Assembly (NCBI GenBank): GCA_019787685.1
Contig: JAHNUO010000065.1
Location: 1-64,000, forward strand
Direction of reading: 5' to 3'
Length of the DNA stretch: 64,000 nucleotides
Source: Chiua virens
Lineage: Eukaryota > Basidiomycota > Agaricomycetes > Boletales > Boletaceae
A program made the position numbers and the translations under genes. Positions 1-64,000 of the stretch are shown here, one piece after another. The notes beneath the pieces were generated by a model, which searched no databases, was not told the origin of the DNA, and saw only the letters and a program-made list of their open reading frames with translations. Every line of letters begins with the position of its first letter. Within the stretch, counting starts at the first letter, position 1.

Positions 1-16
1 GGTATTGATGTACTCG

Positions 17-217
17 TCATTTGTGGTGGTCATGGGTCCCCAGAGCCGACATCTTTCGTTTCGCCCATGCTTCTCGATTCCCTCCACACACGGTAGAATC
101 TCCCAAGAACAGCTCACCGAGCACGGTCACCTTCGCATCGTTGGGCTTGTTGGCTTCATCAACAACGATTTGAGTATGGCTGGCGATCTCACCATCAGCG
201 CGCCAACAACCTTGCAT
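17..217 (-). CDS. Unrecognised protein fragment
   Basis: An open stretch of about 66 codons on the minus strand has a protein-like composition (for example WRADGEIASH and KVTVLGELFLGD). It may continue past the left edge. Upstream, between about 218 and 420, the same frame carries stops, so a complete gene is not visible. The plus strand is also open from 5 to 415, but it is rich in Ser, His and Cys and reads like a shadow frame. I do not recognise the family. From 420 to 596 I see nothing. Confidence 0.25.
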   Translation of the reverse strand: MQGCWRADGEIASHTQIVVDEANKPNDAKVTVLGELFLGDSTVCGGNREAWAKRKMSALGTHDHHK

Positions 218-596
218 AGGATATGCGAAGCCATCAAGGACATCAATTCAACGATCACGTCGCACTCGAGAACATTTGTGCTCGAGGTCATAGGCAGGCA
301 TTGCAGTTGGTTAGCCTTCCTCGCTGGTGTCAGGTGCGTCCGTCTGAGTCGTGTCGAGAACTACCCCGTTGACCTTGCGGTGATAGTGGGGTGTGGATTT
401 CATATTCATTCCTGAACGCCCTCTCGAAGTAAATCCTTGGGAATACTATAATCCAGTGCGTGGGCTTTTTGTCCATTTTCTCGTGTTTTCTTGTTCACAT
501 ACTTCCAGCACCGTCAAATCGGCAAACACAAGACCATTCTAGTACATTTTTACAATTCAATTAGGGTTGAGGCTACATTCAGGCTAGATTTTGAAC

Positions 597-1345
597 AGTA
601 CTTCGCGCAAATCAAGGATACCATGATTTGTGCAAAACAACACCACTCACATTTATGTCTATTTTACACATATTTTGCGCAAATCAATGATACCCTGATT
701 TGTGTGAAACAACATGTGTAAAATACCCCATTATATAAGGTGCCAAGTTCAACATCTGTTTCGCGCAAATCAAGTGTACCTTGATTTGTGCAGAATGAAC
801 CTCTCAGCTAACGTACCGCATTCACTGTAACAACTTCAACATTCATTTCGCGCAAATCACGTATACCATGATTTGTGCAGAATGGACATCTCAGATCACC
901 AACATATTGCAATGCCAACTTCAACCTATGTTTTGCGCAAATCATGCATAATATGATTTGCGCAAAATGACATAGATCAGATCCCTCAACTATTCCTATT
1001 CCACCTTCAACATATGTTTCATGATTTGCGCTAAATGACACATATCAGACAATACATATATTACTATCCCACCTTCAACTATGTTTCGCGCAAATCCAGT
1101 ATATCATGATTTGTGTGGAATGGACCATAGTACTGTATCAGCTTCAACCTCCATTTTGCACAAATCGCGCATACCATGATTTGTGCAGCATGATACATCT
1201 TAGATCAAATATAGTTTTTATTTGATGCTGAGTAGAGATGCCATTGTGCACACATTATGGTTCACACGATTTGCGCAAAATGAAGGTTGAAGTTGATACA
1301 GTACTATGGTTGTCTAAGATGTGGCATTCTGCGCAAATCATGTGA
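597..1345. repeat. Array of palindromic repeats (GCGCAAATCA...TGATTTGYGC)
   Basis: About ten diverged copies of a palindrome recur every 75-90 bp: CGCGCAAATCA, 5-9 nt, then TGATTTGTGCA. Good copies start near 603, 676, 763, 848, 933, 1086 and 1154, with half copies near 1020, 1268 and 1326. Flanks are partly conserved too: CTTCAAC lies about 10 nt before most copies and GAATG(G/A)AC follows. The spacers are therefore related, not unique. I see no coding potential or transposon ends. Confidence 0.85.
1124..1310. repeat. 43-bp inverted repeat closing the palindrome array
   Basis: Positions 1124-1166 and 1268-1310 are reverse complements with three mismatches in 43 bp. The arms contain one palindrome half plus the flanking TTCAACC and ATAGTACTGTATCA sequences, so the last array unit is flipped. 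The 101-bp loop is AT-rich. Confidence 0.85.
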
Positions 1346-1641
1346 CACAGGGGTGAGAGTTGAAATGTGAGTGGCGTTGCCACTGAGCACCTTGCTTGAA
1401 ATTGACATTTGCCAGGTGAAAGCGAGATTCAGATTACAGTAATATATGTTAGGGATCAGTGACCATTTTCGTTATCAACATTGTTATTTCATTCTGAGTC
1501 TCTCTCATTCTTATCCTGTTCCTTATCAATAGCTTTTCCTTTTCCCTTTTTGTCTTCTTTCTTTTGTCTCTTACTGGGCCCTGGTACGTTTTCAGTGAAC
1601 CTTTCAAGAGTCACAGGGCATTTCAAAACTTCTTTGGGTTG

Positions 1642-2227
1642 TGTCATATACTGCTCTGTTTTCTGTTCCTCCGGATATAACTCTGACTCCCTTAGATGAT
1701 AACTCCGGGTTGATCACCCTCAGGATGCAACTCCATGATCCTGGACCTCCATTATGTATATATGTTTCCTCTTTTGTTTTAGTACATAACCTGTGTCTCA
1801 CTTACAAGCACAGCTCTGGCTTCCTCAGTACCCGACTTATCTCCGGTTATCTTGTTTCCCAATCTCCTGTCTTACTCAGAATTAGTCATTCTCCATTTCT
1901 CTGTATTACTCATCTCCTTGCTCCGTGACTAATCATTATGTTTCCTCCGAGTATATAAACCGTAGTTACTTCGATTGTAACTTTAGTCTGAATATTAGTT
2001 TATTTGTACAACTCACTCCAAATACTCCATAAGACCTTGACGGTCTTTACTCTGCTCAACTCCACTTTATGTGTTGAGTCTTACATCTACCTCCGTTCTC
2101 CGCATGTCCGAAATATAGGGACAGACTGTGACAAGGGCGCACCACATACAGTGAAGCCAAGTCCTGTCCGACACTACAACTCCAGAGATCCAGAGTTGGC
2201 TACCTCCGAGTTGCACAGTCTCTAACA
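1642..2227 (+). mobile_element. Solo LTR, family A
   Basis: A 586-bp LTR begins TGTCATATACTGC and ends TCTCTAACA. It is flanked by a perfect 5-bp target duplication, GGTTG (1637-1641 and 2228-2232). It is the same family as the LTRs at 40123-40683 and 43305-43827. A TATATAAA box near 1952 and the downstream AGTCTGAATAT are retained. A solo LTR with TSD indicates insertion of a complete element followed by LTR-LTR recombination. Confidence 0.93.
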
Positions 2228-2494
2228 GGTTGCTCGGGCCTGCTATGGGGAGCTAATGACAGATTTTTTATGTGTGATGAGTGGTCCAGCCCATGGATCA
2301 GCTGTCATTTTTTGAGTGGGACTTTGTTTGAGAACTGTCACTTGTTCAATCTGTGCATGATAGGAGTCTTGGTTGGTATTGTCTTTTACTTTTTGATGTG
2401 TATGTGATGGACTGTGAACGCGATTTCTGCAAGGGCACTTGCAAGGGTATGTTGTACAAGGTGAGGCTCAACAAATTTCTCACCAAGATATACT

Positions 2495-3637
2495 TGTTAT
2501 GATATCAACTTTCTATCCCTTAATGGATTACACTTTCAATCTTTTTTAAAGAATAATGCCTCATGTCAAGGCTATCCAAAGGAACACATCCGATTGGCTG
2601 CCACATTATCACACACATATGCTTCTATCTATTCATTTCCCTTATCACTGACTCATCACAGCAGTGCAAGGCTATGCTCTTATCTATGACTCATATCTAT
2701 TCACATGTTATCATCCAATAGGTGTTACGATAGTCCTGGGTAGGGCCTAGCATAGACGCAAAAGTGCTAAGTACCAAGCGGCTATGATAACTCAAACAAC
2801 CACCACTTGATATGTGGCACACTGAAGAGTTCAAGGAGGGTTACTGGTCAGCAGATTGCTACCAGTGAGACGAGTTAGAACTCAGGCGTTGCTAAGAGCG
2901 TCCTTTTGGGAATCTATACCCGAAGGACCGAAGACTGCCCCTTGTGATTGGGGTGGACTGAGGAGCTGGACATTGGTCACAGCGATGAAGGGATGGCTTA
3001 GGTTAAGCTCAAGGAGGAGCAGTGATACTAGCTAGATTGTGTAGATCAAGACTAAGGTACACGAGTATTACTGTGCAGTATTTATACTATGAGAATTGTG
3101 CATGGACCAAGGGTCCAAAAGGGTGGCCAGGAAGAGCAGAACTGTCAAAGGGCCAAATGGAGTTGTGCAGGGCAGGAGCACCGGATGGACAAAAGTATAA
3201 AAGGTAAATGCAGAAGCTGTCGGAAGTGACAGTGGAAATGAAGGAGATCCCTAACAGATCAAGGAAGCAGAAGGAAGGAAGCAAAGGTGAGACAGTGGGT
3301 TGATCCAGAGTCACATAATCGGATCAAAGGGAAAGAAGGTAAACAGGAAAAGGGTTAAGCCCTCGCTGAGTAATCTGAGGCAAGGGTAAGCCTTGCGGAT
3401 TGAATGTAGGAGGTACCTGTAGTACCGAGTGTAGTGAAAGTAAAGAAAAATATGAAAGAAAAAGATGAATCATAACAATAGGGAGCTATATGGTTATCTA
3501 TATAATTCATACTCAGATTAGAAGTCAGTGAGAACTCTAACAAAGTTCTCCTGGAGTTTTTGCCTCTTCACTGGACTGAACCCCCTCTTCATCAACCACT
3601 ACTACTTTAACAGTCGAGGTTGTTCTAGGTTGTTTCA
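2495..3637 (+). mobile_element. Solo LTR, family E, interrupted by LTR B
   Basis: Segments 2495-2722 and 3478-3637 together match the 5' LTR of the Gypsy element at 7182-7573: TGTTATGAT start, CTTTCAATC motif, AACTCTAACAAAGTTCTC, and GGTTGTTTCA end. Flanks are ATACT (2490-2494) and ATACC (3638-3642), a TSD with one transition. A solo LTR of family B (2723-3477) splits it. Confidence 0.82.
2723..3477 (-). mobile_element. Solo LTR, family B (nested in LTR E)
   Basis: This 755-bp LTR reads TGTTACGATAG...CATAACA on the plus strand. The coding sense of family B elements is the opposite strand. A perfect 5-bp TSD, ATAGG, lies at 2718-2722 and 3478-3482. It is homologous along its length to the LTRs of the full element at 24640-34502. 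It inserted into an existing LTR E. Confidence 0.93.
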
Positions 3638-4511
3638 ATACCCTTAGAGGTTGAGCACAGTACTCAGTTTTGATTTCTACAAGGTTCGAGTCCATCTCAA
3701 CCAGAACTTTCCAATTCTTTGTGTTATCATCCATTTCTTCAAACTCTTCTGATGCTTCATCTTTATCATCATCTTTGGATAGAGAGTGGTCTTTGAAGTT
3801 GTGGTCGAAAAAGTTAAGATAAGGCTTTGATGTTTATTGAAAAGTGCAATGTACCTTGTTTGAGATCCTCTAGATATAAAGTTCTTTGTTTGTGTTTAGT
3901 GCTAGGCTTACATGCCTTTATTTCCTATAATGATTTAAGTCATCATGATACATTTTAAAGATGAAATGTACTCCTTTCTGGAACACATTACGAGTGAGAT
4001 GAATTGATTTTGAGCCACCTTCTTTGAATAACATATCTTTCTTTTGGCTCATGACAGAGGACTTGTTGTGTAACTATGAGAGCAGATTGAACACTGTCAA
4101 AATCAGTTTTGAATGGTTGCATAAGGGGACAAGTTAAGTGAAGCTGGTACTTCGCTTTCTCAAGGGCGCTGAATTTCATTGTCATCATTTTGATAAAGTT
4201 CCCTTGTATTTTGACTTTCAAGTTGCCTTCAGCAACTTTACCAACAATGATTGCAATAAAAGGATCTTCTTTATCTAAGCAGTATACGGTGTCACCAATT
4301 TAAGAGCAGCACCATTTGAGAAAGTTGATTAGCTCTCTACCAGCAGCATAGTTTTGCAGTTGTAGGAGTTCACAATGATGTTGTTCTGCATTAAAAGTGA
4401 TAGGCATGGTTTGGGAGAGGTTTTGGATAGGGTGAATGTTGTCTCATGTTATGGTGATGAATCATAGTTGATGTTTGTTTATCACAGACTTACACACATG
4501 ACACAATCATC
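3638..4511. other. Non-coding or fully decayed stretch
   Basis: I find no convincing gene here. Short open frames, such as about 77 codons on the minus strand at 3988-4221, lack recognisable motifs and flanking structure. Confidence 0.5.
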
Positions 4512-5560
4512 ATGATGCTCACTCCAGACACTCTTCTCACTGTTTTGTCTCAATTAATGAAAGCAGAGATATGTGATGCAGTCCATGGTTTGCTGATTAG
4601 AAGTCAGAAGGAACGGACAAGGCAAAATCTGTTTGATGCTGTGTGAGAATACAAACCTGGCCATGATGTGTTGCAAGAAGCCCTCAGGCACAAGCAACAA
4701 CATATCGAAAATGACAATTGAGAGGCTATCAAAAGGGCTAGGTTGGATCAACAAGATGAGCCTTTCAACGAATTGGAGGATTTGTTTATGGAAGATGTTG
4801 GAGATGATGTTTGAACAGAATGTGTGAATAAATTTATCGATCATACAGGTATTTTTCTCTTTGATTATATTGAATGATAGATTAAATCACCACAGGAAAT
4901 TCTGCCTTACAACAAACATATTGTGCTGTATGTGCAGGTGAGTTCTTCAAGCAAGACATTATTGAAATTGATATGGCTCAATATTCAAATAAACATCTTC
5001 TTCAACTGCATACTCCACATGAGAAGCAAAAGATCATCCATGGCATGTTATTGTATGATTGGGCTTTTCACTTCGTTGGAGACAAAGTCTTTGGTGATCT
5101 CTGTGGTACTTGCCATCACTCTCTTCATATGGATAAAACACTGCCAGAAGCACTTGCAAATGATATGTGGCTTGGCGAACTTTCAATGCTTTCATTACTA
5201 GAACAAATGCTGATCGTTCCTTATCATATGGTGGCATATATTGTTAAGCTCTATCCCAAAAAGCGAGGTGCATGTTCCTGGGATTCATCTGTTCTTAATT
5301 GAGGTCTCGATGGAAATGTCTCATCTTATTGACTGAATACACAAGACATTATTGCCATGGTTGATGGACATATCTGCCTCCTCATCTATCTATTTTGTCT
5401 GCGACTATAGGAGTAACCCATCAGAGAAGTGGTAAAGAGCTGATATGACCTGTTGGTCAGTTGTTACAATTATGCCATGTAGAGTATAAGAGTTTTTAAT
5501 CAATCAGAATTTGATTTTGTTCTAGAGAGTGGATGTCCTGAATTTACAAGGATATATCCT
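4512..5560 (+). pseudogene. Decayed Helitron helicase N-terminal region (DUF6570-like)
   Basis: One frame runs from the ATG at 4512 through 4848, with three internal TGA codons. An intron with GT-AG ends follows (4849-4895), then an open exon, 4896-5301. The translation has a CxxC pair (CAVC) and later a CGTC pair. It shows the layout ending in PYHMVAYIVKLYPKK that precedes the Rep/helicase domains in fungal Helitron proteins (DUF6570 region). The exon ends at a TGA, and homology-like text continues, broken, to about 5560. All three TGA codons could be CGA (Arg) before mutation. The HUH and helicase domains are absent here. The family call rests on recognition of the region, not on catalytic motifs. 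Confidence 0.6.
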
Positions 5561-7181
5561 AATGACTTGTTATTGTCACAAAATGAACAACTTAAATCAT
5601 TTCTGTAGTCACTGATCTTTAAATGACAATGTATTGTCATAGGTTATATATATCCAGCATCTTGATATCATGCCATCAATCAATGCTAATGACAGATCAA
5701 AAGTGGAATTCAGCCCTCAATCTGATCAACCATATCAACTGCCTCAGAGAAAATATATCACGAACTTTTCTTATTGCAATTGTGCTCATGACAAGGAAAA
5801 GATGCACTCTATAATATATATTAGATTCCTGGAATGGTAAGAATTTATCAGCAATAAGAATTTCACTACATGTTGAAAACTAAATGATCCATAGTCTTTG
5901 ATATCGTTGATAAGATTGCAAATACATCAGGGCTCACATATTCCCTGGAAAAGGGAGCAGATGTCCAAATGGAGAGTCTGCAAGTTTGGGAGGATATTGT
6001 AGAGGTAATTATCTCTATTTGTCACTCTTTATCTGCTAGTAACATTTTGCATAGTCTATGAAAGAAGCATCAAAGTTTAAGACCAAGGGATGGGTCCACT
6101 ATGACCAAATGCATTCCCTGATGAAGTCAAAAGGAAAAGGGAAGTTCAAGACTGTAGCCCCTCAAATTGTTCAAGCAGCTTCACAATCTTTCATGCCACA
6201 CAATATCACAATGGCAGAACCAACCAGTAGTTCACCCAATCCCTATCTGGTCATCCAAGGTCATCTGCATTTTCCCTGCCACCATTCTCGCTGGTCTTTG
6301 CATCAGGTTCTTTTGCTTTTCTACCACCTTCAGTTCTTCCTTATATGTAGGTTTGACTTCTCCAAGCTCAATTAATCCATCATCAAGTCTCTCTGCCTGA
6401 TTAAAGGGAGCTGGAGATGCCAAGTGCAAGGCCACCGACGACAATGATTTGTCAATGGCATCAGCAGGAAGATCAGTGGTAAGCACAAAGTCTTGTGCTT
6501 TCGCTAGTCACAAATGATGGGCAGGAGAGAAGTCTGAAACCCTTGGTGAGCTACAGCACAATATGGATGTGTTTCAGGGTCAGTTTCAGAACAACATGGA
6601 GACCTTGGGGCGAATGCAACATACAAACACATCAAGATCAGAGGTGACAGCTTAACTCATGGTAGCTGTTCAGGCCAAGAAGATGGCCCAGAGTGAGAGG
6701 AAGACCAATGCATGCAAGATGCTTGTGCACAATGATGCAGGGTTCCTTTCATATGAGGAGGTTTTCACAATGCTTTGAGTGTTTGCAAATAATGATGATA
6801 ATGTCAATACATACTTCATACTTCCTTCTGATGGGGATGATAGACTTTGATGTGCTTGGGTGAAGAGTGAGGCGGCAAATGCTCCTAATCACTCAGCTGA
6901 TGATAATACCTGATCACAGGCATTGTACTCACTATGGTACACTTTATGCATGAATCAAAATCATGTTTTCACTGAGAATATTATCAGACACATGACTAGG
7001 TAGTACGATTGTGAGCAACATAACAAATATGATCATCCCACAACAATTTGGTGATCTCATCCTGCTCTACCACCATGTGATCCTGTTCAGCCAGTGTAGT
7101 GAACCCTCTGGCGAGAGTGCCATAAATCACTGCTTGCTTCTCCAGGCATGTTACCACAGGTTGTGCCCTCTCCAATTCTCC
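5561..7181 (+). other. Decayed repeat-derived sequence
   Basis: Scattered short open segments occur, such as 6058-6190 plus with TKGWVHYDQM and a Lys-rich tail, and 6560-6900 plus broken by stops. They look like remains of transposon proteins, but I cannot assign them. There are no terminal repeats that I can pair. Confidence 0.4.
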
Positions 7182-7573
7182 TGTTATGATCTCAACGTTT
7201 TACCCTCATACGGATTATACTTTCAATCTTTTCTAAAAATCATGCCTCATGTCAAGGCTGTCCACAGGATCATATCCTATTGGTTGCCACATTATCACAG
7301 CCTTATCCATGCCTCATGCTCTTATCTTTCATTTCCAATTCATCATGACTCATATGATTCACACCTTATCATCCAATCACATCTCTCTGTCTTATCTACG
7401 TAGTTCATACTCAGATTAGAACTCCAACATCCATGTAGTATATAAACCCCATGAATTGAAACAAGAGGACTCTAACAAAGTTCTCTTGGAGTTTTCGCCT
7501 CTTTGATTGGACTTCCACATCCTCTCACATCTTCACTAGACATCTAGTTCAATCTTTGTTCTAGGTTGTTTCA
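7182..7573 (+). repeat. 5' LTR of Gypsy E
   Basis: The LTR is 392 bp, TGTTATGAT...GTTGTTTCA. It carries TATATAAA at 7439-7446 and AACAAAGTTCT at 7474-7484, about 27 nt downstream and the likely transcript start. The boundary was set by comparison with the copy at 2495-3637. Confidence 0.85.
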
Positions 7574-7575
7574 TT

Positions 7576-7586
7576 AGAACTTTGTT
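7576..7586 (+). promoter_or_regulatory. Self-priming primer-binding site of Gypsy E
   Basis: AGAACTTTGTT lies 2 nt after the LTR end. It is the exact reverse complement of AACAAAGTTCT (7474-7484) inside the LTR, at the predicted RNA 5' end. This matches the self-priming layout of Tf1/sushi-type elements, with no tRNA primer implied. Confidence 0.75.
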
Positions 7587-7819
7587 GCTTTCTTTGCCAT
7601 CGATACTACTGCCAAGTTCCTCGACCTCGTCATAGCCCTTCTAAAGCTATCCTCTCAGTTGTGCTAAGCCAGTAAGTTGCACTTGTACGAAGCAGAAGAG
7701 ACTCGCTATCAAAGCATTGTATCGCAAAGACTCAAGGTCTATTGACGTATGGGTTAATTAGCAGAGCAGAGCACCCCCATTGACAGCTGTTTGTACTCTT
7801 AACTGAGCTCACTCTCCCA

Positions 7820-8400
7820 GTGTCCAACTCCTACTTCCTTCCACCCTTTGAGGTCACCGGAGAGGAGATCCTTTTTGATCAAGAGGCAGACCCAGCATAC
7901 ATTGACACTGCATTCTTGGCTCAAGTGGTTGCTGCAGAGAATCTCGACCCAGATCATCACTCACAAGAAGAAACCTTTCATGCTCTTCTTGAGCAATTCC
8001 TTGGAGCACAATCTCCATTATTGGATTTCACGTCCCAAACTTACACTATCCATCAGAGGAACCAGAGGTTAAGTCGGAGTATTCCGAACCCCTTATTCCC
8101 AAAAGAGAAGCATCACCAATTTATATACCCCTCATCAAAAGGGAAATCCCATCACCGCTCCTGGAACTTACCCTGAGTAGAGCACCATCTGAAGAATCCT
8201 TAGGAGACCTGAACGATTACATTCCCCCAGCTGAAGTAGCTAGGAGGTTAGTAGGTCCCATCAGATCAAATAGACAAAGAATCTGCGCAGCGAGGTTAAG
8301 AGAAGTACCCACATGTATCCACCCCTACTCTTACTATGATAGGGAAAACATGTTGCTGATACCTAGAAATACTTTACAAATTCCCGCCAAATATCTTTAG
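7820..8400 (+). pseudogene. 5' ORF of Gypsy E (frameshifted)
   Basis: An acidic ORF begins after GTCC at 7820 (no ATG at the exact start) and reads to about 8030. There the acidic character passes to another frame (SEEPEVKSEY, then SESLGDLNDYIPPAEVARRL), which closes at TAG 8398-8400. The ancestral product would be about 190 residues, acidic then basic, with no cysteine cluster. It lies between the PBS and gag, so it may be a separate leader protein or the N-terminus of Gag. I do not recognise a domain. Confidence 0.5.
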
Positions 8401-8409
8401 ATCAATTTT

Positions 8410-8601
8410 ATGTCTTGGGAACTTGTAGCAATTGCAATTATCATCATGTGTACACTCACAACTTATCTTTTCGCATACATCACTTTCTACCTTACAAACA
8501 AGGTACAAGAAACCCAATGCCCCCTTTACTTCACGATCAAAAGGAGGGACTACCCTTTCACAATCACTTTCAGACTTTTCTCACCCTATGAGGAAATATA
8601 G
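8410..8601 (+). CDS. Small membrane-spanning ORF inside Gypsy E
   Basis: A 63-codon ORF starts with ATG at 8410, ten bases after the 5' ORF stop, and ends 59 bases before gag. Residues 5-29 form one strongly hydrophobic stretch (LVAIAIIIMC...YLFAYITFYL) followed by a basic tail, as in a single-pass membrane protein. No homologous family is known to me. It could be a chance ORF, but its position between two element ORFs and its clean hydrophobic segment make it worth listing. Confidence 0.35.
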   Translation: MSWELVAIAIIIMCTLTTYLFAYITFYLTNKVQETQCPLYFTIKRRDYPFTITFRLFSPYEEI

Positions 8602-8659
8602 TCAACAGACTAACAACAACTGGGAAGCACCTGAGCCAGCAATCAATAACTGGTAAAGC

Positions 8660-9870
8660 ATGTCAGGATACACCTACGCATCTGCTCTCAAAGACCTAAA
8701 CAATCTATCGTTGACCAATGGAGATCATCTCACGGCATTGGCTTGGCTGGTCCAAGAACTCACAAACCTCGTCGCAAATCTAGAAAAGAAAGTGAACGTG
8801 CCCTTATCCTCTACATCATCAAAAATAGAGATCTTCGCAGACCCTGGAGTCTATGATGGAGATCAATCCAAATTTAAAGAATGGTAGGCAAAAATGAAAG
8901 GATGGTTGGATATCAATCAAAGGGCTATCGCCCCTGACTCTCATCATGCCATATTAGTGGTATTATCACACCTCAAAGGAACCAAAAGCTCACAATTTGC
9001 CGAGACAAGACTAGCTCAAGGTTCTAAACTTACATGGGCGCAATTAGTCATGGACATAGAAGGAATGTTCCAACAAAACAACAAGGTGGACTGGGCTTGA
9101 ACCCAATTGGAGAACCTAACACAAGGCAACCTCCAGGTAGAGGATTTCATAGTCCACTGGGAAAATCTGTGGCAACAAGCCCAGATTGATCCCACACATG
9201 CCATTAGACTTCTGGAAATGAACACCGCCAGAAGCATTATATTCCAAATATTCAAAGATAGGCAACAGCAAGATCCGAACAACCCAATATATACTAACAC
9301 CTCTCACCCAGCCTACATTGCTGACAGAAACCAAGCAGGAATTAAATACCTCGCCACAATTCCCATGGCAGGGTACTCCTTCGAATCAATCAATTATGTC
9401 TGAGGAGAAAGGAACTGGAAAGGGAAGGACCCCAATGCAATGAACATAGGGGCCATAAGTATGAAAATGGCGAAGAAGGGTGGTTCACCACCAAAGAAGT
9501 ATGGTCTCTGGGACAAGGAAATTCCCGAAGACCAATCAAGTGCTTCAATTGTGAAGCACAGGGTCATTACCCAAGGGACTGTCCTAAACCAAAGAACCAA
9601 TGCGGAACATGCAAGTTCTACAGCGGCAGACATAAGAAAGACTGTTCCAACTCCCGAAAGGTCCACACAACAACCCAAGAAAACACTTCTTCCACCCCCT
9701 CTAATTCCAAAGCTGACCCTTTTGCTGCTATTAGGGGAATGGACCCTGAACAAGTCCAGGCTTATTATTATGACAAATACGAAACAGAGAAGAAGGAAAA
9801 AGGCAAGGTGAACCAAGTAAACTGGGATCTCACGTTCGCTCCACCCTTCCTAAAGAATATGAAAACACTG
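8660..9870 (+). pseudogene. gag: Gag of Gypsy E (broken)
   Basis: Gag begins at ATG 8660. The same frame runs to 9403 with internal TAG (8885-8887) and TGA (9098-9100). The retrotransposon-gag helical region is visible (FADPGVYDGD...FKEW, then LTWAQLVMDIEGMF). After 9403 the frame changes, and a CCHC zinc knuckle of the C-x2-C-x4-H-x4-C type (CFNCEAQGHYPRDC) occurs at 9541-9582, with a second Cys cluster just after. It continues to about 9870. The product would coat the element RNA. Stops and frame changes make it non-functional. Confidence 0.8.
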
Positions 9871-9977
9871 TTTCTTTAAAGTTTGACTCCACTTATTCAA
9901 CCGATAAAACTCCCAAGCACGAGGATAAACTGCCGAAACTAAAAACAACAGATAACAAAAGTGTTGACAGTGTCTCT

Positions 9978-10604
9978 GTGGAGCACAGTGGACACGATAG
10001 TTCCATGCTTAATTCTGTCACAAAACAAATACCCAATGGGTCTTTTATTAGATCAACATCTATGGAAACTGAAATTTCTCTTCCGATTCTGGTATCCCCA
10101 GTAACCCAGATTGGTTATGTTGGAGCAAAAGTGCTTTTAGATAGTGGAGCTAATGTGATCTTCATGTATGAAGATTACATTGCAAAGCACAAACTTCCCA
10201 CTCACATGCTATCACACCCAATACAAGTCTTTAATGTGGATGGAACCAAGAATCAAGCAGGTTCTATTACTTACACCGCCCAGATCCTGATCAATTACAA
10301 AGGTCACAGGGAAATAGTGGATGCTGAAATTACCAACCTTGGAAAGAATGATCTTATCCTCGGATATACTTGGTTGAAGCACCACAATCCCCATATAGAC
10401 TGGAACACAGGATCGGTCATAATGTGGAGATGCCCAGAATCATGTCACTCGCAAGACGAAGACAATTTCTTGGATTCCATAATCACAGAAGAACTTAGAT
10501 ATACAAACTCTATTGCAGAATCCTGTATTTTTACTGCATGGAAACTCCACCTTCTTCTCTTAAGGAACACACTCTTGAAGAGATGGTCCCACAAGAGTAT
10601 ATAA
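9978..10604 (+). CDS. pol: Protease domain of Gypsy E polyprotein
   Basis: This frame is open for 208 codons. It holds the retropepsin motif LLDSGAN at about 10134-10154 (catalytic Asp in DSGA) and the partner region DLILGYTWL near 10350. It overlaps the next frame (10538 onward) by about 67 nt, so a frameshift separates protease from RT in this copy. In Ty3/Gypsy elements both are cut from one Pol polyprotein. The 66 nt at the 3' end that overlap the RT frame are probably not coding in this frame. Confidence 0.82.
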   Translation: MEHSGHDSSMLNSVTKQIPNGSFIRSTSMETEISLPILVSPVTQIGYVGAKVLLDSGANVIFMYEDYIAKHKLPTHMLSHPIQVFNVDGTKNQAGSITYTAQILINYKGHREIVDAEITNLGKNDLILGYTWLKHHNPHIDWNTGSVIMWRCPESCHSQDEDNFLDSIITEELRYTNSIAESCIFTAWKLHLLLLRNTLLKRWSHKSI

Positions 10605-11866
10605 AATATGCCAAAGTATTCGGAAAAGCTGAATCAGAAAGAATTCCTGTTCAAAAACCATGGGATCATGCAATAGATCTCAAAGACACGTTCAAACCTA
10701 AGAAGGGCTGCTTTATTCCCCTCTCCATTACTGAACAAGAGGAAGTGTCAGCATTCGTCAATGACCAACTAAAGAAAGGTTACATCAGACCCTCTAAATC
10801 CAAACAAACATCCCCAGTATTCTTCATTCCTAAAAAGGACAGAAAGAAACACATGGTTCAGGACTACCAATACCTAAATGAACATACAAGCAAAAATAAT
10901 TATCCTCTCCCCCTTATCTCCCAACTCATGGATAAGCTGAAATCGGCTAAACTCTTTACAAAAATGGACTTACGGTGGGAATACAATAATGTATGCATTA
11001 AAGAAGGTGATGAATGGAAAGCAGCCTTTGTCTGTCACTGTGGGTCATTCAAACCCATTGTCATGTACTTCAGATTATGCAATTCCCCTGCTACTTTCCA
11101 AACTATGATGAATGAAATTTTTGCTGATATGAATGGTGTCATCCTCATCTACATTGATGATCTGATGATATTCACCAATACTGACGATTATGAAACACAT
11201 GACAAGATTGTTCTCGAGGTTCTCAAATGCCTTGAAAAAAACAATTTATTTGTAAAACCAGAAAAATGTCATTTCCGCATCAAAGAAATAGATTTCCTCA
11301 GAATGATCGTGGGAACCAATGGAATTAGAATGGATGACGAGAAGACTGCAGCAGTAGCCAAATGGCCTGTTCCATCCTCAGTCAAACACGTCCGCTCCTT
11401 CCTTGGTCTAGCCAACTTCTATCACAGATTCATTAAAGATTATGGCAAAATTGCACATCCCTTACATGACTTAACTAAGAAAGATCAGAAATTCAAATGG
11501 ACTTTCACTTGTGACAAAGCCTTTCATATGCTAAAACAAGCATTTACGACAGCCCCTATCCTTGCTTATCTAAATCAAAATGCCCAATATCACTTAGAAT
11601 GTGATTCTTCAGATTTTGCCACAGGAGTGGTCTTATCTCTTGAGAAGGACAGTGCTTGGCATCCTGTTGCTTATAACAGCCACTCTATGACCCCAGAAGA
11701 ATGGAACTACCCAATTGCTGACAAAGAAATGTTATTAGTCATCCATTCACTGGAATTATGGCGTCATTACCTTGAAGGTGCTAAACATGAATTTGAAATA
11801 TGGAATGATTACCAAAACCTTATGTGGTTCATGACCCGCCAAGACTTGAATCAAAGATGAGCACGA
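10538..11866 (+). CDS. pol: Reverse transcriptase-RNase H of Gypsy E (3'-truncated)
   Basis: The frame is open for 440 codons. RT core motifs appear in order: SPVFFIPKKD, the LFTKMDLRWEY region, FRLCNSPATFQ, and the YIDD catalytic box at 11150-11161. A RT-type RNase H follows (HLECDSSDFATG, then the region ending YQNLMWF). The reading stops at TGA 11858-11860, a likely C-to-T change of CAA/CGA. Six bases later the element is cut by LTR C. Integrase is lost. The start of the frame overlaps the protease frame. Confidence 0.9.
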
Positions 11867-12487
11867 TGAAGGTAATATATCCCGGCTGTAGTGCAATACT
11901 CAGGGGGATTGAAAGAAATAGAAAAGAGGGTGAAGGAATGCAATTCCGTTTGACCCAGGGACAACACTGAGTTGGTGAACGATGAATAATGGTTTTTGAG
12001 TAGTCCGAGATGAATCCGGGGTGAATCCGGATTAAAACGGATAGAAAGGCGGACACGGCAGTCTGAATCCGGATCGATAAAAAAACACGAGGAGAGCGAG
12101 AGAAAACGAACGTCAACCGAAAACAATGTGAGACAGATGCACACGGGCAAAAGCTACTGTATTTTGTCAATACAGTGAATTTATAGTCCTCGGGAATACC
12201 CTCAGGACTTGTCCTAAGTAAGGATAATAATAAAAAAAGAAGGTTTTCATACGGTAGAAAGTTCGAGAGGCACCCGAACGTCCCTGCAAGGGCTGCATGA
12301 CGTGGTCTAGCCAATGCTAAGTATGAATAAGGAGCATTGAAAATAAAATAAAAGAGTCTGAGGCAAAACGGGCACGGATACAGCAATCCGGATGAGTTCG
12401 CACAAGCAGACAGATCAGGATTGGGATCGGGTGACAATGGGGTGTGGAAACATGCTATGCGAGCACAGGGAATACCTATTCCCTACA
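11867..12487 (-). mobile_element. LTR, family C (copy 2), at a chimeric junction
   Basis: The LTR is 621 bp. On the minus strand it reads TGTAGGGAATAGG...TTACCTTCA. It is homologous to the copy at 28067-28683 but inverted. Its left flank (ACGA, RNase H of element E, plus strand) and right flank (ATGT, protease of element B2, minus strand) come from two different retrotransposons, and there is no target duplication. Confidence 0.88.
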
Positions 12488-12494
12488 ATGTGGT

Positions 12495-13120
12495 TCACTG
12501 AGTGTTGTACAGAGCCGATCGTGAAGCAATGGCCCCGTTGAGTGTTGAGGTAGTCATAGAGTTTACCGTCCCAGATGGGATCATGTCAAGGTGGCGAACC
12601 GGACGGTTCAGAGGAGGATGGGTGAGCTTGGTGGAGTGGCGGGGTTCGTCGGTGGTGATGGGGGGAAGGTCGGGTTCGGGAGCGGAGATGGAGATGGAGA
12701 TAGTTTTAGCGACCCAGTCGATAGCAGGGTTGGTCGCTTTGAACCAAGGGAGTCCGAGGATCACATTCTCAGAACCACAGTGGATAACGTGGAACTTAAC
12801 GCGCTGGAGTACTCCGCCAAGAGCAATCCGGAGGGTGGTGGTGAATTTGATGTCACCATTCTTGTTCATGGTAGCATCAACATTCCTAACCAGGATTGGT
12901 TTCGGAAGACACTCTTTTGGGAATTTGTTCTTCTGGACAAAATGCCAGTCGATACAGTTGATCCCGGCCCCAGAGTCAATGAGGGCACGGGTGTTGATGT
13001 CTTGCGAGGTACTGGTAGCGTTCAATCTAACGGGGATTTGCATAGATTGGGATGAAAGCTCAGCTACTAATATATGAGTACGAGAATGGGAAGATACCGG
13101 CGTCGAATCGGTCTTTCTCC
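12495..13120 (-). CDS. pol: Protease domain of chromovirus B2 (truncated Pol)
   Basis: The frame is reached from gag by a -1 shift at 13124-13130 and reads open into the aspartic protease. Motifs are ALIDSGAGINC (catalytic DSGA) and ENVILGLPWF. It ends near 12495, where the RT linker should begin, because the LTR C junction at 12487 removes the rest. The homologous complete Pol is at 29707-32411. A free methionine at 13043 exists but is unlikely to be the natural start, since homology extends upstream to the shift site. Confidence 0.85.
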
Positions 13121-14353
13121 TTAAAAACCCGTGACCGGAGTGGTCACCTTGTTGACGCTCATGGCGTCCTCTTCGTCGTCGTCATCTACTTCGACGAGGG
13201 AGGGTACAGGTTCAGGTTTGGGTTCCGCTTTCCGCACCTTTTTGGAGGTTGATGCAGGAGCGGTCGAGGTTTTGGTCGTAAAGACCAGGCAGGAGTCGGT
13301 GCGATGGCCGGGTTGGCGGCACTGGAAACAGAGTTTCTTCTCGAAGCATCGCTTTCGCTCTGCTTTGGTCATCTTGGAGGGGATGTTGACGGCATCCACA
13401 TCCATGGCATCAGGGTCTCGCTCCTTCTTGCGAGGGGGGTTGTCGTGGAAAACGACGGTGGTGGCAGGTTTCTTGTTTCGACGGGCGATCTCGTCGGCGC
13501 GCTCCCATTGGGTTTTGAAGTGCACGGCTTGGGTGTACCACTTGTTGATCGTGGTAGGGACCGTATCCATGCCTTGGATGCACCTCATGAGAGAGGGGGG
13601 AAGGCCGGCCACCAAGAAGTTGATCAGGATGGAGTCAGAGCCTGTAAGCCCTGTGGTGGCGACTTTGTTGTGGAAGGAGGAGATGAAGGAGGGGATGTCT
13701 TCTTTCTTGGTGACACGGGTGGTGGAGAGCCAGGCGATTGCGTTGGCCTTGGTGTCGTGGTGTTCGAAGTCCTTTCGGAACTCCGTCTGCCAATCACTCC
13801 AGGTCCCGAAGGAGCGGAGCAGGATGGACTTAGCTTGGAAGGTGTCAGCCCAGGTTTTGGCTGACCCTTCGGTCATGAAGGAGAGGGCAAAGGCGACACA
13901 TTTGTTATCCGTATCATAAATGGGGTTGTTGACGAAGAGGTAGGTGGCAACATCATTGAGCCATGGGATGGCACGGTCGTAGGAACCGTCAAAGGTTGAG
14001 GGTTTTCCGAGGCGAAGCTCAACTGCCTTGCTAGACATGTTGCTAGACGAGGTGGGGGTGGTCAAGGGTTGTCCTGGTGGTGGGACGATTGAGGGTAGGG
14101 GGTTCTGGATAGATGATGGTCCGGGGTTGGGCCTTTGTGGGGTCATTGGGGACACGAAGGTGGCAAGAGTGGGGAGTTCAAGGTTCGAGGTGAGACGGTC
14201 GGCTAGTAGCTCGATCTCGTCCTCAGAGTGTTCGACGTTGATGTTGAGATCTTCCTCCTGGGGTTCAGAAGGTGGGGTCGTGGGTTCAGGGTTGTCTTCG
14301 GAAAGATCGGACAATGGGGTGTGGGAAGTCCAAAGATTCCAAGCGGGGTTCAA
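13121..14353 (-). CDS. gag: Gag polyprotein of chromovirus B2 (intact)
   Basis: This is a complete 410-codon ORF from ATG 14353 to TAA 13121. The N-terminus is acidic and Pro-rich. A retrotransposon-gag helical domain follows at about residues 110-260 (RLGKPSTFDGSYDRAIPWL, KTWADTFQ, DWQTEFRKDF). A CCHC zinc knuckle (CFQCRQPGHRTDSC) and an acidic C-terminus complete it. It would form the virus-like particle and bind element RNA. It ends at the slippery heptamer, so Pol would be made as a Gag-Pol fusion. Plus-strand frames opposite this gene are long but are only its shadow. Confidence 0.92.
   Translation of the reverse strand: MNPAWNLWTSHTPLSDLSEDNPEPTTPPSEPQEEDLNINVEHSEDEIELLADRLTSNLELPTLATFVSPMTPQRPNPGPSSIQNPLPSIVPPPGQPLTTPTSSSNMSSKAVELRLGKPSTFDGSYDRAIPWLNDVATYLFVNNPIYDTDNKCVAFALSFMTEGSAKTWADTFQAKSILLRSFGTWSDWQTEFRKDFEHHDTKANAIAWLSTTRVTKKEDIPSFISSFHNKVATTGLTGSDSILINFLVAGLPPSLMRCIQGMDTVPTTINKWYTQAVHFKTQWERADEIARRNKKPATTVVFHDNPPRKKERDPDAMDVDAVNIPSKMTKAERKRCFEKKLCFQCRQPGHRTDSCLVFTTKTSTAPASTSKKVRKAEPKPEPVPSLVEVDDDDEEDAMSVNKVTTPVTGF
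13124..13130 (-). promoter_or_regulatory. -1 ribosomal frameshift heptamer between gag and pol (B2)
   Basis: In the gag frame the minus strand reads G GGT TTT followed directly by the gag stop TAA (13121-13123). This is a canonical X-XXY-YYZ slippery heptamer. A -1 slip gives GGG TTT TTA AGG and enters the protease frame. The same site is kept at 32415-32421 in element B. Confidence 0.8.
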
Positions 14354-14422
14354 GAGTGGACGGGTGGGAGGTCGTCCGGCAATGGTGGGCAGCTATCTGC
14401 ACGGGGGCAGGCTGAATACGAG

Positions 14423-14433
14423 AGTCTTGATCT
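14423..14433 (-). promoter_or_regulatory. Self-priming PBS of chromovirus B2
   Basis: On the sense (minus) strand, AGATCAAGACT lies 2 nt after the 5' LTR. It is the exact reverse complement of AGTCTTGATCT inside the same LTR, downstream of its TATAAATA box. Confidence 0.75.
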
Positions 14434-14435
14434 TA

Positions 14436-15164
14436 TGTTACGATAGTTCCGGGTAGGACCTAGCGTAGCCACAAAAGCGCTAAGTATCAAGTGGCTGCGA
14501 TAACTCGAACAACCACCACTTGATAAGTGGCAAGCTGTAAGAGTTCAAGTGGGTCTGCTGTTAGCGGATTGCCAACAGTGGAATCAAGGTAGAACTCAGG
14601 CGTTGCTGAGAGCGTCCTGTTGGGAATCTATACCCGAAGGACCAAGGGTCTTCCTCTTGTATTCGAGGTGGAACCTAGGTGTTGGCCGTAGGTGTTGAGG
14701 GTCAAGGGTCAAGGAGGTCACAGGGGGGTTCCCGAGTGGAGGCAAGGATACTCAGCTAGATTGCGGAGATCAAGACTAGTGTACATGAGTATCGCTGCGA
14801 GGTATTTATACTACGAGGATCGTGCACGGACCAAGTAACTAAAAGGGGTAGGCCAGAAGAGCAGAAGAGTGAAGGGCCAAAAAGGGAGGTGCACGATGTC
14901 CAAAAGGGGTGGCCAAGAAGAGCAGAACGGAAGAAGGGCCAAAAGGGAAATCATACCATGCGAAGGCAACGGACGATGACAAAGGTGAAATGACTAAGTG
15001 CGATGCCATCAGATGATGACGAGAAAGAAAAGAGTAAGCAGTGGGTAAAGCCGATGCTGGGTTATGTAAGGTGAAATGCGTACGGATGAGCATACGAAGA
15101 TACCTAGGTATCGAGTGAAGCAAAGTAGGACGAGTGAAACAAAGAAAAGAGAGAAATCGTAACA
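14436..15164 (-). repeat. 5' LTR of chromovirus B2
   Basis: The LTR is 729 bp; on the plus strand it reads TGTTACGATAG...ATCGTAACA. It belongs to a subfamily (B2) whose 3' part differs from the B LTRs and matches the fragment at 18034-18446. Confidence 0.9.
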
Positions 15165-15418
15165 CGGGGCAGGAGCACCAGATAGACAAAAGTATAAAAG
15201 GTAAATGCAGAAGCTGTTGGAAGTGACAGTGCAAATGAAGGAGATCCCTAATGGATCAAGGAAGCAGAAGGAAGGAAGTGAAGGCGAGACAGCAGGTTGA
15301 GCCAGAGTCGTGTGATCAGATCAAGGGGGAAAAGGTAGACAGGCAAAGGATTAAGCCCTTGCTGAGTAATCCAAGGCAAGGGTAAGCCTTGCAGATTGAA
15401 CATAGGAGGTACCTGTAG
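15165..15418 (-). repeat. LTR B remnant
   Basis: The sequence matches the last third of LTR B, from the GGCAGGAGCACC region to GGTACCTGTAGT. It ends without the terminal ACA or a TSD. The B2 element abuts it and probably inserted into it. Confidence 0.75.
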
Positions 15419-18028
15419 TCATGTTGCAGATCCAAGTGCCTAAAGTGAAAGCCAAGAAACATGAGGCAATTGCTAATTTTCAAGAAGTGAGCTGAGACAT
15501 GGTCACATACTGGGAAGCTGTTCATTGCACAGGAATGCATGGCACAAGACAATGAGACAACATGTTGATGTCTCAGAACGGGATGAGGAGGGAAAGAGAT
15601 CAGGATGAGGAGAGGATGGGTCAGGTCAGGTCAGAGATGTGCACAACCTGCTGTCAGTGTTAGTCTAAGATCTGGGCCACAAGGTGGTATCAACTTACCT
15701 TTTGAATGTTATCCACCCAAATATAATCATGCAAAGACAACTCTGTCGAGAGATCTGCAATCCACTTCAATGTTACAGCAAGATCATTGCACAGAATGTT
15801 GAGCACCTGGATGGCATTCCCCACCATCTGAATTGTCACTACAGGATCACATTCAATGCAAGAGACAAATTGCCTTGGCATAACACTCACCAATCCAAGA
15901 CACCACATAGCAAGCCAAAGAATGGTGCCATGAATACCGCCAAAACTGGTATTCATGATTCAGAGCTGAAATGCTCATTATCAGTCCAAATGTCAGCAAA
16001 GAAAGGATGTGAATGAGGCATACTAGTTCTGATTTAGGGATAAGAGGAAGCAGGCTGCCACTGAGAGATGTGAGCACATGGATCTCTTCAATAAATGTAG
16101 TAGTGTCACAATTGTGTCTTTGTGGCTCAACAAAAACTCTAGTGTCTGATGGCATCAGGGCAGATGAGATCAAGACCCCATAAGGCCAAGGGTCACATAC
16201 CTGATTGTGTGCTGTGATATGCTTCATGCCCAGCAAAGCAAGAATGGTGACCACTACCAGTAGTTACAGTTGCAACGCTAATATTAGCATGAACAACTGG
16301 TGATACCACTGAATGACAAAATGCAAAAATATACCTTGATCTGCAGCAACATCAGGCAATCCTCATCCAATTCACATCAATAATAGACATGCCCATAAAC
16401 AACTGATCCTCTTCAGGTCTCATATCCAAATACTTGCTTTTCACCTCAATTGTGCAGGAGTCAGTTGAAGCACTTTGTCAGTATCAAGTCAGCGCCAAGC
16501 ATCATAACTAGTTGTGATGGCACACAACACTGCCCTTCTGTGGTTTTCAATGGCATAGCTCTCCAAGATATATGCCATTTCTGCATTGAGTTCTTCTGCT
16601 TGCGCCATGGTCAGGAATGCTGACTGATCCAATGAGGATGGCAGACATGTCACTGTTGTCACAGCGTCATCTGTCAGGGTGAGGTGGGGTGTAGGAGCCT
16701 GCAGGAGGGCACAGTGAAGAGGTAGTGAAGAGGGCAGATTGACAAGTGGATGTATCATTGTCATCGTTGTGACATGTCACATCGTGCCCAACCATCAGTC
16801 TGTTGGCAACAATTTGAATTATAATGAGAATAATAGTACACTATGATAGCACCTAAAATCCTGCAGCTCTTTGCAATGCAACAATCCATAGGAACATGTC
16901 AGTGTCAATGCCATCAACCACTAGATAATCCCCAGGTTCTTCAAAGTCTGGCACTACCATCACTCCCTCAATAATTGATTGACATGATATGAAGATAGAA
17001 GATGCCTGTGTTCTCACACAAATGTGCCAAAAGCCAAGGTCCTTGTCTTTGTGTCTCTGGTGGCCAACTGGCATGTTGTATGGTTATATGAGCACTAGCG
17101 GGTAAGTTTGGTGACCCACCTGGTGTATGAATAGAAGTATGAGTCATGCAAAGAAGGGCCCATTTTCTCCATGTACCATGATATAGTCATAACTTGCAGC
17201 ATTGTGGAAGGAAGGATTACACCATAGGTAATCAGTGTGTTGCTTCCAATCCACCAATGATTCATAGTTGACATGCAAAAAGCTGTGCTCAATGATCTCT
17301 GACAAAATAAATTATTGTCAGTAAAGTTTGGTAGAGGAATGGGAATGCTACCATACTGTTAGCCATTAGTTGAATACACTTTCCATCCAGAAGTGGGATG
17401 CCAGAATTGGGCAGTAGAATATTGAGGAAGTTGTTTAGACTGATGTGGAAGTTTTGGAATGCTGCATTTGACTTGTGTACATCTTCCAGTCTCAGAATGA
17501 CATTGCATCTTGCTTTGAACCAAGTTGGATGTGAGCACTATAATCTGAAGCAAGGGCACTGGATGCAGTTGACAGCTGAGTGGCTTTCTCCATATCTTGA
17601 CCTTCATGTTGAGATGTATGTATGATTATCTAATTCATCTAACTTGATGGGCATCCCATGTGCAATTACCAATTGGTGGTCAACCCAAAGGATCTGATTG
17701 AAGCAACAATCAAATTACATTTCATTAGTTCAGTGTGACTGACAACAAACCTGTTCAGCAACATTCTTAAAGTTTGTACAGTCTCAATAGATGTTTTTGA
17801 GAGACTGGTGCATGCTCTCATTTGGCTTTGTGTTGTAGTTTCATGTAATACCCTTGAGCACAATATTATTAAACACATGACTGTTTGTGTGCATTTTCAG
17901 AAAGTTCCAATTCTTCCCAGTTGGCTAAGGTTTGGTGTCAGCAGTATCTGAATCATTATTGTCTGGGTTGGCAGACATGTTGTTTGATGATGTGGCCAAC
18001 TCAATTCAGAGCTATCTGACTCAGGGCG
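15419..18028 (-). pseudogene. Decayed transposon protein, C-terminal part
   Basis: Reading the minus strand in changing frames gives blocks typical of a large Agaricomycete transposon-associated protein, often annotated as a zinc-finger-domain hypothetical: NYNTKPNESMH near 17850, SFLHVNYESLVDW near 17270, and an EEPGDYLVVDGIDTDMFL end near 16900. Below about 16850 only fragments remain. The gene is heavily broken and its upstream parts lie at 22984-24634 and 34508-35400, displaced by later insertions. I place it among KDZ/Plavaka-like DNA transposons, but that assignment is uncertain. Confidence 0.55.
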
Positions 18029-18585
18029 GCAGCTGTTACGATTTCTTTCTTTTCCTTGACTTGTACTACTTCACTTTACTCAATACCTAGGTATCCTTGT
18101 ATGTTCATCCGTACTTCGTCTCCTTTCACCTTTACATAACCAGCATCGGCATTACCCACATGCTTACTCTTTTCCTTTCACGTCATCATCTGATGGCATT
18201 GCTCTTACTCATTTCAATCCCGTCATCATCCAATGGCATCGTATTTAGTCATTTCACTTTCGTCATTGTCCATTGCTTTCGCATCGTACGATTCCTCCTT
18301 TTGGCCTTTCGCTCTTCCGCTCTTCTTGGCCACCCCTTTTGGATATTGTGCACTTCCCTTTTTGGCCCTTTTGCTCTTCCGCTCTTCTGGCCTCCCCTTT
18401 TAGTTATCTGGTCCGTGCACGATCCTCATAGTATAAATACCTCGCAGCAATGAAGAAATAGAACACGGGCTGGTGTGACAGGACCAGGATTAGTGGAACG
18501 GTCAGATAGAAAGAAAAGGGATGGGTGTGAGTATGACTCATCCCAAGGGGTTCTGAGGTTGAAGACGAAGTGTCAAGGCGTTGAC

Positions 18586-18953
18586 TGTTGGAATATGTAT
18601 AAACTGTTCCGACCGTTCCGGGTAGTTCCCGCGCTTCCGAGGCTTCCGCTTCCGGAAGTTCCGAGGTTCCTGCGCTCTGGAAGTACCGGAACGACTATAG
18701 ACTTATTGTAGTACCTTAGGCACTATAATACAATTAGTTACAATCATCAATGCAGTACCATTACTCCTCACTACAGGTACAGCATAGCATTACAGTAGAT
18801 ATATAAACATGTTCTACTGTATATACAAAATAACAATCTTCTCTCTCTCCATCCTTCACAATATCGTCTTGAGCTTCACCATCAGGTAAGTCACCAGAGC
18901 AGTGACTCTGCCCTCAGGACAACCAGGTCCTTCAGAACCGGTCTGTTCTAACA
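18586..18953 (+). mobile_element. Solo LTR, family G (Copia-like ends)
   Basis: The element is 368 bp, TGTTGGAATATG...GTTCTAACA, with a perfect 5-bp TSD TTGAC (18581-18585 and 18954-18958). The TGTTGGAATATGTATAA start is typical of fungal Copia LTRs; no internal sequence is present to prove it. Confidence 0.82.
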
Positions 18954-19227
18954 TTGACAAGAGCTTTGAAAGCAATCTGGACGTGTTCCCAGGTGGAACC
19001 GTACGAGGATCGACAAAACCAGCCGAAACGTGGACAGTTGGATAGTTCAGCGACAAGGCAGAGACCTGAGCACAATGGTGATTGAGTATGAGTAAGGGTG
19101 GATAGAAAAGATAGTTATAGCCGTTTGCATAAATAATGGCAGTCATGCCAAATTGTGATCAATTAGGAAATCAGTGATTAGCTAGAATTTGTGTTGCGTC
19201 TTGGCTTTAGCACTACGATACACTCAA

Positions 19228-20791
19228 ATGGCGGAAAAATCTATCACCAGAGGTCTGTCTGGGGGCAAAAGAAGATAGATCAAGTTCCTTGAGGTGGCCG
19301 ACGATGAGATATCAATTCCCTCCGACTCCGAAGATGATCTTGCTGGTAGCACCCAAATCTCAGATGCAAACCTGACCAACGACAATCTCAATGACAAGGA
19401 CGATTGGCTCAGTGATAAAGAAGAATCTCAGGAGCAAAAGAACAAACAAGGCAACCTTCCTGCGGATGCTACTGTTGGCAAGAAGTGCAAGCACAAGGAT
19501 GATATAGGTGCATATATGTGCCATGCTTTCATAAGTACACAATGGTCCGGCGATCTTACTGACTATTCTGCTACTAGATCCAAAGTCAGTGACCGAGCCT
19601 GAGGTTCAGGCTCCTGTAGTCAAAAAAGTGACCTTTATCACTCTCATCACTTCTGCGGTCGAAATGAAGAAATCAAAGGCAAAGCGGCACTCAAAGAACA
19701 TTGAATTCAACTTCAGTCTCCACGAACCTTGGGACACATTGAAAGTACAAATTCTCTCCCAGATCGCGATGGTCCTGGAGCCGAAGTACCTTGATTATGA
19801 CGATTACAATGTCTCGTTCTGCATACCTTGAATTCTGCGGAAGCCAGGGTTTTCACTTTCAAACACAACAGAATTTGAAAGTATGATCAAGCGAGCAAAA
19901 GAATTGACAACCAAAAACCCATCGATCAACCTTGTCATATTCGAGAAGGAGAAGTCTGGTCAAGCTGCGGGTTTCAATGATGAGAACGAAGACCCAGAAA
20001 CAGCAAAGAAGAAAACAAAGAAACGAGTAGTCCCAACATTTTTACTCCCCATATAGCCGCTGATGATACTGGTAGGGTGAGGCCGATGCTGTATTACCGC
20101 ACAACGAGAAAAGAATACAGCATATCAAGGTCCTCCGTGAGCGCTGGGTCTGTAAGAAACCTGACTCAGCGTGTCCGCATCCACATTGCTATGTGGATCC
20201 AAAGACTGAAGAACACCATCCCCTCAGTCCTGACCACTTCGATTGTTGGGCATTCGCTCTTGTGAGTGATTTATACCTGAGTGATTGAAAATCTGATAAG
20301 ACTCAGACAATTAGTGCAAAAATGACGATGTGATCACGATGATTGAGAAACCACCCAATAACAAGCTATTCGACAAGCTACTAAGCAACAATCTCAGTCC
20401 TATTCTTCAGCACCGTCAGGATGCACAAGCCGCAAAGTCAGCAACCCCGGCTCCTGTTTTCAGCTTTAGCATTGGAAATGAAGTTCTCAGTCTCTTTTGT
20501 CCTATGTCAGGCAAAGCAGCAGCAACAGCCCAAACTCGTAACGATCCATCTGACCTTGGTAATCAACTCTTACCAGCTACACACGCTCCCGGACCGAATC
20601 TGCCTCTCGCCGACTTCTGTAAAACATATGACCTCTCTGCAGAGATTCTCACAAAATTTTCAGAACACAAGTACACCAATTCTTCCCTTCTTCGCTTTGT
20701 GACTATACCCGAGCTCAAGTTGATGAGGTTTGAGTTTGGTGAGATAGCAGCACTTTGTGATGCGGCCAAGAGATGGTCTGTCCAACTGTAG
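19228..20791 (+). pseudogene. Accessory gene of mariner: acidic N-terminus, Cys/His cluster, SAM-like C-terminus
   Basis: Exon 1 (19228-19507) is acidic and carries TAG at 19276. A GT-AG intron (19508-19577) joins it in frame to exon 2. Exon 2 has TGA at 19829 and a frame change near 20070. A Cys/His-rich block (CKKPDSACPHPHC ... HFDCWA) lies at about 20150-20260. A second intron (20262 to about 20312) leads to a last exon ending at 20791. Its C-terminal 60 residues (DFCKTYDLSAEILTKF ... MRFEFGEIAALCDA) resemble a SAM domain. The role is unknown; SAM domains commonly mediate protein or nucleic-acid binding. It converges on the transposase, 77 bp apart. It is not a normal mariner gene. Confidence 0.7.
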
Positions 20792-20868
20792 GCTTTGTGA
20801 CTCATTCCTGTTGCTCATCAACTACATATGTATGCTATCGTGTCTGAGTTGGAATCATACAATGTGTG

Positions 20869-21941
20869 CTAAAAGTACCCTGCATGAATGTAGTAACCGT
20901 CTGCATCGTCTGATGTGATGATCTCTAAGGCTTTGTACACATCCCACATGATCCCTTCATTGTGTGTCCTCCCATAGTAGTCATCTTGGTGACGAAGCCA
21001 GTGTTTGAACTTTGAGAAGGCCTCTTCAATCGGATTGAGGTCTGGTGAATACTGTGGAAGGTACTCGAGATGAACACCTTATTGGAGAATGAATATCGTG
21101 ACCCAGTTGACTCTCGAAAAACATACCAAATCTGTCAAAAAGTTCAAGGACATCTGCACTGTGATGAATTTTTGTGTTATCCATCACAATAACACAGAGA
21201 CCGGGTGCTGGGTAGGCCTCACACTTAGGAAGCTACAAGTCTTTACTATGGATAGGAAAGAAATATAATGAAAGAACATACCACGTTGTTCTCAAGCCAA
21301 TCCAAGAATCCTGCTTGTGTCATTGAGCCTTGGACCACGGTTGCAGAGGTGATTCCATCAAGTGTGAGGAGTGCCTCCACAGTGACCTGACTGCCACGAA
21401 CAAAGACCTGGTTGCTACTCGCACGATGTCCCTTGGACGACCGTCCATAACACCAATAAACGGTCCATTTGTCCTTCGAGGTCTTGTCAATGAACCCAAT
21501 TTGCTCTGGGTCATACTTGGCCATTCAAGAGACAAATTCAGCCTGGAGATCTTCATTGCGTTCCTTGGCAATACATCAAAGCTTCTTGTGACTCACACTG
21601 GCACGTTCGAGCTCACGAAAGATGGTGGAGAAATGGATGGAGATGAATCGAGTGTGTGTGAGAAGGGAAAGAAGTTCATCTAGAAAATACTCTGGCCTGG
21701 CACGGACAAGACCAAGCACATAGTCAATGTCATCATGGTCGAGGATGCGGGGTTGCCCACACAGATTTGAGGCCCTATGACTCATAATGTCTCCAGTCTC
21801 CTGCCAGAGCTTGAGGATGCAATAAAACATTCATTCTGAGAGATCACAGCATTCCAGGATGTCTTGAAGGCATAAGAGGCCTTGTTTGTGAAGTCTGATT
21901 GTGACAAGCTTCACATCGCGAGTGATTCAATGATTTGGCAT
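20869..21941 (-). pseudogene. DDE_3 transposase of mariner (broken)
   Basis: The minus-strand frame starts at ATG 21941. It has an N-terminal helix-turn-helix-like part (LHKQGLLCLQDILECC), then the catalytic core: the first Asp in QIGFIDKTSKD, the second in VIVMDNTKIHH near 21180, and the Glu in SPDLNPIEEAF near 21040. At least four internal TGA codons interrupt it, each explicable as CGA to TGA. A short intron at about 21245-21280 is consistent with the protein order. The product would cut and paste DNA at TA sites, as the TA flanks show. It is now inactive. Confidence 0.85.
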
Positions 21942-22983
21942 GTTGGTTGGTGACTACGTGGGCTACATTTACATGCTGTACACAATTTCCTAATTGATCA
22001 CAATTTGGCATGACTGCCATTATTTATGCAAACGGCTGTAAACGGACGAGGCAACTTTAAACACGAGAGAAAACAGGGATCCAAAGATGAAATTTTTATT
22101 TATGAACACAAATTTTATAGTCTCAGGTATTTCCGGGACTTTTACAGTGGATGAAGTATCAAATAAATAAGGAAAGCATATGTATATGGAGCCGTCTCTC
22201 ATGGAGATCGACCCGTGAAAACGAAAACAATGTTCTGTCAAGGTGGGATAAGGTTTGATCCGTGAATCAATGGACTACCTTTAAAATGTCGTACGACCCG
22301 ACTATCCGTACCTTATAACCAATCGGATATGTATCAATAACACGGAACCATCTGAAAGGAATCTAAGAAGGTACGAATTAAAATGGAAATTGGACAAAAG
22401 AGAGTTGATTAGTGTGCATTGTGTGATCTTGATTGAGCGACCCAATTCAGTCATCTTGCGCGGAAACATGTAGGAATGAAAAACAAAACATATGAATATG
22501 GGTTGGATCCACTCGGATGGACACAGGACTGCGATGGACGGATAGGACAATCAATATGGGCAGTCTGGGCATCCTGTAAACAAAGCGGGAATACGGGTTT
22601 ATCACCTCAAGGGGTCATTGACTCCTACAGCGATACTCCTGTACTCTAGTCTTGATCTATGCAATCTAGCTAGTATCACTGCTCCTCTTTGGGCTTCAAC
22701 CCAAAGCCATCCCTCGTCACTGCGACCAACGTCCAGCACCTCGGTCCACCCCAATCACAAGGGGCAGTCTCGGTCCTTCGGGTATAGATTCCCAACAGGA
22801 TGCTCTCAGCAATGCCTGAGTTCTAACTTGTCTCACTGGTAGCAATCCACTGACCAGTAACCCTCCTTGAACTCTACAGCACGCCACGTATCAAGTGGTG
22901 GTTGTTTGAGTTATCGCAGCTGCTTGGTACTTAGCGCTTTTGCGTCTACACTAGGCCCTACCCGGGACTATCATAACAGCAGC

Positions 22984-24634
22984 AGCACTTGTCATACTGA
23001 TATATTTCTGAAGTGGATTTGACTCTGTAATGATGTACATATGATCTTAATTGATAACTTACCTTTGTCTGTTCTGAGAATACTTTCAGTGCGTCCTGAC
23101 CAGCAGCAAGAGTTTCTTCAGCATGGATTTGCAAAGCCATATAGTCATCAAGATCAATAAAAGCTCAGATGGATTTTAACAGCTGGTAAGCAACAGGATG
23201 GCATTGCTTGTGAATAAGAGGATGTGCAGCAAAGAGTAAAAGCTATGATTCATTGTAAATTTAAATTTAATATCATATAAATAAATTTAAAGTTAACATA
23301 CTTTTGATATGTCTTCATGTTTTGATCCATCAGTGAATGAAATGTCCATGACCTGCAGAAAATGTTCAAGTGTTTGCCATCAAGGGAACACATTGAAAAT
23401 AAGGGAGTATCTTCAGTAATACCACAATGAATAACCGATACTACACAACTTATCATCAATTGTTGCTAGCACATTGCAACCCACTGGCATGTCATTGATT
23501 ATTAATCTGAACTGTTTCCACAAGTGATCCCACCACAAGCCTCCATGTGCATGCAAGTGGTCCCATGAGAGTGCACTATGAGGGTCAGAGCCTGGCATCT
23601 TCCAAAATATATTCTAAACAATTAGAGTCATATATAAAACATGCACATTTAATGACGTATTCTTGCTGTTTCAATGACAGATCTTGACTGTGTACTATTG
23701 TGGGATGGATAAAAACCAAGATTCACTAGACGGTCCTTTGGAACAAGGCAAACCTGGCATGGAAATTTGCTTCACAAGCCACAGATGAGGGCCATAACAT
23801 GGCACCTAGAAGACATGAAGGGTATGGGCATAGAAATAAACATGTGAAACAAACATACTGTTCCTCATAATTACCAGATAATGATGGGGAACAGGAGCCA
23901 GAGGACATCATCTAAGCCTTTGAACCAAAAACCAGTTTTCAAGTAAACAATTAGAGATTTCAAGAATACCAGGAATGCAGAATGCCAGACTGCATTCTTG
24001 AAATTGACAAACCTGGGTTTATATTTGTCTTTTTGTGTCTCCTTCACCTGTCAGATGAGTCAGTGCTAACTATCACACAAGACCACAGAGAAGTAAATGA
24101 TAGGGAGCCACCCAACAATATGACCGCCACCAAGCCCATTGCCATTTCAAATGTTCACCAGTAAATTTGCAAGTTGCGCAACAACTGGGTATGCTTTCAC
24201 CATGCCAAACATCAATAACTTGGTCTTGTCTGGATATAAAATGAATATGAGAGGCTTTCCCTGAGGATCAGGGAAATTAGACTACAAATGGAGGCTATCA
24301 ACTTGACTTGAAACCAAGATACAATAAAATAAAGGTTCTAACTTGGGCATTCCAGAACGTGTCAGCTGTCCATGGTTTGTCAATAAATCATATAAATGTG
24401 CTACTATCATATTTGTAGAGCTACTCTGCATCAAAGACAGTGCATGGTCCGATATGTGGATGGCTCAGCAGGTTGATTGCCCAGTCCCACAGCAGATGAG
24501 AGTATACATTGAATTGATGTGTATCCTTGAGGTATGGTACAGATATCATGGTATATTCAAACTACACCATATATGAGTTACTCAATGTGTGTATAGTTAA
24601 CAGCATACAGGCATGAAATGATGAGAAGCACCGC
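22984..24634 (-). pseudogene. Decayed transposon protein, central part
   Basis: Minus-strand blocks include LQIHAEETLAAGQDALKVF near 23120, FHSLMDQNMKTYQK near 23320, and SALSWDHLHAHGGLWWDHLW near 23560, all broken by stops and introns. They are the middle of the gene whose C-terminus is at 15419-18028 and N-terminus at 34508-35400. The lower end is cut by LTR B (TSD GCAGC) and the upper end by Gypsy B (TSD TCCAT). Confidence 0.55.
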
Positions 24635-24639
24635 TCCAT

Positions 24640-26101
24640 TGTTACGGTAGTCCCGGGTAGGGCCTAGTGTAGACACAAAAGCGCTAAGTACCAAGCGGCT
24701 GCGATAACTCAAACAACCACCACTTGATATGTGGCATGCTGAAAGAGTTCGAGGAGGTTACTGGTCAGTGGATTGCTACCAGTGAGACGAGTTAGAACTC
24801 AGGCGTTGCTGAGAGTGTCCTGTTGGGAATCTATACCCAAAGGACCAAAGACTTCCCCTTGTGATCGGGGTGGACCGAGATGCTGGATGTTGGTTGCAGC
24901 GACAAGGGATGGCTTAGTTTAAGCCCGAAGAGGAGCAGTGATACTAGCTAGATTGTGTAGATCAAGACTGAGGTACAGGAGTATCACTGTGCGGTATTTA
25001 TACTATGAGAAGTGAGCACGGACCAACGGTCCAAAAGGGTGGCCAGGAAGAGTGGAACAGTCAAAGGGCCAAAAGGAATTGTATGGGGCGGGAGCACCAG
25101 ACAGAAGAAAGCGTAAAAGGTAAAACACGGAAGCTGTCCAAATGACAGCGAAAGTGAAGGCGATCCCTACCGGATCAGGAAGTGGAAGAAAGGAAGCAAT
25201 GATGGAATGACGGGTTGGGCCAGAGTTGCATCATCGGATCAAAGAAAGAAAAGGTAAATGGGGCAAAGGGTTAAGCCCTTGCTGAGTAATCCATGGCAAG
25301 GGTAAGCCTTGCAGATTGAACGTAGGAGGTACCTGTAGTACTGATGTAGAAAACTAATAATAGGTGATATGAAGAAAGGTGGGGCAATAGGTTCATCCCA
25401 AGGGGGGTTATATTTGAAGGAATGATGGATTCAGGTTTGTCTAAGAGTCCTAGAGGCTGCTGAATGATCCAGAATGAAAAGCGGTCAATGTAAAAGTATC
25501 CGGGTGGAGGTGAGGCAATGAGAGTATTGATTCGAGTAGATGAGACACAGAGGAACAATAGGACAAGGTAAAAGAAAAACTATCCAGCTCACTCACACAC
25601 AGGAGAGTAAACAGGAGATCTCCTGAATGCAGAAAGACAATATTTTTGTGTTAGAAACATGGTTTTATAGTCCTGGGCATAACCCAGGACTGTTAAAGGT
25701 AATCCGACCCTAAGTAAGTGTACAGGATCGACATAGGGTGAGTATGCTAAGAAGGAGTGTCAAACCTTGTAGATGACAAAGAAAGAGAAGGTGTTAAGAT
25801 AGTAATGACCTTAATAAGGCCAAATTGAGCAGAACAAGTCAAATCGGATAAAGCGGAATACGTACGATGGAACCGGATTGGATTGGATTGACTTGGATTG
25901 GACTTGGATTGGATTTGGATGATCTGTAAATGCTAGGAATGAAACTGGGCTGACACGAAGTCAATGGTGGATGAGACAGGAGGTGATATGACATGATGAA
26001 GAGTGAGGAAAATGTATCCCATAACTGTAGGGAGTATCTAACTCCTACACTGAGCATAGTGAAATCAAAGTAAAAAGTAAAGGAAAAGATGAATTGTAAC
26101 A
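24640..26101 (-). repeat. 3' LTR of chromovirus B (split by LTR D)
   Basis: Segments 24640-25344 and 26050-26101 together give TGTTACGGTAG...AATTGTAACA (plus-strand view), nearly identical to 33750-34502. Confidence 0.92.
25345..26049 (-). mobile_element. Solo LTR, family D (copy 1)
   Basis: The LTR is 705 bp and reads TGTAGGAGTTAGATACTCCC...TTTTCTACA on the minus strand. A perfect 4-bp TSD, CTGA, lies at 25341-25344 and 26050-26053. It inserted into the 3' LTR of chromovirus B. Confidence 0.93.
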
Positions 26102-26143
26102 TTACCCCCTGACTAAGATCAAAGCACCATGCGAAGATCATCT

Positions 26144-27367
26144 TTAGAAATCGAATGAATCCCTAACAGGGCTGCCCATAATGTTGGCGTAATCCTCGTT
26201 GTCAATGGGGTCATTGCACGGCGATGTGGAGCAGTGATCCGGGGAGGCGGAGGAGCGTCCAGAGGGATGGTGGAGTGGGAGAGCTGGGATAGTGGGGTGG
26301 CGGTTACGGCGTCGTGTGGAGGATGAGGAGCCATTGGACGAGGAGGAGTTGGAGGGGATGATGGGGTGTGGAGAGTGACGGTTCCAGGTAGATCTGGCTG
26401 CCACTGGGGTAAGTCAGTTGGCCAGGGGAATTCTAGCGTGGATGCGAGGGGGTCGTCCGGGGCAGCAGGATTGGATGTGTCCAGGAGACCAGGTAAGACA
26501 GATGGGACATTGGTAGTCCTGACATTCGACGCGGATGTGCCCAAGTTTGTGGCACTCAAAGCAGGCTTCATGGTAGTGAGGGTGGTCCTCAGGGAGGTTG
26601 ACTTGACTGGTTTGGAACATATGTTCTGCTTTGGCTCAGTTACAAGTGTCGATCTCTTCAGGTGAGAAGGGAAGAGAGGAGGCGGAGGGGGTAGATGGAG
26701 AGGGAGCACTGGAAGCGAGGGGTTGGTCGAGGCAGAGGGAGAGCTCTGCTTGGTAGCGGTGGAGGTCTGCAAGGAATTCACCCATTTGCATTTGGTGTAG
26801 GGTGTGTTCGAGGAATGTGCAGATTTTGTCGTGGATCTGGCCAGTAATGGCCGAGAGGAGGTGAGTGTTGGCCATAGGCCTGTAGAGATCTGCACGGACG
26901 AGGGCGAGTCATTCGTTCTGTAGGTATGCCGAGTAGAGGGTGTGGAGAGGGGAGTCGAGGTCGAGATGGTGCTCGATGGGAAACACCATGCTTGGGTCAA
27001 GGATGAGGTTTTGCATGCGAGTGAAGTAGTCGGGGGTGGGCACAGAGGCCCGGATAGTGTGTGAATGAAATGGCAAGTCTACCTCAATGAGAGGAGGACG
27101 AACACGGTGAATAGAATAAGGAGGGCGAGTGCGTATGCTTGTTGTTCCCCATCCTGCAGAAGCAACTGCAGAATCAGCTGGAGAAACGGGTTGGGTGGAC
27201 TCCATGAGGGAAGATTCAGAGGAGAAGGAGGGAGCATCTGAGTGGAGGGACAGTGGGGGAACAGGGAGCGGTAAGGCAATGTGGGGAATGTCGACGGTGG
27301 GGGTGAAAACGGGTACCAGAGTGGTGTTGGATTCGAAGTCGGGGGTGGAGCAAGAATGGTAGGCCAT
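26144..27367 (-). pseudogene. ORF3 of chromovirus B: Pro/Ser-rich zinc-knuckle protein
   Basis: One minus-strand frame spans 27367 to 26144 (about 407 codons) with three in-frame TGA stops near 26909, 26640 and 26415. All are explicable as CGA to TGA. The N-terminal half is Pro/Ser-rich. The centre contains a CCHC knuckle (CFECHKLGHIRVEC) followed at once by a second Cys/His set (CPICLTWSPGHIQSCC). The C-terminus is Pro/Ser/His-rich. It lies downstream of the integrase-chromodomain ORF and upstream of the 3' LTR. That is not the usual place for a nucleocapsid-like protein. It may bind element RNA or DNA; the function is unknown. Confidence 0.65.
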
Positions 27368-27439
27368 AACAGTTCTGATGCAGACTGGTGGCGGTCAGAG
27401 TGGCGAGTGTGGTGGTCGAGGTGGTGGAAGGGCTGAAGT

Positions 27440-28066
27440 TCAGGAGACTGAGGGGAAATCCTTGGGGTGGAGGCACTTATAAGTGTCAATGGTTTCCTTG
27501 GCATTTCCTAGGTTGGTCTCGGGCTCCCAAGAGTTGTCGGAGGTGGAGTAGCCCTTCCAGCAGATCAGGAACTTGCGGTTGTGTGGGTTCCAGGTGTGAT
27601 GAAGGATCCACTCAATTTCGTATTCCTCTTCACCAGCTATAAGGTCCGGCAGAGGTTTCGGGAAGTTAGGTCCGTAGGTTTCCGTTTCCCGGTATGGGGA
27701 AAGGAGTGAAGCGTGGAAGACCGGATGGATTTTCCAGGTCTTGGGAAGGCAGAGACGGTATGTGAGCGGGGAGAGGACCTCTGTGATGGTAAAGGGTCCT
27801 TTGCGGCGTGATGTGAGTTTCGGGGAGATGAGTTCCCGTTTCAAATTGTGGGCTTCCAACCAAACCTGATCACCTCTTGAGAAGGGTTTGAACTTCCTAA
27901 AGGAGTGAGCTTTCATGGCTTGGCGGGTGAGTTCGTGTGCGGCGAGGGCTTCGTCGTGGGCAGTGGAGAGGGTTTTGAGGCGTTCCTCAACAGTGGGGAG
28001 CTTGGTTTCTGCAATGATAGCAGGCAAGGGACAGGGTTCGTAACCCATCATGAGGAAGAATGGCGA
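27440..28066 (-). pseudogene. pol: Integrase C-terminus and chromodomain of chromovirus B
   Basis: The frame continues the integrase after the LTR C insertion (SPFFLMMGYEP...). It has the GPY/F-type module (RRKGPFTITEVLSPLTYRL), then a chromodomain at about 27490-27640 (EYEIEWILHHT ... FLICWKGYSTSDNSWEPETNL), with aromatic residues kept. Chromodomains guide integration to marked chromatin and define chromoviruses. The frame itself is open, but it is severed from the catalytic core by LTR C. Confidence 0.9.
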
Positions 28067-28683
28067 TGTAGGGAATAGGTATTCCCTGTGCTCGCATAGC
28101 ACGTTTCTGCACCCTGTCGTCACCCGATCCCGATCCTGATCTGTCTGCTTGTGCGAACTCATCCGGATTGCTGTATCCACGCCCAATTTGCCTTGGACTC
28201 TTGTATTTTATTTTTGATGCTCCTTATTCATACTTAGCATTGGCTAGACCACATCACGCAGCCCTTGCAGGGACATTCAGGTGCCTCTCAAAATTTATAC
28301 CATATGAAAACCTTCCTTTTTATTATTATCCTTACTTAGGACAAGTCTGAGGGTATTCCCGAGGACTATAAATTCACTGTATTGACAAAAATACAGTAGC
28401 TTTTGCCCGTGCACATCTGTCTCACATCGTTTTTGGTCGACGTTCGTTTTCTCTCGCTCTCCTCGTGTTTTATCAATCCGGATTCGGACTGCCATGTCCG
28501 CCTTTCTATCCGTTTTAATCCAGATTCGCCCCAGATTCATCTCGGACTACTCAAAAACCATTATTCGTCGTTCACCAACTCAGTGTTGTCCCTGGGTCGA
28601 ACAAAATCGCATTCCTTCACCCTCTTTTCTATTCTTTTAATCCCCCTGAGTATTGCACTACAGCCGGGATATATTACCTTCAG
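28067..28683 (+). mobile_element. Solo LTR, family C (copy 1)
   Basis: The LTR is 617 bp, TGTAGGGAATAGG...TTACCTTCA. The 4-bp TSD is GCGA (28063-28066) and GCAA (28684-28687), one CpG transition apart. It interrupts the chromovirus B integrase between the catalytic core and the C-terminal region. Confidence 0.9.
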
Positions 28684-29120
28684 CAATTTGCCAGTGACAG
28701 AGTGGGGGTGGTGGTTGTGTGCGAATTCAGCCATAGGGAGTAAGTCAGCCCATTTCTCCGGATTGTTTTGGCAATACATGCGGAGGTATGTCTCAACTTC
28801 TTGGTTGACACATTCCGTCTCACCATCAGATTGAGGATGGTAGGTGGTGGAGAGGGAGAGGTGGTATCCAATGAGTCAGGAGAGTTCTTTCGCGAATGCG
28901 GAAGCAAACTGCAGACCACGGTCGGAGATGATCTTGTTGTAGAGGCCGAATTGCATGTAGACTTTGTGAAAAAAGAGGCACGCTATACCTGCAGAGTTGG
29001 TGGTTTTCATGGTAGGGCAAAGAATTACCCCCTTCGTAAGGCCATGGTCTACCACAACCATGAGAGAGTCGTAGCCCTCCACAGAGACCAGGAGATCCGT
29101 GATAAGATCAACGGACACGT
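28684..29120 (-). pseudogene. pol: Integrase catalytic core of chromovirus B
   Basis: Minus-strand frames give the integrase core: SVDLITDL (first Asp), [12 protein letters not shown] (second Asp), and the region ending [18 protein letters not shown] frame change occurs near 28880. It is flanked by LTR D on its N-terminal side and LTR C on its C-terminal side. Confidence 0.85.
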
Positions 29121-29827
29121 TGTAGGAGTTAGATACTCCCTATGGTTGTAGGATACATTTTCCTCGCTCTTCATTATGTCATACCAACTCCTGTCTCATC
29201 CGCCATTGACTTTGTGCCAGCCTGGTTTCATTCCTAGCATTTACAGATCATCCAAATCCAATCCAAGTCCAATCCAAGTCAATCCAATCCAATCCGGTTC
29301 CATCGTACGTATTCCGCTTTATCCGATTTGACTTGTTCTGCTCAATTTGGCCTTATTAAGGTCATTACTATCTTAACACCTTCTCTTTCTTTGTCATCTA
29401 CAAGGTTTGACACTCCTTCTTAGCATACTCACCCTATGTCGATCCTGTACACTTACTTAGGGTCGGATTACCTTTAACAGTCCTGGGTTATGCCCAGGAC
29501 TATAAAACCATGTTTCTAACACAAAAATATTGTCTTTCTGCATTCAGGAGATCTCCTGTTTACTCTCCTATGTGTGAGTGAGCTGGATAGTTTCTCTTTT
29601 ACCTCGTCCTATCGTTCCTCTGCGTCTCATCTACTTGAATCAATACTCTCATTGCCTCGCCTCCACACGGATACTTTTACATTGACCGCTTTTCATTCTG
29701 GATCATTCAGCAGCCTCTAGGACTCTTAGACAAACCTGAATCCATCATTCCTTCAAATATAACCCCCCTTGGGACGAACCTAATCACCCCACCTTTCTTC
29801 ATATCCCCTATTATTAAGTTTTCTACA
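29121..29827 (+). mobile_element. Solo LTR, family D (copy 2)
   Basis: The LTR is 707 bp, TGTAGGAGTTAGATACTCCC...TTTTCTACA. The 4-bp TSD is ACGT (29117-29120) and ATGT (29828-29831), one CpG transition apart. It is inverted relative to copy 1 at 25345-26049. Confidence 0.92.
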
Positions 29828-32411
29828 ATGTTCTGGAATAGGCGGGTGCATGCAGAGGGGATCGGAGAGAGCGGAGGTGTGGTCGGATGGGTGTTGACCT
29901 TGTGTTGTTGGCACGAGGCACAACCAGAGACATAGGAGTGGACGAAGAAGGCCAGGCCAGGCCACCAAAATTTGGCGGCAACCAGCTGGCGAGTTTTCAG
30001 GAAGCCAGGGTGTCTGGCAGTGTGGGAGTCGTGGTGGCAGGCAACAATTTGTTGCCGGAGTTCGCGGTTAGGCAGGACGTAGATCTGACCTTGGTAGGTC
30101 AGGACACCAGCATCATAATGCCAGTCAGAGAGATGGGAGCGGAATGATGGCAGAAGGCTGCCATCCATGGCATTGAGGATATCCAGGACAAGTGGATCCA
30201 CAGCTGAAGAGTGGGAGATCAGGTCCTGGAGATCTGTGGTGACGAGGTTGACGAAGACGTTGTCTGGGAGGAGTGTGACGTCTTCATTGTCCGAGTCCGA
30301 GGTAATATGATTGGGACAGTGGGAGAGCGCATCCGGACCATTGAGAAGTTTGCCTGGCACATGGGAGACCATGAGGTCGAAGTCGGCAAGGTCAAGAAGC
30401 CAGCAGGCTTGTCGACGGTTGAGGTTTTGGGGTTGTCGGAAGTAGGTGAGGTTTTTGTGATCCAAGAAAATGGTCATGGGAGTAGCGCTACCATGGAGGT
30501 AGTGGTGCCAGGCTTTAAGGGATCTAATGACGGCGAGTAGTTTGCGATCATAGGTGTCGTAGTTCCTTTCTGCAGCATTGAAGGACTGCGAAAGGTAAGA
30601 GCAAGGTTTCCAGTCACCATTTGAGTCGGTCTGGAGGAGGACACCACCTGATGCGAATTTAGAAGCATTGGTGGCAATAGCAAAGGGTCGAGAGGTATCT
30701 GAGAAATGAAGGACCAGATCAGAGGTAAATGCCCTTTTGAGGCATTCAAAGGCGGTGATCTGGGGGGAACCCCAGGTCCAAGGTGCATCTTTCTTGGTGA
30801 GATCGACAAGAGGGCAGGCAATGGTGGAGTAGTCCAGGATGAACCAGCAGTAGAAGTTGGTGAAGCCCATGAACAATCGCACGTCCTTGAGCTTGGTTGG
30901 AGTGGGCCAGTTGGTGATGCTGGCGACCTTAATGGGATCCATGGCGAGCTCGCCAGGGTGGGCGATCATGCCAAGGTATTCCACTTCAGTGGTGGCGAAG
31001 TGGCATTTCTCAAGCTTGAGGTGAAGGTCCAGTTCCTTCATGCGAGCGAGAACGTGTTTGGTGTGTTTGGTGTGACAGGTGTCATCTTTGGAGAAGATGA
31101 GGAGGTCGTCCATGTAGATGACGAGCCATCCTTCGGCGATCATGTTGCAGAAGGACTCGTTCATAAAGCGCTGGAATGTGGCGGGAGAGTTTGTCAGTCC
31201 GAAGAACATGACCGTAGGTTCAAAGAGACTGCAGTGCATGATGAACATGGCTTTCCATTGATGTCCATCCTTGATACAGATGTTGTTGTAGCCCCATTGG
31301 ATGTCAAATTTGGTGAAAAGTTTGGCATCCTTCAGCTTATCAACAAGGTCGGAGATGAGGGAAAGGGGGTAGGCATCATGAACAGTATGCTCATTAATGT
31401 AGTGGTAGTCTTGGCAGGGGTGGAGCTTGCCATCCTTTTTCTTGACAAAGAAGAAGGGGGAGGCCTGGGGAGAGTTTGAAGGGCGGATCTTGCTGTTGGC
31501 AAGGTGTTCATTGATAAAGTTGTCGGTGGCCTTGCACTCATCGGGTGACAAGGGGTAGACCTTTCCGACCTTGGGTTGGAAGGTGTCCTTTAGGTGGATC
31601 TCATGATCACAGGACCGAGAGGGGGGCATCTGGTTGGAGGGTTCCTTTGCAAATATGGATTCGAATTCTGAATATTCCAAAGGGAGGGTGACCTTGGCTT
31701 TAGTGGCCGTGGCCACAAGGGTGGTAGCATTGGTGAGCTTCTCTGGTAGAGTGGTCTGAATGAAGCGTTGACCTGCACGCATGACGCGGTTCACGGAGTG
31801 TTGCATGGATTGGGTCGTGAAATGATGCCCAGTTTTGGTGCCAAGGTAGTCAAAGATTTTGCCGTCCCAGATGGGATCGACATTGATGTGGCGGGTCGGA
31901 ATGACCGGCAGCAGGTGAGCGAGCTTGGCAGAGTGGCGGGGTTCATCATGAGTGATAGGGGGGACGTTGGGTTCAGGAGCAGTGATGGTGATGGTTTTGG
32001 CGATCCAATTGATGGTGGGGTTGGTTGCCTTGAGCCAAGGGAGGCCAAGGATAATGTTCTCAGAACCACAGTGGATGATGTGGAACTTTACATGTTGGAG
32101 TACTCTGCCAAGAGCAATCCGGAGGGTGGTGGTGAACTTGATGTCACCATTCTTGTTCAAAGTGGAGTCCACGTTCCAAACCGGAATGGGTTTCAGAAGG
32201 CGCTCCTTAGGAAACTTGTTCTTCTAGACAAAGTGCCAGTCAATACAGTTTATCCCGGCTCCTGAGTCAATGAGAGCACGGGTGTCAACGTCTTTCGAGG
32301 TAGCGGTAGCATTCAGTCTAATCAGGATCTGCATAGATTGACATGCTAACTCAGCTACTAGTACATTGGTGTGAGAATGGGAAGATACCGGCATCAAATC
32401 AGTCTTCCTCC
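29828..32411 (-). pseudogene. pol: Protease-RT-RNase H-integrase N-terminus of chromovirus B
   Basis: From the -1 site the frame enters the protease (ALIDSGAGINC). A TAG near 32226 follows, then it is open for about 780 codons. RT is complete, with the YMDD box at 31105-31116. RNase H reads ATNASKFASGG, where the usual TDAS catalytic Asp is Asn. The integrase zinc domain (CHHDSHTARHPG ... CASCQQHK, HHCC type) ends at the LTR D insertion. The single stop plus the Asp-to-Asn change make it inactive even without the insertions. Confidence 0.92.
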
Positions 32412-33650
32412 TTAAAAACCCATGATGGGTTCAGGGGCGTTCGAGTTGACTTTGTTGACGCTCATAGAGTCGTCATCATTGTCCTCTATCTCCTGCAAAG
32501 CAGGGACAGGTTCGGGCTTGGGTTCAGCTTTCCGAACCTTCTTGTTAGGTACGGGAGTGGAACGAGCGGAGTTGGTCATGAAGACCAGGCAAGAGGAGGT
32601 GTGATGGCCAGGTTGGCGGCACCAGAAGCAGAGGTTCTTGTTGATGCATCACTTTCGCTCAGCATCAGTCATCTTGTTGACACGGATAGAGTCCATGTCC
32701 ATAGCGTCAGGGTCTCATTCCTTTTTACAGGAAGGAGGGGAAGAGTCATGGAAGACAACAGCGGTGGCGGGTTTCTTGTTGTGACGAGCAATCTCGTCTG
32801 TGCGTTCCCACTGCGTCTTAAAATGAATGGCCTGGGTGTACCACTTGTTGATGGTCGTGGGTACGGTGTCCATTCCCTGGATCCTTCACATAAGCAAAGG
32901 GGGAAGGCTGGCAGTGAAGAAGTTGATCAGGACTGAATCCAATCTGGTGAGGGTGGCGGTGGCAACCTTGTTGCGGAACGAGGAGATGTAGGAGGGGACA
33001 TCCTCGTTGCAGGTTACCCGAGTAGTGGAGAGCCAGGTGATGGTGTCACCCTTGGTGTCATGGTGTTTGAAGTCCTTTCAGAACTCCATCTGCCAGTCAG
33101 TCCAGCTCCCGAAGGAGCGGAGGGGAATAGCCTTGGCGCAGAATGTATTGGCCCAAGTCTTAGCAGATCCTTCCGTCATGAACGAAAGGGCAAAGGCAAC
33201 ACACTTGTTGTCAGTGTCATAGATGGGGTCATTGACAAAGAGGTATGTTGCTACATCATTGAGCCAGGGTACGGCGCGGTCGTAGGACCTGTCGAAAGTG
33301 GAGGGTTTTCCAAGGTGAAGCTTGACTGCCTTGCTGGTCATGTTGCTAGATGAGGTGGTGGGGGTAGGGTTCAGGGTTGGTACTGAAGGGAGAACCACAG
33401 AGGGGTTTGGGTTCTGGAGTGAGGAGGGTCTGGGATTGATCCTTCATGGGGTCGTAGGGGACATGAAGGAAGCGAGACTCAGTATGTCGAGTGAAGCAGT
33501 AAGACGCTCAGCTAGTTGCTGGGTTTCATCTTCAGAGTCAGAGTGTTTGATGTTGATGTTGAGGTTGTTCTCCTGGAGTTCAGAAGAAGGCGAGGTGGGT
33601 TCAGGGTTGTTATCAGATAGATCGGACGACGGGGTGTTAGACATCCAAAG
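32412..33650 (-). pseudogene. gag: Gag of chromovirus B (broken)
   Basis: It aligns by eye along its length with the intact Gag at 13121-14353: acidic N-terminus, KPSTFDRSYDRAVPWL region, WTDWQMEF, then CCHC (CFWCRQPGHHTSSC). At least five in-frame stops interrupt it, most placed where the intact copy has Arg codons of the CGN or CGA type. The comparison gives a direct record of C-to-T decay. Confidence 0.88.
32415..32421 (-). promoter_or_regulatory. -1 ribosomal frameshift heptamer (chromovirus B)
   Basis: GGGTTTT on the minus strand directly precedes the gag stop TAA (32412-32414), as in element B2 at 13124-13130. After a -1 slip the reading continues into the protease. Confidence 0.78.
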
Positions 33651-33736
33651 ACTCCAACTAGGGTTGAGGAGTGGGCGAGTGGGGGGTCGTCCGGCAATGG
33701 TGGGCAGCTACTGCACTGTGGCAGGCTAAGGAAGGT

Positions 33737-33747
33737 AGTCTTGATCT
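33737..33747 (-). promoter_or_regulatory. Self-priming PBS of chromovirus B
   Basis: The sense strand carries AGATCAAGACT, 2 nt after the 5' LTR. It is complementary to AGTCTTGATCT in the LTR (34069-34079), about 26 nt downstream of TATAAATA (34105-34112, minus strand). Confidence 0.78.
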
Positions 33748-33749
33748 TA

Positions 33750-34502
33750 TGTTACGGTAGTCCCGGGTAGGGCCTAGCGTAGACACAAAAGCGCTAAGTA
33801 CCAAGCGGCTGCGATAACTCAAACAACCACCACTTGATATGTGGCATGCTGAAAGAGTTTGAGGAGGTTACTGGTCAGTGGATTGCTACCAGTGAGACGA
33901 GTTAGAACTCAGGCGTTGCTGAGAGTGTCCTGTTGGGAATCTATACCCAAAGGACCAAAGACTTCCCCTTGTGATCGGGGTGGACCGAGATGCTGGATGT
34001 TGGTTGCAGCGACAAGGGATGGCTTAGTTTAAGCCCGAAGAGGAGCAGTGATACTAGCTAGATTGTGTAGATCAAGACTGAGGTACAGGAGTATCACTGC
34101 GCGGTATTTATACTACGAGAAGTGAGCATGGACCAACGGTCCAAAAGGGTGGCCAGGAAGAGTGGAACAGTCAAAGGGCCAAAAGGAATTGTATGGGGCG
34201 GGAGCACCAGACAGAAGAAAGCATAAAAGGTAAAACACGGAAGCTGTCCAAATGACAGTGGAAGTGAAGGCGATCCCTACCAGATCAGGAAGTGGAAGAA
34301 AGGAAGTGATGATGGAACGTCGGGTTGGGCCGGAGTTGCATCATCGGATCAAAGAAAGAAAAGGTAAACAGGGCAAAGGGTTAAGCCCTTGCTGAGTAAT
34401 CCATGGCAAGGGTAAGCCTTGCGGATTGAACGTAGGAGGTACCTGTAGTACCGAGCATAGTGAAATCAAAGTAAAAAGTAAAGGAAAAGATGAATCGTAA
34501 CA
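33750..34502 (-). repeat. 5' LTR of chromovirus B
   Basis: The LTR is 753 bp; on the plus strand it reads TGTTACGGTAG...AATCGTAACA. It contains the only promoter of the element, on the minus strand, with TATAAATA at 34105-34112. Confidence 0.93.
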
Positions 34503-34507
34503 TCCAT

Positions 34508-35400
34508 ATCTCATTGATTTCCTTGTGACTAGTAAGCAAGAAAGATTCCTTTCCACCAACAGCATGGTGTATGAGACTAATGAGCTGGTTGGTCTTGTCC
34601 TTGTTCAATGTGGCATGTAGCATCAGCTCCACAATCTCGAAATCAAGACAAGAGCAAAATGGTTCCAATGGTTGTTCATGATGTGGAGCAAAAGGCTTAA
34701 AAGCCTGGTTTTTCTGATATTATGAGAACCAATAGACTTCTTGAGCATGACTGCTGTGAGAGTGATACTCCACTTTGATGTCATCCTTCTCATTATCCTG
34801 TGCAGGCTCCTCGTCTGAGAGAACATCAAAATCAGAATGTATTGGGTATTGATTTACCTACAAGCTAGATCAATGCCCAGAGTATCATCCTCAAAATTGT
34901 AACCATGTCCATGTACAGCTGAAAGGGGATCAACAAGTCAGATTCATCAATATATGAGTAACTAGCCTAACATACAAGTCTGCTGAGACTGCAAAGGACC
35001 TGCAATGTTATTGGATTGATTGGCCAGATCACTATTGATCAGTCCACACTGTGCTGCACAAACATCAACATTAGCAAGCACAAGACTATTGCACTCACCA
35101 AGTTTCCGAGCCTTTTGTATTTCCTTTGCCAGCTGCCTGTTTTCCTGTTGCTCCTGCAACACCTTTGCACATGTGTTATAAGTCCTCACTGGCTGAATGC
35201 CTCATTACAGTTGGGGCAGTGGGCCTTCTTGTTGTCTGCCTTCAGCATTTGACATAAGTACATACAATGTATAGATATGTTAGATATGTTTAGGAAATAT
35301 ACAGATATGATTAGGGGAATGGATGCACACTGTGATTGGTTGCAATGAGGTTGAAAGTCCACTACCTCAATGCAATTACAATTGCAACAGGAAGGCAATC
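34508..35400 (-). pseudogene. Decayed transposon protein, N-terminal part
   Basis: The minus strand encodes a possible zinc-binding start (HCPNCNEAFSQ near 35190), a coiled Gln/Glu/Lys stretch (VLQEQQENRQLAKEIQKARK) and a block FEIVELMLHATLNKDKTNQLISL near 34620. These match the expected start of the gene continued at 22984-24634 and 15419-18028. The Gypsy B insertion (TSD TCCAT) cut it just after HKEINEIW. Confidence 0.55.
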
Positions 35401-35481
35401 AACATTGTCACATGATTGCCATCACCGCTTATTGCAATGGCCCAAACAAATTTCTGACATTCAGTCTGAATATTGTCATTT

Positions 35482-35877
35482 TTGTTATGATTTATCTTTC
35501 TTTCACTTTTACTTTGATTTCACTTCACTTGGTACCACAGATATCAACCTATATATGTTCAATCCACAATGCTTACCCTTGCTTTGGATTACTCAGCAAG
35601 GGCTTAACCCTTTATCCTACTTTACCTTTACCTTCTTGATCTGATTACATGACTTTGGCTCAACCCATTGTTCTGTCTTCACTTCCTTTTTTCCTGCTTC
35701 CTTAGATCCACTAGGGATCACCTTCATTTCTGTCATCACTCTGATGGCTTCCACTTATACCTTTTATACTTCATTCCATCCAGCACTTCCACTCTGTATG
35801 ACTCCTTTGGCCCTTTGACTGTTCCACTCTTCCTGGTCACCCCTTTTGGACTGAGGGTCCATCCTTGTTCCTATGTA
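35482..35877 (+). repeat. Truncated LTR B
   Basis: The sequence TGTTATGATTTATC... follows the family B LTR in reverse orientation through the CAAGGGCTTAACCC and GGTCACCCCTTTTGGAC regions and then stops near 35877, about half-length. I see no TSD. Confidence 0.75.
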
Positions 35878-35989
35878 TGGGTGAGTCATCACCCCTGTGG
35901 AACTTCAAGACAGAATCCCTCACTCTTGTAAGCCTTATCCTTAGTCTTGAGTGAATGTTTGCCCTCCTGGAGGTCTACTATAACACCTT

Positions 35990-36470
35990 TTATTTATTCA
36001 CCTGACTAAGTAGCCTTCTATTCTTCCATCTGACTAAGCATCCATTATCTGACTAAATATCCTTCTGAGTGTCCTTCCAGCTGATGAAGCATCCACCCAT
36101 CTGACTAAGTACCTAATCATTTATCTGACTAAACATCTTTCTAAGTGTCCTTCCAGCTGACTAAGCATCTATCTATCTATCTATTCATCCATCTGACTAA
36201 GCATTCTTCCATTATCAGACCTAACATTCTTCCAAGTGTCCTTCCAGCTGACTAAGCATCTATCTATCTATCTATCCATCCATCCATCTGACTAAGCAAA
36301 CAAGCAAGCATCCATCCTTCTATCTGACTAACCTATCTAACTAAGCATCCTTCCATTCTTCCATCTGACTTAGCATCCATCTAACCATCCACCTTCTAGC
36401 TGACTAAGTATCCATTCAAATGTCCATCCATCCATCCATCCATCTATTTCCAGGGCTGGAAATGTTCATT
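35990..36470. repeat. Degenerate satellite (ATCTGACTAAGCATCC units and CTAT/CATC runs)
   Basis: Irregular repeats of ATCTGACTAAGCATCC are mixed with CTATCTATCTATC and CATCCATCCATC tracts. I find no ORF and no transposon ends. Confidence 0.85.
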
Positions 36471-36487
36471 CAGATAGCTATATAGGA

Positions 36488-37070
36488 CGGTCCATTATGA
36501 GTGCAAACAATGTTTCCCACATGTATATAAAACCTATAGACCATGATACAATATGTAGAATTGTATCAAAAAAATATTTGAGAGATGCACCTTACCCTCC
36601 CCCCTCCTCCCCTCTACCAGTCTTAAATAAATTGGAAAGGTCTATTAAGTGTAAACACAATGTTCCCCACATGTATATAACACCTATAGACCATGATACA
36701 ATACATAGAATTGCACCAAAAAAATATTTAAGAGATACACCTTACCTTTTCCCCTCCCCCCCTCTACTGGTCTCAAATAAATCAGGAAGGTCCATTATGA
36801 GTGCAAAAAATGTTCCCTACATGTATATAACACCTATAAACTGTGATATAATATGTAGAATTACACCAAAAAAATATTTGAGAGATGCACCTTACCCTCT
36901 CCCCTCTCCCCTCTACTGGTCTCAAATAAATCAGGACAGTCCATTATGAGTGCAAATGATGTCCCCCACATGTATATAACACCCATAGACCATGATACAA
37001 TACATAGAATTGCACCAAAAAAATATTTGAGAGATGTATCTCACCCTCCTCCCCTCTTACCTTGCTCAAA
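36488..37070. repeat. Four-copy tandem repeat of about 148 bp
   Basis: Copies begin near 36488, 36638, 36788 and 36937 with GGTCCATTATGAGTGCAAA. Each contains a conserved ATGTATATAAAACC and a run of A (CCAAAAAAATATTTGAGAG). A 150-codon plus-strand frame across it is a by-product of the period. Confidence 0.88.
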
Positions 37071-37224
37071 AATTATTCTGACCACCATTTTCTTAGAAAA
37101 CGTATTTGGGGCATCCTAACATATATATAAACAATATCCAATCATTACTTCACCCAGAGTTTGGTTTTCAAATTGTAATTACAATTACCCCAGGCTCTGT
37201 ATGGTCCCTGGTATAATATCTCAA

Positions 37225-37985
37225 ACTATAAAATTACCTTGTCTCCTGCCCTCCAAGCAAAGATTGATTTGTCTAGCCTCAAGAACACTAGCTAAAAATA
37301 AGAATGCACCTGTTCCTACACATATTAAGCCCTATGAATATAATGGTAATGCTTTCTAAGCCCAATAAAATCAGCTTAGTGAAGAACACAATTTCCTCCT
37401 CCTAACCTCTATATGACATTATGGCATATCATACCAAAGGATGGTCATTGAGCTATTCAATCATTCTTCTGGCAGCTTCTGAACCCTCTGATTCCACTAG
37501 TCACATGGACAAGGCCCAGAGAAATTGTCTTGATACTTATTTTCCTTCTATACCATAACATTGCCTTGTTTGATTTTTCATCTTCACAAAATGGGTTTGG
37601 CATCTTCCACAGGTTTAATGTATCTCTAGAAGTCGTCTAGAAACACTCCTGAGGTCTCTGGAATTGTATTTCACACCATGAGACTACCTTGTCTCCTACT
37701 CTCTCAACAAAGATCAATTTTTCTAGCCTCAGGAATGCTAGCTAAAAATAAGAATGTACCTGTCCCTGCCTATATTGAACCCTCTGAACATGATGGTAAC
37801 AATTTATAAGCCTAATAAAATCAGCTAAGTGAACGGCATCACTATCTCCTCCTTCCTCTATTAACAATTATAGTATGTCACACCAAAGAAGCATTCTACA
37901 ACCATGCTAGCATTTTTCTAGGGGGTTTTCAAACCCTCAGAATCCATTGGTCACACTCACAAGTCCCAGAAAAATACCCTTCATG
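37225..37985. repeat. Tandem duplication of about 450 bp, diverged
   Basis: The segments starting near 37240 and 37688 share CTTGTCTCCT, CTAGCTAAAAATAAGAATG, CCTAATAAAATCAGCTAAG and a CCCAGAAAAAT end. No gene is visible. The following 37986-38770 also holds nothing I can recognise. Confidence 0.75.
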
Positions 37986-38770
37986 TTGATCTTGCATCCA
38001 TGCTTTAAACACCCTTGTTTCATTTTTATCTCCACAACCTGACCGCCGTTTTCCTTGATAAGGGGCTCAAAATAATCCCATCAATGGGCTCTTATTTATC
38101 ATATACTTTTCTAACCATTCTGACTTTTTCATTTTGAATCTTAATTCCAGGATGACCCTATAAATGTGTTAGAAACAGGGAAATGATGTAATACTCCAGG
38201 GTATCCAGTTGAGGGTTGTGGACAGGATCTATATTTATAATATGTTCATCCAGAAGAGAACCTTGAGGGATAGTTTGCTTTGCTAGGCATATGAAACCTG
38301 TAATGGCTGGATCGGCCACACCCGCCAAAGCTGCTGCGATAATGATACAAGCTTCAATAGTATGGCATACTATAATAAGCTCAGGATGTCAGGTGTCTTG
38401 AATAGATTTGTCAACAAGAGTATCCATAAGACTAGGCTGCAGAGACAGAGGGGATGATGGAAGCAAGAAATCAAGGGACATAAAATATGTATTTTCAGGG
38501 TCCAATATTTATATATGGCAGAGTATAAATATAGATCACACAATAGGATGCAATGTGTTTCATATGACACTATGAAACATCAAAGCCACGGAACGTAATA
38601 TTACATATAAATTGCTCTCAAAGCTACTCCTTAGTTAAATGGGAATGGCGTAATCTTAGCTCATCCATATCTGCTTCATCACTATCATCCATAACTACAC
38701 GGGCCGATGTGAAACACGCCCTGGATAGATGACATATAAACATAATAAACATAATCGAAATGCAAGGTAT

Positions 38771-39050
38771 TTACCAGGGTTTATCATCAACTCCACTACC
38801 ATCAACATCTTCTGGAACCTCTGACTCAGGGAAGTCAGGGAGCCAATATGACCCCATCAAACTAAGATGATACCCTGGAGGCAGGTCTTCTCCCTCTATA
38901 ACTGTAAGAGGAGGCAACACATTCTGCAGATGGCAGAAGCGATCTACATCTTCCTCACTGAAAGCATCCAAGCGTTCTTGGTAGATGTCCAACTGATGCC
39001 CATGTTGGTCATCGTGAACAGTGCATGCTATGTCCAATGAAGGATCATCC
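38771..39050 (-). pseudogene. Exon of an unrecognised minus-strand gene
   Basis: It is open and acidic (DIACTVHDDQHGHQLDIY ... LPDFPESEVPEDVDG). It ends at a plausible donor GTAAATAC and begins near a TSD copy of LTR D. Together with 39738-40117 and 43833-44307 it formed one gene. I do not recognise the family. It might be a host gene or a transposon protein. Confidence 0.45.
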
Positions 39051-39054
39051 TCAT

Positions 39055-39733
39055 TGTAGGAGTTAGATACTCCCTACGGTTATAGGATACATTTTCCTCG
39101 CTCTTCATCATGTCATATCATCTCCCGTCTCATCCGCCATCGACTTCGTGCCAGCCCGGTTTCATTCCTAGCGTTTACAGATCATCCGAGTCCAATCCGA
39201 GTCCAATCCGAGTCAACGCGATCCAATCCGGTGCTTTCATACGTATTCCGCTTCATCCGATTTGACTTGTTCTACTCGATTTGGCCTTATTAAGGTCATT
39301 ACTATCCTAACACCTTCCCTTTCTTTGTCATCTACAAGGTTTGACACCCCTTCTTTCCATACTCACCCTACGTCAATCCTGTACACTTACTTAGGGTCGG
39401 ATTACCTTTAACAGTCCTGGGTTATGCCCAGGACTATAAAACCCTGTTTCTAACACAAAAATATTGTCTTTGGGCGTTCAGGAGATCTCCTGTTTACTCT
39501 CCCGTGCGTGAGTGAGCTGGGTAGTTTCTCTTTTACCTCGTCCTATTGTTCCTCGACGTCTCATCTACTCAAATCAATACTCTCATCGCTTCGCCTCCAC
39601 CCGGATACTTTTATATTGACCGCGTTTCATCCCGGATTGTCCAGCAGCTTCTAGGACTCTTAGACAAACCTGAATCCATCATCCCTTCAAACATAACCCC
39701 CCTTGGGACGAACCTATCGCCCCACCTTTCTTC
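39055..39733 (+). mobile_element. Solo LTR, family D (copy 3)
   Basis: TGTAGGAGTTAGATACTCCC...CCACCTTTCTTC lacks the last 25-30 bp of other D copies. Nevertheless TCAT flanks both ends (39051-39054 and 39734-39737), so this may be a shorter variant or a small deletion up to the TSD. Confidence 0.8.
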
Positions 39734-39737
39734 TCAT

Positions 39738-40117
39738 TCAACCTTATATTACTTACCTTCATCGTCAAACCATGAGGCTGCATAGACATGCTCTCTGTCT
39801 TGCAAACAATGGCGATAAATGAGAATATCACCCTCCAAGGTAGGGTGAGTGTCATACATACACTCGAAGTGGCATAGAAAGGCCAGTAATTCAGCAGGGG
39901 CTATAATCGCCCAGATGGGAAGAGGTTCCCATCAGATGAAGCGAGGATTGTGCTTGGGAGGGACAAAAACCCGACCCCGAGAGTAAGGAGAATGGGAGGA
40001 CAAGCGAGGTGGGGTGTTGGGATGAGTGGGTATTTCATAGAAAACGCCATGAGCAGCATCAAGAGCGTGGAGGCGGTGGCGACATTGGATAGTACTGTTT
40101 CCCATGGTAAATAGCGA
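39738..40117 (-). pseudogene. Exon of the same unrecognised gene
   Basis: The minus-strand reading includes LHALDAAHGVFYEIPTHPN, then a TGA, then PAELLAFLCHFECMYDTHPTLEGDILIYRHCLQ ending at a GTAAGT donor beside LTR D. The upstream continuation is displaced by LTR element A (TSD GGGAT). Confidence 0.45.
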
Positions 40118-40122
40118 GGGAT

Positions 40123-40683
40123 TGTTATATACTGCTCCATTCTCCGTTTCCTCCAGATGTAACTCTGGATCTCTTAGCCCATAACTCCGGGTCAATCACC
40201 CTCAGGACGCAACTCTGTGATCCTGGACCTCCGTTACGTATATATGTTTCCTCTTTTATTTTAGTACATAACCTGTGTCTCACTTATGTACGAGCACAGC
40301 TCTGGCTTTCTCAGTACCCAACTTACCTCTGGCTATGTAGTTTCCCAATCTTCCATCTTACTCAGTTCTTACCAACTCTGTTACTAATCTCCATTCCACT
40401 CTGAGTATATAAACTGTAGTACCCTGACTGTGTACCCTTAGTCTGAATATTAGTTTATTTGTACGACTCACTCCAAACACTCCGAGAAGTCCTTGACGGC
40501 CTTCACTCCACTTGACTCCACTTCATGTGTTGAGTCTTATATCTACCTCTGTTCTCTGCACCTCCGAAATATAGGGACAGACTGTGACAAGGGCGCACCA
40601 CATACGGTAAAGCCAAGTCCTGTCTGACACTACAACTCCAGAGATCTGGAGTTGACTACCTCTGAGTGGCATGGTCTCTAACA
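40123..40683 (+). repeat. 5' LTR of element A
   Basis: TATATAAA lies at 40406-40413 and AGTCTGAATAT at 40440-40450, the predicted transcript start. Confidence 0.92.
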
Positions 40684-40685
40684 GT

Positions 40686-40696
40686 ATATTCAGACT
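40686..40696 (+). promoter_or_regulatory. Self-priming PBS of element A
   Basis: ATATTCAGACT, 2 nt after the LTR, is the exact reverse complement of AGTCTGAATAT at 40440-40450 in the LTR. Confidence 0.78.
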
Positions 40697-41179
40697 ACTT
40701 CTTGTCATCAGTCACCTCACAACCTATGTCCTCTCACACCTGCCCTCAGACCAGTACTACTGGTATCTCTACCCTGAACCTATCTGACACTACCTGCATC
40801 CAATCCCTCAGGAACCTCCTCAGTCATCAACGAACTCCTGAAGTCATCGAAGATTTCCAAGGTTTCTCCACTCAACTCATCGCATCCTCCGCCTCTTGAG
40901 CACCCATATTCCTGGGTGCGCGAACTCCATCTTCCCGTTATCAATCTCCGAGTATTCCAGGCTCCTCCAGGGGACATCCCTCTGATGAACCCAACTCTGG
41001 AGATGACTTCTCTGACCCCGAAACCAAACTCGCCCCTGACGATACCTATGGGCGATTGACAAACGCAATCCAAAGTCTCACTCGCGCCTCTCATCACCCC
41101 TTCTCTAGCTCCTCCCCTCACACTAAAGTCAGAGAACCTGATCAGTCTGATGGGACAAGCCCCCACAAACTCTGAGTCT

Positions 41180-41345
41180 TTCTCATTCAATGTGAGTTGA
41201 ACTTCCAGGACCGTCCCAAGGCTTTCTGCTCAGACCGTGCCAAAGTCACATTTGCACTGTCTTATCTGAACTGTGGCCTCCCAGGACATAAGGCTAAGGA
41301 CTGCCCAAAGTCCACTTCTTGCTCTGTGAAGCCCCATGCTACATG
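41180..41345 (+). pseudogene. Gag-like zinc-knuckle remnant of element A
   Basis: The frame reads RAKVTFALSYLNCGLPGHKAKDCPKST. It has the C-x4-H-x4-C half of a CCHC knuckle, but the first Cys of the CxxC pair is replaced. It is preceded by a short hydrophilic stretch and followed by stops. It is the only Gag-like signature in the element. Confidence 0.65.
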
Positions 41346-42159
41346 AGCAACTCCGGCATCCTCCTCCAAGGACACCAACTAAGCCTCTGACCCCCCCAAC
41401 TCCATGTATTCTGAAGGAGTGTTACCTTCCACTGCACAACAAGGAGTATACCCAGAATCAACGCATCCAGTCTTTTCGACACTCTGGACCTCATGAACTT
41501 CAGTTCATGTCATCACCTCCCTTCTTCTTTTTACCCCGAGAGAGTTCAAGGACATGATTCTTCACCTCGATACTCCCTACCCCTCCACTCCTCAGAACTC
41601 TGTTCACCCCGACTCTCAACTCCGTTTACCCCGACTCTCATCTCTGTTACCCTGACCTCCTCATAACTCCTCCGACCTTACCCTATGATCACTCTGACCA
41701 CACTCCGTGCACCTCCGTTGGGTCCCCCTGTTCTCTTGATTCTTGGATACCACTGATCTGCTTGCTAACACTCCATTGAGTGACGAGTTATGGACAGTAA
41801 CTTTTTCTGTTCACCTGAACATGGACACCAACACATATGAGCTCAACTCTGCGCCTTTGGGTGTTCCCTCTGGCAACTCCAGCTACTACTCTGATTCTCT
41901 AGGTTACTCCAGTCATCCCTCCTTGCTTGACATTGAAAACTCCATGGAACCTCAGCGATGTATACCGTTCTTTCCTGGATTACTTTGAAAGGCACTCACA
42001 TCCCTCCTCCTTTGTACCCTGAACTCCCTCCGTCCACCTCTGCTGCTAGACGCTGGGACATCCAGCCTAAGAGGGGGATATGGACCTCCCATTCCCCACA
42101 CTTCCATCTCCGCTCACTTCATTTTCCTCCAAGAATCGTATCTTGTTGCTTTTTGCAAC

Positions 42160-43112
42160 TTCATAAGTACATTCTACACTACTCTACTTCTTCCTCTGCA
42201 TCCGCCAAATCACCCATCTCCACCTCTGTGCCCATCTCCATGAGCTCCTTTTCACCCACCTCTGCATTGACATCCTCATCATCCACTCCTCCAGCTTCGC
42301 TCCGTACACCTCCTCCACCTTCAGCTCCACAAGCCTCGATAGCAGAGTGTTCTGGTAATCCAGACGCCTGTTTTGCGACCTCATCACCGCTTGGAGATCC
42401 CTTATGGCCTCTGTCATCTGCTTTGCAACTCCTGCCCATGACTCCGCTGCCTGTACAAACGTCTCCAGGAGAGACGAGCCCTGAGCCCTGCTTGGACCAG
42501 CAGACAATGACTCGGTCCTTGCCTTCTTCTTCGACTTTGGCACCTCCTCCGAATCCTCCACCCATTTCCTCCAGTGCACCTTCTTCTCCATCACCTCCTC
42601 TCTGGGCCTCTCACACTTCACCTTGGCGTCTTGACAAGGCTCGCAAGCCGTCCACTTCCTCCCTGTGCCCAGTACGCACTCCAGGCCTTGGTCCTCGCAC
42701 CTGGTACATGCCTCCCACTCTGACCCTCGCGCCTTCTCCTTCTCCTTGCCCTTTTCCTTGGGAGCACTCTACTCTGCACGGACCTCCTCGGCCTATTAAC
42801 TCTGTCAGCTCCAGAAGCTAGACGTTGTGAGCCACTTACCCTCTTCTTGGCCTCCTCAACCTCTCACACCTTGTGCTCCTCCGCTTTCCTCAGCTCCTCC
42901 ACAGCCCTCCTTGCTTTCTCTGCCTCCTCTGCCTTGCACCTCACCTTCTCAGCCTTGCGCGCCTTCTCAGCTTCCTCCGTTCCTCCGCTTCCCTCCGAAC
43001 CTTCATCTATCATCACTGCTCCATCACCTTCGCATCAAACAGCTCATCGCTGTCATTGTCGCACTCCTTGAGATGTGTGTCGTCCCACTCCTTGATGCTA
43101 CTGATATCAGAC
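42160..43112 (-). pseudogene. Antisense ORF in element A: coiled coil plus paired Cys cluster
   Basis: The minus strand reads from ATG 43112 (MSDISSIKE...), with an acidic start, a long Lys/Glu/Arg/Ala coiled-coil (REAEERRKAEKARKAEK), and a double C-x2-C-x6-C set (CTRCEDQGLEC ... CEPCQDAKVKC). A Ser-rich linker and a second helical region (ESWAGVAKQMTEAIRDLQAVM) follow, the last part open from 42621 to 42184. Several stops and frame changes lie between the blocks. The Cys pattern resembles a fungal Zn2Cys6-type cluster, but the spacing is not canonical. It is transcribed, if at all, against the element. The function is unknown. Confidence 0.6.
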
Positions 43113-43304
43113 ATGGTTGGAATTAATGGTTAAGGAATGAAACAGCCATCTGCCAGACTTATATACAGAGCATGCCACCCACACTCCAAATTCAAACTCC
43201 ATACATCCATCACCTCCACTCACACTTTGTTCACGCTTTGACTCCATTTTGACTATTGTTCCTCGCTAAAGGCCTTCAAGGGTTCAGGCCTAAAAGGGGG
43301 ATAC

Positions 43305-43827
43305 TGTCATATACTGCTCCATTCTCCATTTCCTCTGGATATAACTCCGGATCTCTTAGCCCATAACTCCAGGTCGATCACCCCTCAGGACGCAACTCCA
43401 TGATCCCAGACCTCCGTTACGTATATATGTTTCCTCTTTTATTTTAGTACATAACCTGTGTCTCACTTACAAGCACAGCTCCGGCTTTCTCAGTACCCGA
43501 CTTACCTCCGGCTATGTAGTTTCCCAATCTTCCGTCTTACTCAGTTCTTATCAACTCTGTTACTAATCTCCATTCCACTCCGAGTATATAAACTGTAGTA
43601 CCCTGACTGTGTACCCTTAGTCTGAATATTATTTTATTTGTACGACTCACTCCGCTCAACTCCACTTCATGTATTGAGTCTTATATCTACCTCCATTCTC
43701 TGCACCTCCAAAATATAGGGACAGACTCTGACAAGGGCGCACCACATATGGTAAAGCCAAGTCCCGTCCGACCCTACAACTCTGGAGATCCAGAGTTGAC
43801 TACCTCTGAGTCACACAGTCTCTAACA
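43305..43827 (+). repeat. 3' LTR of element A
   Basis: It starts TGTCATATAC directly after the AAAAGGGGGATAC tract and ends TCTAACA before TSD GGGAT. It lacks about 38 bp (the GACGGCCTTC region) present in the 5' LTR. Confidence 0.92.
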
Positions 43828-43832
43828 GGGAT

Positions 43833-44307
43833 AGATAAAAGATGGTCGTCGAACAAATCATATTAATAGTAAAGTATTATGTAGACTATACGTTAACAGG
43901 CACATCCACCTCTACACTATTCATAATCGCTTCTGCTTCAGCTGCCATTCTTGCTTGATCTTCCTCACTTCTGACTCAGCTCGTAACATGATCGCCTCAA
44001 CACAAGACAACACCGCCCAGGTCATGTCATCGTAAAATGGACTCTTTATCTCCTCCACGTACAGGACAGGGTCCACAGGGTCATGATTGGATGACTTGTC
44101 ATCAAGAGACATCTTCCCAAATTGGGGGAACACCGCTTCAGCACACCTATACAACATGTCAGAATAAGCAACAAACACAAAGAAAAACATACTGCTTGCT
44201 CTTAAATGCCTCAATGGCCATCTTGATTGTCTCATTAGTGAGATGTCACTTGGCAATTTCTTGGCAAGACTTGGAAACGACATATGCTGTCTGTTCACTG
44301 TTGCCAA
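43833..44307 (-). pseudogene. Upstream exons of the unrecognised gene broken by element A
   Basis: The minus strand is open over CAEAVFPQFGKMSLDDKSS ... YVEEIKSPFYDDMTW ... AIMLRAESEVRKIKQEW, ending at a stop near 43921. Upstream, near 44150-44300, another frame reads MSFPSLAKKLPSDISLMR. The composition is protein-like, but I recognise no family. From 44308 to 44611 I see only short frames. Confidence 0.4.
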
Positions 44308-44611
44308 GTATCTTCACCCTATCTGCAGGGCTGAACCAAGCAGATGCCTAGTGAATGTGATACATAAATTGGCCAGCATGGGATTCTTGACTGCCAAGTT
44401 CTGGGTACCCAAACGGCACAGGTATAGCGTGAATGAGAACAGAGCCTCCATTATGGACCTCTAATGGAATAACTTCCGCACAGAACAAGACTCTGGAATG
44501 TAAGGAATTCATCCAATATGTGACGTTCAGGTGCAGTCATAACGGGAATGAAGAAAGAACATATATGCAAGGTAACATTATATATACATATTACATAATG
44601 TTGTAATGCGG

Positions 44612-44908
44612 AGTTAGAGCGTGTGACCATCAAGGGTCCACTTTACCCTATTCAGGATTAATATGGGACATAAACACAGCAAACATAAGACAGAGATGGA
44701 ATGTGTGACTATCAATGGTCCACTTTACCCTATTCTGGATTAATATGGGACGTAAACACAGCAAATGTAAGACAGAGATGGAACGCATGACTATCAAGGG
44801 TTCACTTTACCCTATTCGGGATTAATATAGGACATAAACACAGCAAACGTAAGACAGAGATAGAACATGTGACCATCAAGGGTCCACTTTATCCTATTCG
44901 GGATTGTT
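44612..44908. repeat. Four-copy 82-bp tandem repeat upstream of the Rep locus
   Basis: Copies start near 44620, 44703, 44785 and 44867 with (G/A)TG(A/T)CCATCAA(G/T)GG. Each contains CCACTTTACCCTATTC, GGATTAATATGGGAC and ACACAGCAAA. The last copy is partial and merges into the region preceding the origin-like hairpin. Confidence 0.88.
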
Positions 44909-45012
44909 GATTAAGGGTTGCATAGGTAATCCCCCCAATCTGGACAAACAGCATGCTGGGGATGCGCTGTGATTGGACAAACACCAATCCTATAAGACTT
45001 GGATGGGAATGG

Positions 45013-45051
45013 GGGGGATGGGCCATAATATTAAACTTGGGCCCATCCCCC
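45013..45051 (+). promoter_or_regulatory. CRESS-DNA-virus-type replication origin stem-loop
   Basis: A perfect 12-bp stem (GGGGGATGGGCC at 45013-45024 pairs with GGCCCATCCCCC at 45040-45051) encloses a 15-nt loop containing TAATATTAA (45026-45034). Geminiviruses and genomoviruses start rolling-circle replication in a TAATATTAN-type nonanucleotide on such a hairpin. The direct repeat GGACAAACA (44942 and 44975) lies upstream and could act like iterons. The rep gene starts 8 nt downstream. Confidence 0.72.
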
Positions 45052-45059
45052 TATCCACT

Positions 45060-45830
45060 ATGTGTTATCCATTCATAGTAACATCTTCCCATGCCTGCTA
45101 TCCACAACAACACTCAGGCACAGCAGTCAATGGCGAAGACCTTCCTATCAATGAGTGTCCCGCTATATGCAGATTTCGATTCAAAGGACTATACACCTTC
45201 CTCACCTATGCTCAAGTAGGGGAACTTGAGAGGGAACAGGTAATTGCCTGCTTTGAAGAGTTAGGAGCAGAGGACTTCATGATTGGTAAGGAGTGTCACC
45301 AGGACGGAGGTAGGTAATCACATGACTCTCAATTGAAATCAACTAACACTCCATATATAGGTATCCATTACCATGCTCTAGTCCACTGGAAGGAGCATTT
45401 CCGCTTACGTGACACTACCATATTCGACCTGGTAGTAGATGGGCAGCGGTATCACCCGAACATCCGCACTATCCGCACTGGTCACGGGAACCTCTTCCAT
45501 GTATTCACCTATGTAAGAAAGGAGGGTGATTTCGAAGGGGACCTGGTAATAGAGGAGCAGGGTAGGGGTGCTGGGGGTGCAGATAAAGAGGTATGGGTCA
45601 ACACCATGGCTGCGCCAACAAAGGAGGAGTTCATACAGACCCTCAAGGATGGAGCGCCAAATGACATCATCAAGTCCTGGACGAACGTGGCGGCATTCGC
45701 CGAATACCAGTACGGGCAGAAGGCCATTGTGCCTTATGAGTCGCCATTCGAATTCGACGGGGACCTGATCCCGGAGGCATTGCGTAACTGGGCGACAGTG
45801 GAACGCTTGGCAGAACATAGACCAAAGTGA
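45060..45830 (+). CDS. rep: Genomovirus/geminivirus-like Rep endonuclease domain, spliced, helicase missing
   Basis: Exon 1 is 45060-45309 and exon 2 is 45361-45830, joined by a 51-bp intron (GTAGGT...TATATAG) that keeps the frame. Rolling-circle motifs occur in order: motif I FLTYAQ, motif II with HYHA (the HUH metal site), a geminivirus-Rep-like box around YHPNIR, and motif III YVRKEGD (catalytic Tyr, Lys). A linker with a YESPF block follows. The ORF ends at TGA just where the Walker A of the SF3 helicase should begin, and none follows. Known Reps nick the origin hairpin, and one lies directly upstream. The TYAQ form favours genomoviruses, which infect fungi, over plant geminiviruses. The ATG at 45060 gives a longer N-terminus than usual, so the true start is uncertain. 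This is an endogenous, truncated viral copy. Confidence 0.85.
45310..45360 (+). other. Intron within the Rep gene
   Basis: GTAGGTAATC...CATATATAG is 51 bp, with consensus fungal donor and acceptor. Removal restores motif II in frame (DGG then IHYHA). Confidence 0.8.
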
Positions 45831-47140
45831 GACTCACGTTACCTAACATCACCCTAACATAACGACTAAACCCATTCGCGTTATTGTAAAATGCAGATGA
45901 ATTTCTGGCCGTTTGGGATCGCTGTATTGAAACCCCTCTTCAAAGCCCAGTTTCCAAATCTGGGTGTGTCTACAACACAAGTCAAGGGGGACCTTACTAT
46001 CCTGGCAAATTTTCTCCAACTTCCACACCTCACGTCTGCACTGCAATCTGTTGGGAAAGGAGGTGTAAAGTTATCTGCTGGGAATGATTTCCGGTGAACC
46101 ATTCGGTCAGGCGCAGCTTTCGGGTTCATCGCGATTCTACTGTTCTTCGTGTGTGATTTGCATTCTCGTCCGCCTCTGTTTGTTTTATTTTTCGATCAGG
46201 ATTAGACCGCTGAACGGGCGTGCGATGCGGGCGTGGTCGACATTGACTTGAACACCACACGCGGCAAGTCATGCAGTTTGTGCTGCAATTCGTCTGTTTC
46301 GGGGACCAGACTATGTTCGAAACGCTTGGTAAGTCGCTCTGTGAGTTTCGTAACATGCCACATCAACAGTTCAATTGTCCAGGGTTCGTGAGCAACGTCG
46401 ATGAATTGCTTGACTTTACATTCTTCGTGGTACCTGCCGTGGTGAGGCGCCCGCACGAACCACTCCTAAACCGGCTGGTTCTGTTGTGCTCTCGCTAGGG
46501 GATGAGATCTTTGCTATGGAAGATGCGGATGGAGCACCCCTCGAATTGGATTCTAGCACGAGCGAGGAGATGCTCGCGTCCATGTATGGCTGGATCTGCG
46601 AAGCCTCTAGTGACGCCTTGGTCAGTAACTCTCATGGATATCTCTACCTCACTCTTACGTCTATTTAGCACGGACCTCAAGGCGATATGGCGGAGGCAGA
46701 GAAATCGCCGGAGGGCAGACGCATACACGGAGTCTCAATAACAACGGTGTCGCCTTGGGTCCGGGTGCGAAGTTGGTCATCAGAAATAATGCAAACGCAA
46801 GCACGAGTACGCTTGCAAGTGTACCCGCAAGGCCTCTGCAAGGCGCGGGTATCTTGCCACAGCTACGATATGCCCGGACAGTCTTGGCGATCCGATGATT
46901 CACCAACACTACGTTATGTCCCGTCAAACCTTTCTGTGACTCAGAAAATAGAGCCAGTCCCAGTGCTGATCGCATGTCGCACAAGTGGCGCTGTTCAAAC
47001 TACCCCACACAAGCTGGCCCAAGGTGTTCGCGGCTGATCATGGGTACGCCCGTTCGTCAGACCTCGAATGGATCTGCGTCCACCAGCGCTCGTGGTGGGA
47101 ACCTGCGGAGATCATTGTCTGTGCCTTTTCTACGCAACCT
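45831..47140. other. No recognisable gene
   Basis: Frames of 60-130 codons exist on both strands (for example 46202-46456 minus and 46661-46984 minus), but none shows motifs I can name. The stretch may include decayed host gene pieces like its neighbours. Confidence 0.45.
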
Positions 47141-48620
47141 GGCATTTATCCTTGCGTTGCAACTGTCAACCTACCTGGGCACACAGTTATCACCAAGGGA
47201 ACGCAGACATATTACCCCGAGGAAGGACGATGGGTCGAATCGTCTACCCAAGACGTGGTCCAGATGCTCGGATGGGAGAAGGAATGTCTCTCCGGAACTC
47301 GCGAGGCCTTACTCCAAGAGATCTGCGACGTTTTCAGCAATCCCGATGAAGTGTCGGACGACCGCAACACGATAATTTCAGTGGAGGCACTACCATCATG
47401 AATGACTTGGAGCTCCAGTACTACCTATCGCTTATGGACCAACAACTGCCCATTGAGTGGCAGCTTGTCTTCCAATTGGTAGATAGCTTGAATGCAGAAA
47501 ATGTGCTTGGGACGGTTGGGAATCGCATGCAATGGTTGGGATACACATCTGTGAGTGGTTTCGCTTTACTTGTTGACTTGGTCTATTCCTAACGTGACCA
47601 GGTATGTGGGTACGCTCAAGTCCCCAGGCCTGTATGGTGTTGGTGTTGATTACCTGGAGGACGATGACGGCCTGGTTCAAAAGCGTGCTGATATTGTTAC
47701 CTCTGCGACAGCTCTCCTTGAAGAAGTGTCATCTCGTCAAGTACGAGCGTGCTTTAAGGCAGCGCTAAAGCACACGCACTACTGCGTGACCCATAACTCG
47801 ATGGCAATGTATAACCAACACTCGCAGCCAACGGTGTCGACGTCACAGCTGTTCCGGGTGTTTGCGCTCTCGAACGGAATCAAATTGCTACCTGCAAGTG
47901 AGCGAAGAGTTCGCCATTGATTCATTGGTTGATTCATCAGGCTATTTCAAGGTAGAACAAGAGGAGAAACTGGAACTTGCGGAGCTGTTTGAACGAGTGC
48001 CTATCACAAGTGTCTGTGACCCCGCTGCCAAGACTAATGTGCTCTTGCCAGCATATTATCTCAGCTCAAACTTGAAGGTGAGTTCTCCCTCGCTTCACTC
48101 TTTGTCCTTGCCACTCATGGATACGGTTTCATCTAGGATTCGCGTTAGTTGCGGACATGGTATTCATGCAGCACGCAAAAAGACGCATATTTATCTCGCA
48201 TCGTGCAAGATGGAGTGGTGAATGTGAGTCCCGATGTCTCGGTGGAGGTGTCTTATGCCTGGCTACACCCCTTTGCCCTTCAAGGGCGTGCTGCAAGAAG
48301 TGGTGCAGGAAGGCCGAGGGGAAACAATTCGTAAGTCCATCGAGGCTATCTGGGCCTATCTCTGCTGAGGTGCTGGCGAAGCTTCCTCTTTGTTCTAGTC
48401 AAGGTAACAATACCTTGATCGGAATCCCCCTGAGCTTAGAGAACTAGTCGCTATTCCCAATGCCGGGCGATTGGTCCATGACTTTCCTAAACTACAGTAC
48501 GCGTTCATCTCTTTTTTCTCGGGAGTGTTTTGACTGAAACTCCCAGATTGCAAGCACAAGCACTTCCAATGCACGGTCCTGTGCCTCCCAATCACTACAT
48601 TTCAGTGCTGTATATGTCTA
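47140..48620 (+). pseudogene. BRR2: BRR2 (U5 snRNP helicase) pseudogene fragment
   Basis: Ordered blocks of the Ski2-like spliceosomal helicase BRR2 appear on the plus strand. They are helicase motif V/VI ([25 protein letters not shown] then QDVVQMLG), GRPQHDNF, and the winged-helix/Sec63 approach (LELQYYLSLMDQQLPIE; LKSPGLYGVGVDY; HNSMAMYNQH; FRVFALSN). Then come EEKLELAELFERVPI, FALVADMVFMQ, RKAEGKQF, and NPPELRELVAIPNAGRLVHDFPKLQ. Introns remain, for example near 47551-47601 and 48077-48136. Frames change repeatedly, and about 90 bp is inserted after QMLG. BRR2 unwinds U4/U6; this partial copy cannot. A functional paralogue must lie elsewhere. Confidence 0.82.
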
Positions 48621-49207
48621 GAAAGAGTGATGACGCGTCTTGGTGATGCGGATGGCGACAGGGGGCGATTTTCTGTCGCACAAGATGTATGGCAAAGCGC
48701 GAATTCAATTAAGCTGCGAGTCATGTACAAATGTTTGTAGTCCACTTTGAAGAAGACGTAAGGAAAATGGAGTTCACCCAGAATTCCAGTCTGAAGATGT
48801 TTGTCCCATATAGCAAGGAATGTAGGTTCAGCGGAATCGCTAGTGCCAGAGCCAGTATGCCGAGAAAAGCCTATCTCTCGTCCGCCAAAGTAATAGTGTT
48901 CGAGAGGACGAAGGTAATTTGGAGTGTTCAATGTAATGTTCTCGTCAAGATCGAGAGCTGCGCGATCACTAGCGTCAATAAAGAAAAAGGCGCTGCGCCT
49001 GAATGAAACTTTTAAAAGATCGTACTTTCCATCTTTCATCATGCCTATTGTTTTTGACGACACGCTCCCTGCTATCTCGCCGAGTCGCGTTACTTCTCGG
49101 ATGGCATGCAAATCAAACACGAAGCTTGAAATATATGCTTTTTGCTCATCGCTCGACTTCGTCGTTCTCGCAGCAACATGTCGGTCCCTCAATAAGGAGG
49201 CCCGAGT
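48602..49207 (-). CDS. Unrecognised protein, about 200 residues
   Basis: The minus-strand frame is open for about 200 codons (SSFVFDLHAIREVTRLGEIAGSV ... LEHYYFGGREIGFSRHTG ... LGELHFPYVFFKVDYKHLYMTRSL). The amino-acid pattern is protein-like, with charged and hydrophobic alternation, and it extends upstream beyond a TTG. No ATG start is visible upstream in frame, so it may be a 3' exon. It overlaps the end of the BRR2 fragment tail-to-tail. I do not know the family. Confidence 0.45.
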   Translation of the reverse strand, partial: TRASLLRDRHVAARTTKSSDEQKAYISSFVFDLHAIREVTRLGEIAGSVSSKTIGMMKDGKYDLLKVSFRRSAFFFIDASDRAALDLDENITLNTPNYLRPLEHYYFGGREIGFSRHTGSGTSDSAEPTFLAIWDKHLQTGILGELHFPYVFFKVDYKHLYMTRSLIEFALCHTSCATENRPLSPSASPRRVITLSRHIQH

Positions 49208-49865
49208 CGGTAGACGTCTTCATCATATGCTTCGAGCCTTTGTGGTGGATCCTAAATCCAGCAATTCATTTCGGAAACGCTCACTACTGCACGGTCCACA
49301 TTGAACACTGGCTCAATCGAGCGAATAGGAACAGCAACCCCGTGCGGGCGTCCGATAGATTCAATTGCTATAACGACATAAATGAAGTAATGTATCGAAA
49401 GAAAACGGTACGGGCTTACTTACGTCGGATAGACATGTTCAGACTCGTAAACGTGGACACGAAGTGAAAAATAGGAAAAAGAGACCGTTTTAGTAGATGA
49501 ATAGACGAGTGAATGGTTTCGCACAAAGGAGACCCGGGCCACGACGAAAAAAAAAACTAAATCGGGTAGTCCAAATACACGCGACCAGCCAACATTTTTG
49601 TCAACCCAGACCTGGGTCCAGAAATACCATGGCTAAGAAGAAGGCTGGCGATGTGCAATCGGCTACTAAGATTCCTACTGGGAAAGCGGGCCAAGCGATG
49701 CCCAGCAGGAAGGAAGATGGATCTGGAAATGTGAGTAACAATTTAAGGAGCTTTTTGCATGTGGGTTTTGGTTACAATAAGGTTCTGTTCTGCATTTTGA
49801 TTGATATATGTACATATATTCCATGTGCTGATTTGTGCAACCATGTACAAAAGTTTACTAGCTGA

Positions 49866-50285
49866 ATGTGTACAAACCAGGCACTGTCCTCTTTGTGCAT
49901 GCCAGATGGGACATTGGTAAACCATCTATTGTGTACAAACAGTGCACTGCCTTCTTTTTGCATTCAATGTGTACAAACCAGGCAATACCATTTGTGTACA
50001 TGATAAATGGCACATTGCCATCAACAGTTGATAACATATTTAATGTCGATGGGAAAACCATCCATTGTGTACAAACTAGGCACCGCCTTCTTTGTGCATG
50101 CCAGATAGTCCAGGTGCAAAACCATTCATTGTGGATATATAATTGCTATCTACAGTTTATTGTATAACATATTTAATGTTGACAGGAAAACCATCCATTG
50201 TGTACAAACCAGGCACTGCCTTCTTTGTGCATTCCAGAGGGGCCAGACAGGAAACCATTCAATGTGTACAAATCAGGTGCTATCC
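49866..50285. repeat. Irregular repeats of TGTGTACAAACCAGGCACTG
   Basis: Six related units near 49866, 49930, 49970, 50069, 50198 and 50264 share TGTGTACAAAC(C/A)AGGC and TTCTTTGTGCATGCCAGA. Several are preceded by AAACCATC(C/T)ATTG. Upstream, an ATG at 49629 opens a 36-codon basic stretch ending at a GTGAGT donor, possibly a first exon of a lost gene. Confidence 0.7.
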
Positions 50286-50430
50286 TTTTTGTGCATGATC
50301 CTATTGCTTATTCTCCAGATGGAAACCACATTGCCTCTGGCTCTTCTGATGGCACCATCGTGATCTGGAATGCAAGCACTGGCAAATGTGTAGCAGGTCC
50401 ATTTCAGGGACACACCAGCCCAGTTGCTTC
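50286..50430 (+). pseudogene. WD40-repeat fragment
   Basis: The frame reads IAYSPDGNHIASGSSDGTIVIWNASTGKCV then FQGHTSPVASI: one full WD40 blade plus the start of the next, as in NACHT/NWD-type WD40 proteins. It abuts EMC1 sequence in the same frame without a junction signal. It is a fragment, not a gene. Confidence 0.75.
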
Positions 50431-53400
50431 CATCACATATTCTGTTCCCCTCTACACCTCTCAACTCACAAAGCCCGTCTTCCACGACAACCTCATACTT
50501 ACGGCTACCAGCAATAACGTGCTTGCCGCTCTCAACGCTACCGATGGGCGCATAGGTCTGCTTGGTTTCGTTCTCCCTGTCCAACACAGTAACCCCGGTT
50601 CTTGCAGTCTGGCGAAGCATACATGATGCCCAAGATGCCATCATGGGATTCAAAGTGCACGACGACAGTGCGTTTTATTTCATGTCGGTGTGCGCGCTCT
50701 CGCTGATGATACCTCAGGCATATATGCGCTCTCCGGGCCCGCTGGGTCCAGTCTGCGCGTCTACGATATATCGACAGGCGACCTTGTGCGTGAAACCCGG
50801 CTGCACCCTCCCACCAAGGCCAAAGCGAACGACCAACCCACGCTTGGTATCGCGTTGGCTCAGAGTGGGGACCACGCAGTCGTGCTCACGAACGGGGATA
50901 CGGTGCGATGCATCCATTCCCGTACTGGAGACATGGCATGGCAATGGCAGTCAGAAGACCAAGGGTGAGTCAAGACGTGCATATAACCGCGCGCTCACAT
51001 CGAGCTTTCCTAGTTCCCTCATCATGTACACTCAGATCTACGCCAATACCCCCGCCTCAACGCTGTACGTCGCAGGCTTCGCGAAATCCGTCGCATCGTA
51101 CACGCTACACGTCACGACGCTCGATTTAACTACGGGGGAAGTTATTTCCACTGTGAACATACCAGCAAGCATAGCCAATACCTTGACGGATTTCCTCTTG
51201 CTCGGCCCTTCTAAAGCCTCTACGACGAGTACGCGCTCCGATGCTAACGCTAATGATTTTGGGCCCGCTCTGGTTTGGCTTTCACCATCGGCCACATCAA
51301 AAGATGCACCTCTATCTCTTTTCTCGGCTGCACTTTCTCCTTCTCTCAAAGGCAAAGTTCAGACCGTTCCTAACACGTCGTACAAACGCATACGAGACGT
51401 CGACCTTTTGGGACATGGTTTGTTTATGGCTCTCCGGGACGACGGTGTTGCAGAACTTCTGGGTTATGAAGCGCGCGGTTCGGCAATTGGTCGGGTATGG
51501 GACTTTGGGGATGTGGTACGTCGCATTTGGTTGATGAGAGTTGGGCGAAGAATTACTTACTGAGCGAAACACATATAGACACCATCCGCGTCTATCCCAG
51601 AGTCACACTTTTTTGCGACGCTGAACCAGAACGGGAACCCGTGTATAGGCAAGGTGGCTTGGTCCAACATTCATAACGCACGTGCTTCGTTTTATTGAAC
51701 ACGTTCGAGAAGGACAAATCAAATTGTAGCAAGCGATTCATGAAACATTCGAAGCAAATTTGATCGGGGGAACTGGCCAAAGGACAGCCTTCCCAGTCCC
51801 CTTTGATACCTATGAACACGGCACTATCAAACACGTATGGGTCTTGGGTTCGTTCTTATTCCCTGCCAATCTCACTTTTATTTAGGTCGCGTTCTCTCCC
51901 TCTTCCCCTACACCCACGTCGATCAACGAGACCACCCACAAACTCTTTATTGTAACTTCAACAGGATCTCTGCAGTTGTGGGACCACGATGTGCTTCAGT
52001 GGGTACGCGAGGAGGCTCTTGCTACTGTGCAAACCGCTACCGTTATCGAGCTGCCACCTACAAGAGAGGAGGTTTTAGGCGGTGTAGGAGCTGGTGGTAC
52101 GAGGGAAAGCTTTTGGAACAAAATTGTACGACAGGTTAAGGATATTAAGGTGCGATTACTTCTAGCTAGATCACTGATCATTGTACTAACTCATCTTTTC
52201 AGAACCCACCCCACTACATCGTTCATTTTGTGACACGATTTGTAACCGGGTCATACGCGTCTCCATCTTCTCCAATATCATTGGCTTCATCTGTCCCTTC
52301 CACATTCACGATACCCCACTTCGTCCCTCCGCATTTTCCTGATGCTCTTGCAGCTCTCCGTGATACCTTTTCTTTCCGTCAGCTACTTATTACTTCGACG
52401 GCACATGGGAAGATCTTTGCATTGGATACCTCAACTGGTGCGATTGTGTGGAGTCGAATCCTTGGGCTTGGGTGGGCAAGGCAGGTCGGTGGGAGGATCG
52501 TGCCCGTGAAGGCAGTCGTGGTCCGCAGTGTTGAGACAGGAACGGAAGAGTGTGTTCCTGAAGCTCGAAAAGAGATAGCATTGATCACCCAGAGAGTCGC
52601 TGATGATGTTCGTATTTCTTTCTATGGGTTTGGGTCCTGCATCTGGTTGATTGACGGACACTCTAGATAGACATTGGTGGACACTGTTGTTTTCCACTTT
52701 GACCCTCTCACGGGAGAGGACATCAAGACCGTCACATCAACTGACGGGGAAATCGAAAGTGCTCGTATCAATGTCAAAGGTGCGAACGGCAGATGGCTCA
52801 GCCCCTTGGAAGGCGTGGATGCGATTGCCGGACCATTGATAGATGTATTCGTTGTCCCTGATAGCAAGGATACGATTGGGACGCTGGATGAATTCCTACA
52901 GGTCAGTCCCAGACGTGTTACTATAGTAATGTATTCGTCTAAACCCGCCCCCCAGGTCCGACTTTACCCTGATACCCCTGACACACATGCCTCCCTAACA
53001 GAGTTGGCCCCGAAAATCCACCTTGCATTGCGAGCTGGCACACAAGTCCTTGGTCACGAGCTGGGTTTGAATGATGAGCTATCATTCTTCCACGTTGCCT
53101 TCCCAACATGGGGTGTTTCCTTTGGCGAAGAGGAAGAAGTGACCTCGATTATCAGGAGCTCCCACAAGCACCGCGACGTGGCGAGCGTTGGGAGGGTGAA
53201 GGGAGATCGGACCACGTTGTACAAATATCTAAACTCCCACCTGATTGTGGTGATATCTGCTCCGTCGCGCGGTTCCTCGTCATCTTGTGGTCTACACGTG
53301 GTCGATACTGTGAAGGGCACGGTATTGTACCATGTCTCGTTGCCCGCCGTCGATGAGAAATGCGACATCAAAGCCGTCCTGGATGAAAATTGGCTGGTGT

Positions 53401-53899
53401 ATTCGTATTATGATGACAGCAACGAAGTCGGTGGTGCCAAGGGTTATCGTGTTGTCTCGGTGGAGATGTATGAGGGGTATGGACCGGACCAGAAGATTTC
53501 GAGGTGCGTGCATCTTGATGTCCGATACGCTGAGAGACCTACATGTTGCGAACAGTTCGGACATCACCTCGTATTCGAACAAGACCATCGAGTTCTCAGT
53601 ATATGAACAAGCTTTCGCAATGCCACATCGCGTTACTGCTATTGCGACGACGTCGACGAAATTCGGAGTATCGACCAAGGATATTATAGGTAGGCCGTGA
53701 TCCTTTAAGAGGGATCTCCACCTCGTGTCTCATTCGCGCAGCATCAAGTCACAAAAACAGCATTCATTCCATTCCACGACGTCTGTTAAACCCGCGCCGA
53801 CCGAACAGAAAACCAACCAGCGAATAAACGGAGGAAATGCTCGTGCAGTACGACCTAGTACTGCCGGACGATGGGCGGCTTGTGTTGTCCCACTATTAT
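50430..53899 (+). pseudogene. EMC1: EMC1 (ER membrane complex subunit 1) pseudogene, intron-containing
   Basis: EMC1 is the large lumenal beta-propeller subunit of the ER membrane insertase. Exons read in order with good splice sites: 50430-50555, 50608-50667, 50718-50964, 51014-51515, 51579-51834, 51886-52149, 52203-52607, 52671-52901, 52956-53502, 53556-53689 and 53742-53899. Signature blocks are NNVLAALNATDG, YTLHVTTLDLTTGEV, GSLQLWDHDVLQWVREE, VSRI-type GAIVWSRILGLGW, TTLYKYLNSHL and LLPDD-type VLPDDGRLVLSHYYE. The signal peptide and N-terminus are missing. Exon 51579-51834 has a one-base frameshift near 51692 and a TAG near 51727. The last exon has TAA at 53825, and the C-terminal membrane segment is absent. 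Intact introns show DNA-level duplication, not retroposition. Confidence 0.9.
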
Positions 53900-54905
53900 G
53901 AGGTTTGTTTGTCAACCGTTATATTCAATCGCGCCCGGTCCTCCTGGGCACGCCTGACCTTCTCCTCCAGGACCTTTCGATCAGCACCCAACTCAGCTCT
54001 CAGAGCTTCGTCACGTTCCTGTGCAGCCTCCTCCATCTCCCTCTTCAGGTCCGCTAGCTCCTCGGCATGCTTCTTCATCAACTCCTCGATGTCTTTGTTG
54101 ATAATACGACCAGCGTCCATGTCTCCTAATGTCTTTCCGATGACACCTGGTCTTGGAGCTGAGTGCTGACCGCTCTGAGATGGACCAGCTCGGCCATAAT
54201 TGCCTGCGCAGACTGGGCGTTGTTAGAGTGGCAGCGCATCTGGGCTCCAGACGCGAGGAGGGATTGGATGGCGCCTTTCTTTAGGTGTTCCTCTTGCTCG
54301 AGGCCCTCCTGCTCGGTGACGCGACCCCAGTTCGTACTGGCGATACGAACGTTACAAAGGCTCTTCTCTCCGCACAGAGCCCGGAACATTTGGAGGTTCT
54401 TCCTGGCAAGACCCCCCACGCGAGGGTCAGAGATGTGGTGCATGTAGATGATTCCATTCAACTTCTTCCCCTCCCTACAGATTTCTGTTCGTCACAAGGC
54501 AGGAAACACATACACAATCAAATGCACTTACTCTTTCTCTGGCTGCAGGAAGTCTATGATCTTCTGTAGGATATCAGTGTCCATAACTCCATCCCGAGAA
54601 TCGTCGAAGCCGGGGGTATCGATTAGTATGACGGAACGGCCAGTTTCCGCATCTGTGTAATGGGCGGTCTGGACTTCGGATGTCTCGGATTCGGGGCGGT
54701 GGCCGATATGGATCTTAGCATCGTTGGTGAGATGTTGGATAAACTACAGTGGAACATTAGTCGAGATTAGGCAAAGCTGCGAAACGCATACAGTGAATTT
54801 TCCTAGGATTGGGAGAAGGGCGTGAGCTTGGATGGGCCATGCATGTACGTCGTAACGAAGCATACGTACCGGTGCCAGTTGCACCATGACTCTGTAGTCT
54901 TTCAT
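53896..54905 (-). pseudogene. AIG1/septin-like P-loop GTPase gene, frameshifted
   Basis: Exons on the minus strand: 54870-54905, 54792-54802 (11 nt), 54532-54743 and 53896-54474; introns of 67, 48 and 57 bp. Splicing assembles Walker A GATGTGKFT across three exons, then SEVQTAHY, the G3 box DTPGFDD, LNGIIYMHHISDPRVGG, a C-terminal coiled coil (EELMKKHAEELADLKREMEE) and a stop at 53896. A missing base puts the ATG (54905) out of frame with Walker A, and a one-base shift near 54140 separates the GTPase from the coiled coil. The family is common in mushrooms and of unknown role. If the indels are sequencing errors, the gene could be intact. Confidence 0.78.
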
Positions 54906-55989
54906 TAGTCCGACAGGCACTTCAAACGGTCAAGGGTTCAAGTACATATGCAACTTCGACATGACTATCCTGTGACATGACTAGAGGATAAAAGAGAATG
55001 ATATGTAGTACTAAGAATGAGGGCGAAGCTGGTCGTACTGCCAGTGACCTTTCTCCGCTCCTTTATCTCACCCAAAAGCACTTGTAGACGTCATCGTCCA
55101 GATGGCCTTGCAGCACCAGGCACCCCAAACATGGAATTGCTGAAATGGACCAAGGTTTTTCGGAGCGTGCAGTAGGGTTCGTCAGATCGGGCTGGAGTGT
55201 AGACGGACCATGTTCGCGTTCCCTTGAACTTATTGAGTCGTTCTAATCCGTCGAAGTGAGGTCAGGGTAAGGAATTCAACTTCAAAAAGGGAACACATCA
55301 CCAGAAGTGCGCATGCAGGGCCTCACTCGATCTCCACGTGATGCTGACCGCAGTTTTTGGACTATCAATGTGATAAGGTCCACTTGGAAGGACGACTGAC
55401 CTCACGCCCTTTGCTCACCATCTTGTCACGTCACTGACACTAGTGTGACGCTTTGCATCGATTCTGTGATCCCATTTCTGTATTCAAGCGTCAAGCTCCA
55501 AGTGAGAGGGGAAACAAAACTGGGTCGTGTTAATAACTCATACTACGAACAGGCGTGAGTGAGCGCACGCAAAAAGAATAAAACAGAAGCCACTTTCTTT
55601 GCGCTGCCACAGTTACGCAGCTCGTGTCCCTCGCTTCCAGGCTTTGCTGGCTGATCACAACCTCAAGTCGAGGTCACCGCGTCTTCAGGGCTTGAGCGCT
55701 CAGGTTCCTCCCCGAAACGTTCATGTATCCATGAGGACTCATCAATGATGTTGTGTTCATGCAATGGAAGCCAAGTAATCGACCCAATAAGATCATTGGT
55801 CGATAACTAACCACAAGGGGCTGCCACGGTTACTCTGGATGGTAGTCATGAGCACTAGAAGCAGCGGTATGGACGTGGGTGTAAGGTACACTGACTCATA
55901 TAACGACGCCTAGAACGGTCCGAGTTGGCATGGCTGAATGGGCGCTACATCAATAACAAACGCACTGCTTGAAGTTCCATACCTTCTAG
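54906..55989. other. Intergenic, no recognised feature
   Basis: I found no ORF with support, no tRNA-like cloverleaf and no paired terminal repeats over this 1.1 kb. Confidence 0.6.
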
Positions 55990-56156
55990 TGAGCCGATCC
56001 TGGTAGAATCTTGCAAGAAAGCAGGGTACCGTTGTTTTGGGTGCTTATGTAATCAACTTAAAGCGTACATTGCAAGACAATGGTTCAGTCTTTCCTGCAA
56101 AATGGCCTAACAGTAACTACCCTGCTTTCTTGCAAGATTCTACCAGGATCGGCTCA
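55990..56156. mobile_element. MITE with perfect 39-bp terminal inverted repeats
   Basis: The arms 55990-56028 and 56118-56156 are perfect reverse complements (start TGAGCCGATCCTGGTAGAAT, inner end GCAGGGTA) around an 89-bp interior with no ORF. I see no certain target duplication. The arm identity suggests recent activity. Confidence 0.85.
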
Positions 56157-56457
56157 TGTTATTAGGTAACTTCTCTCTTTGAACTCGGTCCCACGCTGTC
56201 CGTAACTAGTACTGTTTCTTCCGCCTCGACGTACTTCAAAAGATTGACCTTGATACATAGCACGGGGTACTATACTGCCTGAAATCGAAGAGACACTGCA
56301 TTCTTTGACTCAGCTGCGATACTGTTCGTGTTGACACTTGTCTACTCATCCTACCAAGAAACCTTCTGGCGACCATACAACATGGAATGGTGCAGGTCCT
56401 CCCCCTCCCCAAACCTCTATGTCTCGGAGTGTTCCAAACAAGCCGTCTGCACTTACC

Positions 56458-56988
56458 ATGCGTTCGCGAGGTGGGGTATGCGTCATCGCCCTCCTCTGTT
56501 CTCTGCTCTTCGTCACACCCCGAAGCCGCCCCGTCCCCTTCCGCGAACCGCACAGCAATGCAGTCGACCGCGTGAACCCGTAAGCATTGGCGCCCTTGTT
56601 TTTGTTTCTCATGGACTGTCATAGACTGATAGGAAGCGGTGGCGACTTGCCAAATGGCTCGGGAGGGATGATCCCTTCCACCGCGCCGCCATTTGCAATG
56701 ATGTGCTGGGTTGCGCAAACGAGAGTCAACTATGTATCCGTGATGCTGTACAACTACACGGACACGACCATCCATGGGTTCCAGGGAACGCACCAGCCTG
56801 TGATCTGGATGGGGGAAAGTGGGCAGGTTGTAGTGAGCCCTGGCGCCGGGGAGGTTCGACCGAGATTCGAGGATCGGGGTATGGTGTTTAGCCATGAGAG
56901 AGAGGTGGTCTCAGCAAGCTACTACAGTGTCGAGCTAGAGGCTACCGAGGGTGGTCAGATAGTTGCTGAACAGAGTGCAAGTGCGTAG
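56458..56988 (+). pseudogene. GH92 alpha-mannosidase, 5' fragment with signal peptide
   Basis: Exon 1 starts at ATG 56458 (or 56419) and encodes a signal peptide (MRSRGGVCVIALLCSLLFV). A 45-bp GT-AG intron (56580-56624) joins in frame to the GH92 N-domain: NPLIGSGG, NGSGGMIPSTAPPF, YVSVMLYNYTDTTIHGFQGTHQPVIWMGE, and VSASYYSVELEATEGGQIVAEQ. It ends at TAG 56986, just after a possible donor (GTGCGT). The expected remaining 600 or so residues, including the catalytic domain, are absent; tandem repeats follow. GH92 enzymes trim mannose from N-glycans. Only the N-terminal lobe remains. Confidence 0.85.
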
Positions 56989-57204
56989 CTTTAGGTTATG
57001 AGTGCTCTTTGCTGGTACCCTAGGGTGCATTTAGAACCCCATCCTAGGGTTTAATAGATCCTAGAATAGGGTTTGGTAATAAATCTATGTTCTATAAAAG
57101 GCCTTGAGTATAGTAAACTGGGTAGTACTCAGACTGTATTGACTCTCTCTGTGTATAGTGATGTGATTGTAAGTAAGAGTGCTGTGAAGAACAGTAGAAA
57201 AACA

Positions 57205-57985
57205 GTAAAGATGACAATTGCCACAGACATGCAAGCTTACCATCTAGGACAGAGAACAGCACACAGCTTACATGGCATGTGAGAATTGCTACAGATACCA
57301 GCCTGCCGTCCTGGAAGGAGAGCAGCACACATGTCTGCATAGGACATGACACTGATCATGGACATGTAACACAAGCTCTCCTTCCTGGAAGGAGAGCAGC
57401 ACACATGTCTGCATAGGACATGACATTGATCATGGATATGTACCACAAGCTCTCCTTCCTGGAAGGAGAGCAGTATACATGTCTGCATAGGACATGACAC
57501 TGATCATGGACATGCAATGTGAGCTCTCCTTCCTGGAAGGAGAGCAGCACACATGTCTGCATAGGACATGAATTGATCATGGACATGTACCACAAGCTCT
57601 CCTTCCTGGAAGGAGAGCAGCACACATGTCTGCATAGGACATGACACTGATCATGGACATGCAATGCGAGCTCTCCTTCCTGGAAGGAGAGCAGCACACA
57701 TGTCTGCATAGGACATGACATTGATCACGGACATGTACCACAAGCTCTCCTTCCTGGAAGGAGAGCAGCACACATGTCTGCATAGGACATGACACTGATC
57801 ATGGACATGCAGTGCAAGCTCTCCTTCCTGGAAGGAGAGGAGTATACATGTCTGCATAGGACATGACACTGATCATGGACATGCAATGCGAGCTCTCCTT
57901 CCTGGAAGGAGAGCAGCACACATGTCTGCATAGGACATGACAATGATCACAGATATGTAATGCGAGCTCTCCTTCCTGGATGGAG
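57205..57985. repeat. 74-bp minisatellite with CTCCTTCCTGGAAGGAG palindrome, about 10 copies
   Basis: The unit is ACATGTCTGCATAGGACATG, GATCATGGACATG, and a palindrome CTCTCCTTCCTGGAAGGAGAG. Copies of the palindrome fall near 57311, 57388, 57461, 57534, 57607, 57681, 57755, 57829, 57903 and 57977. Minus-strand frames of about 72-120 codons repeating MSCPMQTCVLLSFQ come from three times the 74-bp period and are not genes. Confidence 0.93.
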
Positions 57986-57989
57986 AGCA

Positions 57990-58180
57990 CACATCCGTGG
58001 GGATTGTCACGTGCCATGCTTGATATGTGTGCTGCCCTCCGTCCAGGACGGCGGGCTGGCATGTCCGTGGGGATTGTCACGTGCCATGCTTGATGTGCGT
58101 GCTGCCCTCCGTCCAGGACGGCGGGCTGGCATGTCTGTGATGATTGTCACATGCCATGCTTGATATGTGCTGCTCTCTGT
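57990..58180. repeat. 70-bp minisatellite with CCGTCCAGGACGG palindrome, 2.7 copies
   Basis: Units start near 57994, 58064 and 58134: GGGGATTGTCACGTGCCATG, CTTGATATGTG, then CCTCCGTCCAGGACGGCGGG. The third unit is diverged. From 58180 to 58707 I see no gene. Confidence 0.9.
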
Positions 58181-58707
58181 CAAGGGTGTAAGGGAGAATG
58201 TGAGTCCAGAATGGCCAGAAAGTGACAAGTTGCACAATATATTACTTGAAACAATGTGAAAGATTTGTATTCCATGTACCCATAATAAACAAAATAAATA
58301 AGAACACTCGGAACATGTACAAGTCCAGTGAGAGAATGATTTGTCTATCATAGAACAGCGACCAGCATGTGATGATTGCACAACATGGGAAGATCCACAT
58401 GGGAAAGAGATTGAAAGTTCATCACAAACTTGGTGATATTGTGCGATTAAACCAATAGATAGCTTCTTTGCAGATACCATCATTTGCCACCAAGAGGCAT
58501 TGAACTGGTTCCTGGGAAACTAAACTAATGGTGTAATCTAACACAGAATACATTACAGTGTTGCCCACATTGATTTGTCAATCACAACATGCTTGGCACC
58601 TGTAAAGGAGTAAACATAACTGTGCTCTCCCAGATGAAAAGTAAAGTAAAGTAAAGTTTAAGGGGAAGGGCCAGGGGTTGAGTGGTGCTAATAGGGAGAT
58701 GCAAGTA

Positions 58708-59607
58708 CAGTTGACTCTCACTTAAGGAATAGGGGTTTAAAGTGATACTCTCTCATAGTGTATACCTTTTGAGATTTCCTGGCTCAGAATGTGGGACTTC
58801 ACTGCATAACAAATACCCTCAATAGGGATTTCTCAATGCCATAACTGACACTACCTTCAGAATGATGCTAAATTAGGCAACTGTATTATATAATTTTCCT
58901 CAATTGGCCTACATCACAACATGTACAAAGGCAAGTGACTCAAAGTCTGTTCCTGTCTTATCATTATTGGTGACTCAGACCCCACTGCCGAGTCTGAAAG
59001 CCTTCTCAAAAGTGCTCTAGACAATTTTGAGGCGACAGGTATCCTTCAGCTCTCGCACCAGATGAGTGTTTCTGAGGTCCTCAACTTGGACATAGATGAC
59101 AACAGTTTTGACATGATGGATAAGGATATCTATCAGTCCATTATGGATGCACGCATGGCATGGGAAAAGAGTGAGACTGACAAACAGGATTGCAGTGTCA
59201 CAAATGTCAACCTGAAGCCATGTCCTCTTGAGTGTATAATTATATTAAATATTAATAATTTTTTCAAATTTGTTTTCAAATTATATATAATAACTCAAAT
59301 ATATATACATCATGGAAGTGCTGCAAGATATTGTCGACGAGCTTGATGATGATTTTGGATGGGAGTTTGAACAACTTGAGTCACCAGGATGCCAGTCATT
59401 GCGGAATGCAGTGAACGGTAACGTTACTGATCATTTCACACGTACATAGCCTAAGTTATATTATTCTATATATTGTCTCTACTAATACTACTCAGAAAAC
59501 TCAACTGCTTTGTCTCGGCAAGCCGACCTCTCAGGAAATGTATACTCTCTCATAGTGTATACCCTTGGGCATGTCCCGAGGGGTATCGCTTGTGTGAGAG
59601 TCGACTG
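58708..59607 (+). mobile_element. pogo/Tigger-like element, internally deleted
   Basis: The ends CAG(T/C)TGACTCTCAC (58708) and GTGAGAGTCGACTG (59607) form inverted repeats flanked by TA (58706-58707 and 59608-59609). It contains only the end of a transposase. A 20-bp sequence, CTCTCTCATAGTGTATACC, occurs near both ends in direct, not inverted, orientation (58747 and 59544). Confidence 0.8.
58984..59440 (+). pseudogene. C-terminal remnant of a DDE_1 (Tigger) transposase
   Basis: The frame reads AESESLLKSALDNFEATGILQLSHQMSVSEVL (in pieces), then DKDIYQSIMDARMAWEKS, and in another frame after about 59310, LQDIVDELDDDFGWEFEQL. This follows the acidic tail of pogo/Tigger transposases. The DDE catalytic core is deleted. 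An AT-rich stretch at 59240-59305 may be an intron. Confidence 0.6.
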
Positions 59608-59609
59608 TA

Positions 59610-60241
59610 CTCGCATGGAAGCACAAACAGGAACGTGTTGCCGCGTTCCTGTTTTGTGTTTGCACGCGAGTGTGGGCAAGGTGAGGATGAGTGGATTGAA
59701 GCCAAGGAATGATGAGAAGAGTCCCACAAGGGTGGGCACACGATGAAGGCTGGGGGCGAGGCGAGGTGGTGAGAGGGTCAAGGTGGCAACGGCGACGAGA
59801 CTACAAGAGTGAACACGAGTGCTCGTGTGCAAACACGAATGCAAACGCTTATCATTTGCATTCGTGATTGCACAAGAAGGTGTTGGTGTTGGTGGGGCAA
59901 GGGTAAGGTGGTGAGACGGCGAGAGGTTGGAGGTAAGGGAGCTCGTATGCAAGCACGAACGCAAATGTGAATGGCTATGGTTATGCCGTTCACGTTCGTG
60001 TTTGCATACGAGGGTTGAGGGAGATGGGGTGGCGACAGTGGCGAAGGCAAGGCAAGGCACTAATGATGCCCTTGTATGATGGGATGGTGATGGTGACCGA
60101 AGGCGAGGATGGGGTGGCAAGGGCACAGCGAGACAGTTAAGGGTGAGCGTGAGGGTAAGGTGGGGAGGGTGAATGCGAGGGCCCTCGTGTGCAAACATGA
60201 ATACGAACGAATATCATTTGCGTTCATATTTGCATACGAGG
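59610..60241. repeat. Four large foldbacks sharing CTCGTRTGCAARCACGAA arms
   Basis: Imperfect palindromes of 53-71 bp lie at 59610-59670, 59822-59876, 59942-60012 and 60184-60240. Each begins CTCG(T/C)(A/G)TG(C/G)AA(A/G)CA and ends with the complement (TGTTTGCA(T/C)(A/G)CGAG or a variant). Middles differ (for example ATGAACG..., GGAACG...). A 236-codon minus-strand frame across them is low-complexity and not credible. Confidence 0.85.
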
Positions 60242-60789
60242 GCGCAATGAGGTGGCGACAGTGGCAGCGGCAAAGGCGGGGCGGCAGAGGCATGCTCGTG
60301 TTAGGTTGATGGGTGGCCTTGAGGGCCTTGAGACAGCCGGAACGATGGAGATGGGGCCAATATGATGGGGAATAAGGTTGGACGGATGGTGCAACGAGCA
60401 GTGCACACCGCAACTCAGAACGAGTCGGGATGCGGTCGCTAGCTAAAGAAGAGACGAGTCAGGGCCAACAGTATAACCACAAGAGAAAAGCAGACGTACC
60501 TGGTCCAAACCCTATCAACAACCCTGGATGTTCTACCAAGCCCGTACACCCACCGCCTCGATACGGATGACTCAAACCAAACGCTAGCAGAATCAGTAGA
60601 GCCTGCACGTGCAAAAGCACTTACCAAGGTGAACAAGAAGTTGAGTCGGGCAAAGTCAAGATGTATGTACTAGAAGGATTTAGTAGAGTGGTTAGGCTTG
60701 AATTAAGGACTCACATGACATGAGTAGAACAGACCCAAGGCTGAATAATAGCGCTGAATGTTGAATGTTGAATCGGCGAGGTCTAGCAA

Positions 60790-61110
60790 TATGTGCATAG
60801 CACGCCACCGTCTTGGACGGCGAGCGTGGGCAAGCTATTTCTCAAGCACGTGATACGCAGGGACACGTGCGGCACGCCGTCTTGGACGGCGAGCGTGGGC
60901 AAGCTCTCAAGCACGTGATACACAGTGATGCATGCAGCACGCCGTCTTGGACGGCGAGCGTGGGCAAGCTCTCAAGCACGTGATACACAGTGATGCATGC
61001 AGCACGCCGTCTTGGACGGCGAGCGTGAGCACTGTTACTCCTCAACACGTGATACCTGGTATTGTATGCATTGCGCCGTCTTGGACGGCAAGCGGGCATA
61101 CAGAGGCCCA
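60790..61110. repeat. 65-70-bp minisatellite with CCGTCTTGGACGG palindrome, 5 copies
   Basis: The unit is GCACGCCGTCTTGGACGGCG, AGCGTGGGCAAGC, then CTCAAGCACGTGATAC. Palindromes are near 60808, 60875, 60940, 61005 and 61072. Between 60242 and 60789 I see no gene. Confidence 0.92.
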
Positions 61111-61239
61111 TCAATCAGTGAAATGGTACGTCCCTGACGTTGACATCGATTACCCTGAACTTACATTACAGCAAGCCACAGGTGTATGGCGTGTGCAGCG
61201 TCCGTCCACGACGGCGGAGAGCGGCCAGTAGCGAGTAGT

Positions 61240-61713
61240 ATCATTTCGTGCTTGGTGCACGTTGTGATGGTGAGTACGTTTTATTTCATTTAACGATCAG
61301 ATCGAGTAACTCACTCCCCTTTGACCATTGTGGCAGATCACACAGTGCATGGGACGGCGATATCATTCGCTCCGTGCTAATCATTTGGATGAACGTTTCC
61401 AGAATTGGGGATCATTGATGGCAAGTGGGCTCGTTTCGCACTCAGTGCACGTTTTGACGGTGAGTTCATTGTGTCATTCAACGATCTGAGTGACTCATAC
61501 ATACCCCTTTGACCGCATCAGTGCTATATCACAACACACCACAAGCGAACAAACGGCGAGCGCATGACGTGTGCAGGCACCATCCAGGATGGCCGAGAGC
61601 AGTCGAAAGTGATGTCGTCATTTCGTGTTTGATACACGTTGGTGCGTTCTTTTGTGTACTTAATTAAGATCTCAATCACACACCCTCTAACCATCTTCGT
61701 TTTTGCTTCAGCA
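61240..61713. repeat. Three diverged direct repeats (about 190 bp) upstream of the SNF2 gene
   Basis: Units starting near 61247, 61438 and 61623 each read CGTG-TTGRTRCACGTT, TGGTGAGT or similar, then ACGATCTGAG, and CCCTTTGACC. They end directly before the SNF2 start codon, so they may carry its promoter or an untranslated intron. Confidence 0.65.
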
Positions 61714-64000
61714 ATGCCTACGGCCAACCTCCACACCATCCTGATGTCTCTGAGCAATAACGACGGCCTGCCATGGACTTCAGAGACATGGCAGTCGCTG
61801 ACTCGTATCAATGGGATCCCCTGGCACTACAGCCCCGATGCTGTCAATGACAGCCCCGCACCCAACTATCGACAATGGACCGTCTATGACGCCAAGATGG
61901 TGAAGACGTTTGCGGCGACTATGTGGGCGACAGACGAAGCTGATCAAGACTGGTATATGTCGGCACGCACAGCTGACAACAACTCCCGAGGACGCGACGC
62001 ATGGCACAAATTTATCAAGGACACAAGGATCGCTTCGATTATCAACAAAGTTATCGACAACTGTCTCACCGAACACGAGCGCAACCCGTACCAAGTAATG
62101 CAACAGCACGGCCAACGTTCAGTAAGTGTCACGATCGATGACCGACTATGTAACTAATCTTGCTAATTAATCAAGCTCCCTACGGTCGAAGAAGCTCAAA
62201 TTCTCGATGTTCGGATGGACTTGGCGACTCGATTCTTAGGGGACGACGCCTACGTCAACAACGGGAGGGCCCTGCAGAAATGCGTCTCAAGATTCGTCAC
62301 GACACTCCTCGTCCACTCGTGGAACCGGTTCCGGAAGACGGTGAACGGAGAAATACCAAGAATGGAGAATCTCATCTCCACAATTAAGACGGAACTTGCA
62401 AGTACGTTCAACGGCTCTGTATTGCTCGCGATATAATCTCACAATTACTGTAGGGTTAAGTGCCGAGGGCTACAAGCCCAAAGCGGCAGAGCTTCTTGAC
62501 CTTCTTAAGCAAATTCGCAGTGTTACCACTCTGCTCGTCAAATATTCCGACACTCAGACGATATCCGAATTAGAATTTTTCAAGGACCAACTGGAGGGGC
62601 TGCTGGCAGCCGTGCGAAAGGATACGTCGAGTGATGCTGCAAAGAGTACGTCGTCCATCTGCAAATCGTATCCATCCACTCATGTTCATCAAATAGAATT
62701 GCCGAAGGCAGTTGTTGAAGCTTTGTCACAGCTCGCAAGTGTAGAAGATATCGAGGCGATCACAAACGTCATTCGCGCATCCCTGGAAAATCTCGCCGTC
62801 GACACTCACGAGAAATTAGATTTTGAAGGTCGAGAAGATGTCAGCATTTCAGACTGGAGTGAAGGCGTTGAAGAGCTCGCAAAGCTCACCACCGACGACC
62901 TCTGGGTTCGACTTGGCCTTCCTCAAAAGCGCTTACCTCTGTTCCAGGAATGGACCGACCCCAACATGTTGGTCGACGCATGGAGTGACGAGGGCCAGAA
63001 ACACCTGGACGACCCAGACTCAGCACGGCAGCCATTGACCCCTCGCTGGCATCAACTCGTCGGGATCTACAGGACGCTGGAACGAATATTCGACGACAAA
63101 CCCCTTCTATTGATGGACGGCGTAGGCTTAGGTAAAACCTTGCAAGCCGTTGGGACCATCGCATGCCTAGCATACTACAGAGAATGTTTCCTCACGAAGG
63201 GAACATTTCCTGGACACTTCGGTGAGTTTTCTCACCATTACCATCTAGCAAACTAATCGAACAATATGATCCAGCCAGCCGCCGCATGAAGACTCCAGAC
63301 GGAAATATTCCTGACCTCCCGCACATCATCGTCTGTCCCGTCAACTTAAGGGACCAGTGGGAGTATGAGATAAAACGCTTTCTCAAGCCGGCATCATTCG
63401 ATCTATTCCCCTACGTTGGTCGTTGCGACAAGCGCGAAAACTGGTGGGAAGCGCTTTTCGCAAAAAGTCTCCAACGCAATTGCCAGCGTATCATCCTCGC
63501 CACATATACGGTAGGGAACTTCATTTGCCTATATATTCACATCACAAATTAAATACATATCATGTCTAGGCTGTACAAGACGATGCCACTCGTTGTTTCC
63601 GTGCCGGGGTTAAAGAGGACGTGGGGAAAGGCATCAAACTCGGTCAATACGAGCGCAACTCTCAGTTGACGGTGTACGGCCGACAATTCGGAGTGTTGGT
63701 CATGGACGAGGCACATACGGGCCGCAAGTACAACCTTGCACACGTCGCGTGTCGCGAGCTGCGCACCCAGTCAAAGGCACTAATAGCCCTCACCGCCACG
63801 CCAGTCACCACCAAACCACAGGTGCGTCTATCAGAACGGTTCATTCATGCTCGACTAACACTTATTCTCTACAGGATCTATGGATAATGGGCGATCTAAT
63901 GGGCATCAAAGGCTTCCAAGATCGCGAAGAGTACCTCAAGCTTAATCGTGAGGTCAATGCTGCAAATCGGCGTGACAACAAAGCCCTCCGAGACGCAGGC
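61714..64000 (+). CDS. SNF2-family ATPase/helicase, 5' part (runs off window)
   Basis: It has seven exons with clean GT-AG introns and no stops: 61714-62121, 62176-62401, 62454-62645, 62697-63221, 63275-63510, 63570-63821 and 63875 to beyond 64000. The N-terminal 380 or so residues have no named domain. The SNF2 ATPase follows, with Walker A (DGVGLGKT at 63116-63139), Walker B DEAH (63705-63716) and motif III TATP (63792-63803). SNF2 proteins move DNA through nucleosomes or other complexes. This branch, with TATPVTTKPQDLWIMG, is widespread in mushrooms, often as lineage-specific copies. The start ATG follows an AG acceptor-like CAGCA, so an upstream exon cannot be excluded. It is the only apparently intact host gene here. 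Confidence 0.9.

What the first reader, a model, noticed from the sequence alone, without database searches (positions are those of the whole stretch)
44612..45830. Endogenous CRESS-DNA-virus unit: Rep endonuclease gene beside an intact TAATATTAA origin hairpin
Seen: a perfect 12-bp stem with TAATATTAA in the loop (45013-45051), and 8 nt later a spliced ORF with rolling-circle motifs I, II and III and a geminivirus-Rep-like YHPNIR box. Known: geminiviruses and genomoviruses nick such hairpins with such Reps, genomoviruses infect fungi, and endogenous Rep-like genes occur in fungal genomes. Inferred: a replication module (origin plus nickase, without helicase) has been kept as a unit. The ORF stops exactly before the expected Walker A. 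The 82-bp repeats and GGACAAACA pairs upstream could be Rep-binding iterons. An origin retained together with an open endonuclease domain is unusual and might reflect co-option or a very recent insertion.
Basis: partly seen in the sequence, partly recalled or inferred. Interest (0 to 1): 0.88.

Follow-up and report, generated by a model that had tools for sequence, protein, structure and literature searches.

The report
Fossil viral replication gene with origin
A fungus-like genome carries a broken-off piece of a circular DNA virus, namely half of its replication gene plus the hairpin where copying would begin, of a kind already known from fungal genomes and unusual mainly because the hairpin is still in place.

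Summary
A perfect 12-bp hairpin (45013-45051) lies 8 nt before a two-exon reading frame (45060-45309, predicted 51-nt intron, 45361-45830) with Rep motifs I, II, GRS-like box and III and a weakly matching central domain. The hairpin is far beyond chance.

On the strand opposite rep the loop reads TAATATTAT, the genomovirus nonamer, in ambisense polarity.

The frame ends before the expected helicase because the locus is cut there. The stop lies in a possible splice donor, and within about 60 nt a 5'-truncated, frameshifted RCC1-BTB gene copy begins. No PF00910 helicase match lies on the contig.

Best reading: a partial endogenous ssDNA-virus integration, truncated by a rearrangement. 'Kept as a unit' and 'very recent' are not shown.

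A second, divergent Rep catalytic domain on another contig, with other introns and no helicase recognised, sits between 391-bp inverted repeats with TA at both ends.

Endogenous geminivirus-like Reps in fungi, a basidiomycete among them, and a Rep-bearing truffle transposon were published in 2011 (PMC3198968). This is a new member of a known kind, with an intact origin as the notable extra.

The parts
45013..45051 (-). origin-like hairpin: 12-bp perfect stem, 15-nt loop; the strand opposite rep reads CAAGTTTAATATTAT in the loop
   Evidence: arm plus loop start single copy in the assembly at up to 3 mismatches
45025..45033 (-). nonamer TAATATTAT, flush with the 3' stem arm on the strand opposite rep
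   Evidence: sequence; nonamer of SsHADV-1 (PMC10731770) and of 6 of 12 Genomoviridae rows shown of PMC6186406 (passages)
45060..45309 (+). rep exon 1, with motif I FLTYAQ at 45198-45215
   Evidence: aligns in order with the second Rep; no family match alone
45310..45360 (+). predicted 51-nt spliceosomal intron (GTAGGT, CTAAC, TAG)
   Evidence: its removal would put DG|GIHYHALV in frame (read by eye, exons not joined); no RNA evidence
45361..45830 (+). rep exon 2: motif II HYHALV (45366-45383), GRS-like IFDL...HPNIR (45420-45467), motif III FTYVRKEGDF (45504-45533), central domain (45585-45806, below cut-off), ends RPK-stop
45827..45832 (+). GTGAGA overlapping the stop codon, possible splice donor toward a lost helicase exon
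   Evidence: sequence; inference by analogy with the repA/rep splicing described in PMC11053556 (passages)
45891..47147 (+). 5'-truncated, frameshifted copy of an RCC1-BTB gene family; recognisable similarity starts near 45880
44941..44950 (+). TGGACAAACA repeat, first copy
44974..44983 (+). TGGACAAACA repeat, second copy
44620..44905 (.). 82-bp tandem repeat, 3.5 copies; relation to rep unknown
   Evidence: no other copy found by the DNA search of 44600-45900, which skips very common words
40123..43827 (.). LTR retroelement left of the unit, flanked by GGGAT on both sides; independent insertion

Best explanation
This is a partial endogenous copy of a genomovirus-like ssDNA virus (geminivirus-genomovirus group). 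The ancestral replicon would have worked as genomoviruses and geminiviruses do (recalled): Rep binds near the origin, nicks the hairpin loop at TAATATT/AT on the strand opposite rep through the motif III tyrosine, and starts rolling-circle replication with its C-terminal helicase. What remains in the chromosome is the hairpin and the first part of rep (nuclease plus central domain). A rearrangement with its breakpoint between 45831 and about 45891 removed the 3' exon(s) carrying the helicase and joined rep to the middle of a broken RCC1-BTB gene copy. Shown: hairpin, motifs, domain matches, no PF00910 match on the contig, junction with a truncated host gene copy. Inferred: viral origin through integration, the splice donor, loss of a former helicase exon. 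Today it is most likely inert as a replicon.
For: Gemini_AL1 and Gemini_AL1_M matches in the same frame. Weak matches to the Rep chains 7vg8 (E 0.0084) and 1l2m (E 1.1) over motif II to motif III. Motifs I, II, GRS and III in order, like those printed for two geminivirus Reps in PMC11053556 (passages). Hairpin far beyond chance with the genomovirus nonamer on the strand opposite rep. Junction with a truncated RCC1-BTB copy: four relatives stay similar to one another upstream of the point where the window copy begins, and in the one tested (L033) that upstream part codes for RCC1 repeats. No match on contig C65 among 22 PF00910 matches genome-wide. A second Gemini_AL1 locus in the same genome. 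Endogenous geminivirus-like Reps in fungi, including Laccaria bicolor, those from fungi grouping with SsHADV-1 (PMC3198968, passages and sections 7 and 8).
Against: Both Pfam scores for the exon 2 frame alone are just under the curated cut-offs. No phylogeny could be built, so genomovirus rather than another geminivirus-like lineage rests mainly on the nonamer and the fungus-like context; only 6 of 12 genomovirus rows seen have exactly this nonamer. No capsid-like gene was recognised: the two minus-strand frames tested match nothing. No viral relative was found in the collections searched. The rep frame is open over about 240 codons while the neighbouring gene copy has decayed, which a simple inert fossil does not predict. 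An intron inside the catalytic domain is not typical of known viral reps (recalled).
Confidence: 0.74

Rival explanations
1. A Rep-driven mobile element (virus-derived transposon): the nuclease nicks its own hairpin and the host supplies the helicase, so origin plus nuclease is the complete element.
For: Two Reps without recognised helicase in one genome; the second is the only gene recognised between 391-bp inverted repeats (97.7% identical) with TA at both ends. A geminivirus-like Rep transposon is reported in Tuber melanosporum (PMC3198968 section 8).
Against: The window unit is single copy at DNA and protein level in these searches. The inverted repeats listed around it are short and imperfect; one 13-nt, 92% pair (44898-44910 and 47334-47346) loosely brackets it and looks like chance. 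A target duplication was not systematically sought. Its right end is a junction with a broken host gene copy. The second element is also single copy.
Confidence: 0.12
2. A domesticated gene: the truncated Rep (RepA-like) is expressed and kept by selection, for example to interfere with replication of related viruses, and the hairpin is a passive leftover or a promoter element.
For: Open frame over about 240 codons with codon-position GC bias in exon 2 (0.60/0.38/0.62; in exon 1 only 0.56/0.40/0.43) and a canonical-looking 51-nt intron; the adjacent RCC1-BTB copy has lost its frame. Expression of some endogenous Reps is reported in PMC3198968 (passages).
Against: The neighbour may have decayed before the junction formed. 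No close paralogue.
Confidence: 0.1
3. Chance or artefact: spurious frame and hairpin, or a misassembled viral contig.
For: Exon 1 has no family match; the exon 2 frame is below the per-protein cut-offs.
Against: Two domains in one frame, four motifs in order, a matching hairpin 8 nt away (0 of 82 shuffled sites comparable), collinearity with the second Rep, and host repeats on both sides.
Confidence: 0.02

Closest known systems
Endogenous geminivirus-like (SsHADV-1-related) Rep sequences in fungal genomes (PMC3198968: 5 in Laccaria bicolor, 42 in Tuber melanosporum)
   Same: Geminivirus-type Rep in a fungal genome, often fragments, some inserted in host genes or transposons.
   Different: Here an intact origin hairpin with the genomovirus nonamer sits 8 nt from the frame; the terms 'stem-loop' and 'nonanucleotide' occur 0 times in that paper's main text.
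Genomoviridae (SsHADV-1 and relatives)
   Same: Nonamer TAATATTAT in the origin, rep on the opposite strand, RCR motifs I-III and GRS box, a putative intron in the rep of one member, BcssDV1 (PMC10731770, passages).
   Different: No helicase and no capsid gene recognised, chromosomal, intron within the catalytic domain.
repA/rep of one citlodavirus and one mastrevirus-like genome (PMC11053556, passages)
   Same: A separate repA gene besides a rep made by splicing out a 99-nt intron; the window frame without helicase ends at a possible donor.
   Different: Here no downstream helicase exon is found; host gene sequence follows instead.
Geminivirus-like Rep transposon of Tuber melanosporum (PMC3198968 section 8)
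   Same: Rep inside inverted repeats, like this genome's second Rep on C74.
   Different: Tuber element: many copies, 37-bp repeats, two transposase ORFs, no obvious target duplication. The C74 element is single copy with 391-bp repeats; only three pieces of it were scanned for families, none a transposase. The window unit has no such structure.
Replitrons (recalled; one search listed three papers that mention them, none read)
   Same: Helicase-less HUH nuclease as the enzyme of a mobile element (recalled).
   Different: No terminal structure or copy family found for the window unit; no sequence comparison was made.

Membership tests
Endogenous genomovirus/geminivirus-like Rep | RCR motifs I, II, III and GRS-like box in order | tested here: met
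   read by eye in the separately translated exons; Gemini_AL1 E 1.1e-4, 22.6 bits, cut-off 24; over cut-off with neighbours
Endogenous genomovirus/geminivirus-like Rep | central (oligomerisation) domain | tested here: inconclusive
   Gemini_AL1_M 18.6 bits, E 0.0021, cut-off 24; 20 bits, E 0.024
Endogenous genomovirus/geminivirus-like Rep | SF3 helicase (Walker A/B, motif C) | tested here: not met
   no PF00910 match on C65; the only two GxxxxGK[ST] matches in six frames of the window lie at 38814 and 20589. Fragments are accepted as endogenous viral elements, so this lowers completeness, not kinship
Endogenous genomovirus/geminivirus-like Rep | nonamer in a hairpin loop, on the strand opposite rep | tested here: met
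   nonamer
Genomoviridae (as a virus) | capsid protein gene on the opposite strand | tested here: inconclusive
   minus-strand frames 43924-44307 and 44348-44509 match nothing; no capsid profile was searched on its own
Genomoviridae (as a virus) | Rep groups with genomoviruses in a tree | not testable with these tools
Virus-derived transposon | several copies in the genome | tested here: not met
   the window copy only
Virus-derived transposon | terminal repeats and target duplication | tested here: inconclusive
   only short imperfect inverted pairs in 43500-47500; target duplication not systematically sought
Helitron | Rep fused to a helicase, with Helitron ends | not tested
   no PF00910 match on the contig, but that is not the Helitron helicase family; Helitron ends were not sought

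The most novel reading that the evidence does not exclude
Helicase-less, intron-bearing geminivirus-type Reps form a family in this fungal lineage, as mobile elements or host genes. The window copy with its matched hairpin is a minimal self-nicking unit that uses host helicases, and the C74 copy between 391-bp inverted repeats is its transposon form.
Probability: 0.1. Interest if true: 0.75.

Novelty: new member of a known kind. Interest (0 to 1): 0.4.

Why it matters
It adds a case in which a fungal viral fossil keeps both the origin and the enzyme domain that acts on it, in correct polarity. That allows the origin type of an ancient lineage to be matched with its Rep. The companion locus, a Rep alone between long inverted repeats, bears on how viral Reps become transposon genes.

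Tried and rejected
Walker A or helicase remnants downstream: none found. Other rep copies: exon 2 frame, exon 1, the whole unit, Gemini_AL1, Gemini_AL1_M and Viral_Rep gave only the window and C74; the C74 exon found only itself. The Viral_Rep search rang in none of its 14 controls, so it shows no absence. Exogenous relatives: none confirmed in viral contigs (4 and 22 pattern stretches, none confirmed), none in phages, and in plasmids 2 hits at E 0.6 and 7, the former a phytoplasma plasmid. The pattern scan gave 8 loci on contigs of 10,148 to 147,706 bases; I did not examine them. A structure model of the exon 2 frame alone was useless (mean pLDDT 33.8) and was not searched further. PHROGs gave nothing useful. 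Rfam gave 0 matches in the window at its gathering scores. Iterons were considered and not accepted.

Literature: ten searches. No title or abstract start in their listings shows a basidiomycete Rep with its origin retained, but the library holds open-licence papers only. I opened five papers: passages of PMC3198968 plus its sections 7 and 8, and passages only of PMC6186406, PMC10731770, PMC11053556 and PMC3187698 (the last on integrated geminivirus DNA in Nicotiana). None was read whole.

Full report
What is there. The window is bases 1-64000 of contig C65 (74,435 nt) of a 48.3-Mb, 136-contig assembly. Gypsy-like frames, LTR elements, short introns and host genes such as an EMC1-like gene suggest a fungus, probably a basidiomycete; this is my recognition, was not tested, and the species is unknown. 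At 45013-45051 lies a perfect 12-bp stem with a 15-nt loop. Eight bases later a frame starts with ATG at 45060, is broken by a predicted 51-nt intron with standard fungal-looking signals (45310-45360), and ends at 45830.

Is the hairpin chance? No. Of 3 TAATATTA sites in the window one has a 12-bp stem (the others 6 and 1 bp). Of 82 such sites in 150 dinucleotide shuffles none has more than 6 bp. Nine other fetched loci (76,507 bases) have no TAATATTA at all. Three hairpins in the window have stems of 12 bp or more with loops of 6-21 nt, but only this one carries the nonamer core. The arm plus loop start is unique in the assembly at up to 3 mismatches. Folded as single-stranded DNA, the region is 4.2 sd more stable than its shuffles.

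Polarity. The core is self-complementary, so the other strand must be read too. There the loop is CAAGTTTAATATTAT and TAATATTAT abuts the stem. TAATATTAT is the origin of SsHADV-1, whose Rep is encoded in the negative sense (PMC10731770, passages). It is also listed for 6 of the 12 Genomoviridae rows shown of a table in PMC6186406; the other six rows carry four variants (TAACATTGT once, TAACACTGT twice, TAATGTTAT once, TAATACTAT twice). All 12 are marked type II. That type II means a nonamer on the strand opposite rep is recalled. So hairpin and rep stand to each other as in genomoviruses.

Is the protein a Rep? The frame with exon 2 matches Gemini_AL1 (E 1.1e-4) and, further on, Gemini_AL1_M (E 0.0021). 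Both are slightly below Pfam's per-protein cut-offs. The query began 27 bases inside the predicted intron; both matches lie after that part. In the genome search the catalytic match with its neighbours in the frame passes the cut-off, and none of the 14 control genomes, which are prokaryotes, rings. The PDB chains 7vg8 and 1l2m, both named as Reps, align over motif II, the HPN box and motif III, weakly (E 0.0084 and 1.1). Exon 1 has no family match, but two stretches of it (FRFKGLYTFLTYAQ and VGELEREQ to HQDG) align in order with the genome's second Rep (E 0.006 and 0.004, each for a single comparison), as does motif II to HPN in exon 2 (E 6e-4).

Why it ends before the helicase. The frame ends RPK-stop, and the stop codon lies inside GTGAGA, a possible splice donor. 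In the citlodavirus and the mastrevirus-like genome of PMC11053556, repA is listed beside a rep spliced over a 99-nt intron (passages); whether that intron sits at exactly this point was not tested. Downstream, sequence similar to other places in the genome begins at 45891-45896 by BLAST for four relatives and, by eye in a global alignment, near 45880. Among the relatives, L034 and L035 are about 97% identical to L033 over 5.5 kb, and L036 about 83% over 2.7 kb, both stretches running on upstream of the point where the window copy begins. In L033, the one tested, this is a gene with RCC1 repeats and, further on, a BTB domain. BLAST of the whole window found no 5' half of it anywhere in the window. 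The window copy also has a frameshift and stops. So a breakpoint at 45831 to about 45891 joins rep to the inside of a broken host gene copy. PF00910 has no match on this contig. Of its 22 matches elsewhere, all start at model position 1 or 2, 19 end by position 37 of 105, and 3 pass the cut-off with their neighbours; the family also rings in all 14 controls, so these look like P-loops of other proteins. The 'exact' ending is thus best read as truncation in or near an intron.

Left side. An LTR element at 40123-43827 is flanked by GGGAT on both sides, with LTRs 86% identical (37 mismatches and 42 gaps in 570 columns), and belongs to a large family (54 matches listed, window included, 40 of 381 candidates scored). 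It inserted independently. Between it and the hairpin lie sequence for which no other copy was found (43837-44600) and an 82-bp tandem array. No capsid-like frame was recognised: the two minus-strand frames tested match nothing in Pfam or PHROGs.

A second Rep. C74:13519-13716 (minus) matches Gemini_AL1 at 31.2 bits, E 2.3e-7, and the PDB Rep chain 7vg8 at E 2.7e-4. Its exons, as I read them, carry motif I (YLLTYSQ), motif II (HWHVLV), HPNV and a motif III-like YIHK. Its predicted introns lie at other places than that of the window gene: one right after motif I, where the window gene has none, and none at DG|G, where the window gene has one. It ends shortly after motif III. The gene lies between 391-bp inverted repeats (9 mismatches, 97.7%) with TA at both outer ends, 1,623 bp in all, and no other copy was found. 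The nonamer core does not occur in the 10 kb fetched around it (L037).

Working model. Shown: origin-type hairpin, Rep nuclease domain, no helicase match on the contig, truncation junction. Inferred: the ancestor was a genomovirus-like circular ssDNA replicon; a partial copy entered the chromosome; a later or simultaneous rearrangement cut off the helicase exon. As it stands the locus could at most encode a nickase without helicase; whether it is expressed is unknown. The open frame next to a decayed gene copy is the main fact that a plain fossil reading leaves unexplained. Either selection, or a younger age of rep, or earlier decay of the neighbour would account for it.

Known or new. Endogenous geminivirus-like Reps in fungi are known: PMC3198968 lists 5 in Laccaria bicolor and 42 in Tuber melanosporum, and describes a Tuber transposon with Rep and 37-bp inverted repeats. 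Integrated geminivirus DNA is also known from Nicotiana (PMC3187698, passages). The present locus is a new member of that kind. The retained, correctly oriented origin is the notable extra.

Noticed in passing
G000:C74:12965-14587 (locus L003, 947-2569): A 1,623-bp single-copy element with 391-bp inverted repeats (97.7% identical), TA at both ends, whose only recognised gene is a second geminivirus-type Rep catalytic domain with predicted introns and no helicase.
   Followed up: partly
40123-43827: LTR retroelement flanked by GGGAT on both sides, LTRs 86% identical; 54 matches listed for its right part in the assembly, itself included (40 of 381 candidates scored).
   Followed up: yes
45891-47147: Decayed, 5'-truncated copy of an RCC1-BTB gene family; relatives on C66 and C48 are about 97% identical to the one on C30.
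   Followed up: yes
44620-44905: 82-bp tandem repeat, 3.5 copies, 88% matches; no other copy found in the assembly.
   Followed up: partly
931-967: Perfect 15-bp stem (TTTTGCGCAAATCAT) with a 7-nt loop, unrelated to rep.
   Followed up: no
50556-53606: Frames of an EMC1-like host gene right of the rep locus (Pfam EMC1_C 23.3 bits, cut-off 27; EMC1 N-terminal model 11.6 bits, cut-off 34).
   Followed up: no
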